This document shows, one piece after another, positions 1 to 64,000 of a stretch of DNA of 64,000 nt. Within the stretch, counting starts at the first letter, position 1. Each line of letters starts with the position of its first letter. The translations under genes were made by a program, and so were the position numbers. This DNA is from Artemia franciscana (lineage: Eukaryota; Arthropoda; Branchiopoda; Anostraca; Artemiidae): positions 68,333,840 through 68,397,839 of the forward strand of contig NC_088863.1 of the NCBI RefSeq assembly GCF_032884065.1. The letters run 5' to 3'. Below the pieces are notes generated by a model, which was not told where the DNA came from, searched no databases, and saw nothing but the letters and a program-made list of their open reading frames with translations.

Positions 1-1330
1 GAAGTCAATTAACTAGAAATTTACCCAATGTTGGTATTATAAGCACACATGTAGGCTAATCACTGCTAGGGTCTATTAGCCTATAGGCCTATTTGAGAGT
101 AGCCTATAGAATGAGAATTCACAGAATGAATTTCTGTTTATGGTAAATAGCCTAGGCCCAGCCTACCACAGATTCTACATGATTTAATTAAAATATTAAG
201 CTTAAAGCCTTGAAATAGCCTTGATCATAAATTAGTATAGGCTATAGCCTACTTAGGCTAGTTATTTTTTGAAAACCTTCTTAATCAGGAAATTAGCCTA
301 GGACCCACATAAACTTTTTTATCAGATTCTGTTTAGGCCTCAAAGTAGCCTTACCCTGACTGTTAGGCCTATGGTATCATGTAAAAGTGCCTGTTTGGTT
401 TGAAAACAATATTTAATAAGGAATAGCCTAGGCCTATTATGCTATTCCTTTTTTACCAAGAGGCTGGATCTATCCTATAGCCTGTCATTCATCTCAACAA
501 AAGAAACATGTGCCAAGATTAGATTAAGAGATATACGACAAAAATGAGCTAACCTAATATGAGAAAAAATTATCACTCCAAATTCTGTTGCAGTTCCAAA
601 AATTGTAGGGAGGTATCCTAGGGTCTATATTGACTAACAACAAGTCCTTTCACCTCTTTGACTTCCTCTTCGGAAGCACTATTCTCCTCCGGTCAGCAAA
701 CAATGGATACATGCAAATATATAGCCTACTATAATACACTGTTATTGATTGTGGGAAGTGCTGGTGCCAGTGCGGGTAGGCTAATTCTTTTATGCCGCCA
801 TTTTTATTTGAAAAATGAGCGGTTTTAAATAAAAATGAGAAATTCTTATCCAAAGTAATAAAATCCCTATCCTTTGTACGCTCTACTATAGACGAAAGTC
901 GTGTGTCCTGGAAAATAAACCTTTTTAAGTGAAAGATTTATAAAAAAAAAAAGAAAAAAAAAACAGATAGTACCGGGTAAAATAATGGGGCTTTGTGCCA
1001 CTGTCTTATAAGCTCAAATATTTTTACCGAATGGATGAAAACATTGAAGTAGGACACTCGGCCTCTCCCCATACGTGAAACCTTTGAATCTCATGTGTAT
1101 ATGCTTGAAAATGTATTTTGCACCATGATGACAAATTCGTATGATTTTGGATTGAATGCCTGTTTAGGCATCATCACGCTATTGGCTTTAGTTGAGTTGC
1201 TATTTATAGTGCTACAGTAACTGCTTTGCTCAGTGGAAGAGTTCTTTCGGTCGTTTCTTTCCCAGGAATCATGGAATTGAAAAACTTGATCATTGGATTA
1301 AAACAGAGAGCCCAAATAAGTTATATTATT
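1..1330. other. Non-coding flank rich in AGGCCTA-like motifs
   Basis: No exon or transposon protein can be read here. The first 500 bases carry many copies of TAGCCTA, AGGCCTA and their complements, for example TAGCCTATAGGCCTAT near 78. They are irregularly spaced, so this is not a regular tandem array. From about 600 to 1330 I see ordinary AT-rich sequence with A-runs near 940-962. Confidence 0.5.
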
Positions 1331-1430
1331 NNNNNNNNNNNNNNNNNNNNNNNNNNNNNNNNNNNNNNNNNNNNNNNNNNNNNNNNNNNNNNNNNNNNNN
1401 NNNNNNNNNNNNNNNNNNNNNNNNNNNNNN
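1331..1430. other. Assembly gap (100 N)
   Basis: Exactly 100 N, a typical scaffolding gap of unknown true size. It lies at the left edge of a GC-rich minisatellite, so collapsed repeat copies are the likely cause. Confidence 0.99.

Positions 1431-3992
<2,562 letters not shown>

Positions 3993-4072
<80 letters not shown>
3993..4072. repeat. (AT)n microsatellite
   Basis: About 80 bases of AT dinucleotide directly follow the CTAG terminus of the Helitron on its left. Confidence 0.97.
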
Positions 4073-4073
<1 letters not shown>

Positions 4074-4468
4074 TGATGCTTAATTTAGAATGAGTACTAA
4101 TGGAAGCCTCACTTAATATTCATCCTTTTTTGTCACTTCCTCTTACTTTGTCCGATAAGTGAAGTCTAGAGAACTAAGATTTTGTAAAGATAGCATAGTT
4201 TTTTGCTTTTACCAATGCTTGAATAAGAGGATTTCCCATTGTCCTCTTTTGATCTGTCTTTTTTATATTCTAGTTTTGGGGAGAAGGGCGTGACATCCTC
4301 CTCGCCGCTTCTCTCAAACACATGTTTACATATTTTCAATTAGAGATGGTTTTGTTTAAATAACGAGAGTAATTTAGCAATGTTTTTCGGAATAAATATC
4401 GCAACTCAAATACACAATAACGCCAAATTACCAAAGTTCATTTTCTATTAGTTGAGTAATGTTTACAG

Positions 4469-4629
4469 GATCCATACAGCTACCAACAACAGGAGGAGCC
4501 TTGAACTCACACAACTCAGGAAGTATGTATAGCTCTGTGCAACCGGCTGTCCCTTCACCCAAGACGAAAGATCAGCGGTCAGTTGCTGTTAGTAGTAACC
4601 GCTGCTATGTTCCACATACATTTGGACAG
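4469..4629 (+). CDS. Unassigned gene, internal coding exon (third from end)
   Basis: The exon is bounded by a TTTACAG acceptor and a CAG|GTAATT donor. It enters in phase 1 (two bases complete a codon) and leaves in phase 0. The peptide is rich in Ser, Pro, Thr, Gly and Asn (GSIQLPTTGG... ending PHTFGQ), without a recognisable folded domain. It joins the exons at 6756 and 10283 without breaking the reading frame, which is the main evidence that it is real. The start of the gene must lie further left, beyond the Helitrons at 1431-3992 or outside the window. I cannot assign the protein. Composition suggests a disordered C-terminal region of a regulatory or RNA-associated protein, but that is a guess. 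Confidence 0.6.
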
Positions 4630-6755
4630 GTAATTTATTTTTTTTTTTTTTTAAGCCGAGGGTGTAAATTTTATATACTAATGGGGTAATGCTGAATTTG
4701 CTACAATGCTAATCTTACTGTTGTTTAGTCATTATGTAAGTAAAGAGTATTCTAGCCGTTTGTAAATTATCCAATGGCTGTCCGTGTTAAAAAGAAACAT
4801 GTAGCTGGCGAATGTGCTTCTTTTTTATCTAAAAATGTTCAACGTAGAAATACTTATTTTTCGTTTTTCAGAGGGCTCATTCGAGTAGAAACTGTAAATT
4901 TCAGTACTCATGTTTTGAAAGTGATCAGATTAAAGCAAGATGCAATATATTGGGTAAGGAGCGATGTTGCCTCTTTTTTTATGCATATCTTTCTTTTGAC
5001 CACTTATTGTAGAAGTGTGGTCGTAAGAAGAGGGCTCAATAAATTGCAAATTAACAGTTGTGCTGCTCTTTTAAGAGTCAAAAGATTTTGGAGTACTGCA
5101 AGATGCGATTTTGAGGACTAACTGTGCTTTCTTGTATCTTTTACATGTTATGACGTTATTACTACTCATGTTTGCACACACATTTACGGGAATTTAAAAT
5201 TTGACCTGAAACCCCTCGAGTATGTCGTTGGATCGAAACAAAGAAAACACCATTGAAATCGTCATCATCGAAAGCCCAATACAGACAATTTACACCCCTC
5301 CCCCCTATCTTGAACTGTTGCAAAAACAGTATATTTTTGCATGTTAAGCACTGATGTGTCCTTAACTATGGACACTTAATCAGTTGCAGCAGCAAAGAAC
5401 AAAGTCCCGTCTATACTAACTGCGAAATTTAATAATGTTTTGCAAACAAAATTGTGTTTGTAGCTGATTCAGGCATTGCCTTAAAGAGTGGCTCAACGTA
5501 GTACTCTTCTAACAATTGAAATTAAACTTCATCACACCATCTCTTTGGATATTGGTGAAAAAGATTAATGGTCTAATTAAAGGAAATTTAAGCCGGCTAA
5601 TTGATAAGTAAACCGGAATTTGGATCTAGCCTTGAACCGGTGTCTAGATCTAGCCTAGTACTGGATAGAATAACGCCCATATTCGGCTTTTGGTATGGGA
5701 GGTCATAAAAGTTCAAAAGGGGTGATAAAAAAATCCTATTGAGAACTATTCAAGAACCTAAGTGTCAATAGAAGATAGATTTTTCTTATATACTTACATT
5801 TTGCTACAGAAGTTTTATGGGTAATTAATAGTTTTTTCTAGAGAAGTTTTACGGGCAATTAGTAGTCTTTTAGAATCAAAATGAATGCTGCATAGTTTTC
5901 TTTGGAAAAACGAAATTAGACTTCATCACACCATATCGTTGGATCTTGCTAAAAAAGATTAGTGATTTGGTTTTCATTATAGTTTGTGGCTAATCTCGGT
6001 ATCTTTTAGTTACATTTCATAACTTTCGATGATTTAACGAATTTACCCTACATAGAAAATTAAAGGTCTTCCCAGTGGTTAAGGAGTATAAGCAGTTATT
6101 GATTACCTTTTCTAGTTTCAGTTGTAAATTGAACTGGATGAAAAAAATAATAGCCCCATGGGGCTTGAGACATAAGTCGATAATTGCTAGGAGATTTTCA
6201 TCCAAAAAATAGTAGTTTTTCTCTCTGGATCTGCCCGCCAAACCATAATGCGGAGATGCAATTGTATACTGATTCTCTAGTTGAGGAACTTTAAGACTAG
6301 GAAACTTTCAGCTATGTTTTGTGACTGCACAATAATGGCAACTTGAATTTGAATCGTTGCTTGTAAAGTACTTGTAACTGGAGCTATAACTCCAGTTACA
6401 CTCTTATAAAGCTTGAAGTCAAGGTTTACCCTGTTCAACATTATAAATTAGCATCGCTTGAAGAGATTAAGGAAAGTATCTATTCTTAGTGTACACGACA
6501 TCGTATTATAGTGAGTTATAATGCAGCATATTATATAGGAAATCTGCATTTCCTGGCTTTTATTTTTCCAGTCCCTTCAGAGTTACGGACTCTCGGGTCT
6601 GTGAAAAGAAACTGAATTTTTCCTCTAGTTTGTCCCTCACCAGGTGGACATATATAATGTATTTATACTCTGGGAACATAGTTGTGTTTATAAATCTCAC
6701 TAGTGATTGCCAATTGACAAGAGTACCAGAAATCTATATTCTATTTTGTTTTAAG
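4630..6755 (+). other. Intron of unassigned gene
   Basis: GT at 4630 and AG at 6754-6755. The content is AT-rich with no transposon protein. Open stretches such as 4774-5121 have no exon-like composition or splice context and are treated as chance. Confidence 0.5.
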
Positions 6756-6879
6756 GCGCAGCCAAGATTTCCAGCTCCTATCCAGCGCCCCGCTGTGACA
6801 CAACCAGGGAATGGTAAACCTATGAAACTTTCAGGCAATCAAGTTGGAGTATCTTCTGTTGAAACGTATTCATCTCAAG
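6756..6879 (+). CDS. Unassigned gene, penultimate coding exon
   Basis: The acceptor is a pyrimidine-rich stretch ending TTTTAAG and the donor is CAAG|GTAAAA. It enters in phase 0, matching the previous exon, and exits in phase 1, matching the next. The 41-codon peptide contains QPRFPAPIQRPAV and then a Gly/Asn/Ser-rich stretch. There is no known catalytic motif. The proline-rich segment could be a linear binding motif. Phase continuity on both sides is the strongest support. Confidence 0.62.
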
Positions 6880-8952
6880 GTAAAAGTTTGTTTTAAAAAA
6901 AGAAGTATTTCATTATAAAAGACTATTCTGAGGCGTCAGCTGCTCACTTTGGGGGTCTTCATCTTCTGGGATTCTCAAGTTAGTGTTCAATTTTTAGAAG
7001 AACGGTTGTAGATGATGTTTTTTCTTAATCATTACCTATTCTATATAAAATCATATTAACTTCTTCAATAAAGGGTATCCCCCATGATGCACCAGGCCCT
7101 GCAGGATCAGATTATTCGTCTTGAATGGAGAAATTCTTTTCAGATAGTCCGGGTGTCACCAATCTTAAGTTGTGGGTCGATCGTCTGACTCAGCAAGCCC
7201 AGCCGCCTGGAATATGGAGGCGATGAGCCTCTGAGGCCTAAGACTCGATTCAGTTGGTTCCGCCCCGCCACGCATCATTCATTATTACTGCTCAAAACTT
7301 ACTAGATTAAGTTATTCATTATTACTACTAAATACTTAATAGATAGATTTGTCTAAGATGTCAGATATGCCGTGTGATGCTGCCACTTCCGGAAACACTT
7401 GTAAAATGTGGTTTCCTATATTTTGATTATGGTTTTGGGATATTTTTTTATATCCTCAAGCCCCAGTTTTACTGACAGTATTTTTAGATTTAGCTAATTA
7501 GAACTTTATTTTTCTTCTAATTACATTTTCCCGAATCAAAACATTAGATTGGAACTGGTAAAAGTACTGACTGAATTTTCAGAAGGCTGAAATTACTTTT
7601 ACTAGTAATTACTGCTGTTGTAACTAAATAATATTAGTTATTCAGTAATAGCTGTTATGTAGTGACACATGAGGAATCTCCAGAATCGAGAATTTCAATT
7701 AAAAAAAAAAAATTTAATTGTCATTCAACCAAATGCTAAGACAAAAAACAGGTATGGAAGTAGTTCTGGAAGTAGATGTTTAAAAAAAATTACTGAGAAA
7801 ACCTAAATTGTAGTCAATAAAAATGGTGTGCAATTTTAGTGAGTTGCTTGTTGTGTAGAAACTTTTTACTGAACAAGAAGAAAATGTTCATTCACCAGCC
7901 TAAGAGTCCCAGACCTCATTTTGCCAACACCCAGCTCAAATCTAGTTTCTACAAATAATCATGACAAAATTAAGATTAGCCTGCATAATTCAAGTATCCA
8001 GAGAAACAAATCAGTTTTCTTTAGTATATCTTTGCCTATATGGTAATATATGGCTCATTTTTCATTTTTCACAGTCATTTTCACCTGATTTGGGAACCTT
8101 GGCTCCAACTCCCCCCCCCAGGTTTTTAACGAAATTCTAACGTTGCCTGATGCCGAACGAATCTTCTAGCTTCGTCTTTTTGGCAATGAAGCTATATTCA
8201 ATCGGGTTAGATCTTATAATTTATTAATCTAGTTCGATAGACCATTTAATTGTCATAGATGATGAACGGATACTAATTCTGCGGGCTGTATGTCGCTTTA
8301 TATGTCCGTATATTGCAAGAGATTTGCAATACCATCTAATATCTATAGAGTTAGAAACCCATAGAAATAGCTGATGATTACCTTAGATTTTAATCGTAAT
8401 ATCCAGTGATCAAGTTAAACATGTAGGTGTCGCATTAATAATTAAGGTGAGTATATTGCTATGTTTTTCTGCACCGGGCGACAATATTTTTGAAAGAATC
8501 TACAACAGCATGTAATTACTGTTTCTACTTAAAACAAGTTCCAAAAATAAAATTTTGTATTCTTTTTCCTACCTTTTCTTTTTCGAGGAATCCTAGATAT
8601 TGATGTAAAAAAGCAAAAATATTTCATTTATCGAATTGTGCAGTTTTTGCTTTTGTACAAAGGGATCTTGGGAAAAGGCAAAGAAGCGTAATCAGTCAGA
8701 CAGATGCTAGTAGTTGGCCTTTACCTAAATTTCCTGCCTACAGTTTCTCCAGCCTATTAAAATGTTACATGTAGAAAGATACGTGCATAAAAGAGAAAAG
8801 CATAAATGTAGAAAGGTATGTGAAAATGCCAAAAAAAGAAAAATATTCAAACATTAAGAAATTAAGAAAAGAATATATTTAATCATGTTGATGATTCACT
8901 GTATTTTACTTTTGATTTTTTACTGTTTGTACAAATCAAATCTGGCTGTACT

Positions 8953-9021
<69 letters not shown>

Positions 9022-9306
9022 AGATATTCTGCTTTTAATTCGAAAATCGAAGCACCATTGAAGACATTGAGCGGTAATTTTACCCTTATCTTATTAGTGT
9101 TTTTCCATGATTTCGTCATGAAATAATTTCCTAGTCTTAAATTGCAGCTGTTTTGGTTTCTGTTTTTTTCCCAGTTTACCGAAATGCTAATTAGACACCC
9201 TATGCGCCAGTAATGGCTCTTGGGGGATCTATACCCTTTTTATACAGAAGAACCGTTTGCTTGGTTTGAGTTATGCGGATAATTTTCCGCCAATGATATT
9301 AGCTTC

Positions 9307-9382
<76 letters not shown>

Positions 9383-10282
9383 GAAATCTTTTATACAAAC
9401 AAGCAGTTATCAGTTTGTCTGAGTTTTGCTGCGGATCGTGATATTTTGTACGAGATTGGATGTGTATGTTTTCACCCCAACCCCACGTTTCCTGCATAAA
9501 CCGACTAGTTTTGTTTTTGCTACCAAGATATTTGGTAATTTATGGTTGGCTACGTTTAACCAGCTACATGAATCTATCTGTTCGTTATGTGAGTGTCTTT
9601 TGGGCTCAGATAGTGAGCTTGTTAGTACAATATATGCCCGTCATCTACGTCTCTGTGGAAACAACTCCGACTCAGCTTTTTCTCTGTTTTGCTTGTTGTT
9701 AGTCATTTATTCTTTTTTTTACTTATTTCATTTGTTTCTCTTTTTTGGCTTGTTTTTATATTCGTTTGTTTGGGATAAAAATGGTTTAATTGAAATATAT
9801 CGGTCTTGCAAAGCAGTAATTCCCGCTAAGTTTATAATATCTGCTTTATCAGCTTATATAAACTAAATTCAATATACTTTAAAAGCATATCAATTTAGTC
9901 TATATTTAGATAGCAGTGTCACAATCCAAATTTTCAATAATAATAGAAGTAACTGAATTTGGAACGTGCTACGAAGTGCTATACTTGAAACAAGGTCTTA
10001 TCTAGAATTTTTTTTTTTGGGGGGGGGGGGGTACAAAAAACTTTAAAGAACGCATCAAAAACTTGTTTATATTCATTTCTGTTACGTTTCTACGAGTCGG
10101 ACAAGCATTCCGGGGTGGGTGGGCTCAAACTCCCTAACCTCCCTGGATACGGCCTCGACGCAAGGCTCAAAATAAAATAAAAAATTAATTTTAATCACTA
10201 AGTCAAATATAAAAACTTAATAAGATAAAAGTCAATAGAAATTTGTATGAATTTTAATATTTTTTTTCTTTTTATTATATAG
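6880..10282 (+). other. Last intron of unassigned gene, with poly-T tracts
   Basis: GT at 6880-6881 and AG at 10281-10282. It holds two very long T runs, about 8955-9016 and 9311-9379. These bracket a short segment resembling the 3' end of a non-LTR retrotransposon (9195-9245). No other feature is recognisable. Confidence 0.5.
9195..9245 (+). repeat. Remnant of non-LTR retrotransposon 3' end
   Basis: The core CACCCTATGCGCCAGTAATG and the following GGGGGATCTATACCC match, in the same order, the minus-strand tail near 22965-23080 (CGCCCTATGCGCCAG) and the tail of the minus-strand element ending at 35404. The shared tail marks one retrotransposon family. Confidence 0.5.
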
Positions 10283-10458
10283 GGACCAGAGCTGTCAACG
10301 AAAATCAGTCTGCAGGCAGTAATCAAGATCTTTTAAGCTCAGGAGGAGCCAATAATGGTCAGACGATGAGGAACAATCACCCAGCAATGCCTACAGGTGA
10401 TTCAACACAGACTTGTAACCAATCTCCATCATCAATGGAAGTGAATGAAGTTAATTAA
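10283..10458 (+). CDS. Unassigned gene, terminal coding exon and stop
   Basis: The acceptor is a long T-rich tract ending TATATAG. The exon supplies the two bases needed to complete the codon split at 6879, then 57 open codons rich in Asn, Ser, Gln and Gly, ending SSMEVNEVN and TAA at 10456-10458. Together the three exons give 152 complete residues. No domain was recognised. The peptide looks disordered, consistent with the C-terminal tail of a larger regulatory protein. What is seen: consistent splice signals and phases across three exons. What is inferred: that this is one transcript. Confidence 0.62.
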
Positions 10459-10651
10459 ATATTCTGCATAGTCTGTTTAAAATAAGGTGTTAACTAGAAT
10501 ATTCATATATATGATATATTATATTATATGTATATATATGTGTGGATGAAAAAACACCTTGATCATCGTATTGGAAATTTTGTTGACTGCTATTTGTATT
10601 ATACTGCGGATTAAAAGAATGGCACAGAAACCAGAGACCACTGTACATAGG

Positions 10652-10657
10652 AATAAA
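10652..10657 (+). promoter_or_regulatory. Candidate polyadenylation signal
   Basis: AATAAA lies 194 bases after the stop codon of the unassigned gene. In AT-rich DNA such hexamers are common, so this is only a candidate for the 3' end. Confidence 0.3.
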
Positions 10658-12088
10658 AAGCTGAGATTTTTTCATCAGTTCTATTATGCTTTCGCGCTTG
10701 ACGGGGTTTCTCCTTTTGATTTTTCATCTTTTTTTAAGCAATGCTTGATTTAAATTTATTGTAAGCTTTATTTTAGGTGATAAGTTTTTTTTTCATGCAG
10801 TTTTGATGACGTTATTTTGTGTCCTTATTTTGATGATTTAGATTTATTTTTTGTGTTGTACTTTTAGTGAATGCGTTCTTTTTAACCAGCCGACTTCGAA
10901 TTATTAAAATTAGTATTACATAAATTTATGTTATTTCTTGTACCTAGTACTAGCCGCATTATTTTCATATGGCATTTGCGTATGCAGGATTTTTTTTTTA
11001 CTTCTTTTTTTTGGGGGGGGGGTAATACCGAGGGAAAATTCTTAGAAGGCAAATAGTAATGAAATAGGGAGGGACAAAAAATTGAATTTAATTCCATGAT
11101 TCGTATAAGAAGTGCCCAGAAACTAACCAGGGAGATTTATGATTTGGAAAAAGAGGCTCTACTCTCCCTCTCATCGAATTTTCTAAAATAAATGTATCGT
11201 ATCTTTAAAAAAAAAAGCAGTGAAAATACTATTTGGAATTTCGGACTGCCGTGACGCTGTTTTTAAAAGTAACGTTAGGGTAACGTTAGGTATCTGTTTC
11301 TGTTACATTTCGCCACTCTCAAATTCAAAAAAAAAGAATGCGTTGAAGTGTGGACAATATTGGAAATCTTTCTTCTAAAATCCCATTTATTATGTCGTTA
11401 ATAATGTTAGTGATCAGGTTATCAATGTTATTGATCAGTGATCAATGTGATCAACCTGATAACTGATCAGTGATCAATGATCAGGTTGTGACATTAGAAC
11501 CAGGTGTTTCTTGATAAACTGTGTAGTTTCCTAAAGGGAAAATTTAACACATTTTTTCTATCCGTTTCCCAAATTAGATTACTGCATTATTGAGTTATTG
11601 GAAATTTGGGCTCTTAGACTTGAATTGATGGTGTAGTTTTCATTAAGATCTTGACTTAGAACCCAAATTTCGGTTTTTCTAAGAGCACAAATAAAGGAAT
11701 ATTAAAGAGCCAAAATTTTGGTGTTCTATTTTATCAATTACTTGACCGAGAGAGTAAACTTTTTGTCCAAATCTGGTGATTTTCCTCACTTCCTAGCCTA
11801 CCCAGAGTTTAGTTTCCAAGTCTTCTTTTATGATTTTGTCATATTTATTAGTTTTCTTCTAATTTATTCGTGTTTTATGTGCCAACGACGTAAGTTCTAT
11901 GCTCCCCGTGAAGCGTAGGATTTTACCACAAACCTGTAACAGTAACTTGCACCAAAAATAAAAGATATTATCAGATTTAACCATTCGCCGAGCTAAAATG
12001 GTGACATTGGTTAGAATTCTCTTTTGAGTTGTCTAAACTTGGCTAGAAATAGGAGAATTAAATATTTTCTTTCATGTTTTCAAACAGT
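10658..12088. other. Intergenic stretch, no gene seen
   Basis: AT-rich sequence without recognisable protein. The only structure is a cluster of TGATCA palindromes (11400-11490). Confidence 0.5.
11400..11490. repeat. Cluster of TGATCA palindromes
   Basis: About seven GATCA/TGATCA motifs are arranged in direct and inverted order around GATCAACCTGATAACTGATC. They can fold into several alternative hairpins. Function unknown. Confidence 0.55.
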
Positions 12089-13005
12089 TCGTGGTAACGA
12101 ACTGTAGTAAGGAGCGACCCGGCTCAATAGTAACCAAAACTCTAAAAAATTGAATTTTGATATCAATAGCTACATCAAAAGAATCGCATTTTAATGCTGA
12201 TTTTAAATATATAAGTTTCATCAAGTTTAGTCTTACCCATCAAAAGTTACGAGCCTGAGAATATATGTCTTATTTAGGAAAACAGGGGGAAACAGTAGGA
12301 TCTTAGCGAAAATGACACCATCAGATTCAGCGTATCAGAGAACCCTACTGTAGAAGTTTCAAGCTCCTATCTACAAAAATGTGGAATTTTGTATTTTTTG
12401 CCAGAAGACAAATCACGGGTGCGTGTTTTTTTTTTTTTTTTTCCAGGGGTCGTCTTATCGACCAAGTGGTCCTAGAATGTCGCAAGAGGGCTCATTCTAA
12501 CGGAAATGAAAGGTTCTAGTGCCCTTTTTAAGGGACCAAACAAATTGGAGTGCATCTAGGCCCCCTCCCACGCTCATTTTTTTCTCAAAGTCAACGGATC
12601 AAAATTTTGAGATAGCCATTTTGTTCAGCATAGTCGAAAACCACAATAACTATGTCTTTGGGGATGACTTACTCCCCCACAATCCCTGGGGGAGGGGCTG
12701 CAAGTTACAAACTTTGACCAGTGTTTAAATATAGTAATGGTTATTGGGAAGTGTACAGACGTTTTCAGGGGGATTTTATTTTGTTTGGGGGTGGGGCTGA
12801 GGAGAGGGGGCTATGTTGGAGGATCTTTCCTTGAAGGAATCCGTCATGGGGGAAGAAAAATTCAATGAAAAGGGCGCAGGATTCTCTAGCATTACTATAA
12901 GAAAACAATGAAAAATAAACATGAAAACGTCTTTTCAAATGGAAGGAAGAAGTACCATTGAAACTTAAAACGAACAGAGATTATTACGCATATGAGGGGT
13001 TCTAA

Positions 13006-13078
13006 AAATACTTCAGCATAAAGAGCGAGGTATTTAGGAGGAGATAAATACCTTGCTCTTTATGCTAAAGTATTTTTA
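13006..13078. repeat. 32-bp-arm hairpin inside foldback element
   Basis: AAAATACTTCAGCATAAAG (left) and CTTTATGCTAAAGTATTTTT (right) pair across a short purine-rich loop. The second foldback copy keeps the right arm near 27020-27050. Confidence 0.7.
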
Positions 13079-13505
13079 GTAATTTCAACTATTTATTCTA
13101 CGGCCTTTCTGATTCAGGGGTCATTCTTAAAGAATTGGGACAAAACTTACGATTTAGTGTAAAGAAGGAGGTATTAACGAGGATACAAACCCCCTCATAT
13201 ACATAATAAAAATTAAAGAATATAAAAGTTTGTTACGTAAGTTATTTCTAAAGTTACCTATATTTTTTGCTAATAAAAAAATTCGTTAAAATTAATAGTT
13301 GCCTTTTTATGTAACCGAAAAATTGCATGGCAACTAGGCCTCCTTCCCCATCCCATATTTCTCAAAATCGAATGATCAAAACTAAGAGAAAGCCATTTAG
13401 CCAAAAAAGGAATTAAACTGCAAATTTCATTTGAATAGTTTACGTGTGGAGAGTCAAAATCAAACATGCATTAATTCAAAAACGTTCAGAAATTACATAA
13501 AAAAA

Positions 13506-13775
13506 ACTAGTTTTTTTAACTGAAAGTAAGGAGCGACATTAAAACTTAAAACGAACAGAAATTACTCCGTAAATGAAATGGATTGTCCCCTCCGCAATCT
13601 CTCGCTCTTTACGCTAAAGTTTGACTCTTTGCCACAATTCTGCGTTTTAAAACAATTAAAAGCTTTAGCGTAAAGAGTGAGGGATTGCGGAGGGGACAAT
13701 CCATTTCATATACTGAGTAATTTCTGTTCGTTTTAAGTTTTAATGTCGCTCCTTACTTTCAGTTAAAAAAACTAG
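13506..13775. repeat. Long terminal hairpin of foldback element (arms about 115 bp)
   Basis: The left arm (13506-13625) and right arm (13661-13775) are near-perfect reverse complements, both reading through GTAAGGAGCGACATT, AAACGAACAGAAATTACTC and CTCTTTACGCTAAAG. The loop is about 35 bases. The equivalent hairpin in the second copy (27478-27741) has a different inner arm sequence, but its two arms still pair. Confidence 0.85.
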
Positions 13776-14299
13776 TTTTTTTTTATGTAATATCGTTACA
13801 AGACGAAAAATCATGCAAAGCGATTTTCAAAAATGCTAATTCTTAGGTCGATAAAGTTGATCCTCAGCTAACGAATAATATCAAAATTATCGTCGTGTGT
13901 GTAAGAAATCAATAATATACAATAATAAAAAAAAGTACAGAGAGAACATTGGTCTTAATAACACGTTAGTTCTTGATTCTCAGCACACGCATAAATTTAA
14001 CGAAAACCCTGCAATAGTCGTATTTGGTTGCAAAACGCATTCATTTTTGGCAAAAATATCACTCATAATTCAAATCTTCTCGTGCAAAAATTAATAATTT
14101 TAATTATTTTTTGAATAAAAAATATAATTTTGGGCGACAAATAGAGGGTAAAAAAGGATAAAATAAAATAGAGGATAACGTTTGTTAAAATCGACTCGTG
14201 TCCCAATGGTACGAACTAACTGTCTGTTTTAATCACAGTTGACCGGCAAAGAAAGGCTTTCGAGTTTCTTATTAAATAATAAAATGTGTTTCAATTGAT

Positions 14300-14640
14300 A
14301 GGAGGGAACAACATTATAATCTTCAACGAATAGAAATTATTCCGTGTATGAGGGGGGGGGGGCTGCTCCTTTGTCATCTCTTGATCGTTTTGCTGAAGTC
14401 TTTTAGTATTTTAAAAGTTCTTCTAATTCAAATGTGAAAAGTGAAGGGAACAAAAAGAAAACTAGCAGGCAAAGCTTCATGCTGCAACAGGTACAGCCAT
14501 TGAATTACTGAAGTCGTTCTTAAAGAATTGGGAGAAAAGGTCAAACTTCAGCGTAAAAAGTGAGGGATGAGGAAGGGGCAGTCTCCCCCCCCCTCTCATC
14601 TACGGGATTATTTCTGTCTGTTTTAAGTTTTAACCATTTT
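14300..14640. repeat. Degenerate relative of the foldback hairpin
   Basis: It carries weakened versions of both arms: AACGAATAGAAATTATTCCG near 14327 and TTATTTCTGTCTGTTTTAAG near 14610, facing each other across about 250 bases. Short G and C runs lie inside. It is probably an older copy of the same family. Confidence 0.5.
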
Positions 14641-14943
14641 CCTTAATTTCAATGGAAATATTTGTTCAATTAACTTCTGAAAGTTTTTCAAATTATGCCA
14701 GGAAATACCCCCCCCCCCCCCCCCTGTGATGACTTCACATAGAAAATTTCCCTCGAAGGATTTTTGTATATTTCCCAAATTAAAGACTATACGTAAACAA
14801 TAACACATTAAATTTGAGGTTTATTTTTTGTGGGAGTTGTACCCGTTGTCGGTGATATATGGTTTTCGTAGGATATAAGGTTTAAACTCATTGGTCATTT
14901 TTGGCACAGAGCTGTAAAAACCTGCGAAAGTCAACCGTACCGT

Positions 14944-14947
<4 letters not shown>

Positions 14948-14996
<49 letters not shown>
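14948..14996. repeat. (AT)n microsatellite
   Basis: About 50 bases of AT dinucleotide with no recognisable element on either side. Confidence 0.95.
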
Positions 14997-14999
<3 letters not shown>

Positions 15000-15318
15000 C
15001 ATGTTTATATATTTATATAAGATAAGGTTAAAGTTCTATTTTCTTTTGGAGACATTATTATATATCGATCACTTTTTTTTTTACTTTCAAACTCAGAAAG
15101 TTCTTACATAGAGAGTAGCTTTTAGGAAATGCCGTATAATGTAGGAATTTCTTTCTACAGAAAAGCACATGACATTTTTACAGGAAAACAATCAACCGAA
15201 TGAGACCAACTAAACGTGGTGCGGTTAGTTAGTTGGTTAAACTAACCTTATATGCGGAATCTATCTCACACAGCGAATATTTGCGTGCGATAAAAGATGA
15301 AATTCGTGATATTTTACA

Positions 15319-15320
<2 letters not shown>

Positions 15321-15381
<61 letters not shown>

Positions 15382-15384
15382 ATA

Positions 15385-15417
<33 letters not shown>
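15321..15417. repeat. (AT)n / (GT)n compound microsatellite
   Basis: AT dinucleotides (15321-15376) and a second AT run lead into a short GT run ending near 15417. Confidence 0.93.
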
Positions 15418-15419
<2 letters not shown>

Positions 15420-15984
15420 CAGCCTTTATGAGTAAGCGATTGTCAGCTACTAATAGCGTAGTCGTCCGAAATTTGGTTGAATTCACTAGAAACACACCCC
15501 TCATAGCAAGGGGGGGGTAGCCACCTCCCCTGCCCAAAGAAAATCCTACGGCCGACATCATAGTAGATAACGTACAACTATGCAGCACTATGTTAGTTTT
15601 ATAGGATAAATGATGTATAATAAAGGTTCGATTCTCTTTTTTCTTTTTTTTTATAGAGTGCATTTGCGGCTAGGCTGAATGATATGCTGCAGTTTAATAT
15701 GGCCTGTTAGACTTAGAGCAGGGCTCGGAATTAGTCCCTGAAGTCCGTATTTTGGCTTGAATCCCTGCCAAGTCCCTAATTGGAAGCATAGTATATTTGA
15801 AAACTGAAGCATGATGTATTTGACACCCTCTTTAGGCAATATAGCTCTTCCACAAATCCGATTGCACTGAGTTTTTGGTTTGCCATTGCCGTTCGAAAAG
15901 AAACAACAAAACAAAGGAATTTTTCTTCGGCTAAAGTGTCTTTACTGTTGTAAACGTAGGCTGCTAATAACGGCATAAAATTGG
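15418..15984. other. Intergenic stretch, no gene seen
   Basis: Open minus-strand reading frames here (15651-15976) have no recognisable family and no clear splice context. Confidence 0.4.
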
Positions 15985-16830
15985 GCTATATGGTGGGTGG
16001 GATAGACGGGTCATATCATGCTACAATTTCAGTGAAGAGAGTAACATTAGCCTATAGGGAGGGTGGGATGGATTGGTCGCATCGTGGTACCTTTCATGGA
16101 CAGAGAGGAACATTAGCCAATAGGGTGGGTGGGGTGGATTCGTCATAGCGTGGTACCGTTCAAGGACAAAGAGTAACATAAGCCTATAGGGTGGGTGGGA
16201 TGGATTGGTCACATCGCAGTACCATTCAAAGACAGAGTAACATTAGCCTATAGGTGGGATGGATTGGTCACGTCGTGGCACCGTTCAAGGATAGAGAGTA
16301 ACATTAGCCTATGGGGTGGGTGGAATGGATTGGTCTTATCGCGGTATCGTTTAAGGATAGAGAGTAACATTAGCCTATGTGGTGGGTGGGATGGATCGGT
16401 CATATTGTGGGACCTTTTAAAGATAAAGAATAACATAGTCTATAGGTTGAGTAGGGTGGATTGGTCATATCGTGGTGCCATTCAAGGATAGAGAGTAACA
16501 TTAGCCTATGGTGTGGGTGGGATGGATTGATCATATTGTGGGACCTTTCAAAGATACAGAATAACATTAGTCTATAGGTTGAGCGGGGTGGATTGGTCGT
16601 ATCATGGTACCATTCAAGGATAGAGAGTAAAATTACCCTGTAGGTTGGGGGGGCGATTGATTGGTCATATCATGGTACCGTTCAAGGATAGAGAGTGATA
16701 TTAGTCTATAAAGTGGATGTGATGGATTGGTCACATCGTGGTACCGTTCAAGGATAGAGAGTACATTAGCCTATAGGGTGGGGGGATGGATCGGTCTTAT
16801 CGTGATAACGTTCAAGGATAGAAATTGACA
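15985..16830. repeat. 66-bp tandem repeat, about 13 copies
   Basis: The phrase GGGATGGATTGGTC recurs at 16065, 16131, 16197, 16256, 16322, 16388 and on to about 16790, mostly 66 bases apart (one unit is 7 shorter). Each unit also holds TACCGTTCAAGGATAGAGAG and ACATTAGCCTATAGGG. Since 66 is divisible by 3, open frames with repeated peptides arise on both strands; these are by-products. Copies differ by scattered substitutions, so the array is not freshly expanded. Confidence 0.93.
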
Positions 16831-17761
16831 TTAACTCGTGATAACGTTTGTTCAAATCGACTTAGTGTCCCAATGGTACAAACTATGCATTCTTTCCCTC
16901 TAAAGGTTAGTTAATAAACTAATAACAGGTTGAGTGAGAAGAAGAGTACTTTGGGATCTGACGGCAAAAATCTTGTACTCAGTGTTTTTACTTGCTGTGT
17001 TTTGACCTACTTGTCTTTTAAGTCTTCCAAGTGTATTTAGGAAAGACAATAAGCAACTGGAAATTTTTTTGCTCCCGGTGAAATAAAAAAATTTCGAGTG
17101 GCAAAAAGATAAGCGAATGGTGCATAATTAAGTTTTCCTTTTACTGCAAAATATGTTTGAAAAGGCTTCTCGAAGCTCTTAGGTGCTAGATCCCAGGGAA
17201 AGGAAAAGAGCTCAGACCTAGATCCCAGGGAAAGGAAAGAAGTCCATCAGATATAGCTGTGTTTGCTCGAGACATACCAGTAGGAGTAAGTTTCGACGAT
17301 GTTAACAGTGAGCGGATATTGCTGCAAGTCGAAAACTCAGTAGAACCAACGCCATCATGCGTTGGCCACTATTGGCAGCAAATCTTCTCTATGACATGCT
17401 TTTGGCGAACGAAAGCATACGCTTTTGTCGAAGCTTATAAGAGCTACGTTGACATTATAGCACATCTGTGCTGATGGAGAGATTGGTTTTCAGCTCAGAT
17501 AAATACTTCTTCCATTGGACAGAGCTTCCATATCAGAAAGAATCTTGAATACAAAGCTTTGTGTCATTAACGAATTGAATATACTTGGAAGCAAAACCCG
17601 AAAGGTTTTCTATTCCCAAAGAAGTGTCGACTTTGGCTGAGATTGGCATTGCCAAAATACCAAGACCGTTTGGAGAGTAAGGCAAAAGACCAAGCTGCTC
17701 AACGAAGCGTCTAAGAGGAAGAAAGGGAGCTGTACTTAGTTAACATCTCTAGCAAAAATAG

Positions 17762-17959
17762 GAGCTAAACAGACTTGAGGGGGCTTTGCAAGAAAAGGGG
17801 GCCACTGAAAAAGAAAATTGTTCAATTGTTGAAGCTCTCTTGAAAGAGGCCACCGATCGCTTACAAAGAATGGTGGCCTCAAAGGATTCTACGTACATCG
17901 CCTTGGTCAATTCTCTACTAGAGAATGCCAAGGAAAAGCGAGAAGACGAAAAATCGTAA
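17762..17959 (+). pseudogene. Possible coiled-coil gene remnant
   Basis: There are 65 open codons after an in-frame TAG (17759-17761), closed by TAA. The peptide is strongly charged and heptad-like (ALLKEATDRLQRMVASK, then NSLLENAKEKREDEKS), which is less random than the surrounding DNA. Upstream bases continue a similar Glu/Lys-rich reading in another frame, suggesting a decayed gene. There is no start codon at the open end, and no family is recognised. Confidence 0.3.
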
Positions 17960-18702
17960 CAGTTGAAAGAGAGTGGGCTGAAAAGGACATACAACAGAAA
18001 AAGTTGTCGAAGAAGTGAACGGGTTAGCTTGTAAGATGAAGTTTTATGGATTATTTTTACTTGTGTCGAATCTTGAAGCTATTTTTCTTTTTTGTTTTAA
18101 ATAAACTCTAACAAATAATTTGAAGAAAAAAAAATACAAAGACAACTGACCTGTCTCCAGGGAAAATGAGTTCCTTCCGAGGCTCATGAATATGAGGATT
18201 CGTTAGGTGACTTGGCTACCGTTTCTGATTCATAAGCAAAGGAATGTCTTAACCTTGAATGGCAATCAAAATCCTTTCGAACTTTATTCCTTATTTGTCC
18301 TTTTTTTCACCGCTTAAAGTCCCTTGACAGGTCGTCAAGTCCCTTTTCTTATGAGCAGGAATATTTCTGAGTCCTGATTTAGAGGCTAAATATATACCCT
18401 ATATAGTTCTCAGAATTTTTACTCAACAGCATTTCGCCCTGTTCGGGCCAAGATGATATGGCCAGATCCATAATCTGAAACTTACCTTTGATCTTTTACG
18501 AACTAAATTGGTGCTAGGACTATAACTGTATCATCTTTTATTTACATATGGCTATGGACTATGAATGGTCACGTGCGTAATGAATCCTTGAAAACTTAGA
18601 TTTTTTTTTTTTTTAGTTCCTTGGTATAAAGTGCTCCTATATGTTGAATATCGTTGTAGTTTTCTTCGAGATCCCATCTTTTTTCTTCAGGGGATCGGTT
18701 GG

Positions 18703-18765
18703 GGTTTGTGTGTTTGTGTGTGTGTGTCTGTGTGTGTGTGTGTGTGTGTCTGTGTGTGTGTGTAA
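18703..18765. repeat. (TG)n microsatellite with CTG interruptions
   Basis: TGTG repeats interrupted by TGTCTG. Low complexity, no coding meaning. Confidence 0.9.
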
Positions 18766-19582
18766 TGTTCCCGGTTACAAAAATCCTGCAAGTTTTCATA
18801 TGCAACCTTCGAAAAATATTTTGATATGCAATTTTAAAATTAGTGAGGTTTAAATATTTGAAATCAGCATAAATGGTAGATTTGCTGTTGCATATATTGT
18901 ATTTTGAGTCTTTATTTCTTAGAGTTTCGGTTTCAATCAACAATATCTGCCCCTTACTTATAGTTTATTACTACAAACTTTCTGATCTAAAGCTCCCTGA
19001 AATTTGAGGGAGGATACAACTCACTCGTCAATCCCTTGTTTCTTAAAATTGAATACTGTATTCATAAAAAAGTGTTTCAAGAAAGATGGTCATCCCAAAA
19101 AAAGTACACACCTCCAACAACATATTAGAAGAAGAGGGAGGAGGGCTAAATGTCAAAATGATTTAAAGGGTTGCACCAACCCACTGGTTATCTACTTTGA
19201 CGTAACAGTTACGCGACTTTATGATTACTGATTTACCGCCATCTTCGGTGTATAAATGTTGGGAGAAATTACACAACGTGTATTCAATTCAGCATTGCTA
19301 TCACTGATGAAGTGTAGTTGCAAAAATTTGTGATGCTCACCTGATAATCATAGAAGGGAGTCTGCTCTATGATAAATTTGCCCTTTTACTTTGAAAGTAC
19401 GCATAAAATGACCTTGATCTTCGATTTGGGCTTTCTTTTTTTTATTACTTATTTTGTCTTTTTTCCTTTTTATTGTTAGATTTTATTTAGTTTTTTGTCT
19501 TTTTTTTCTTTTTTTTTTAGTTTTTTTTGGTTAGTTTTGTTTTGTACAGACAGACAGTATATTTTTATGTCTATAGAGAAGA

Positions 19583-19584
<2 letters not shown>

Positions 19585-19627
<43 letters not shown>
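19585..19627. repeat. (AT)n tract at the 3' side of the RTE-like element
   Basis: AT dinucleotide directly abuts the TAC/TAG trinucleotide tail of the minus-strand retrotransposon. A second AT tract lies at its other end (22668-22762), so the element looks inserted within AT repeat. Confidence 0.92.
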
Positions 19628-22765
<3,138 letters not shown>

Positions 22766-22964
22766 CTTCCTAATGAAGGGTGGACCGAGTTTAATCCCCC
22801 TGATACTGGGTATCTTTATTTCAGTCATCTGAAGCGTGTCGCACAGAAAATGGTCCTAAAACACAATTTTTGTGTCTAGATAGCATCTCCCCCCTATTTC
22901 TCAAAAGAGAATACAAATCCCAATAAATAATATGTAATTATGTGATATTCTATAGGATAAAGGA

Positions 22965-23080
22965 TAAAGATCCTCCAGAGCCATTTCTGGCGCATAGGGC
23001 GTCGAATCGACGTTTCAGTTGCTGGGTGTTTTTACAGGAACAAGTAGCAAGCTTGTCGCCCAACCATTCTATATTCTATG
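22965..23080 (-). repeat. Non-LTR retrotransposon 3'-end remnant
   Basis: Read on the minus strand it contains CGACGCCCTATGCGCCAG followed by GGATCTTTATCC. This corresponds to the + copy at 9195 and to the last bases of the element ending at 35404. In one frame it reads as a short C-terminal peptide RRFDALCARNGSGG. Only the extreme 3' end is present, as expected from 5' truncation. Confidence 0.55.
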
Positions 23081-23472
23081 TGATATTCTGTAGCCCCCTA
23101 TAATTTATTAGACAAACTGTGAGGAATAATCTCCCATTTTTATGGACTGCATTCAAGTTTGGGAATGAATGGCTTATTGCGTGCTAACATGACGTCTAAG
23201 ACTTGATTCTAAAACGATCGCCTTTTCAATAGCTCTCAAAAGTTTTCTCGATAACATTTTGGTCCACGTTTGATTACAAAATTTGTTTTATTGGTCAAAA
23301 TACTTTATTATACATATATATACTTAAGTATTTATAAATACTTGATTAAAAAACAAAATACTTTTATTGGTTTTTATTGTGGGAATATCTTGTGGTTTGA
23401 TTAGAAATGCTTTCTAAATGATCAATAGAGCGAGCCCTCTTTTAATGCAGGACTTCGGAAATTAGATGACCT
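23081..23472. other. Intergenic stretch, no gene seen
   Basis: AT-rich, no recognisable element. Confidence 0.4.
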
Positions 23473-23700
23473 ATGCATGCTTCTCTCAAAAAGCAAGACA
23501 GTCCATATTTTGTTAATAGCACCCGCACATTGGGTGCTATTATATTGGGTGCAGATATGCATGCTTCTCTCATAAAGCAAGACAGTCCATATTTTGTTAA
23601 TAGCACCCACACATTGGGTGCTATTATATTGGGTGCAGATATGCATGCTTCTCTCAAAAAGCAAGACAGTCCATATTTTGCTAATAGCACCCACACATTT
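23473..23700. repeat. 84-bp tandem repeat, 2.7 copies
   Basis: ATGCATGCTTCTCTCA recurs at 23473, 23557 and 23641, exactly 84 bases apart, with very few differences. Each full unit has an internal hairpin, TAGCACCC ... GGGTGCTA. Since 84 is a multiple of 3, repeated peptides appear in open frames of both strands and are not taken as genes. High identity suggests recent duplication. Confidence 0.95.
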
Positions 23701-24640
23701 TACCCACGTTGAATTTCTTGTACCCATATTTTTCCCATTTGATTGTATTATCAATGCTTGGAAAATAATAATGATCATCCCTAAAGAGGTCAAACTTCCA
23801 AATATTTATAGGGAGGGAGAAGGATCTGAAATATTCAAACATTACAAACAAAAAACATATTTGAAATTACATGTAAAATATTATAGTGCATTAAATTACA
23901 CCTTAAAATTACACATAAAAACATATTTGCAATAAAATGGGAGCTATCGTCCCGCAGCACAAATATTTCATGCTTATTTCAAAATTTTCTTTGGTATGAA
24001 GGGAGTGGAAAGATGAGTTTCCTTACGATATTAAAAAGGTAGTTATAATTTATATCTATTTTTCAAACGGATCTTTACCCCATTTTTTCAACACTGGCTT
24101 AATATAATTACCCCAGAAAAAAAATAAATAAACAAGAATCTACGACTATTGCTCTCTAAAAAACATTAATATATTTTAGTTGAAGACTTGATCACTTTGT
24201 AACAGGGTTGTCTGAGATGATCAACTTAATGGTATAGTTCTAATAAAGATCCCTTGCCTTTTAGGTGATGTTTTGATTCTTATTGGCGTGTGACTAAAAA
24301 GAAAGTTTAAAGAAAAATAAGACTGGGAGTGGAGCTATATATTCAGTCGTTGAACAGTTAAGATCTATCTATTCTTTCAACAAGGATTAATCTCAGTTTC
24401 ACCATTTGTTGGTAAAGGACTTTTATTCTGATTTAATTAGACACTGAATTGTTTCAGTAGTTACGAAATAGTGAGAACATTTTTACGTCTTATAAACTAT
24501 TATTAATATTCATTCAGTATCTGTAACCAAGTGGAATATCTGACGTCACTGAATAATTGAACTGACTGAAGTTTTTGTTCGCTTCATAAATTGTACTTTC
24601 GGCATTATTAAAATAAGATAATTTCATATAAAACAAACAA
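23701..24640. other. Intergenic stretch, no gene seen
   Basis: AT-rich sequence without recognised repeats or coding potential, ending at an AT microsatellite. Confidence 0.4.

Positions 24641-24642
<2 letters not shown>

Positions 24643-24722
<80 letters not shown>
24643..24722. repeat. (AT)n microsatellite
   Basis: AT dinucleotide ending exactly at the TC start of the Helitron at 24723. Confidence 0.95.
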
Positions 24723-24725
<3 letters not shown>

Positions 24726-26018
24726 ATATATATAAAAATAAGTTGTCTGTCTGTGGATGTGTGGATGGATGTGTGGATGGATGTGTCAGGTGACGTCACC
24801 TGAAAAAACTGGATTAGGTGACGTCAAAACTAAAAAAAGGCAAAAACTACAAAAAAAACTAAAAACTAATAAAAAAAATAAAAAAGCTAAAAAACTAAAA
24901 AAACTATAAAGGTAAAAACCAATAAAAAACTAAAAAAAAAACTGAAAAAACTAAAAAAAGGCAAAAACTACAAAAAAAAACTAAAAACTAATAAAAAAAG
25001 TAAAAAAGCTAAAAAACTAAAAAAACTAAAAAAACTAAAAAAAGGTAAAAAACTAAAAAAATAAAAAATAAAAAAAAACTAAAAAAAAGGAAAAAACTGA
25101 AAAATAAGCTAAAATAAAGGTAAAAACCAATAAAAAACTAAAAAAAAAAAGGAAAAAACTAATAAATGACGACACTCAAAGAGAAAGCGACCAGGACAAA
25201 AAACTAAAAAAAAAGGCAAAAACTACAAAAAAACTAAAAACTAATAAAAAAAATAAAAAAGCTAAAAAACTAAAAAAACTAAAAAAAGGTAAAAAACTAA
25301 AAAAACTAAAAACTAAAAAAAAACTAAAAAAGGTAAAAACTAAAAGAACTAAAAAAGAAAAAAATAAATGACGACACTCAAAGAGAAAGCGACCAGGACA
25401 AAAGGAATGTTCGATTAGCAATCAACAAAGCACCGGGACACAGGGAGTATAAATGACGACCAGGACACAAGTAAAAAAAAAAATTAACAAAACTAAAAAG
25501 AAGGTAAAAACTACAAAAAAACTAAAAAGAAAAAAAAACTAAAAACTAATAAAAAAACTAAAAAATCTAAAAATCTAAATAAACTAAAAAAGAAAAAAAA
25601 AGGAAAAAAATAAAGGAGAAAAACAAAACTAAAAAACGAATGTATATACAGACCGGGACACCGGGATACAAATGATGACCGGGACCCGGGACACAGGGAA
25701 TATAAATGACGACCGGGACACAGGGACACAACTACAACGGGGACACCGGGGGAAACAGGGGGATAACCTGACAATCTATTTATATGCAAAGACAATGGGA
25801 CAGCAAAGAATGTTGTATATTCGCAAGTTTTACGTAGTTAAAACCATATATATATATATATATCTATATTCACAGGTGGGACATAGGGACACAACTACAA
25901 TGGCGCGTAACTATTATGGCGCGTAACGACTTACGCGCGCGGGGGGGCTTGGGGGGGGCGCGAAGCGCCCCCACCAACTAGGTGTTGGGGTGGCGCGAAG
26001 CGCCACCCCAACAGCTAG
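24723..26018 (+). mobile_element. Non-autonomous Helitron, about 1.3 kb, complete ends
   Basis: The 5' end is TCTATATATATAAAAATAAG. The 3' end is CTAG (26015-26018) in the terminal hairpin, followed by AT repeat. It has the same order of A-rich and GC-rich blocks as the copy at 2444-3992, with almost no differences except loss of one internal unit of about 250 bp. It holds only a stub of helicase C-terminus (about 25765-25840). The TGACGTCA-type sites near its 5' end are retained. Confidence 0.88.

Positions 26019-26046
<28 letters not shown>
26019..26046. repeat. (AT)n microsatellite
   Basis: A short AT tract between the Helitron CTAG end and the start of foldback copy 2. Confidence 0.9.
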
Positions 26047-26049
<3 letters not shown>

Positions 26050-27750
26050 AACAGATCGTGGTAACGAACTGTAGTAAGGGGAAACCCGGCTCAATAGTAA
26101 CCAAAACTCTAAAAATTGGAATTTTGGTACCAATAGCTACATCAAAAGAATCGCATTTTAATGCTGATTTTAAAAATATAAGTTTCATCAAGTTTAGTCT
26201 TAATTTGAGAGAAATTGAGAAAATTTGCGTTATTTTAGAAAATAGGGGGAAACATCCCCTAAAAGTCATAGAATCTTATTGAAAATCACATCATCAGATT
26301 CAGCGTATCAGAGAACCTTGTTGTAGAAGTTTCAAGCTCCTATCTACAAAAATGTGGAATTTTATATTTTTGCCAGAAGGTAGATCACGGATGCGTGTTT
26401 ATTTGTTTGTTTTTGTCTTTTTGTTTGTTTTTGTTTTTTTTCCCAGGGGTGATCGTATCGACCCAGTTGTCCTAGAATGCTGCGAGAGGGCTCATTCTAA
26501 CGGAAATGAAAAGTTTTAGTGCCCTTTTTAAGTGACCAAAAAAATTGGAGGGCACCTAGGCCCCCCCCACGCCAATTATTTTCCCAAAGTCAACGGATCA
26601 AAATTCTGAGATAGCCATTTTATTCAGCGTAGTCGAAATCCTTATAACTATGTCCTTGAGGACGACTTACTCCCCCACAGTCCCCGTGGGAAGGGTTTCA
26701 AGTTCAAAACTTTGACCAGTGCTTACATATAGTAATGGTTATTGGGAAGTGTACAGGCGTTTTCAGGAGGATTTTTTGGTTGGAGGCAGGGGTTGAGAAG
26801 AGGGGGATATGCTGGGGGAACGTTCCATCGTGGGATTTGTCATGGGGGAAGAAAATTTCCTTGAAGGGAGCGCAGGATTTACTAGCATTACTTAAAAAAA
26901 AACAATGAAAAAATAAATATGAAAAAGTTTTTTTTCAGCTGGAAGTAAGCAGTAGCATTAAAACTTAAAACGAACAGAAATTATTACCCATATGAGGGGC
27001 TCATCTCCTCCTAATACCTCGCTCTTTACGCTAAAGTATTTTTAGTAATTTCAACTATTTATTCTGCGGCTTTTGTGATTCAGGGGTCATTCTTAATGAA
27101 TTGGGACAAAATTTAAGCTTTAGTGTTAAGAGAGGTGTACAGACAAGGGGCGAACCCCCTCATATATGTAATAAAAACATGAGAATACAAAAGTTCTTTA
27201 CGTAAGTTAATTTATAAGTTACGTAAATCTTTTACTTATAAAAAGATTCGTAAAAAATTAAAAGTTCTAGTTGCCTTTTTAATTAACCGAAAATTGGAGG
27301 GCAACTAGGCTTCCTCCCCCGCTCTTTTTTTTCTCAAAATCATTCGATCACAATTATGAGAAAGCCATTTAGCCAAAACAAATAAATATACAAATTTCGT
27401 TTTAATTATTCCTCTGCGGAGAGCCAAAATCAAACATGCATTGATTCAAAAACGTTCAGAAATTAAATAAAAAAAAACAAGTTTTCTAAATGAAAGTAAG
27501 GAGCGACATTAAAACTTAAAACGAACAGAAATTACTCCGTATATGAAAGGGGCTTTTCCTTCTCAACGCCCCGCTCTTTACGCTAATTTTTTTTTACTGT
27601 TTTAAAATGTAGAGTTAAGAGAAAGAGTCAAACTTTAGCGTAAAGCGCGGGGCGTTGAGAAGGAAAAGCCCCTTTCATATACGGAGCAATTTCTGTTCGT
27701 TTTAAGTTTTAATGTCGCTCCTTACTTTCATTTAAAAAACTTTTTTTTAT
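26047..27750. mobile_element. Foldback-type non-coding element, copy 2
   Basis: It has the same start (CAAACAG, then GTGGTAACGAACTG) and the same order of blocks as 12089-13790, at about the same length. It ends in a long hairpin with arms 27478-27586 and 27633-27741. The shared blocks have drifted by many substitutions and small indels, so this is an old dispersed family. No transposase ORF is present. Confidence 0.68.
27478..27741. repeat. Terminal hairpin of foldback copy 2
   Basis: The arms pair through GAAAGTAAGGAGCGACATT and GGGGCTTTTCCTTCTCAACG. The inner part of the arm differs from copy 1, yet both arms of each copy agree with one another. That suggests arm-to-arm correction or replication through a hairpin. 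Confidence 0.85.
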
Positions 27751-27880
27751 TCAATATAGATCAAAGAGCGGTATGCCAGTTTGGCAATAATAAGGATTAC
27801 AGTGGCACACAATTGTATCCGCATTGGCAAGACCTGTGAAAATTAGAGCTTTGAATTTGTTCATTTCATTTCAAGGAATG

Positions 27881-28722
27881 TTTACACAAGGCCAGAATTC
27901 AGGGGATAGCCATATCTCTAATGATGCAGAATCTCGAATAATGGCAATGCTCACCCTAATGAATGGCCAGTTAGCAAAAATAGACCCAATTTCATCAGAA
28001 ATAGCGGGAATAAATACAGGTCTGGCCCAGTTATCAATTAAGTTGGAGGGAGCGATCCCCTCCATCTGTCTTGGCTTTTTTCTACAATTGGCCATGACTT
28101 TGACTTTTCCCACAACTATTCCCTTTTTTACAAATGAATTTGTAAAACTTTACTTAAATGAGTAATACATTTTTACTTAAAATGAGTAACATGGAGGCTG
28201 ATAAATAACTTTGATCCGTCAAGACGAGCACAGACATTACTTGAAGATGTAGTTGCCACTTTTAACCAGTTTATACCGAATGCCTCGATACATCTTGGTG
28301 ACATAAAAGACGTTTTCCGTATTAATTGTAATCAAAACCCCCGCCCCGTTTTGGTTAAACTCACGAGCGCTTTTTGCCGCGATTTTCTTCTGAAATCAGG
28401 TCAACATTTTAGACATGCGAAAATTTGGATTACGCCTGACTACACAACACGAGAATTACTTGCGAGAAAGAAAATGAAATTTACCCTTGAGGCAGCGAAA
28501 TCAGCGGTAAAAGAGTCGAAGTTGCGTGGTATGAAATTGTTTGTAGAGAACAATGGTTATATATACAATTTCGAAACTGATGCGATAGAGGAGCGCACAG
28601 TACCTGGTGGTGAATATAGAAGGGGAGTTGCTAGTGCATACCAGGTATCGGCTGTAGGAGGTTCGAACATAATGTTGAAAGATGGCGGAAGACCAAGAGC
28701 GGATTCGCAGTTATCAAATTGA
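27881..28722 (+). pseudogene. Non-LTR ORF1 remnant (RNA-binding chaperone type)
   Basis: The first part (about 27881-28060) encodes a helical segment, RIMAMLTLMNGQLAKIDPIS, likely a coiled coil. After a frame break the second part (about 28205-28722) reads SIHLGDIKDVFRINCN and RPVLVKLTS, then FLLKSGQHFRHAKIWITPDY. That layout resembles the RRM-plus-C-terminal domain of L1-type ORF1 proteins: coiled coil for trimerisation, then nucleic-acid binding. The frame changes between the halves, so it is non-functional. Similarity to the L1 type is judged by eye. Confidence 0.5.
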
Positions 28723-29044
28723 AGCGTCACATCTATGCAGTCATTCGGTAGCGCATTTATCCTGTAATCCTGTAAAATCGCAAAATGAAATCGAAGTGCA
28801 TAAAACACCCTTGTCTTTTGCTGCGCCAAAAGTTTGAAGGGGCGCTCCAAAGAGAGAAAATTCTGAAATTATTAGCCCGAATGATAATGCGCAAATTACA
28901 ACACAGCCACCCTTTCTTAGAGGTAGGGCCACAATAAATGAAAGGCAGATCGCACCTCGTAAGCTATCTTTCCAAGATCAAAGTAATCGACAGAAAGAAT
29001 AGGGAGACCAGGGCCATGGTGTTGTATAGGAAAGAATAAATATA

Positions 29045-32000
29045 GTGTATTGGAACATTCAAGGATGGAGTGAAATGAAAATTAATAGTCTGTTGTCATC
29101 GCAATGTATCTTTGATATTGTAGCATTATCTGAAACTTGGTTGGAAAAAGAAATTCAGTTTGAAAGGTTTCAGTATTTCGATGTCCATCGTAAAAAATCT
29201 AAGAATGGACGAACTTATGGTGGAGTCGCAATTTTTGTATCTGAAAGTTTTTTGTCTCAGCATAAAGTCGAACGGCTGAAGAGTGTTTCTTGTAATTTGA
29301 TATGGTTAAGAGTCAAAGTCGATGGACGGTTTATTATTTTTGTGCAATTTATATCCCTCCAGAGTCGATTGTGTACAACGAGGAGGATACATGGTGTATA
29401 TTAGAGAATGAAAAACGTAAATTTTCTATTCAGTTTCCTTCTGACTTGTTTTGTCTTATGGGGAACTTTAATGGTTATATTGGGGTTACTCCAGAAGTTT
29501 TGATATCAACCGAGGGTAAGTAAGGACCATAGTAGACGAAAGAATAATTGGGGCCGTAAAATTTTGGATTTTTGTGGTAAGGAAAATTTTGTTATTTTGA
29601 ATGGAAGAGTTGGAAAGGATGGAGGTGTGGGAAATTTCACTTGTTTTTCTGGGACTTCTCTAAGTGTAATTGATTATATTTTGGTGGATATTCCTCTTTG
29701 GCATCTATGTGGGGATTTCGAGATGATGGCAGTGGTAGGTTCAGATCACTGGCCTGTTATGGCTACTTTTGAGTTGGTTAGTTCTAAGAAACTAGCGACT
29801 AATAGTGATAGGAAGAAAAAACGCAGAGGAACTGAGGATTTAGGGATTAGAAAGGCACTGAAAGTAACAAGAGAGAATGAAAAAGATTTTCAGAGTATGA
29901 TGGCGAGTGAAGAAGTTCAGCAGGAATTAGAGAAATGTTTGGTTTTACTAGGTGATGGAAAAATAGAGGAGCCGTTATCATTAGTAAATGATAAGAATGA
30001 ATAAGAATTAGTAAATGAGTTAAGAATGATATTAAGAATGGATTTTTTGATGATGATTGTGAAAGAAAACGCCAGGAAGTTTTAGAAATACTGTGGAAAG
30101 CGAGGGATAGCATAGGTAGTAGGGAAAATACTAGATTTTATACGGATTATAAGTTGATTCGGAATAAGTATAAGAAAATGTTGAAGATTAAGAAAAAGAG
30201 CTTGAAATTAGGATAGGAGAGCAATTGAAAAAAGATTATAGAGAAGGAGATATTAGGACCTTTTGGCGTATCGCTAAAAATTCTATAGGAGGAACAGAGG
30301 TTTGTGATGGTATTCAAGCAGTAGATTCTTGGCCTACATATTCAGAGGAGAGAGAAAACGAAGTGATTAGGGACCAAGGAGGAACTAGTTTAAGTGTAGA
30401 TCTGGTATCTTCTTTACGTGATGTAGTTGATAGGCCAATGCAAGAATGTGATTATGATTTGGTTGCTCCCATCCAAGTAAGTGAAGTTTGGGAGACAATG
30501 AAAGGAATGAGAGGCGGGATTGCTCAAGGTATAGATGGAATACCAACTGCACTTTGGAAGTGGGGACGGGTGTGGCTGCTGCCTGTTATAGCAGGGATGT
30601 TTTCCGGCATATTGAACAGTGCAGAATGGCCCTTGTCTTGGGCTACGCCTTTTCTAGTGCCTTTATTTAAAAAGGGGAAAGATTAGACCATGGGAATTAT
30701 AGAGGTATAAGCCTAAGTAATGTGCTTAGTAAGGTTTTTGCTAAGATATTATGTTGTAGGATAGATAATTGGATAGACCAAAATAGAATTTTATCAGATT
30801 CGCAGGCAGGGTTCAGAAAAGGCTATAGTCCTATAGATCCGATTTTTATTCTATTGGAGATGATCAGGAAACAGATTAGGAGAAAAGAGGGCAGGCTATA
30901 TGTCGCATTTTTGGATTTAAAAGAGGCGTTCGATGGATTAGATAGAAGTTTAATGATAGAGTCGTTTTAGCACTAGGGCTACCAAGCGCATTTGTTAAGA
31001 TTATAGCATCTATGTATAATATAGTTAAGATTGTGGTACGAGTAGGCAAGGATTTCTCTAGGGTTATTGGGAGTAGACTTGGTGTTAAGCAGGGATGTAA
31101 AATTTCCCCAAGGCTATTTTGATTGTAATGATATACTATTTTGTATATTAATGATTTTGAAGAATATTTGTTAGGCAGAGGCACCCCAAAAATTAAGCTT
31201 TCAAGTGCAAGCGTTATGGCACTACTTTTTGAAGATGACATAACATTAGTAGCGGAAAGTAAAGAACATTTACAACAACTGCTAGATATAGCATCTTCTT
31301 ATTTTAGGAATAAGAAACTAGTGTTAAACATAAACAACTCGGTGGTAATTGTTTTTAGGAAAAGTGGAGAACAGATAGATTCGCGGTGTCAGTTTACGTA
31401 TGAAGGTAGCACACTAGACTACGTAGATGAATTTCTGTACTTGGGTTGTAGACTTTCGTCGGATGGAAAATGGAAGAAACATCTCAAGATAGTAGAAAGT
31501 AAGGGAAATAGACTACTAGGATTGTTCAGTAAAAGTAGTATCAAGGAAATTAGGGATGTAGGACTGCTAAAGTATGTTTTTAATGCTAGGATTAGATCGG
31601 CTTTGTATTATGGGGCGGAGCTTTGGAGGTTAATAAGGGGTTGAATTTAGAGAGAATGCAGTTGAGGTTTTTTAAGCGTATGTTAGGCCTTGATAATAAG
31701 TTTAATGGGTTAGTACTAAGAGGGGATATAGGAATAAAGTGTATGAGACAGAGTAGGTTAATTGGTATGGTTAAATATTGGGAAAGGGTATCATCGATAG
31801 AAGATAATAGGTTAGTTCAACACGCATTTTTAATGATGCTTCAAGATAGGAGGAAGGATTCGTGGCCAAATCAGGTGAAGAATATATTAGACCGTGTAGG
31901 GCTAGGTAATTGCTGGAATGAGGGAAAGGGGATAGGAGAGATGGTGGGGACTGTATCTAGGTTAGTTGCTAGTAGGCTAGAATCTCAGGAAGTTCAGGTT

Positions 32001-32362
32001 TGGCAAGCTGAGAAGGCCACCTCGCCGTCCCTTGGGATATATAAGGAGGTCAAGGAGAACTGAAGTGAAGAAATTTATCTAAAAATGGGATTGGCTCTGG
32101 ATGATTTGAAATGGGTAATGTATGTAAGGGGAAATTTTATGCCTAACGTAGGAAATATTTAGGGAGAAATAGATTGAGGGAAGGTCCTTACAGTTGCCCT
32201 ATGTGTAGAGGGATGGATGAGTCTTTGCAACATTTTTTAGGGGATTGTAGGAAGTTCAGGGATTTGCGCTTGGAAATATTTGGTAAGGAGGTTAGGGAGA
32301 GAGATTGGATTTCGGAAATTTTGAGAAGTAGGTGTTACTTAACTATAAATAGCATTGGGTAG
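29045..32362 (+). pseudogene. Non-LTR ORF2 remnant: endonuclease, reverse transcriptase, Cys cluster
   Basis: Pieces in shifting frames line up as one protein. The endonuclease has YWNIQGW, ALSETWLE, GNFNGYIG (29461-; the usual catalytic Asp of GDFN is Asn here) and SDHWPVMA (29745-). The reverse transcriptase has PLFKKGKD, AGFRKGYSP, FLDLKEAFDGLD (30909-), GVKQGCKISP (31081-) and LLFEDDITLV (31230-, FEDD rather than YADD). Next come YLGCRLSSDGKW and YYGAELWRL. The C-terminus holds CPMCRGMDESLQHFLGDC (32196-), a Cys/Cys/His/Cys pattern. At least six frame breaks make it inactive. Confidence 0.78.
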
Positions 32363-32867
32363 TTCGTCCGGATAGGTATGAGGTATCGTGATGTTTTCTT
32401 AAATAATTAGTTTAATGTCTTTTCAGTCAATGTTTGTTGCTGTATTTTTTTCACTTGTTTTGTGTATGTCACCATGGCCCAATTGGGCTTTTCGTGTGAA
32501 TAAATCTATCTATCTATCTATATTACTTCTTTAAGCGAGCAATAATTTTATATAGATTTTTTCTTGAAAACGGCTACATATATTTCGGAGACATTTGTAT
32601 CCTGGGAAATTCTGGCCTAAAATGAGAAAGTTCGTTAAAAGCCTTAACTTTGAAAAAAAAAAGATCTATGCGAGTGATTTCATATTTATGAGTACATTCG
32701 AAAAGTACACATACGTCATACACGCCTCAGTAGTGGTTGTATCGGTTTCAATGTCTACGATGTAGGCAATATTATACGCCAGGGCCCGGATTCGAAATTA
32801 GGTACAATTTCTGTTCTTAACTGACTTATTGATGTTTCTGGTCACAAAAACGCTCTGAAATGGTCAT

Positions 32868-33000
32868 AGCTTTAAGGAAGAACTTATATTTTTCCCATGG
32901 TGGTTGTACTAAACCTATGGTGACGCCATGACACCAAGAAGAACATTGTTTACGGTTACAAGATAAGTGACAATAAAAAACAATTTATCCAAGCCTCTCA
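32868..33000 (+). repeat. Dispersed repeat, copy a
   Basis: It contains CCCATGGTGGTTGTACTAAA and ATGGTGACGCCATGACACC. Related stretches occur at 34528-34660 and 38597-38720 in the same order, each followed by a TAGAAGACAAGC-like segment. This looks like an old dispersed element family, part of which forms the inverted repeat at 34612-35095. Confidence 0.55.
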
Positions 33001-33235
33001 AGTAGTCATGACGGATTTGGCCTTGAAATCGGCTTGTTCTGGCAAAGTTCTTAAAACTGGAAAATTGACATTTCTGGCCAAAAAACGATCTAAATCTATA
33101 TACATAAAAATAAGTTGTATGTTTGTGTATTGGTCCGCATATGACGCCATTATAAGTATATGAGGCTTTGTATATGACGTCATTATAAGTATCTAAGGGG
33201 GCGATTCAAAGAGAAATTTCAGTATAAATCCTACA

Positions 33236-33826
33236 ATGGCAGAGGAAACAGCCGAGGAAGCTGCTCAAAGAGTTAATGTCAAAAGGCTCGCGGCTAAAAA
33301 AGAAAGTAAGAAAAGAAAGCGTGCCGAGGAATCACAAGAACAACGTGAAAACAGGCTTGCATCTCAAAGAGAAATTACCAAAAAAAATCGTGCCGAGGCA
33401 TAACAAGAACAACGTCAAAACAGGCTCGCGGTTCAAAGAGATAATACCAAAAGAAAGCGTGCCGAGGAATCACAAGAACAACGTGAAAGCAGGCTTGAGG
33501 CTCAAAGAGAAATTACCGAAAAAAATCATGCCGAGGAATCACAAGAACAACGTGAAAACAGGCGTGCGGCTCAAAGAGATAATGCCAAAAGAAAGCGTGC
33601 CGAGGAATCACAGGAGCAACGTCAAAATTATCTCCTGGCATTCAGGTACAACCCAGTCGATGATTATAGCTTGAGTAGATGTGTTCAAATCGGGACTATG
33701 TCTAAAATTTGTCCCTGTTGCAACGCCTTGAAATTTAATGGAGAAACAATGGGAATGTGTTGCACCTCAGGAAAAGTTAAACTTCCTCAACTGGCCGCAC
33801 CACCAGAGCCATTGAAGACTTTATGA
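33236..33826 (+). pseudogene. Helitron Rep-helicase N-terminus, truncated
   Basis: It starts at ATG with AEETAEEAAQRV and then five repeats of about 23 residues of the form RLAAxRExxKRKRAEESQEQ. After these come FRYNPVDDYSLSRCVQIGT, a CPCC...MCC cysteine cluster and GKVKLP. An in-frame TAA interrupts repeat 2 (33401-33403), and TGA at 33824 follows directly where the core was deleted. The repeats are highly basic and helical, so DNA binding or nuclear entry is likely, but this is inference. The Cys cluster followed by GKVxLP is typical of Helitron proteins just before the Helitron_like_N domain. Confidence 0.75.
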
Positions 33827-34321
33827 CGTTAGAGACTGGGACACCGGGACACAAATGACGACCGGGACACAAGGAATATAAAAGACGACCGGGACACTCA
33901 AAGAGAAATTACACACCGGGACACAAATGAAGACCGGGACACAGGGAATGTAAATGACGACAGGGTCACTTAAAGAGAAATTACAGACCGAGACACCAGG
34001 ACAAAAATGACGACCGGGACACCGGGAATATAAATGACGACCGGGACACAGGGACACAACTACAACGGGGACGCCGGAAGGGCACAGGGGGGTATATAAA
34101 TGACGACGGGGACACAGGGAATATTCGGTTAGCAATCACCATCAACAAAGCTCAAGGGCAATCATTAGAAAAATGCGGTATAGATCTGAATACGGATTGT
34201 TTTCTCTTGGACAATTATATGTTGCATGTTCAAGAGTCGGTAAACCTGACAATCTATTTATATGCACAGACAGTGGGACAGCAAAGAATGTTGTATATTC
34301 GCAAGTTTTACGTAGTTAAAA

Positions 34322-34331
<10 letters not shown>

Positions 34332-34412
<81 letters not shown>
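34332..34412. repeat. (AT)n microsatellite inside Helitron tail
   Basis: About 80 bases of AT between the helicase stop and the GGTGGGACACAG part of the tail. Other copies have only a few AT units here, so this internal run has expanded. Confidence 0.93.
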
Positions 34413-34413
<1 letters not shown>

Positions 34414-34611
34414 CCTATATTCACAGGTGGGACACAGTGACACAACTACAATGGCGCGTAACTAATAGGGCACGTAACGACTTGCGCGCGCAGGGGGGTC
34501 TGCGGGGCTGACACCAACAGCTAGTAGGTTATAACTTTAAGAAATAATTCGTATTCTTCCCAGGGTGAATGTATCAAATCTGTGGTGACGTCATGATATA
34601 AAAAATGGGTT

Positions 34612-35095
34612 CAAGTTGTCTGTGGTTAGAAGACAAGCAACAATGAAAATCAATATATAGGAGCCTGCCACTTGCCGAGTGCCGGGCCTAGGCACTCGAA
34701 ACACGGCAGACTTCTATATATGGATTCTTATTGTCGCTTGTATTCTAAGCCTAGACGTTTTAAGATAAGCTGCTGTCTTTTTATACTAGCCTCTTTTCAA
34801 AGATATTTCATTATTAAAGCTAACAACGATATCGATTAAGCTTCAAACTTTCGGTTTTCTTTTTTAAGGTTTTTGAATTGTTTTAATCCCTTGTAAAAGG
34901 GATTACAACAATTGTCTAAAATATATTTTGTCTAATATATATTTTGTATATGTTTTAGACAACATTCTGTCTAAAATATATACAAATATTTTTGTAATTG
35001 CCAGCCACTGGGCTTTGGCACTCGGCATGTGGTAGGCTTCTAAATATGGATTGGCAATCATTGGCACTTGTCTTCTAACCTCAGACAATCTGAGG
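34612..35095. mobile_element. Inverted-repeat (foldback) element, arms about 75 bp
   Basis: The left arm (34612-34684: GTTGTCTGTGGTTAGAAGAC ... CACTTGCCGAGTGCC) is reverse-complementary to 34689-34755 and, more closely, to 35015-35093 (GGCACTCGGCATGTGG ... CTTGTCTTCTAACCTCAGAC). A third short hairpin of TTGTCTAAAATATA units lies between (34911-34985). No coding potential is seen. It is probably a non-autonomous DNA transposon; related single arms are at 32868-33000 and 38597-38720. Confidence 0.7.
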
Positions 35096-35142
35096 CAAAT
35101 AGAAGATAAGCGACAGCAGAGTCAGAATCTACCAAATTTCAC

Positions 35143-35403
35143 ATGGATAAGGTCATCAATGCATACCATGCCTTTGCTGAAACTGGAGAAACTGGCTGTA
35201 GAAACTGGAGAGGGATTGCCCTGTCATCTGTAGCAACTAAGCTGTTCAGTCTGATACTGCTAAATAGAATAATCAATCAGATTGACCAAAACTTCCGCGA
35301 GGAACAAAGTGACTTTAAACCTAGGAAAGCGTGCGCTGACCTTATCTTCATTATGCGAATGCTGATTGAAGAGAGCAATGAACGGAGGAGGAAACTGCCT
35401 TAG
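35143..35403 (+). pseudogene. Reverse transcriptase fragment, 5' half of an interrupted RTE-like element
   Basis: It encodes the finger region: CRNWRGIALSSVATKLFS, REEQSDFKPRKACADLIF and MRMLIEESNERRRKLP. The frame is cut at 35403 by a minus-strand retroelement and resumes at about 36889 with FIDFEKAFNSIDRETFWK, which is the next expected motif. It was therefore one RT gene later split by insertion. Confidence 0.72.
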
Positions 35404-36888
35404 ACCTAAGATCCTTCAGAGCAATGGCGCGTAGGGCGTCTACAAAACCTCGCCAGACATCTCGGAGCTGAGCTGTAGGCGTGACGTCCTCCGACTGTGT
35501 TTGAAGAGACATCTTCGCATTACTCAGGTCTCGGTCGTACTGTCGTCGTATTTTTGCAGGTGCCACAAATATACTGTATTTGGGAGTCGATCCTCTGGCA
35601 TACAGAGGACGTGGCCAAGGTATGTCAATATCCTACGTTTCAGAAGGTCAGTAACTAATGGCAGACCGGTTCGTCGGCGAACCTCTATGTTGGTGACCTT
35701 TTTCTGCCACGACATGTTCAGGATTCTTCTAAGGCACATGTTTTCGAAGGTAAGGACACGTTTCTCCAGTTGGGTGTTTAGTTTCCAGGATTCACTAGCA
35801 TAGAGGAGAATGGACATCACATTGCTATTTAGGAGGCAGAGCTTCAAGCGCATAGAGTTTTTACTACTGCACCAGATTGGTTTCAACTTGCTAAAAGCCG
35901 GTGTTGCTTGTCCAATTTTCCTCTTGATTTTATTGGCTATTTCACCATCGTATTCAATCCAACTCCCAAAATACTTAAAATCTTTGATCTGCTTAATTGT
36001 TTTATCTTTGCATTTTAGTATCAGCCGCCATATTCTTTGTGGCTATGCTCTTTATTTTATTGACATTTACTGCAAGTCACATTTTCTCGGCCTTTTCGTC
36101 TATGGCGTCGAATAGTAGCTGCGGTCGCAGATTTGCTTCTTCAAGAAGAACAACGTCATCTGCTAAGTCCAGATCAGAGATCTCTCGGCTCCTAATCTTC
36201 AAATGCCTGAAGACTGCCGTAGAAATATAGTCCATTACAATGATAAGCAGAAACGGGGATAGGAAACATCCTCGTTTGAAGCTAGACATTATCTTGAATC
36301 TAGTTGAAGCTAGTTGAAGCTAGTCCCCATTTTCTGTGGGTGCACAGCATTCACTAACCTCATATAGAGCGCTTATCATTCTGACTAGTTTATCAGGTAC
36401 TCAGTAATATTTCAAAATCTTCCATAAAGTGTCTTGGTCAACAGAATCAAACGCCTTTTCAAAATCAATGAAGAGCAGGTATTAGCTTTTTGTTCCATTC
36501 TCTGGACTCTTCCACCATCAGTCTAAGAATGAAAAAAAAGACAAGAACAAGACCTTCCAGGTCGGAACCCGTGTTGCTCTTCCCTGAGATGTGAGTCTAG
36601 GACTGCTCTTAGGCGTTGTAATGCGACTGAGGCTAGTATTTTACTAAACACAGACGTCAAGTTGATGTCTCTCCAATTGTCGCAAATTTGTGCATCGGCT
36701 GTCTTGAAGAGTTTGACCAGTATACCTTTGGTCAAATCTTTCGGGACTGTCGTTGTTCCAGATGGCTATTAGAAGAGCAGTCCTTACAAATATACGGGCT
36801 CGGAGGCACACTTTCAGCATATCTGCCGTAATCCCATCGACTCCAGGTGCACATACATTGTTGAGCTTTTTCGCAGGCGGAAATAACT
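35404..36888 (-). mobile_element. 5'-truncated RTE-like element nested in another
   Basis: On the minus strand it runs from FKTADAQICDNWRDINLTSV and REEQHGFRPGRSCS (36735-36540) through FDFEKAFDSVDQDT (about 36450) and KRGCFLSPFLLIIVMD to DLADDVVLLEEA (36180-36130). It continues to YASESWKLNTQ and YLGHVLCMPEDRLP (35560-35800) and finishes at its tail GGATCTTAGGTCTA (35404). Stops and frameshifts are scattered, and LADD replaces YADD. It lacks the endonuclease, which is usual 5' truncation. It sits exactly between two halves of a plus-strand RT. Confidence 0.78.
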
Positions 36889-37640
36889 CATTTTGTTCAT
36901 AGACTTTGAAAAAGCATTCAATTCAATCGATCGAGAAACCTTTTGGAAGGTTTTATCCCACTATGGATTGCCAGAGAAAACAGTAAATCTGATCATGGCC
37001 GTGTACAAGGAAACAGAAGGCTGTATTCGCACAGGTACTGGTGACATACGATGGTTCAAAATCGCAATGGGGTTAAGCAGGGGTTTGTATTGTCTCTCCT
37101 CCTGTTCATCATTGTCATCGACTTCGTCCTCCGAAATGCTAATGGCAAAGGAGTAAGACTTAGCAACTCAATGTAACTGTCAGATGTAGAATTTGCTGAC
37201 TACCTAACCCTATTAGATGAAGATAAGGCTAGCCAGCAATAATTCTTTAACCGTGTAGCATACCGAGTCGTAAGAGTGGGATTGCACGTTAGCGTAAAAA
37301 AAAAATTACGGCTGTTTGCAGCGATCAACCTCTCGAAATCTTTTATAAGGGCAAAATAGTCGAGCAAGTATCATGCTTTTGATACCTTGGCAGTTTAGTT
37401 AAAGAGAGAGGCGACATAGCTAAAGAGGTTCAGACCAGAATTAGAATGGCACAGACTGCCTTGAATTGGCCCTCATCAACATAGAAACCTCCAAAATCCT
37501 CATTAAGGTTCAAAATGAGACTCTTAAACAGCAACAGTATGAGTATACTCGTTTACTCATATAAAACCTGATAACTCGATCAAACTCTAGAGAAATGTCT
37601 GCTAGCCTTTGACAGTTACTGTCTCTGACGATTGTTGCAC
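36889..37640 (+). pseudogene. Reverse transcriptase fragment, 3' half of the interrupted element
   Basis: It continues the RT begun at 35143: FIDFEKAFNSIDRETFWK, YGLPEKTVNLIMAVYKET, then VEFADYLTLLDEDKA (the catalytic YADD-type box degraded to FADY), YLGSLVKERGDIAKEV and TRIRMAQTALN. Several stops and frameshifts are present. The C-terminal segment fades after about 37640. Confidence 0.7.
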
Positions 37641-38596
37641 GTCCGCTGGTACCACTGAGTCACCAATAAAAAAATACGAACCCGCACCATGCATCCCTCC
37701 CGTTACAGAAGTAATCAAGTATAAAATCTAATGCTTTCTTTGTCATGTACTACACATGCAGGACAGCTAATGAATACTCTACACAGGACGTACGAAAATG
37801 ACCGAGCGACAATAAACACTGCTATTGGGCCAGGCTGGGCGGATGTATTAGCCGCTGCCCAGCTTTGAGAAGAATAGCGGAGTCTCATTGATGCCCTATG
37901 TGCCCAGGATGGTGTTGGAGGAGTTAAAGTCTAAGGTAAGAATATGCATTTCATAATGAAAAAAAGACAAGCTGGGGCAAAAGTCAAAGTTCAACATTTT
38001 ATAAAGTCTCCAAGTGATGAAAAAGCTATAAATAATGACATCAGAGTTTATAACAACGTTGGCCAAGACCCTGATACTGCATCAGCCTCTTTAAAAAAAC
38101 AAAGGTTCGGCGTTATATTTTTCGTAATGAGAAAAGACAAGCCCAGGCAAAAGTTAAAGGTCCGATAACATAAAAAACTTAATTTTACAAAGGCGCTAAT
38201 TCTAATTTAAGGTCATTTAAAATTTTTAAAGGATTGATTGATGAAAATGAAGCACATATAAATGTGGTTAAAAAGCTAGGAAAAGTGAGAATCGCAATAG
38301 CTAAAGAAAAAGGCAAGGAAAAAATGACAGTGAGAATCATATTGAACTGTAAACGAAATTTTGAACAGTGATCTGTGGTTGGAAACTGGAAAAGACGCAT
38401 TTTTTATCTATAACGCTTTAAGAAATTAAATGAGATGATGTATAAATCTAGAATACAAAAACAAAAGCCGTTGAAAAAAGTTTCGTTGGTAAAAATGAAC
38501 AATAATGGACAATAAAAGCAATGGTTGGAAAACAAGGAACATGGCCACAAACTACATGGCTACAAGGATGACTGGCCACAAAATACAATCTAAATA
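37641..38596. other. Mostly unassigned, with a basic-repeat ORF remnant
   Basis: At 37944-38168 (+) a 74-codon frame encodes MKKRQAGAKVKVQHF ... GQDPDTASASLKKQRF and then a second, similar block, VMRKDKPRQKLKV. That suggests a tandem repeat of about 47 basic residues. An 18-base stretch (TTAAAAAAACAAAGGTTC) is shared with the Helitron-borne ORF near 48312. This may be part of a captured gene or of another transposon N-terminus; I cannot name it. Confidence 0.35.
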
Positions 38597-38720
38597 AGTC
38601 AAGACTTTAAGAAAGAATTCTTAGTTTTCACATGGTGGCTGTATCGAACCTGTGGTAATGGCATCAAGAAAAGGCTCAAATTGTCTGAGGTTAGAAGACA
38701 AGCGAAAATGAGAATCTATA
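38597..38720 (+). repeat. Dispersed repeat, copy c
   Basis: It contains CATGGTGGCTGTATCGAACC, then AATTGTCTGAGGTTAGAAGA, matching the order seen at 34528-34650 and, more loosely, 32868-33000. Confidence 0.55.
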
Positions 38721-38823
38721 ACAGCAACAACACATAGCCTATTTTCAATTATATCAATATATAGCTTATTTTTTTATATATTCGACGGTATTATAATGTC
38801 CTATAAAATGTTAAGTTTTTTTG

Positions 38824-38825
<2 letters not shown>

Positions 38826-38918
<93 letters not shown>

Positions 38919-38924
38919 CATATA

Positions 38925-39005
<81 letters not shown>
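38826..39005. repeat. (AT)n microsatellite with GTATAT interruptions
   Basis: About 180 bases of AT, with two GTATATATATA(C) interruptions near 38905-38932. It directly abuts the truncated reverse transcriptase fragment on its right. Confidence 0.95.
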
Positions 39006-39008
<3 letters not shown>

Positions 39009-39760
39009 AATACATCCCCAACTGTTGCTGAGTGTTGAGGCTCGTAGTCTGAATCGGTCAATAGTGCGTGTATATAGGAACCTGTATAGTAAGCTGTACG
39101 TTATTGTAAAAGTGCCAGTTTCTAATGGCTCTGTGCTGTCTCGGGTCCGTATAAGAGTTTGGAAAGGTATTCGACAGGGTGATGCATCATCCCCTCCTCT
39201 TTATAATAATAGTGTAGTGGAGGCCCAAAAAAGGTTGTAACTAGTTTCATTTTTAGAGGCCTTGATCTGTCGCTTGCTAATTATGCAGATGACGTATCGA
39301 GTTTAAGTAGGACGTATGCTGGTATAGAAGAGAATTTTGATATTTTAAGTTATGTGTATAAAGAGATTGGTCTTAGATTTAACCCAGAAAAGAGTGAAGT
39401 TGTTGTAGTAGGAAAGTAGACTGGTCGTTCATCTGCGGAAAATATTCGCCTTGGATCGCATCTTTCAAAGCCTTCGTCTAGTATTACTTACGTTGGTTTG
39501 CCAATTGGCTCTAGTTTAAAGCATACTAGGACGCTACTGCTTGAGTTTTTAAGTGAAAGACTGCAAAGGACGTATGGACTTCTTGTTTCATGTAAATCCA
39601 GGTATAAGCGGGCAATTCTAGGAAGGATATACAATGCGTATGCTGTGCCCCATCTACTAGCATTAGCACCCTTTTGGGAACTTTTTAGTCAAACTGAAAA
39701 AACAGCTATTTGCCGGCTGTATTTCTGTTATGCGAAGTTCCTTTTCGCATAACGGAACAT
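39006..39760 (+). pseudogene. Reverse transcriptase fragment of a different non-LTR clade
   Basis: It begins inside the RT palm: [20 protein letters not shown] (39137-), the QGxxxSP motif, followed after a frame break by LANYADDVSSLSRTYAG (39276-). Then come FNPEKSEVVVVGK and GLPIGSSLKHTRTLLLEF, ending near FCYAKFLFA. The motif spacing and sequence differ from the RTE-like copies, so this is another family. It is 5'-truncated exactly at the AT tract. Confidence 0.75.
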
Positions 39761-39929
39761 CGCATAAGTTCCGTTAAGCGAATTTACAGAACTCCAATCC
39801 TTGTGTATAGTTACAGACTATATACTGTATATACTATATACTATACAGACTTGTGTATAGTTTTGGTATAGTGCAACCATTTTTAGTCATTGAAGAACGC
39901 CGGTCTCGCTTTATTAATACGCGGTCGTC

Positions 39930-40164
39930 ATTTATATTCCCTGTGTCCCGGTGTCCCGGTCGTCATTTTTGTCCCGGTCGTCATTTGTGTTCCGGTGTCT
40001 CGGTCTATAATTTCTCTTTGAGTGTCCTGGTCGTCATTTATATTCCTTGTGTCCCGGTCGTCATTTGTGTCCCGGTGCTTTGTTGATGGTGATTGCTAAT
40101 CGAACATTCCTTGTGTCCCGGTCGCTTTCTCTTTGAGTGTCCCGGTCGTTATTTACATTCCCTA
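39930..40164 (-). mobile_element. Helitron minisatellite fragment
   Basis: Minus-strand copies of the GACGACCGGGACACAGGG minisatellite with a scrap of helicase-derived DNA (GATTAGCAATCACCATC). It has no terminus of its own; the CTAG end of the next Helitron interrupts it at 40165. Confidence 0.7.
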
Positions 40165-43100
40165 CTAGCGATTGGGATGGCACTTCGCGCCACCCCAACA
40201 CCTAGTAGGTGGGAGGCGCTTTGCGCCAGCCCCCCCCCCCCCCAAGCCCCCCCCCCCGCGCGAGTAAGTCGTTACATGCCATATTAGTTACGTGCCATAG
40301 TAGTTGTGTCCCTGTGTCCCACCTGTGAATATAGATATATATATATATATTTTTTTAACTACGTAAAACTTGCAAATATACAACATTCTTGGCTGTCCCA
40401 TTGTCTGTGCATATAAATAGATTGTCAGGTTTACCGACTCTTGAACATGCAACATATAATTGTCCATGGGAAAAACAATCTGTATTCAGATCTATAAATC
40501 ATTATTCTAATGATTGCCCTTGAGCTTTGTTGATGGTGATTGCTAATCGAACATTCCCTGTGCCCCCCGGCGTCCTCGTTGTTGTTGTTTCCCTGTGTCC
40601 CGGTCGTCATTTGTGTCCCGGTGTCCCAGTCTGTAATTTCTCTTTGAGTGTCGCGGTCGTCATTTATATTCCCTGTGTCCCGGTGTCCTGGTCGTCATTT
40701 TTGTCCCGGTCGTCATTTGTATTCCGATGTCCCGGTCTGTAATTTCTCTTTGAGTGTCCTGGTCGTCATTTATATTCCCTGTGTCCCGGTCGTCATTTGT
40801 GTCCCGGTGCTTTGTTGATGGTGACTGCTAATCGAACATTCCTTGTGTCTCGGCCGCTTTCTCTGAGGACGCTTCGCGCCCCCCAAGCCCCCCCGCGCGC
40901 GTAAGTCCTTACGCACCACATTAGTTACCCGCCATTGTAGTTGTGTCCCTCTGATTCTAATGATTGCCCTTGAGCTTTGTTGATGGTGATTGCTAATCGA
41001 CCATTCCCTGTGTCACCGTCGTCATTTATATATCCCCCTGTGCCCTCGGCGTCCCCGTTGTAGTTGTGTCCCTGTGTCCCGGTCGTCATTTATATTCCCT
41101 GTGTCCCGGTCGTCCTTTGTGTCCCGGTGTCCCCGTCTGTAATTTCTCTTTGAGTGTCCCGGTCGTCATTTATATTACTTGTGTCCCGGTCGTCATTTGT
41201 GTCCCGGTGTTCCGGTCTGTATAGACATTCGTTTTTGAATTGGTCTTTTTTTTTAGTTTTTAGTTTTTTACCTTTTTTAATTTTTTTTTTAGTTATACCT
41301 CATAATTCTAATGATTGCCCTTCAGCTTTTCTAATGGTGATTGCTAATCGAACATTCCCTGTGTCCCGTCGTCATTTATATATCCCCCTGCGCCCCCCGG
41401 CGTCCCCGTTGTTGTTGTTTCCCCGTGTCCCGGTCGTCATTTGTGTCCTGGTGTCCCAGTCTGTAATTTCTCTTTGAGGGTCGCAGTCGTCATTTATGTT
41501 CCTTGTGTCCCGGTCGTCATTTTTGTCCCGGTCGGCATTTGTGTTCCGGTGTCGTGAATATATAACATTCTTGGCTGTCCCATTGTCTGTGCATACAAAT
41601 AGATTGTCAGGTTTACCGACTCTTGAACATACAACATATAATTGTCCATGGAAAAAAAAATCTGTATTCAAATCTATACCTCATTATTCTAATGATTGCC
41701 CTTGATCTTTCTTGATGGTGATTGCTAATCGAACATTCCCTGTGTCCCCGTCGTCATTTATATATCCCCCTGTGCCCCCCTCCGTCCCCGTTGTTGTTGT
41801 TTCCCTGTGTCCCGGTCGTCATTTGTGTCCCGGTGTCCCAGTCTGTAATTTATCTTTGAGTGTCGCGGTCGTCATTTATATTCCCTGTGTCCCGGTGTCC
41901 CGGTCGTCATTTGTGTTCCGGTGTCCCGGTCTGTAATTTCTCTTTGAGTGTCCTGGTCGTCATTTATATTCCCTGTGTCCCGGTCGTCATTTGTGTCCCG
42001 GTGCTTTGTTGATGGTGACTGCTAATCGAACATTCCTTGTGTCTCGGTCGCTTTCTCTGAGAACGCTTCGCGCCCCCCAAGCCCCCCCGCGCGCGTAAGT
42101 CCTTACGCACCACATTAGTTACCCGCCATTGTAGTTGTGTCCCTCTGATTCTAATGATTGCCCTTGAGCTTTGTTGATGGTGATTGCTAATCGACCATTC
42201 CCTGTGTCACCGTCGTCATTTATATATCCCCCTGTGCCCTCGGCATCCCCGTTGTAGTTGTTTCCCTGTGTCCCGGTCGTCATTTATATTCCCTGTGTCC
42301 CGGTCGTCCTTTGTGTCCCGGTGTCCCCGTCTGTAATTTCTCTTTGAGTGTCCCTGTCGTCATTTATATTACTTGTGTCCCGGTCGTCATTTATATTACT
42401 TGTGTCCCGGTCGTCATTTGTGTCCTGGTGTTCCGGTCTGTATAGACATTCGTTTTTGAATTGGTCTTTTTTTTTAGTTTTAGTTTTTTACCTTTTTTTA
42501 ATTTTTTTTTTAGTTATACCTCATAATTCTAATGATTGCCCTTCAGCTGTTCTAATGGTGATTGCTAATTGAACATTCCCTGTGTCCCGTCGTCATTTAT
42601 ATATCCCCCTGCGCCCCCCGGCGTCCCCGTTGTTGTTGTTTCCCCGTGTCCCGGTCGTCATTTGTGTCCTGGTGTCCCAGTCTGTAATTTCTCTTTGAGG
42701 GTCGCAGTCGTCATTTATATTCCTTGTGTCCCGGTCGTCATTTTTGTCCCGGTCGGCATTTGTGTTCCGGTGTCGTGAATATATAACATTCTTGGCTGTC
42801 CCATTGTCTGTGCATACAAATAGATTGTCAGGTTTACCGACTCTTGAACATACAACATATAATTGTCCATGGGAAAAAAAAAATCTGTATTCAAATCTGT
42901 ACCTCATTATTCTAATGATTGCCCTTGATCTTTCTTGATGGTGATTGCTAATCGAACATTCCCTGTGTCCCCGTCGTCATTTATATATCCCCCTGTGCCC
43001 CCCCTCCGTCCCCGTTGTTGTTGTTTACCTGTGTCCCGGTCGTCATTTGTGTCCCGGTGTCCCAGTCTGTAATTTATCTTTGAGTGTCGCGGTCGTCATT

Positions 43101-43448
43101 TATATTCCCTGTGTCCCAGTGTCCCGGTCGTCATTTGTGTTCCGGTGTCCCGGTCTGTAATTTCTCTTTGAGTGTCCTGGTCGTCATTTATATTCCCTGT
43201 GTCCCGGTCGTCATTTGTGTCCCGGTGCTTTGTTGATGGTGATTGCTAATCGAACATTCCTTTTGTCCCGGTCGCTTTCTCTTTGAGTGTCCCGGTCGTC
43301 ATTTATATTCACTATGTCTCGGTATCCCGGTCGTCATTTGTGTCCCGATGTCCCGGTCTGTAATTTCGTCAATCGACAAATATGACGTCAGTCGACACAC
43401 AAACATGACGTCACTCGACACACAGACAACTTTGTTTATATATATAGA
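40165..43448 (-). mobile_element. Helitron with internal 1.2-kb tandem repeats
   Basis: On the minus strand the 5' end TCTATATATATAAACAAAG is at 43448 and the 3' CTAG end with its hairpin is at 40165-40168. Inside, a block of helicase C-terminus, minisatellite, T-rich spacer and GC-rich tail recurs about three times. The helicase piece TAATTGTCCATGG lies near 40460, 41641 and 42861, about 1.18 and 1.22 kb apart. The second and third units are nearly identical. No functional ORF is left. Confidence 0.78.
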
Positions 43449-43900
43449 CTGGCTGTTGGGGTGGCGCTTCGCGCCACCCCAACACCTAGTTGGTGGGGCG
43501 CTCCCCCCTCCAAGCCCCCCGTGCGCATAAGTCGTTACGCGCCATATTAGTTACGCGCCATTTTAGTTCTGTCCCTGTGTCCCACCTGTGATTAGAGATA
43601 GATATATATGTCTTTACTCGCTGTTGGGGTGGCGCTTCGCGCCACCCCAACACCTAGTTGGTGGGGGGCTTCGCGCTCCCCAAGCCCCCCCGCGCGCGTA
43701 AGTCGTTACGCGCCATATTAGTTACGCGCCATTGTAGTTGTGTCCCTGTGTCCCACCTGTGAATAGAGATAGATATAAATATATGTTTTTAACTACGTAA
43801 AACATGCGAATATACAACATTCTTCGCTGTCCCATTGTCTGTGCTTATAAATAGATTGTCAGGTTTACTGACTCTTGAACATGCAACATATAATTGTCCA
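43449..43900 (-). mobile_element. Two partial Helitron 3' ends in tandem, cut by the gap
   Basis: Terminal hairpins of GGGGTGGCGC type start at 43449 (CTGG, a changed CTAG) and 43617 (CTCG). The first directly touches the 5' end of the Helitron at 40165-43448 with no spacer. The second continues into helicase C-terminal sequence until the N gap at 43901. Confidence 0.72.
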
Positions 43901-44000
43901 NNNNNNNNNNNNNNNNNNNNNNNNNNNNNNNNNNNNNNNNNNNNNNNNNNNNNNNNNNNNNNNNNNNNNNNNNNNNNNNNNNNNNNNNNNNNNNNNNNNN
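43901..44000. other. Assembly gap (100 N)
   Basis: Exactly 100 N. Helitron-tail sequence is in minus orientation on the left and plus orientation on the right, so the gap also marks an orientation switch. Confidence 0.99.
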
Positions 44001-44619
44001 GGGACAGAGGGAATGTAAATGACGACCGGGACACAGGGACACAACTACAACGGGGACGCCGGGGGCACAGGCGGGATATATAAATGACGACCGGGACACA
44101 GGGATTGTTCGAATAGAAATTAAAGACCGGGACACCGGGACACAAATGACGACCGGGACACCGGGACACAGGGAATATAAATGACGACCGGGACACTCAA
44201 AGAGAAATTACAAACTGGGACACCGGGACACAAATGACGACCGGGACACAGGGAATATAAATTACGACCAGGACACAGGGACACATCATTAGAATAATGA
44301 GGTATAGATCTGAATACGGATTGTTTTTCCCATGGACAATTATATGTTGCATGTTCAAGAGTCAGTACACCTGACAATCTATGTATATGCACAGACAATG
44401 GGACAGCGAAGAATGTTGTATATTCGCATGTTTTACGTAGTTAAAAACATATATTTATATCTATCTCTATTCACAGGTGGGACACAGGGACACAACTACA
44501 ATGGCGCGTAACTAATATGGCGCGTAACGACTTACGCGCGCGGGAGGGGCCTGGGGGGGGCGCAAAGCGCCCCACCAGCTAGGTGTTTGGGTGGCGCGAA
44601 GCACCACCCCAACAGCTAG
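44001..44619 (+). mobile_element. Helitron 3' portion, mirror of 47455-48070
   Basis: Minisatellite, helicase C-terminal remnant and GC-rich tail ending at CTAG (44616-44619). The whole segment is the near-perfect reverse complement of the sequence from 47455 to about 48070. The next Helitron body starts at 44620 without spacer. Confidence 0.8.
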
Positions 44620-44659
44620 TATATATATAAAAAGTAAGTTGTCTGTCTGTGTGTCTGTC

Positions 44660-44740
44660 AGGTGACGTCATGTGTCTGTGTCGAATGACGTCATAAAGTT
44701 ATTTGTCGTCATTTTTGCTATGACGGTGACGTCATTAAAG
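44660..44740 (+). promoter_or_regulatory. TGACGTCA cluster upstream of Helitron Rep gene
   Basis: Perfect 8-bp TGACGTCA palindromes at 44663-44670, 44686-44693 and 44727-44734, with a half site GTCGTCA between. TGACGTCA is the cAMP-response element bound by CREB/ATF proteins in animals. The same sites appear in the 5' regions of the other copies, which suggests a promoter or a Rep-binding site. Confidence 0.5.
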
Positions 44741-44777
44741 ATATTTAAGACATATATGTTCACGTAGAAATCTATTA

Positions 44778-45746
44778 ATGTTTAAGTTTAAAATGACTGA
44801 TGAACTTACAATGGCAAAAGCCGATGAAGATGCTCAAAGAGTCTATGCCAAAAAACTTGCTGCTGATAGAGAAAGTCAGAAAAGAATGATAGAGAGAGAA
44901 TTGCTGAAACTCATCGATGCTACGATGCCCTACAATATCCTATCATTTTTTGGGATGGAGCCGACGGCTATCACTTTAATATTAAATTGATGAATCCAGC
45001 CACTAACAAAGAAATGAATAAGAAATGAAGTGCAATGCATTATTATTCCTATAGACTAATGATTCGGCAGGATGAAGAAAATTATATTTTAAAATGCCAT
45101 GAATTGTTTCACCAATTTGTCGTTGATATCTATGCTAAAATTGAATCAGAACGTTTGCTATATATCCGCCTGAATCAGACCAAGCTCCGCTCTGAACAAT
45201 ACATTCATTTGCGAGATGCAGTTATAAATGACGGTAATACCACAAACGTTGGAAGATTAACAATTTTACCTTCGTCATATGCTGGCAGTCCCCGTCATAT
45301 GCATGAATATGCTCAAGATGCTATTGCGTATGTTCGTCTCTATGGTCGTCCAGACTTATTTATTAGATTTACCTGTAATCAATCTTGGGACGAGATACTG
45401 CAGCTTTTACTTCAAGGACAATCGGCGGTTCATAGGCATGACATTACGGCCCGTGTCTTCCGGCAAAAGTTGAAATAACTGATAAACTATATAGTAAAAA
45501 CTTGAAGTGTTTGGGTCAGTGCGATGCTGGATGTGCTCAGTGGAATGGCAAAAAACGAGGTTTGCCACACGCACATATACTAATCTGGCTACATAAAAAA
45601 ATTACTTCGAACGAAATTGATGATGTGATTTCCGCTGAAATACCTGATAAAAATGTCGATAAGGGGTTACATGATATTATTGTAAAAAAATATGATACAT
45701 GGACCTTGCGGTGCATTGAACGAAAATTCACCATGCATGGCCAAAG
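44778..45746 (+). pseudogene. Helitron Rep-helicase fragment, left arm
   Basis: It begins MFKFKMTDELTMAKADEDAQ and runs into repeat 1, then jumps by deletion into the middle of the protein and goes out of frame (stop at 44988-44990). From 45035 the Helitron_like_N (Rep) domain is readable: MHYYSYRLMIRQDEENYIL, YIRLNQTKLRSEQYIHLRDA, RLTILPSSYAGSPRHMHEYA and YGRPDLFIRFTCNQSWDEI. After another frame break comes the HUH metal-binding motif RGLPHAHILIWLH (about 45555-45600), with both His intact. The reading ends at the palindrome centre, before the catalytic Tyr motif. Confidence 0.85.
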
Positions 45747-47297
45747 CTTCCTTTGGCCATGCATGGTGAATTTTCGTTCAGTGCAACGCAAGGTCCATGT
45801 ATCATATTTTTTACAATAATATCATGTAACCCCTTATCGACATTTTTATCAGGTATTTCAGCGGAAATCAAATCATCAATTTCGTTCGAAGTAATTTTTT
45901 TATGTAGCCAGATTAGTATATGTGCGTGTGGCAAACCTCGTTTTTGCCATTCCACTGAGTTCATCCAGCATCGCACTGACCCAAACACTTCAAGTTTCCT
46001 GCCGAATCATTAGTCTATAGGAATAATAATGCATTGCACTGCATTTCTTATTCATTTCTTTGTTAGTGGCTGGATTCATCAATTTAATATTAAAGTGATA
46101 GCCGTCGGCTCCATCCCAAAAAATGATAGGATATTGTAGGGCATCGTAGCATCGATGAGTTTCAGCAATTCTTAACAACTGAGCGTTTTGCTTATGAAGA
46201 ATAATATCTCGAGGTAAAAACTGATCACCGACCATAACGATTGCCACTTCGTCGATAGTTGGAGCATTGTATCTACGCACATGTTGGCCAGGAGGCGTTT
46301 TGTCAGCGGAAATAACAATTTTATGCGTATCAGTAGGCATCAAATCGATGGCTGTTTTGAACAGACGCACTAAATTATTATTTTCGTGGAAAAGATGTTG
46401 CAATTGATAAACGATTGTAGTTTATACGTTGGGAGAAATTTCACAACGTGCATTCAATTCAGAATTTCTATCACTGATGAAGTACAATTGTAAAAATTTA
46501 TGATTCTCGCCTGAGAATGGTAGAAGGGACCCTGCTCAATGATAAATTTGCCCTTTTACTTTGAAAGTAGACATAAATTGATCTGTATTTTCAATTTGGG
46601 CTCCAAACGACGGCATTTGGAAACATGAGTTGTATTTTCTGATTTGTGACAAAAAACGCTTAGATTCTGACGTAGTTCCAGTAAGGAAAGTCTTCAATGG
46701 CTCTGGTGGTGCAGCCAATAGAGGAAGTTTAACTTTTCCTGAGGCGCAACACATTCCCATTGTTTCACCATTGAATTTCAAGGCCTTGCAAGAGGGACAA
46801 ATTTTAGACATTGTCCCGATTTGAACACATCTACTCAAGCTATAATCATCGACTGGGCTGTACCTGGATGCCAGGCGATAACTTTCAGGTTGCTCTGATT
46901 CTTCGGCACACTTTCTTTTCTTACTTTCTCTATCAGCAGCAAGCCTGATTTCTTGCTGTTCTTGTGATTCCTCGGCACGCTTTCTTTTCCTACTTTCTCT
47001 ATCAGCAGCAAGCCTGATTTCTTGCTGTTTTTGTGATTCCTCGGCACACCTTCTTTTTTCACTTTCTCTTTTAGCAGCAAGTCTGCTTTCGCGTTGCTCT
47101 GGTAGTTCCTCGGCACGCTTTCTGTTCTTTCTTTCTCTATCAGCCTCAAGCCTGTTTCCTTGCTGTTCTTTTGATTCCTCGGCACGCTTTCTTTTCTGAC
47201 TTTCTCTATCAGCAGCAAGTTTTTTGGCATAGACTCTTTGAGCATCTTCATCGGCTTTTGCCATTGTAAGTTCATCAGTCATTTTAAACTTAAACAT
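45747..47297 (-). pseudogene. Helitron Rep-helicase fragment, right arm
   Basis: On the minus strand, 47297-46536 encodes 253 residues: MFKFKMTDELTMAKADEDAQ, five 23-residue basic repeats, RYSPVDDYSLSRCVQIGT, the CPSCKAL...MCC cluster and GKVKLPLLAAPPEPLK. After a frameshift, 46403-45990 reads HLFHENNNLVRLFKTAIDLM, YNAPTIDEVAIVMVG and the intact IIFWDGADGYHFNIKLMNP. A deletion then skips to GSVRCWMNSVEWQKRGLPHA and the HUH box PHAHI, ending at the palindrome centre. This is the best-preserved N-terminal half in the window. Confidence 0.85.
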
Positions 47298-47454
47298 TAA
47301 TAGATTTCTACGTGAACATATATGTCTTAAATATCTGTAATGACGTCACCGTCATAGCAAAAATGACGACAAATAACTTTATGACGTCATTCGACACAGA
47401 CACATGACGTCACCTGACAGACACACAGACAGACAACTTACTTTTATATATATA
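45747..47454 (-). mobile_element. Helitron 5' body, right arm of the inverted repeat
   Basis: Minus-strand mirror of 44620-45746. Its 5' end lies at 47454, directly next to the CTAG end (47455-47458) of the Helitron at 47455-48765. It keeps the full N-terminal gene region but lacks part of the Rep core. Confidence 0.82.
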
Positions 47455-48765
47455 CTAGCTGTTGGGGTGGTGCTTCGCGCCACCCAAACACCTAGCTGGT
47501 GGGGCGCTTTGCGCCCCCCCAGGCCCTCCCGCGCGCGTAAGTCGTTACGCGCCATATTAGTTACACGCCATTGTAGTTGTGTCCCTGTGTCCCACCTGTG
47601 AATAGAGATAGATATAAATATATGTTTTTAACTACGTAAAACATGCGAATATACAACATTCTTCGCTGTCCCATTGTCTGTGCATATACATAGATTGTCA
47701 GGTTTACTGACTCTTGAACATGCAACATATAATTGTCCATGGGAAAAACAATCCGTATTCAGATCTATACCTCATTATTCTAATGATGTGTCCCTGTGTC
47801 CTGGTCGTAATTTATATTCCCTGTGTCCCGGTCGTCATTTGTGTCCCGGTGTCCCAGTTTGTAATTTCTCTTTGAGTGTCCCGGTCGTCATTTATATTCC
47901 CTGTGTCCCGGTGTCCCGGTCGTCATTTGTGTCCCGGTGTCCCGGTCTTTAATTTCTATTCGAACAATCCCTGTGTCCCGGTCGTCATTTATATATCCCG
48001 CCTGTGCCCCCGGCGTCCCCGTTGTAGTTGTGTCCCTGTGTCCCGGTCGTCATTTACATTCCCTCTGTCCCGGTCGTGATTTGTGCCCGGGTGTCCCAGT
48101 CTGTAATTTCTCTTTGAGGTTCCCGGTCGTCACTTATATTCCCTCTGTCTCGGTCGTCATTTGTGTCCCGGTCTGTAATTTCTCTTTGAGTGTTTTTTCT
48201 TTTTAGTTTTTTTTTACTTTTTTACCTTTTTTCTTTTTTCAGTTTTCTTTTTCTTCTTTATTTTTCAGCGTCACTATGAAGTACATATCGAAGAACCTTT
48301 GTTTTTTTAACTTAAATCTGGTAGGCATTGATGACCTTATCCAAGTCAAAATCCCATACCCAATCATCATCGCTATCATTTTCAGTTTTGATATGTTTTG
48401 ACTCTCGCTGTCCAGGTGGATTTTCATCTAACTGCGCGGTTTTGCGTTCTTTAGCCGCAAGCCTGTTTTCTTGCTGTTCTTGTGATTCCTCGGAACGCTT
48501 TCTTTTCTTACTTTCTCTATCAGCAGCAAGTTTTTTGGCATAAACTCTTTGAGCAGCTTCCTCGGCTGTTGCCATTGTAAGTTCTTCAGTCATTTTACAA
48601 TTAAACATTTTTCCGCGAACAAATGTCTTAAATACCGTTAATGACGTCACCTTCATGGAAAAAATGACGACAACTAACTTCATGACGTCAGTCGACACAG
48701 AAACATGACGTCACCTGACAGACAGACAGACACACAGACAGACAACTTATTTTTATATTTATAGA
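47455..48765 (-). mobile_element. Non-autonomous Helitron carrying a hybrid ORF, complete ends
   Basis: On the minus strand the 5' end TCTATAAATATAAAAATAAG is at 48765 and the 3' end CTAG with hairpin is at 47455-47458, about 1.31 kb. From 5' to 3' it has TGACGTCA sites (48651-48716), a 98-codon ORF (48608-48312), a T/A-rich block, minisatellite, helicase C-terminal remnant and GC-rich tail. Its 3' half is the right-arm counterpart of 44001-44619. Confidence 0.8.
48312..48608 (-). CDS. Hybrid Helitron ORF with acidic C-terminus (98 aa)
   Basis: The start is the MFNCKMTEELTMATAEEAAQ Met used by the other Helitron copies (48608); an in-frame Met further upstream lies in the terminal repeat region and is less likely. 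It keeps one 23-residue basic repeat and a partial second. It then diverges to KTAQLDENPPGQRESKHI and the acidic ENDSDDDWVWDFDLDKVI, ending NAYQI. The last part is absent from the other Rep copies. Its DNA (GGATAAGGTCATCAATGC) also occurs at 35141-35158. The ORF is open but short; function unknown, possibly the relic of a captured host exon. Confidence 0.5.
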   Translation of the reverse strand: MFNCKMTEELTMATAEEAAQRVYAKKLAADRESKKRKRSEESQEQQENRLAAKERKTAQLDENPPGQRESKHIKTENDSDDDWVWDFDLDKVINAYQI

Positions 48766-48769
48766 AGAT
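48766..48769. other. Junction between two divergent Helitron 5' ends
   Basis: The minus-strand element starts at 48765 and the plus-strand element at about 48770, so two 5' ends face away from each other. The plus-side boundary is approximate because its TC dinucleotide is not preserved in the GATAGATATAGATAAG sequence. Confidence 0.5.
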
Positions 48770-48892
48770 AGATAGATATAGATAAGTTGTCTGTGTGTCT
48801 GTGTGTAGAGTGACGTCATGTCATCAGGTCGTCATGTCGTCATTATGAAGATGACGTCATTAAAGATATTTAAGACATTCGTTCACGGAAAA

Positions 48893-51800
48893 ATGTTTAA
48901 TAGTAAAATGACTGAAGAACCTACAATGTCAACAGCTGAGGAAGCTGCTCAAAGAGTCTATGCCAAAAAACGTGCTGCTGATAGAGAAAGTAAGAAAAGA
49001 AAGCGTGGCGAGGAACCACAAGAGCAACGCAAAACCAGACTTGCTGCTAAAAGAGAAAGGGAAAAAAGAAGGCGTGCCGAGGAATCACAAGAACAGCAAG
49101 GAAACAGGCTTGCGGCTGATAGAGAAAGTAAGAACAGAAAGCGTGCCGAGGAATCACGAGAGCAACGCGAAATCAGACTTGCTGCTAAAAGAGAAAGTGA
49201 AAAAATGAAGGCATGCCGAGGAATCACAAGAACAGCAAGAAAACAGGCTTGCGGCTGATAGAGAAAGTAAGAAAAGAAAGCGTGCCTAGGAATCACAAGA
49301 GCAACCTGAAAATTATCGCCTGGCATTCAGGTACAGCCCAGTCGATGATTATAGCTTGAGTAGATGTGTTCAAATCGGGACTATGTCTAAATTTGTCCTT
49401 ATTGCAAGGCCTTGAAATTCAATGGTGAAACAATGGGAATGTGTTGTGCCTCAGGAAAAGTTAAACTTCCTCTATTGCCTGCACCACCAGAGCCATTGAA
49501 GACTTTGCTTACTGGAACTATGTCAGAATCTAAGCGCTTTTTATCACAGATCAGAAAATATAACTCATGTTTCCAAATGACGTCGTTTGGTGCCCAAATC
49601 GAAAATCCAGATCAATGTATGCCTACTTTCAAAGTAAAAGGGCAAATTCAATATAGAGCAGGGTCCCTTCTACCATTCTCAGGCGAGAATCATAGATTTT
49701 TACAATTGTACTTCATCAGTGATAGAAATTCTGAATTGAATGCACGTTGCGAAATTTCTCCCGACGTTGAAAGGACAATCGTTTCCCAATTGCAACATCT
49801 TTTCCACGAAAATAATAATTTAGTGCCTCTCTTCAAAAGAGCCATCGATTTGATGCCTACTGATACGCATAAAATTGTTATTTCCGCTGACAAAACGCCT
49901 CCTGGACAACATGTGCGTAGATACAATGCCCCAACTATCGACGAAGTGGCAATCGTTATGGTCGGTGATCAGTTTTTACCTCGAGATATTATTCTTCATA
50001 AGCGAAATACTCAGTTGGTAAGCATTGCTGAAACTCATCGATGCTACGATGCCCTACAATATCCTATCATTTTTGGGATGGAGCCGACGGCTATCACTTT
50101 AATATTAAATTGATGAATCCAGACACTAAGAAAGAACTGAATTAGAATTGCAGTGCAATGCATTATTATTCCTATAGACTAATGATTCGGCAGGATGAAG
50201 ACAATTATATTTTAAAATGCCGTCAATTGTTTCACCAATATGTCGTTGATATGTATGCAAAAATTGAATCAGAACGTTTGCTATATATCCGTCTGAATCA
50301 GACCAAGCTCCGCTCTGAACAATACATTCATTTACGAGATGCAGTTGTAAATGACGGTAATACCACAAAAGTTGGAAGATTAACGATTTTACCTTCGTCA
50401 TATGCTGGCAGTCCCCGTCATATGCATGAATATGCTCAAGATGCTATTGTGTATGTTCGTCTCTATGGTCGTCCAGATTTATTTATTACATTTATTTGTA
50501 ATCAATCTTGGGACGAGATACAGCAGCTTTTACTTCAAGGACAATCGGCGGTTCATAGACATGACATTACGGCCCGTGTCTTCCGGCAAAAGTTGAAATC
50601 ACTGATAAACTACATAGTAAAACTTGAAGTGTTTGGGTCAGTGCGATGCTGGATGTACTCAGTGGAATGGCAAAAACGAGGTTTGCCACACGCACAGATA
50701 CTAATCTGGCTACATAATAAAATTACTTCTAACGAAATTGATGATGTGATTTCCGCTGAAAAACCTGATGAAAATGTCGATGTGGGGTTATATGATATTG
50801 TTAAAAAGTATGATACATGGACCTTGCGGTGCACTGAACGAAAATTCACCATGCATGGCCAAAGGAAGGTGCACAAAGCAATATCCTCGACTTTTAGTAT
50901 CCAGCACAATTACTGGCAATGATGGTTACCCAGAATATAGAAGAAGATCTACTGAAGATAGCGGTAAAACAGCAATAATAAAGAAGGCGGTAAACGGTAA
51001 AACCAGTGGGTTGTTCCATATTCCCCATTATTATCAAAAACATTTAATGCACACATAAACGTTGAATACTGTAAGGCAATCAAATACATATGTAAATACG
51101 TCAACAAAGGCAGTGACATGGCCGTTTTTGGCTTGCAGTCCGAAATCAAAGATATCGACGAAATCGTACAATATTAGGCTGGAAGATACATAAGCAGTAA
51201 TGAAGCTGTTTGGCGAATTCTTTCATTTCCGATACATGAACGTATTTCAGCTGTTGTTCACTTAGCGGTAATTTACAGAATGGTCAACGTGTTTATTTTT
51301 CGGAATCCAACGTGCAACAAAGAGCCCTGAATCCATCGGATACAAAGTTAACTGCTTTCTTTTCGCAATGCAAAAATGATTCTTTTGCAAAAAACTGTTG
51401 TATACTGAAGTGCCTTGGTATTACACGTGCAATACTAAAAATAAAGTATTTGAACGTCGAAAACAGGGTAAGTCAGTCGACGGGCAACCTACCATCTTCA
51501 AAGATACAACGATAGGAAGACTCTACACCGCTCACCCCAATCAACATGAATGCTTCTTGCCACGCCTGCTTTTGGTGAATGTACCCGGTCCGACGTCCTT
51601 TGAGTGTTTGAGAACTATAAACGGTACTATACATGACACTTACCGTAGTGCATGCCAAGCTCTGAATTTATTGGAGAATGACCAACACTGGGATAACTGC
51701 ATCAATGATGCGTGCGAAACGTCAACTCCTATTCGTGCATTGTTTGGCATCATACTAACAACTCCTACAGCTCCTACAGAGTTATGGGAAAAATATAAAT

Positions 51801-53432
51801 AAAAAATGTCCGAAAATATACTCCATCGAAAATCGGTTAGAGACGTCAGATATGACTTTTGATTTTACATCAGAAATTTATAACTACACTTTAGTTATTA
51901 TAGAAGATTTGTGCGTATGTATGGCAAACAAACCTCTTCAGGATTTGGGAATGCCTTCACCTAATCATAGCGCTGCTGTTTCGACATGTGTAGAATTGGA
52001 TCGTGAACAAAGTTACAGTACCAGTGATCTATTGTCGTATGTACAAAATAACATTTCCAAGTTAACGTCGGAACAAAAAGACATTTATGATACGATAATG
52101 CATTGTGTCGATAACAACGTTGGAGAAATTTTCTTTTTGGATGCGCCAGGAGGTACTGGTAAAAAGTTTATGATAAAACTGATTCTGGCATCAATTCGAT
52201 CAGAAAATGATATAGCGTTGGCAATTGCGTCGTCCGGAATAGCCGCAACGTTGCTGCCTGGTGGAAGAACTGCTCATTCCGCTTTGACATTGCTCTGAAT
52301 TTGCATTCTACAGAAACTCCAACGTGTAATATTTCCAAATCATCTGGGATGGGTAAAGTATTGCAGCAATGCTAACTTATTATTTGGGACGAGTGCACAA
52401 TGGCACACAAAAAATCGCTCGAGGCTCTGGATCAATGTTTGAAAGATTTGCGAGGGAATTCGAAACCCTTTGGCAGCACATTAATATTGCTCGCGGGAGA
52501 TTTCAGGCAAACATTACCTATAATACCTAGATCAACCCCTGCAGACGAAATGAATGCTTGCTTGAAAAATTCTAATTTATGGGCACACGTAAAAACATTA
52601 AAATTAACTACAAATATGCGTGTCCGATTGCAAAACGATGACTCTGGTCAAACATTTTCAGATCAATCGCTGGCAATTGGAAATGGAAAGCTCCCAGTAG
52701 ACTCAATTTCAGGACTTATACAACTACCTGCTGAATTCTGTAATTTAGTGACGTCCAAAAATGAATTGATTGAAAAAGTATTTCCGAATATTCTAAACAA
52801 TTATAAAAATAATAAATGGCTAAGTGAAGGAGCGATTCTTGCAACCAAAAATATAGACGTCCACGAAATCAACAATATTTTTTTGACCAAGATTCGAGAC
52901 CAGGCAGTCCTTTACAAGTCAGTCGACACAGTTTTGGAACCAAATGAGGTGGTTAATTATCCATCTGAATTTTTAAATTCCGTGGTTCTTTCAGGGTTTC
53001 CACCAAACGTGCTACAACTAAAAATAGGCGTACCAATAATACTGTTAAGAAATATCAACCCACCAAATCTTTGCAATGGCACGCGACTTGCCGTAAAAAA
53101 AAACAATGGAAAACGTAATAGAGGCCACAATCTTGACAGGGCCTTTTGAGGGTGAGGCTGTTCTTATTCCTCGCATTCCCATGATTCCAACGGATCTGCC
53201 TCTTCAATTTAAAAGATTGCAATTCCCAATTCGATTAGCATTTGCAATCACCATCAACAAAGCTCAAGGTCAATCATTAGAAAAATGTGGTATAGATCTT
53301 AATACTGATTGTTTTTCCCATGGACAGTTGTACGTTGCATGTTCGAGGGTCGGTAAACCTGACAATCTATGTATTTGCAGCCACAATTTGACAGCGAAGA
53401 ATGTTGTATATTCGCAAGTTTTACGCAGTTAA
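48893..53432 (+). pseudogene. Helitron Rep-helicase, full length but broken
   Basis: Order: MFNSKMTEEPTMST; five basic 23-residue repeats (frameshift near 49200, TAG near 49286); Cys cluster and GKVKLPLLPAPPEPLK; the Helitron_like_N domain; HUH box GLPHAQILIWLH (50683-), whose second His is Gln here; catalytic two-Tyr motif AIKYICKYVNKG (51076-51111); then a PIF1-like helicase. The helicase has Walker A DAPGGTGKKF (52141-), Walker B LIIWDECTMAH (52378-), GDFRQTLPI (52497-), TTNMRVRL (52609-), FAITINKAQGQS (53241-) and LYVACSRVGKPDNL (53329-). It ends YSQVLRS-stop. At least eight frameshifts or stops, including TAA just before LIIWDE. Known role of the family: Rep nicks and joins DNA during rolling-circle transposition; the helicase unwinds it. 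Confidence 0.9.
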
Positions 53433-53767
53433 TTTGTATTGTATCTATCTATCTATCTATCTATATAAAAACGAGTTGTGTGTATGCATGTTTGTTTGTT
53501 TGTAAAAAGAGCGTTTGCATATGACGTCATTATAAGTACATAAGGCTTTGTATATGCACAGACAATGGGAAAGCCAAGAATGTTGTATATTCGCAAATTT
53601 TACGTACTTCAAAACACATATATAAATCTATTTATATTCATAGGTGGTACACAGTGACACAATTACAATGGCGCGTAACTAATATGGCACGTAACGACTT
53701 ACGCGCACGGGGGGGCTTTGGGGGGGCGCAAAGCGTCCCCACCAACTAGGTGTTGGGATGGCGCTAG
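53433..53767 (+). repeat. Helitron tail with an embedded 5'-terminus-like segment
   Basis: Right after the helicase stop come (ATCT)n, TCTATATAAAAACGAGTTG and GTTTGCATATGACGTCATTA. This order matches the 5' end of the Helitron at 33095 (TCTATATACATAAAAATAAG, GCATATGACGCCATTATAAG). It is followed by a repeat of the helicase C-terminal DNA (GACAATGGGAAAGCCAAGAA) and the GC-rich 3' tail. The same arrangement is at 61630-61969. Confidence 0.7.
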
Positions 53768-56700
53768 CGGGAACAAAGATGTCTTGAAATCTGTAATTGT
53801 CACTCAATTCAAAAAAATTGATAAGCATGGACAAGGTAATTGAATTTGAGAAATGTTAATAAGCAGCACAAACAGTAATTATTGCAAAAACTTAAAATTT
53901 GATAGGATATTATAATACCGCCAAAAAATATTAAAAATAAGCTAAATATTGTTTTATAATTGGAAGTTGACTATTCGTTGTTGCTGTTAACCTAAAACAG
54001 AGGCGACCAATAGAAGTATTTCTAAAAGAATACGGTTGAAAATTCTATGGATGCCTAGAATTGGAAGTGGCAAACTGAATTAAGGTATTCTATAATAAGT
54101 GTTCTAAGCAACTATCATAAGTATTCTAAGTACTATCATAACTGTCAGAAGTATTCTTATAACTATCGTGAGTATTCTATCACAAGTACTATTATAACTA
54201 TCATGAGTATTCTTATAATAGTTAAGTTTCAAAAAGTTGAACCAACATCACCGATGCTTGGCTTAGAAAAGCTGATGATTGAACTTCACGTGTTTAATTA
54301 ACGGGGGGATATGGCCCATTATGGCTTCTCTGTTATTAAGGTATGTAACTTTATTGATGGGTGATTTTCAAGGGATTCCATCAGACTAGCAGGAAATATA
54401 ATCATGCGCATTATTATTTGCTAATGTTTCTGAGAAGTAAAAGGAATAATGTATCCCAGTTGGCAAATAAGCCTTGGTACAGTAACAAGGCCTAACATTT
54501 GGTTCTTTATTTGTGCCGAAAGAGTAAGTTCCACCCTAGAAATCACATTGTTCAGAAAAATTGGATTATCAAATAGTACCTAGTATCCAACAGTGTGAAA
54601 AAAAAGCTCGTGATAATAATGTTGACCAAAACTAAAAAAGAGCATTTTGATAACAATAATTACATGAAAATAATTTTTTGTAGCCTAGAGTTTTATAAAA
54701 TGAGAATAGATTCCGGTTAAGGTTACCTTTAAAAAGTTACTAGCATAGGAAAATGTATGCAACTTGAAGAAAAAAGGGCCAACACCCACAAAAATGAAGG
54801 TAATCTTGTTCAGAATTCTATAATCGAATTCATAATATAAAAAAGGGATTCATTTCACAACGAGCAAAAGCCCGGAATTCTGCATTTTTTCCTGAGAAGA
54901 TTGATTTCGAATTTTGTTTATATATTTGTTTGTTATTTTTTCGGTCCAGCAGGGACCATTTTAAAAGAGTGATCATAGAATGTTCTCAGGAGATTTATTG
55001 GAATAGTAATTCAAAATTCATTTTGAAGCATCATAGTAGATGATACCATACGGAGGCCTATTTGTCCTAAAACTTATATGCGGTTTCCATAGATTGAACA
55101 GTTATTATATAGATTAAATATTTTGCAATACAAACCTTTATGCACTATCTCCAGGTGAAATATGAGATATTGTGGGAGGGATAATAGCATCTTTTCGAGC
55201 TACCAAATTTGAAATTATTTGCAAGGAGTCCTCTGGATTAATATATTTGGGAAACTTGTCACTAGATATCCCTTTAATTGTAAGATTTATTTTGAACAAG
55301 CACACAAGTGCTGACAAGTGTATACAGGCAAAAGATCGTATTCATATGCTGACTTTCAATAGGGTAGAATTTGCGGGGAATAAGGGACATCCCCAAATAC
55401 TAACTATTTCTTGGTAAATTTTCCCTCTTTTAAGATTTTGTATTATTACCTGAAGAATAGTACTTGGCCTTTCAGCCCCTTCATATCGAAATCGAAATCT
55501 TAGTTCTTTTTTACTTTTTGATAAACTGGATGCACGAGGTGTCTTTGATTCAGCTTACCATAGCCCTCAACATCCCCGAAGTTTTGCCTTAGCCGCTTTT
55601 GATATATCCTAAAATCAAGTATTCCCTCTTATGCTAATAGTAAATTCTACATGTAAATAATGGGTGAAACTGTTTAATTTAGAATTCATCCTGGGCAGTG
55701 GGGGGGGGGCATGGCATTCTCTGAGGTATAGTTATTAAACCCTTAGATAATTTTGAACAAAATGGCTTCTTGAAAATTTCGATCAGTGTTGAGGGGAAGG
55801 GATATGTAAAAGAGCAAGGTGTTGCTTGCCTCTAATCACTCTTCAACCTCTCCCTCAACATAGTCCCTTAATCTGTTCATTATATATTGCTCATAAGCCT
55901 TTCCGAAATCCAGCATCTTCATAGTGTGCTTTTATTCTGTTGGACATCCCTCTCAACATCTATAAGAAATTTCACTTTATTTTCCTAAGCCTATTTAGAA
56001 CCCCAGAATTATATACGCCACTTTTTTCATCAGAAAACCTTATACAGATGGCTGTGTGGGTTTTGTCAACTCTGGAGACAGAGCTATTTGATTTTTCAAC
56101 TATTTTAAACAAAATGGCGAAATCTTTGAATTTTGAACGGATATATTTGCATGGGGCTGGTTATGCTCAAATCACTTAACTCTAAAAGGAGCATTGGAAC
56201 TTTCAATTTATAATTGAATGAGCCAGTTTCGAAGTTTTGTAACAAGCCTTTCCATATGAAGTGGCTCTAGAAAGAACTTAATAACACATTCAAACATTAT
56301 AGATCTTTAGAATAGGTACCGCTAGAGTTGAGCGTCTGTACACTAAGGCTTTAGAATCAATCAAGATGTATTCAATGTCTAGACTGGAATTCTATCTGTC
56401 CCAATTTCAATTTGAATTTTTAATGTTGTTTTTAAATTGCTAATCATCCAACTTATATTTTGCTCTTCGTTTTACCCGATCTACTTTCTGTTATTGGACT
56501 TCCATGTATATTCCTCCTTTTTTTATTTTTGATTCTTCCTTTTTCTTGGAGGTGTTTTTTCATGTATTGATGTCTATATTGTTTTTCCCATCCAACGTTA
56601 CTTCTGAGAGCAAAACTTCTAACATAAGTTGATAGTTCTAACACTAGTTCCAACATTAATACACTTTCTATTATATTTGTAAAACTAATATTTTTTATGA

Positions 56701-56898
56701 TAGACCAATTATTCTCAGTATTCATTCAATGTATTATTCAAAAATACATTTACTCAAGGTGACGAGACTGGCTGTCAAGATTTCTATAAACTCGATTCTT
56801 CAAAACAAGTGAAGGTCTCGTCACATAACCCTTACGTACGATGTTCCTTGTTTCATTTTCATTATGCATGGAATCTGATTGACCTTGTTTTATTTAGA
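53768..56898. other. Intergenic stretch, no gene seen
   Basis: AT-rich. Imperfect copies of TAACTATCATGAGTATTCT occur at about 54090-54220. Open frames at 55172-55417 and 55940-56179 show no recognisable family or splice context. The promoter and 5' exon of the chaoptin-like gene are expected near the right end but cannot be pinpointed. Confidence 0.45.
54090..54220. repeat. Short imperfect tandem repeat
   Basis: Four to five imperfect copies of a phrase like ACTATCATAAGTATTCT, spaced roughly 20-30 bases apart. Confidence 0.6.
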
Positions 56899-56904
56899 AA
56901 CAAA

Positions 56905-57202
56905 ATGGGACTAGAGCCTTTCCACATAGAACGGTTGAGTTTCGTGGTTCTTCTTGTGTCATTCTTGTTTATGACAGCTGCATATCTTGTTGGTGCCAGT
57001 GACAGTGAAAATCGGTATCCACCATGCCCATTTAATCCTCTTTGCCGCTGTTCAAACGCTGGGCCAGATTTGGGCGTAGTTGTGTGTGAAAATTTCCCGC
57101 TTGCTGACATACCAGTCACCATAAACATGACAAAAGTGTTCACTTTTCGAATGAAAAGGAATAACCTTCGGCAGCTGAAACCCAACAGATTTCATGGCAC
57201 AG
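56905..57202 (+). CDS. chp: Chaoptin homologue, first coding exon
   Basis: Chaoptin is a GPI-anchored leucine-rich-repeat adhesion protein of arthropod photoreceptor membranes. The exon starts with MGLEPFHIERL and a hydrophobic signal peptide (FVVLLVSFLFMTAAYLVGA, about residues 12-30). Next is a Cys-rich LRR N-cap, YPPCPFNPLCRCSNAGPDLG (about 39-58), then VVCENFPLADIP and the first LRR, KVFTFRMKRNNLRQL. The MGLE start and the YPPC...CxCS...DLG pattern match Drosophila chaoptin as I remember it. The start was chosen at this Met because a TTTATTTAG acceptor lies just upstream (ends 56898), so the preceding open codons are probably intron. The donor ACAG|GTATTT leaves phase 1. Orthology versus a close paralogue needs the full gene. 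Confidence 0.8.
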
Positions 57203-58736
57203 GTATTTTTACATTTTAATGTTTTGTCTGGTTATTTTCGGTATTTGACACATTTATTTTTATTTTTACGGACTGACAAGCTTTGACTCACTTTCATATA
57301 CTGCATTTTTGATAATATTTACACATCATTTAATCTATTAATGTCAACCAATTTCACGGTAAAATTGAAATCTAAGTGTAATTAAAATTAAAGTATGTCG
57401 TATTTTTTGTAGGTGAAAATAGTTTACCTGCTAATATTAGCTTTATCAAGATTTACTTTGATGTAATTATTTTTTATTTTATTATTTATTATTTTATATT
57501 ATTATTATTGTTTTATCAAGTTTATTAACTGTTAATTATTATCATTATTAACTATTATTTTATAATAGTAATTATTATTTTATCAAGATTCCCAAGTCTG
57601 CAGTGCCGTATTTTTGTGATGGCAATGTATGCAATTTATACACTCTACATATTTCAGACAAAAAGACAATTACGGCTGTCTGTTTGGATTCTAAAAGAAG
57701 AGAAAAACTACATAACTTATTTTTCCCATATAGATCACAATGTCAAATTTCCTCTCATATGGCAGAACGTAAAATTTTACCTCTACACAAACGTGAACAC
57801 TGATACAATGAAAACATGACTCTCTTTAATTCACCCTAGTCAGTTGCTCAGAGCTTGACCACGTCGTCTCTAGAGTGAAGATATGGACAACAAGTTTGAC
57901 AAAAATTATATTAACATATATTGGGTAACATCAAGGGTAACAGCAACTTTTTTTGGAATTTGCCGATGAAACTATATTAGAAACAGCGCTTTACCCCTGT
58001 TTCTTAATTTTTGATTAAATGATGTAGTTGCCAGTCAATAAAGTTTTTAAATGGTAATTGTTAAGAGGATTTTTTAGTTTTTTTAAATTAATTTATTAGT
58101 TTAGGATGCTTCTAGGAATGTTTATGCAGGTATTTGCTATGCATTAGCGAAATTTTTTTTTCTTAAATCTCTATCGGTATTAGTTTTATTTTTGTTTATT
58201 ATGTTAAATAAAGTAAAAAGAAACGTTTCGTCCCTGGGAGATTTTTATCTCACAAAAAATGGAGATAAATTCCCTCAAAATGGTGTCAACACATGGACTT
58301 TCACCTTAAAACTCATTTATTTCTTTATTTCCAGACACCATATCAGATTGACTACTTTTGAAGTTAATATATTATATTATTAGCTAACACTGTACTATCT
58401 TTTCCAAAACAATAAAACTTAAACCAATCCTTGTTTTTATTTCGAAAATGCAACATGTGCATTATAGGAAGTAATAAATACAATTTACATAAACTGTATT
58501 TGATAAACACATTTTCCAGAACTGTAAACACATTTGAATAATATTCGAATTCCCGGAAGAAAATTGAGTCCTTTAAGAACTGTCAAGAATTAAACGCTTT
58601 AATTTATTGTCATAATTGGGAAAATAGCTAACGTTTCAATGTTATTATCAATAGCTCATTTCGTTTTTTTTTCAATGGTTGATTGCTGTTTGGACCGTCA
58701 TTTTTAAGGTTATATAATTATATTTTAATCTTACAG
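57203..58736 (+). other. First intron of chaoptin-like gene
   Basis: GT at 57203-57204 and AG at 58735-58736 after a TTTTAATCTTACAG acceptor. AT-rich with ATTATT runs near 57470-57560; no exon or transposon seen. Confidence 0.7.
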
Positions 58737-58907
58737 GAGTATATAAAGTTTCTATTTGTCATAACTACCTGAATGATATCCCCAAAGATGCATGGAATGG
58801 TCTAGAGCGATCTCTATGGGAACTAGATATCCAATATAATTTGCTTCAGCGGATCCCCCAAGAATCACTAAAGGACTTACAGAAGCTTAAAGTCCTCGAT
58901 CTAACAG
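58737..58907 (+). CDS. chp: Chaoptin homologue, second coding exon
   Basis: 171 bases, phase 1 in and phase 1 out, fitting the preceding exon. It encodes two LRRs: [20 protein letters not shown], then [20 protein letters not shown] and [16 protein letters not shown]. The GLERSLWEL phrase is also present at this place in Drosophila chaoptin. The donor ACAG|GTAAAT is strong. The exon ends within an LRR (LDLTG-N expected), so more LRR exons must follow beyond the window; none is recognisable up to 64000. Confidence 0.82.
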
Positions 58908-58938
58908 GTAAATAATAAAGCAGACTTGGAAACACGGG

Positions 58939-58943
<5 letters not shown>

Positions 58944-59034
<91 letters not shown>
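58944..59034. repeat. (AT)n microsatellite
   Basis: About 90 bases of AT, ending at the TC start of the intronic Helitron. Confidence 0.95.
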
Positions 59035-59036
<2 letters not shown>

Positions 59037-59193
59037 TCTATATATATAAAAATAAGTTGTCTGTGGATGTGTCTGTCAGGTGACGTCATGTTTCTGTGTT
59101 GACTGACGTCATGAAGTTAGTTGTCGTCATTTTTGTTATGACGGCGACGTCATTAAAGATATTTAAGACATGCGTTCACGTAGAAATCTATTA

Positions 59194-59895
59194 ATGTTAA
59201 ACTTTAAAATGACTGATGAACTTACAATGGCAACAGCCGAGGAAGATGCTCAAAGAGTCTATGCCAAAAAACTTGCTGCTGATAGAGAAAGTCAGAAAAG
59301 AAAGCGTGCCGAGGAATCAAAAGAACAGCAAGGAAACAGGCATGAGGCTGATAGAGAAAGAAAGAACAGAAAGCGTGCCGAAGAACTACCAGAGCAACGC
59401 GAAAGCAGACTTGCTGCTAAAAGAGAAAGTGAAAAAAGAAGGCGTGCCGAGGAACTACCAGAGCACCATGAAACCAGACTTGCTGCTAAAAGAGAAAGTG
59501 AAAAAAGAAGGTGTGCCGAGAAATCACAAGAACAGCAAGAAATCAGGCTTGCTGCTGATAGAGAAAGTAAGAAAAGAAAGCGTGCCCAGGAATCAGATCA
59601 ACCTGAAAGCTATCGCCTGGCATTCAGGTACAGCCCAGTCGATGATTATAGCTTGAGTAGATGTGTTCAAATCGGGACAATGTCTAAAATTTGTCCCTAT
59701 TGCAAGGCCTTGAAATTCAATGGTGAAACAATGGGAATGTGTTGCGCCTCAGGAAAAGTTAAACTTCCTCTATTGGCTGCACCACCAGAGCCATTGAAGA
59801 CTTTCCTTACTGGAACTACGTCAGAATCTAAGCGTTTTTTGTCACAAATCAGAAAATACAACTCATGTTTCCAAATATTCGCAATTTTTACGTAG
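59194..59895 (+). pseudogene. Helitron Rep N-terminus
   Basis: MLNFKMTDELTMATAEEDAQ is followed by five 23-residue basic repeats (about residues 26-140), FRYSPVDDYSLSRCVQIGT, CPYCKAL...MCC (about 165-185), GKVKLPLLAAPPEPLK and LSQIRKYNSCFQ. It then runs into tail DNA and stops. There is no frameshift inside this part, making it one of the two cleanest N-termini in the window. The deletion begins near 59877. Confidence 0.82.
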
Positions 59896-60038
59896 TTTTA
59901 AACACATATATAAATCTATCTATATTCACAGGTGGGACACAGGGACACAACTACAATGGCGCGTAACTAATATGGCGCGTAACGACTTACGCGCGCGCGG
60001 GGGCTTGGGGGGAGGCGCGAAGCGCCCCACCAACTAGG

Positions 60039-61622
60039 AATTTATTGGAGAATGACCAACACTGGGATAACTGCATCAATGACGCGTGCGAAACGTCAAC
60101 CCCAAGTCAAATTCGTGCATTGTTTGGCATCATTTTAACAACTTGCTCTCCATCAGCTCCTATAGAGTTATGGGAAAAATATAAGTCAAAAATGTCCGAA
60201 GATATACTCCATCGAAAACAGTTAGAGACGTCAGATATGACTTTTGATTTTACATCAGAAATTATAACTACACTTTAGTTATTATAGAAGATTTGTGCGT
60301 ACGTATGGCAAACAAACCTCTTCAGGATTTGGGAATGCCTTCACCTAACCGTATCGCTGCTGTTTCGACATGTGTAGAATTGGATCGTGAACAAAGTTAC
60401 AGTACTAGTGATCTATTGTCGTATGTACAAAATAACATTTCCAAGTTAACGTCGGAACAAAAAGACATTTATGATACGATAATGCATTGTGTCGATAACA
60501 ACGTTGGAGAAATTTTCTTTTTGGATGCACCAGGAGGTACTTGTAAAACGTTTGTGATAAAACTGATTCTGGCATCAATTCGATCAAAAAATGATATAGC
60601 GTTGGCAATTGCGTCGTCCGGAATAGCGCAACGTTGCTGCCTGGTGGAAGAACTGCTCATTCCGCTTTGAAATTGCCTCTGAATTTGTATTCTACAGAAA
60701 CTACCACGTGCAATATTTCCAAATCATCTGGGATGGGTAAAGTATTGCAGCAATGCAAACTTATTATTTGGGATGAGTGCACAATGGCACACAAAAAATC
60801 GCTTGAGGCTCTGGATCAATGCTTGAAAGATTTGCGAGGGAAGTCGAAACCCTTTGGCAGCACATTAATATTGCTTGCGGGAGATTTCAGGCAAACATTA
60901 CCTATAATACCTAGATTAACTCCTGCAGACGAAATGAATGCTTGCCTGAAAAATTCTAATTTATGGGCACACGTAAAAACATTAAAATTAACTACAAATA
61001 TGCGTGTCCGATTGCAAAACGATGACTCTGGTCAAACATTTTCAGATCAATTGCTGGCAATTGGAAACGGAAAGCTCCCAGTAGACCAATTTCAGGACGT
61101 ATACAACTACCTGCTGATTTCTGTAATTTAGTGACGTCCAAAAATGAATTGATTGAAAAAGTATTTCCGGATATTCTAAAAAATTATGAAAATAATACGT
61201 GCTACAACTAAAAATAGGCGTACCAATAATACTTTAAAGAAATATCAACCCACCAAAGCTTTGCAATGGCACGCGACTTGCCGTAAAAAAAAACAATGGA
61301 AAACCTAATAGAGGCCACAATCTTGACAGGGCCTTTTGAGGGTGAGGCTGTTCTTATTCCTCGCATTCCCATGATTCCAACGGATCTGCCTTTTCAATTT
61401 AAAAGATTGCAATTCCCAATTCGATTAGCATTTGCAATCACCATTAACAAAGCTCAAGGTCAATCATTAGAAAAATGTGGTATAGATCTTAATACTGATT
61501 GTTTTTCCCATGGACAATTGTACGTTGCATGTTCGAGCGTCGGTAAACCTGACAATCTATTTATATGCAGCGACAATTGGACAGCGAAGAATGTTGTATA
61601 TTCGCAAGTTTTACGCAGTTAA
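60039..61622 (+). pseudogene. Helitron PIF1-like helicase remnant
   Basis: It reads LLENDQHWDNCINDACETST, then DLLSYVQNNISKLTSEQKDI, a changed Walker A (DAPGGTCKTF; Gly replaced by Cys before Lys), and IALAIASSGIA before a frameshift. From 60634: QCKLIIWDECTMAHKKSLEA, LLAGDFRQTLPIIP and TTNMRVRL. A deletion of about 190 bases near 61195 removes the segment before the C-terminus (61296-61622), which reads FAITINKAQGQS and LYVACSSVGKPDNL (Arg to Ser in the last motif). It is inactive by several independent changes. Confidence 0.85.
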
Positions 61623-61969
61623 TTTGTATTGTATCTATCTATCTATATAAAAACGAGTTGTGTGTATGCATGTTTGTTTGTTTGTAAAAAGAGCGTTTGC
61701 ATATGAAGTCATTATTAGTACATACGGCTTTGTATATGCACAGACAATGGGAAAGCCAAGAATGTTGTATATTCGCAATTTTTACGTAGTTTGAAACACA
61801 TATATAAATCTATCTATATTCACAGGTGGGACACAGGGACACAACTACAATGGCGCGTAACTAATATGGCGCGTAACGACTTACGCGCCCGGGGGGGCTT
61901 GGGGGGGGGCGCGAAGCGCCCCACCAACTAGGTGTTGGGGTGGTTCGAAGCGCCCCCCCCAACAGCTAG

Positions 61970-62062
<93 letters not shown>
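61970..62062. repeat. (AT)n microsatellite
   Basis: AT repeat directly after the CTAG end of the intronic Helitron. Together with 58944-59034 it brackets the element. Confidence 0.95.
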
Positions 62063-63334
62063 TCGAACAGCTAAAGAAGAGGACATGCAACAAGAAATAG
62101 CAAACATTGCACTGAATCACAGAGGAAAACGTTTGACAAAAAAAATCTGCTGTTAGATGAGAATCAAAATTATAATGGAATGAAGCAACGTGCTAGTTTA
62201 TTGTGCGTGAGTCTGTGAAGGAGAAACAGGAAGGAGAAAATTGAACTTATGCAAGAATTACTAATTTCAATTGAAATTGCTGATTTTTCACCCCGGAATG
62301 ACGAAATATGCTATTTTAGCGTCTACAAGGATACACAGGTAAAGGGGAAGGAATTTACACATGGATCTCTTAACCACCCTGGAATGGAATGAAGTTATTT
62401 TGATGTCTTTAAAGGATAAACAGGAAAGAGGAATTGAATTTATCCCAGAAAAATTTTTGAGAGCTACGTCAAATTTATACACATTCAAAGGGCAAAAAAT
62501 ACATTTGTATGCAAGAAAATCAATATTATATATTTTGATCAGCTTATCAGCAAATATTGATTACAATCAAACACGATTATAGAGATAAAGAGTAACAATA
62601 GATGGCAGCGCTTTTGAACCAGAACGAAATATTTCTGTCCTGAAAATTTGAATATTTATGTTAATTAACATATGAACTTGTTCCAGCTCCAAAAACTGTC
62701 AGAATTCTTAATATTTGTGAAACTTGAATAAAACTTGAATTTTAACCGTTTGAATGCCTATGTACCTTACGGACACTTTTCACTTGAAGAAAAAAGCAAC
62801 TTACAATAATCTTCTTCGTAAGACACTGCAGAATTCCTCTTTGGACCAAGTACGTCAGGCTGTTCGGCTGTGATAAATAAAAGTGACAAATATGTCATTT
62901 TTGTAACTTTTCAGCAGAGCCAAAAACAGAAAAAAAAGTTTGTCGACTATGGTCGCTCAGAAGGATGAGACTAATGGAGATAAAGGGAACATATTCTAAA
63001 CAACTTTTTATGCTCTTTTCAGTGGTTTAATCAAATTTAAACATTACAAGCGAATTCAAAATTATTCCATTTTATAGCGTATGTCTCTTTTTTCCTACCG
63101 ATAAGATAATCCTCTTCTGTCAAGTTGTTCTGAGGGAATTCAAAATTCCTTTGTAAAATAGAAGACAAATGCCATTATAGCTCCATAATCTAAGCATCTT
63201 CTGTCAAAACTGACGAGTGTCTCTTTTTTTTATAAAGGTACAATATATGAAAATTTTGGCTTCACAATTCGATTCCTTATGCTGAGTTTACTGACGATAC
63301 ATATTTAGCTCATTTTTACCCAACATGACATATA

Positions 63335-63410
63335 TCGCACTTTTGATTACAAAAGTGATCACAGTGATCGCACTTACAAAAGTGATCGCACTTTTGATCA
63401 CAGTCGTATT
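63335..63410. repeat. Cluster of AAAAGTGATC / GATCACTTTT palindromes
   Basis: ACAAAAGTGATCACAGTGAT and GTGATCGCACTTTTGATCAC form overlapping direct and inverted repeats that can fold as hairpins. The function is unknown; it resembles in style the TGATCA cluster at 11400-11490. Confidence 0.6.
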
Positions 63411-64000
63411 GCTCAAGAACAATTAAAACACTTTTTTTAGCCACAGGCAAGATTTATACGCAGTTTTCCAAAAAAAAGCCATTTTCCCAGCCTTAGGCTG
63501 ACACCTCCATAAGGAAAAATATAGATTAGACCCTTACCCGTTCATTTCCAATAAAAAATAAAATGTATGAGGTAGGAAAAAAAAAGACAGAATCCAAGTG
63601 TGGCTACCGGAAACAACTAATTTGTATATAAAAGAGTTTTACGACTACTCTCAATAGTTTCATCTTTATATTTTAATTTTACCCCAATATCTTACCCCAA
63701 TCAATTATAGTAACAAGATTTAACACTCTAACACAGGATCAATACGAAACAAATCTAAATTTTTTGCTAGACGCCTCGACAATACAAACTTGTTATTTGT
63801 AGTTGCAGAGAACAATAAAATCTCTACTAATCAGTTGTAATCCACAAATAATTCATTGAAACACTTGCAATTCCAACTGTCTTTATTTGTAGCATTCTAA
63901 AGTTTAGATAAGTTTAAAGAGTAATACTAAAATAATTGCTAAAATAAGCTACTAAAATAATTACTAAAAAAAAACGCCACTAAAATAATTTTTGCAGAGA

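What the first reader, a model, noticed from the sequence alone, without database searches (positions are those of the whole stretch)
43620..48210. Large mirror-image block of two Helitrons with alternating orientation
Sequence is inverted around 45746/45747 over about 2 kb, with only a few differences outside two large, non-overlapping deletions (one per arm). A second orientation switch lies at the N gap (43901-44000). Each arm has the order [3' end of one Helitron]-[5' end of another] with no spacer, so the duplication copied a pre-existing head-to-tail junction. This could come from rolling-circle replication with template switching to the opposite strand, a hairpin-resolved break, or a chimeric assembly. 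If real, it is an uncommon rearrangement for Helitrons.
Basis: partly seen in the sequence, partly recalled or inferred. Interest (0 to 1): 0.75.

Follow-up and report, generated by a model that had tools for sequence, protein, structure and literature searches.

The report
Fold-back inverted duplication inside a Helitron
A stretch of old jumping-gene DNA (two Helitrons stuck together) appears to have been copied backwards next to itself, most likely by ordinary break repair or replication slippage and not by the jumping mechanism; it is a tidy example of a known kind of rearrangement, although an assembly error is not excluded because one arm ends at a gap.

Summary
The mirror image is real in the sequence. 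The arms are 44001-45746 and 45751-48071, with a 4-nt spacer; 1,306 paired columns hold 9 substitutions and 5 one-base indels. Each arm also has one large private deletion (1,016 nt left, 425 nt right). The centre occurs once in the 1.27-Gb assembly. Of 40 scored candidates (8,003 in the first look), the right arm is the left outer arm's nearest relative: 99%, 1561 bits; next 1272 bits at 95%, part-length matches up to 97%. So the arms are most likely sister copies. Derived substitutions fall on both (4 left, 5 right), unlike a copied read. The turn lies in the Rep gene and joins with 0 bp homology. The spacer-free Helitron-to-Helitron join is ordinary here: 1,277 exact copies. The strand change at the N gap is most likely another Helitron tail (93-95% alike), not a second turn. 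Best reading: a local fold-back inverted duplication of an existing Helitron pair, then decay. Main rival: an assembly fold-back, because the left arm starts exactly at a contig edge; only reads can settle this. Rolling-circle strand switching is not supported. Low interest; a new example of a known kind.

The parts
44001..45746 (+). left arm of the inverted duplication (E1 tail, E1/E2 join, E2 5' part to the Rep centre); begins exactly at the edge of the N gap
45751..48071 (-). right arm; same order read on the minus strand; E1 continues beyond it
45747..45750 (.). 4-nt spacer CTTC (GAAG on the Rep-sense strand of the right arm); family sequence shows it belongs to the right arm
44887..44896 (+). 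10 nt TGATAGAGAG at the 1,016-nt deletion of the left arm; TGATAGAGA also stands a few nt upstream (look of a templated insertion)
   Evidence: the template reading is inference
46173..47188 (-). segment kept in the right arm, absent from the left
45073..45497 (+). segment kept in the left arm, absent from the right; the right deletion junction occurs exactly once in the genome
47455..48765 (-). E1: short non-autonomous Helitron, 5' TCTATAAATATAAAAA, 3' ...CAACAGCTAG; both ends placed by eye
45749..47454 (-). E2 5' part (TATATATATAAAAG..., N-terminal charged repeats, Rep N-part) up to the centre; the family's first two bases (TC) are missing at the join
44620..45746 (+). inverted copy of the E2 5' part
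43617..43900 (-). Helitron 3' tail ending CGAG on the other side of the gap; most likely a separate copy (93-95% to the arms overall), possibly E2's own tail
43901..44000 (.). 100-N gap; contig edge at 44001
48784..53764 (+). neighbouring longer Helitron copy used as paralogue (Helitron_like_N in 50146-50922; PIF1 helicase in 51759-52298 and 52376-53149); limits approximate

Best explanation
A local fold-back inverted duplication in the chromosome. Two Helitrons (E1, a short one, and E2) lay head to tail on the minus strand. At a break or stalled fork inside E2's Rep gene, ligation or synthesis turned back on the same DNA with a 4-nt loop (GAAG) and no junctional homology. It copied outward about 2.7 kb of the original (2.3 kb of it still seen in the right arm), through E2's start, the E1/E2 join and at least 0.62 kb of E1's tail. 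Both arms then decayed on their own: a 1,016-nt deletion with 10 new nt on the left, a 425-nt deletion on the right, and 4 and 5 substitutions. Shown: the palindrome, the close kinship of the arms, the 0-bp join, private changes on both arms. Inferred: that it exists in the animal's DNA, the break or fork step, which arm is the original, and how the far end was closed (hidden in the gap).
For: The right arm is the best non-self match to the left outer arm among 40 scored candidates (99%, 1561 bits against 1599 for self; next 1272 bits at 95%; part-length matches up to 97%; 8,003 in the first look). The centre is unique in the genome. The right deletion junction is unique (the one-mismatch C12 hit has no match to these Helitrons in its 3 kb). 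Derived substitutions, polarised with other copies: 4 on the left, 5 on the right. Family sequence at the centre, from the window paralogue and from C3, is GGCCAAAGGAAGGTGC, giving a 4-nt asymmetric, 0-homology join. Short-loop fold-backs are known: median predicted loops of 4 and 3 nt in yeast mre11 and sae2 mutants (PMC7467729, passages). Another palindrome (~1-kb arms, 98%, (TA)n centre) lies in the flanking 200 kb, about 18 kb from the nearest N stretch, so such a structure also occurs away from gaps.
Against: The left arm starts exactly at a contig edge (44001). All five one-base indels lie in homopolymer runs with the left arm longer, as consensus errors might. Removing the left arm would leave a simple E1, E2, tail order on one strand across the gap. 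In the inner 426 columns the arms share no derived change against two other copies and in the innermost 249 bp they are 97.2% alike, less than the left arm is to other copies (97-99%). Only 40 of 8,003 candidates were scored. No reads could be inspected.
Confidence: 0.68

Rival explanations
1. Assembly artefact: a fold-back (template plus complement) or amplification-chimera read at a contig end was built into the assembly, perhaps mixing two haplotypes.
For: The left arm ends at the contig edge. Fold-back reads are a documented long-read artefact (PMC12870357, passages) and whole-genome amplification makes artificial palindromes (PMC6218980, abstract). The homopolymer indels all go one way (5 of 5).
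Against: A fold-back of one molecule should not give two different large deletions, one per arm, nor derived substitutions on both arms (4 and 5). It would need two haplotypes that differ by both deletions to be fused. Among the 40 scored places of the outer-arm search there is no third sister copy, such as an alternative haplotype.
Confidence: 0.25
2. Helitron rolling-circle replication switched strands during transposition and made the palindrome.
For: The arms are DNA of a Helitron family whose neighbouring copy encodes Rep and PIF1 domains; in the inner 426 columns there is no sign of ageing before the copy was made.
Against: The centre occurs once in a genome with more than a thousand joins of this family. 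The duplication runs across two separate elements. The outer arm shares changes absent from the other local copies compared (6 of 286 and 4 of 248 columns). The turn is at no Helitron end.
Confidence: 0.05
3. Two independent Helitron copies of the same family met in opposite orientation by chance.
For: The family is very numerous and the head-to-tail join recurs 1,277 times; the innermost 249 bp are no closer between the arms than to other copies.
Against: Both would have to be cut within 4 nt of the same point, and in the outer 886 bp the arms are closer to each other than to any of the other scored copies.
Confidence: 0.02

Closest known systems
Fold-back inversion with short-loop hairpin (yeast mre11 and sae2 class; PMC7467729, passages)
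   Same: inverted copies joined at a loop of a few nt, made from one local sequence
   Different: here within a 71-Mb scaffold, no microhomology at the join, outer end hidden in a gap; species and genotype unknown
Human fold-back inverted duplications (PMC3907307, passages)
   Same: non-inverted and inverted copies of one region around a single-copy spacer
   Different: human spacers 766-70,466 bp in 21 sequenced junctions and megabase duplications; here 4 nt and a few kb
Head-to-tail Helitron pairs (maize, PMC2267711, passages; bat examples quoted there)
   Same: CTAG of one element directly followed by the start of the next
   Different: there CTAG/TC; here CTAG/TATATATATAAAA, lacking the TC
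Palindromic gene blocks of Folsomia candida (PMC5490193, passages)
   Same: palindromes made by inverted duplication in an animal genome
   Different: those are multi-gene blocks; here a few kb of transposon DNA

Membership tests
Helitron (Rep/Hel rolling-circle transposon) | Rep domain (Helitron_like_N) and PIF1-type helicase in the family | tested here: met
   neighbouring copy: PF14214 2.2e-54, PF05970 3.1e-24 and 3.2e-29; the left arm matches this copy at 94.7% over 850 nt of the Rep part, the right arm at 89-94%. The arms' own broken Rep pieces were not scanned; the right arm's N-terminal frame (46536-47345) gave no Rep match, only a sub-threshold repeat match.
Helitron (Rep/Hel rolling-circle transposon) | 3' CTRR end preceded by a GC-rich hairpin | tested here: met
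   E1 in both arms...GGGTGGCGCGAAGCACCACCCCAACAGCTAG, stem imperfect
Helitron (Rep/Hel rolling-circle transposon) | 5' TC end (E2 of the arms) | tested here: not met
   E2 begins TATATATATAAAAG at the join; other copies (window 24740, two in L025) and E1 have TC first. E2 is therefore read as a Helitron fragment that lacks its first two bases, by kinship and not by its own ends.
Helitron (Rep/Hel rolling-circle transposon) | insertion between A and T without target duplication | tested here: inconclusive
   T follows at 13 of 13 matches of the AACAGC-AG end form (the other 16 of 29 pattern matches are internal look-alikes); the 5' flank of E2 is another Helitron
fold-back inverted duplication | arms are copies of one local sequence | tested here: met
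   (99%; next 95% by score, up to 97% over part; 40 of 8,003 candidates scored)
fold-back inverted duplication | unique spacer (loop) at the axis | tested here: met
   4 nt
fold-back inverted duplication | microhomology at the turn (frequent, not required: 13 of 21 human junctions had 2-8 bp) | tested here: not met
   overlap 0 between the two matched sides (human figures from passages); end ligation or hairpin capping fits better than primed annealing
fold-back inverted duplication | present on single DNA molecules | not testable with these tools
   no reads available

The most novel reading that the evidence does not exclude
In this Helitron family the join CTAG|(TA)5AAAA (1,277 exact copies against 35 with (TA)4) is not random nested insertion but a precise product of its replication, a tail-to-head concatemer lacking the TC, and strand turning within such concatemers now and then leaves palindromes like this one.
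Probability: 0.06. Interest if true: 0.55.

Novelty: new member of a known kind. Interest (0 to 1): 0.2.

Why it matters
If real, it is a well-resolved example of an interstitial fold-back duplication with a 4-nt loop and a blunt join, with private deletions in both arms, as one expects when a long palindrome loses its symmetry. It also warns that strand switches in Helitron clusters need not come from Helitron replication. Beyond that it is ordinary.

Tried and rejected
The tail left of the gap as a third copy of the same event: suggested by a 98% match over 216-223 nt next to the gap, judged unlikely because the whole tail is 93-95% alike and its flank differs; not excluded. Ageing before duplication: supported in the outer arm (6 and 4 shared derived columns; 2 of the 3 left-only columns of the E1 tail there lie in a G run that score as gaps, and I did not count them), not in the inner arm (one search gave 16 shared columns with one outgroup; with a second outgroup one search gave 0 shared, 3 left-only after leaving out the 4 spacer columns, 3 right-only). 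A higher difference rate near the axis: p = 0.066 (substitutions) and 0.080 (with indels), not significant. Palindrome control: besides the 200 kb of flanks only 40 kb from four contigs could be fetched; no kb-scale axis-symmetric palindrome there, one of 301 bp. Left-arm deletion junction in the genome: one search used a mistyped pattern (0 hits, not even the window), so it is void; the corrected pattern occurs once in the window (plus strand) and did not complete genome-wide. Counts of the TC-containing join (nine tries), of (TA)6 (one try) and of the gapped join pattern (one try): not answered. Pfam on the broken Rep stretch of the left arm: stops in frame, left out; 8 proteins were scanned. 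One search compared nothing (wrong file name); redone.
Full report
What is there. Between the N gap (43901-44000) and 48071 the sequence folds on itself around 45748/45749 with a 4-nt spacer. The arms pair over 1,306 columns with 9 substitutions and 5 one-base indels (one base counted twice). The left arm lacks 1,016 nt that the right arm keeps (46173-47188) and has 10 other nt there; the right arm lacks 425 nt that the left keeps (45073-45497).

What the DNA is. The arms belong to a Helitron family. A longer copy on the plus strand at about 48784-53764 encodes Helitron_like_N (PF14214, 2.2e-54) and a PIF1-type helicase. Each arm reads: tail of element E1 ending ...CAACAGCTAG, then the start of element E2 (TATATATATAAAAG...), then E2's N-terminal coding part up to a point in Rep. 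On the minus strand E1 looks like a complete short element, 48765 to 47455 (ends placed by eye).

The spacer-free join is ordinary here. CCCCAACAGCTAG followed by (TA)5AAAA occurs 1,277 times exactly in the genome (619 + 658; reversed-pattern control 0), against 35 times with (TA)4. The two arms are 2 of the 1,277. Several other copies sit in long (TA)n runs, and one sampled locus holds units of about 1.6 kb head to tail, about 99% alike (L025). Adjacent Helitrons with CTAG next to TC are known from maize, with bat cases quoted there (PMC2267711, passages).

The arms are most likely sister copies. Searching the left outer arm (44001-44886) against the genome gave 8,003 first-look candidates, 40 of them scored. 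The right arm came second only to the query itself (99%, 1561 bits against 1599). The next had 1272 bits at 95%; matches over part of the query reached 97%. The 20-nt centre occurs once in the genome. The right arm's deletion junction occurs once exactly; the only one-mismatch hit, on C12, has no match to these Helitrons in its 3 kb. Two unrelated copies meeting by chance is therefore very unlikely. In the innermost 249 bp the picture is weaker: the 40 scored places include many copies 97-99% identical to the left arm (336 in the first look), while left and right are 97.2% alike. This fits a conserved coding stretch with private changes on both arms: 3 left-only, 3 right-only and 0 shared derived substitutions in 426 columns against two other copies.

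How the join was made. Two other copies (window 50.85 kb; C3) show the unrearranged sequence GGCCAAAGGAAGGTGC. The right arm follows it to GGAAG and then continues with the complement from CTTTGG; the two matched sides overlap by 0 nt. This is what a broken end with a 4-nt 3' overhang would give if its strands were joined into a hairpin and copied, or if two sister ends were joined (inference). Predicted loops of 3-4 nt are typical of one fold-back class in yeast mre11 and sae2 mutants (PMC7467729, passages), whereas human inverted duplications had spacers of 766-70,466 bp in all 21 sequenced junctions (PMC3907307, passages). The 10 nt in the left deletion contain TGATAGAGA, which also stands just upstream; a templated end-joining insertion is my inference.

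Real or artefact. Against an artefact: the arms differ by two large, non-overlapping deletions, and polarised substitutions fall on both arms (4 left, 5 right). A fold-back read copies one molecule and should not do this. For an artefact: the left arm begins exactly at a contig edge, all five one-base indels are in homopolymer runs with the left arm longer, and dropping the left arm would leave E1, E2 and a tail (43617-43900) all on the minus strand across the gap. Fold-back reads are documented (PMC12870357, passages; PMC6218980, abstract). As a local control, the 264 kb of window plus flanks hold one other kb-scale axis-symmetric palindrome at the filters used (80% identity, 60 nt, low-complexity arms left out): 1,993 bp, 98% alike, centred on (TA)n, about 18 kb from the nearest N stretch. 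The same scan also shows a 546-nt, 97% inverted pair with a 394-nt spacer about 6 kb from another gap, and about ten symmetric palindromes of 78-310 bp. I put about 0.68 on a real fold-back duplication and 0.25 on an assembly error.

Why not Helitron replication. The event crosses two elements, turns at no Helitron end, and its centre occurs once in the assembly. In the outer arm, 6 of 286 and 4 of 248 columns carry changes shared by both arms but absent from the other local copies compared, so the pair seems to have aged before it was copied; the inner stretch does not confirm this. A search for papers with both 'Helitron' and 'inverted duplication' returned 14, none of which describes such a case in its title or the listed start of its abstract (listing only); two wider searches listed 20 of 299 and 20 of 21 papers and I saw none there either (listings). 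This is not proof that none exists.

The second switch. The tail left of the gap is 93-95% identical to the arms over its whole length, while the arms are 97.7-98.6% alike there, and its flank beyond the 3' end differs. Its 216-223 nt next to the gap are however 98% alike to the arms. I take it as another copy, possibly E2's own end. How the left arm is joined to it is hidden by the gap.

Verdict. Interest 0.2.

Noticed in passing
join at 44619/44620 and 47455/47454; genome-wide: The join CTAG|(TA)5AAAA occurs 1,277 times exactly, with (TA)4 only 35 times. It equals the family's 5' end minus its TC. Whether this is one amplified composite or a precise joining process is open.
   Followed up: partly
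window 43449/43448, minus strand: A join of the textbook form, CCAG followed directly by TCTATATATATAAAC, beside the arms' TC-less form.
   Followed up: no
L025 (C2:5000001-5010000), about 2443-7314: Helitron units of about 1.6 kb head to tail, about 99% alike, separated by (TA)n.
   Followed up: no
C1:68420667-68422659 (86828-88820 in window numbering, outside the window): Another palindrome: arms of about 1 kb, 98% alike, centred on a (TA)n run; in the part of the output that was shown, the arms match only each other and simple repeats in the held sequence.
   Followed up: partly
window 3740-4014 and 25766-26040: Two Helitron tails (with some (TA)n flank) identical over 275 of 275 aligned bases, a sign of recent activity.
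   Followed up: no
window 48501-49000: Two Helitron 5' parts head to head: 156-nt inverted arms 93% alike, 188 nt apart; looks like nested insertions.
   Followed up: no
window 13489-13794 and 27470-27751, and similar ones outside: Recurrent symmetric palindromes of about 300 bp (82-93% alike), perhaps a miniature transposon family.
   Followed up: no
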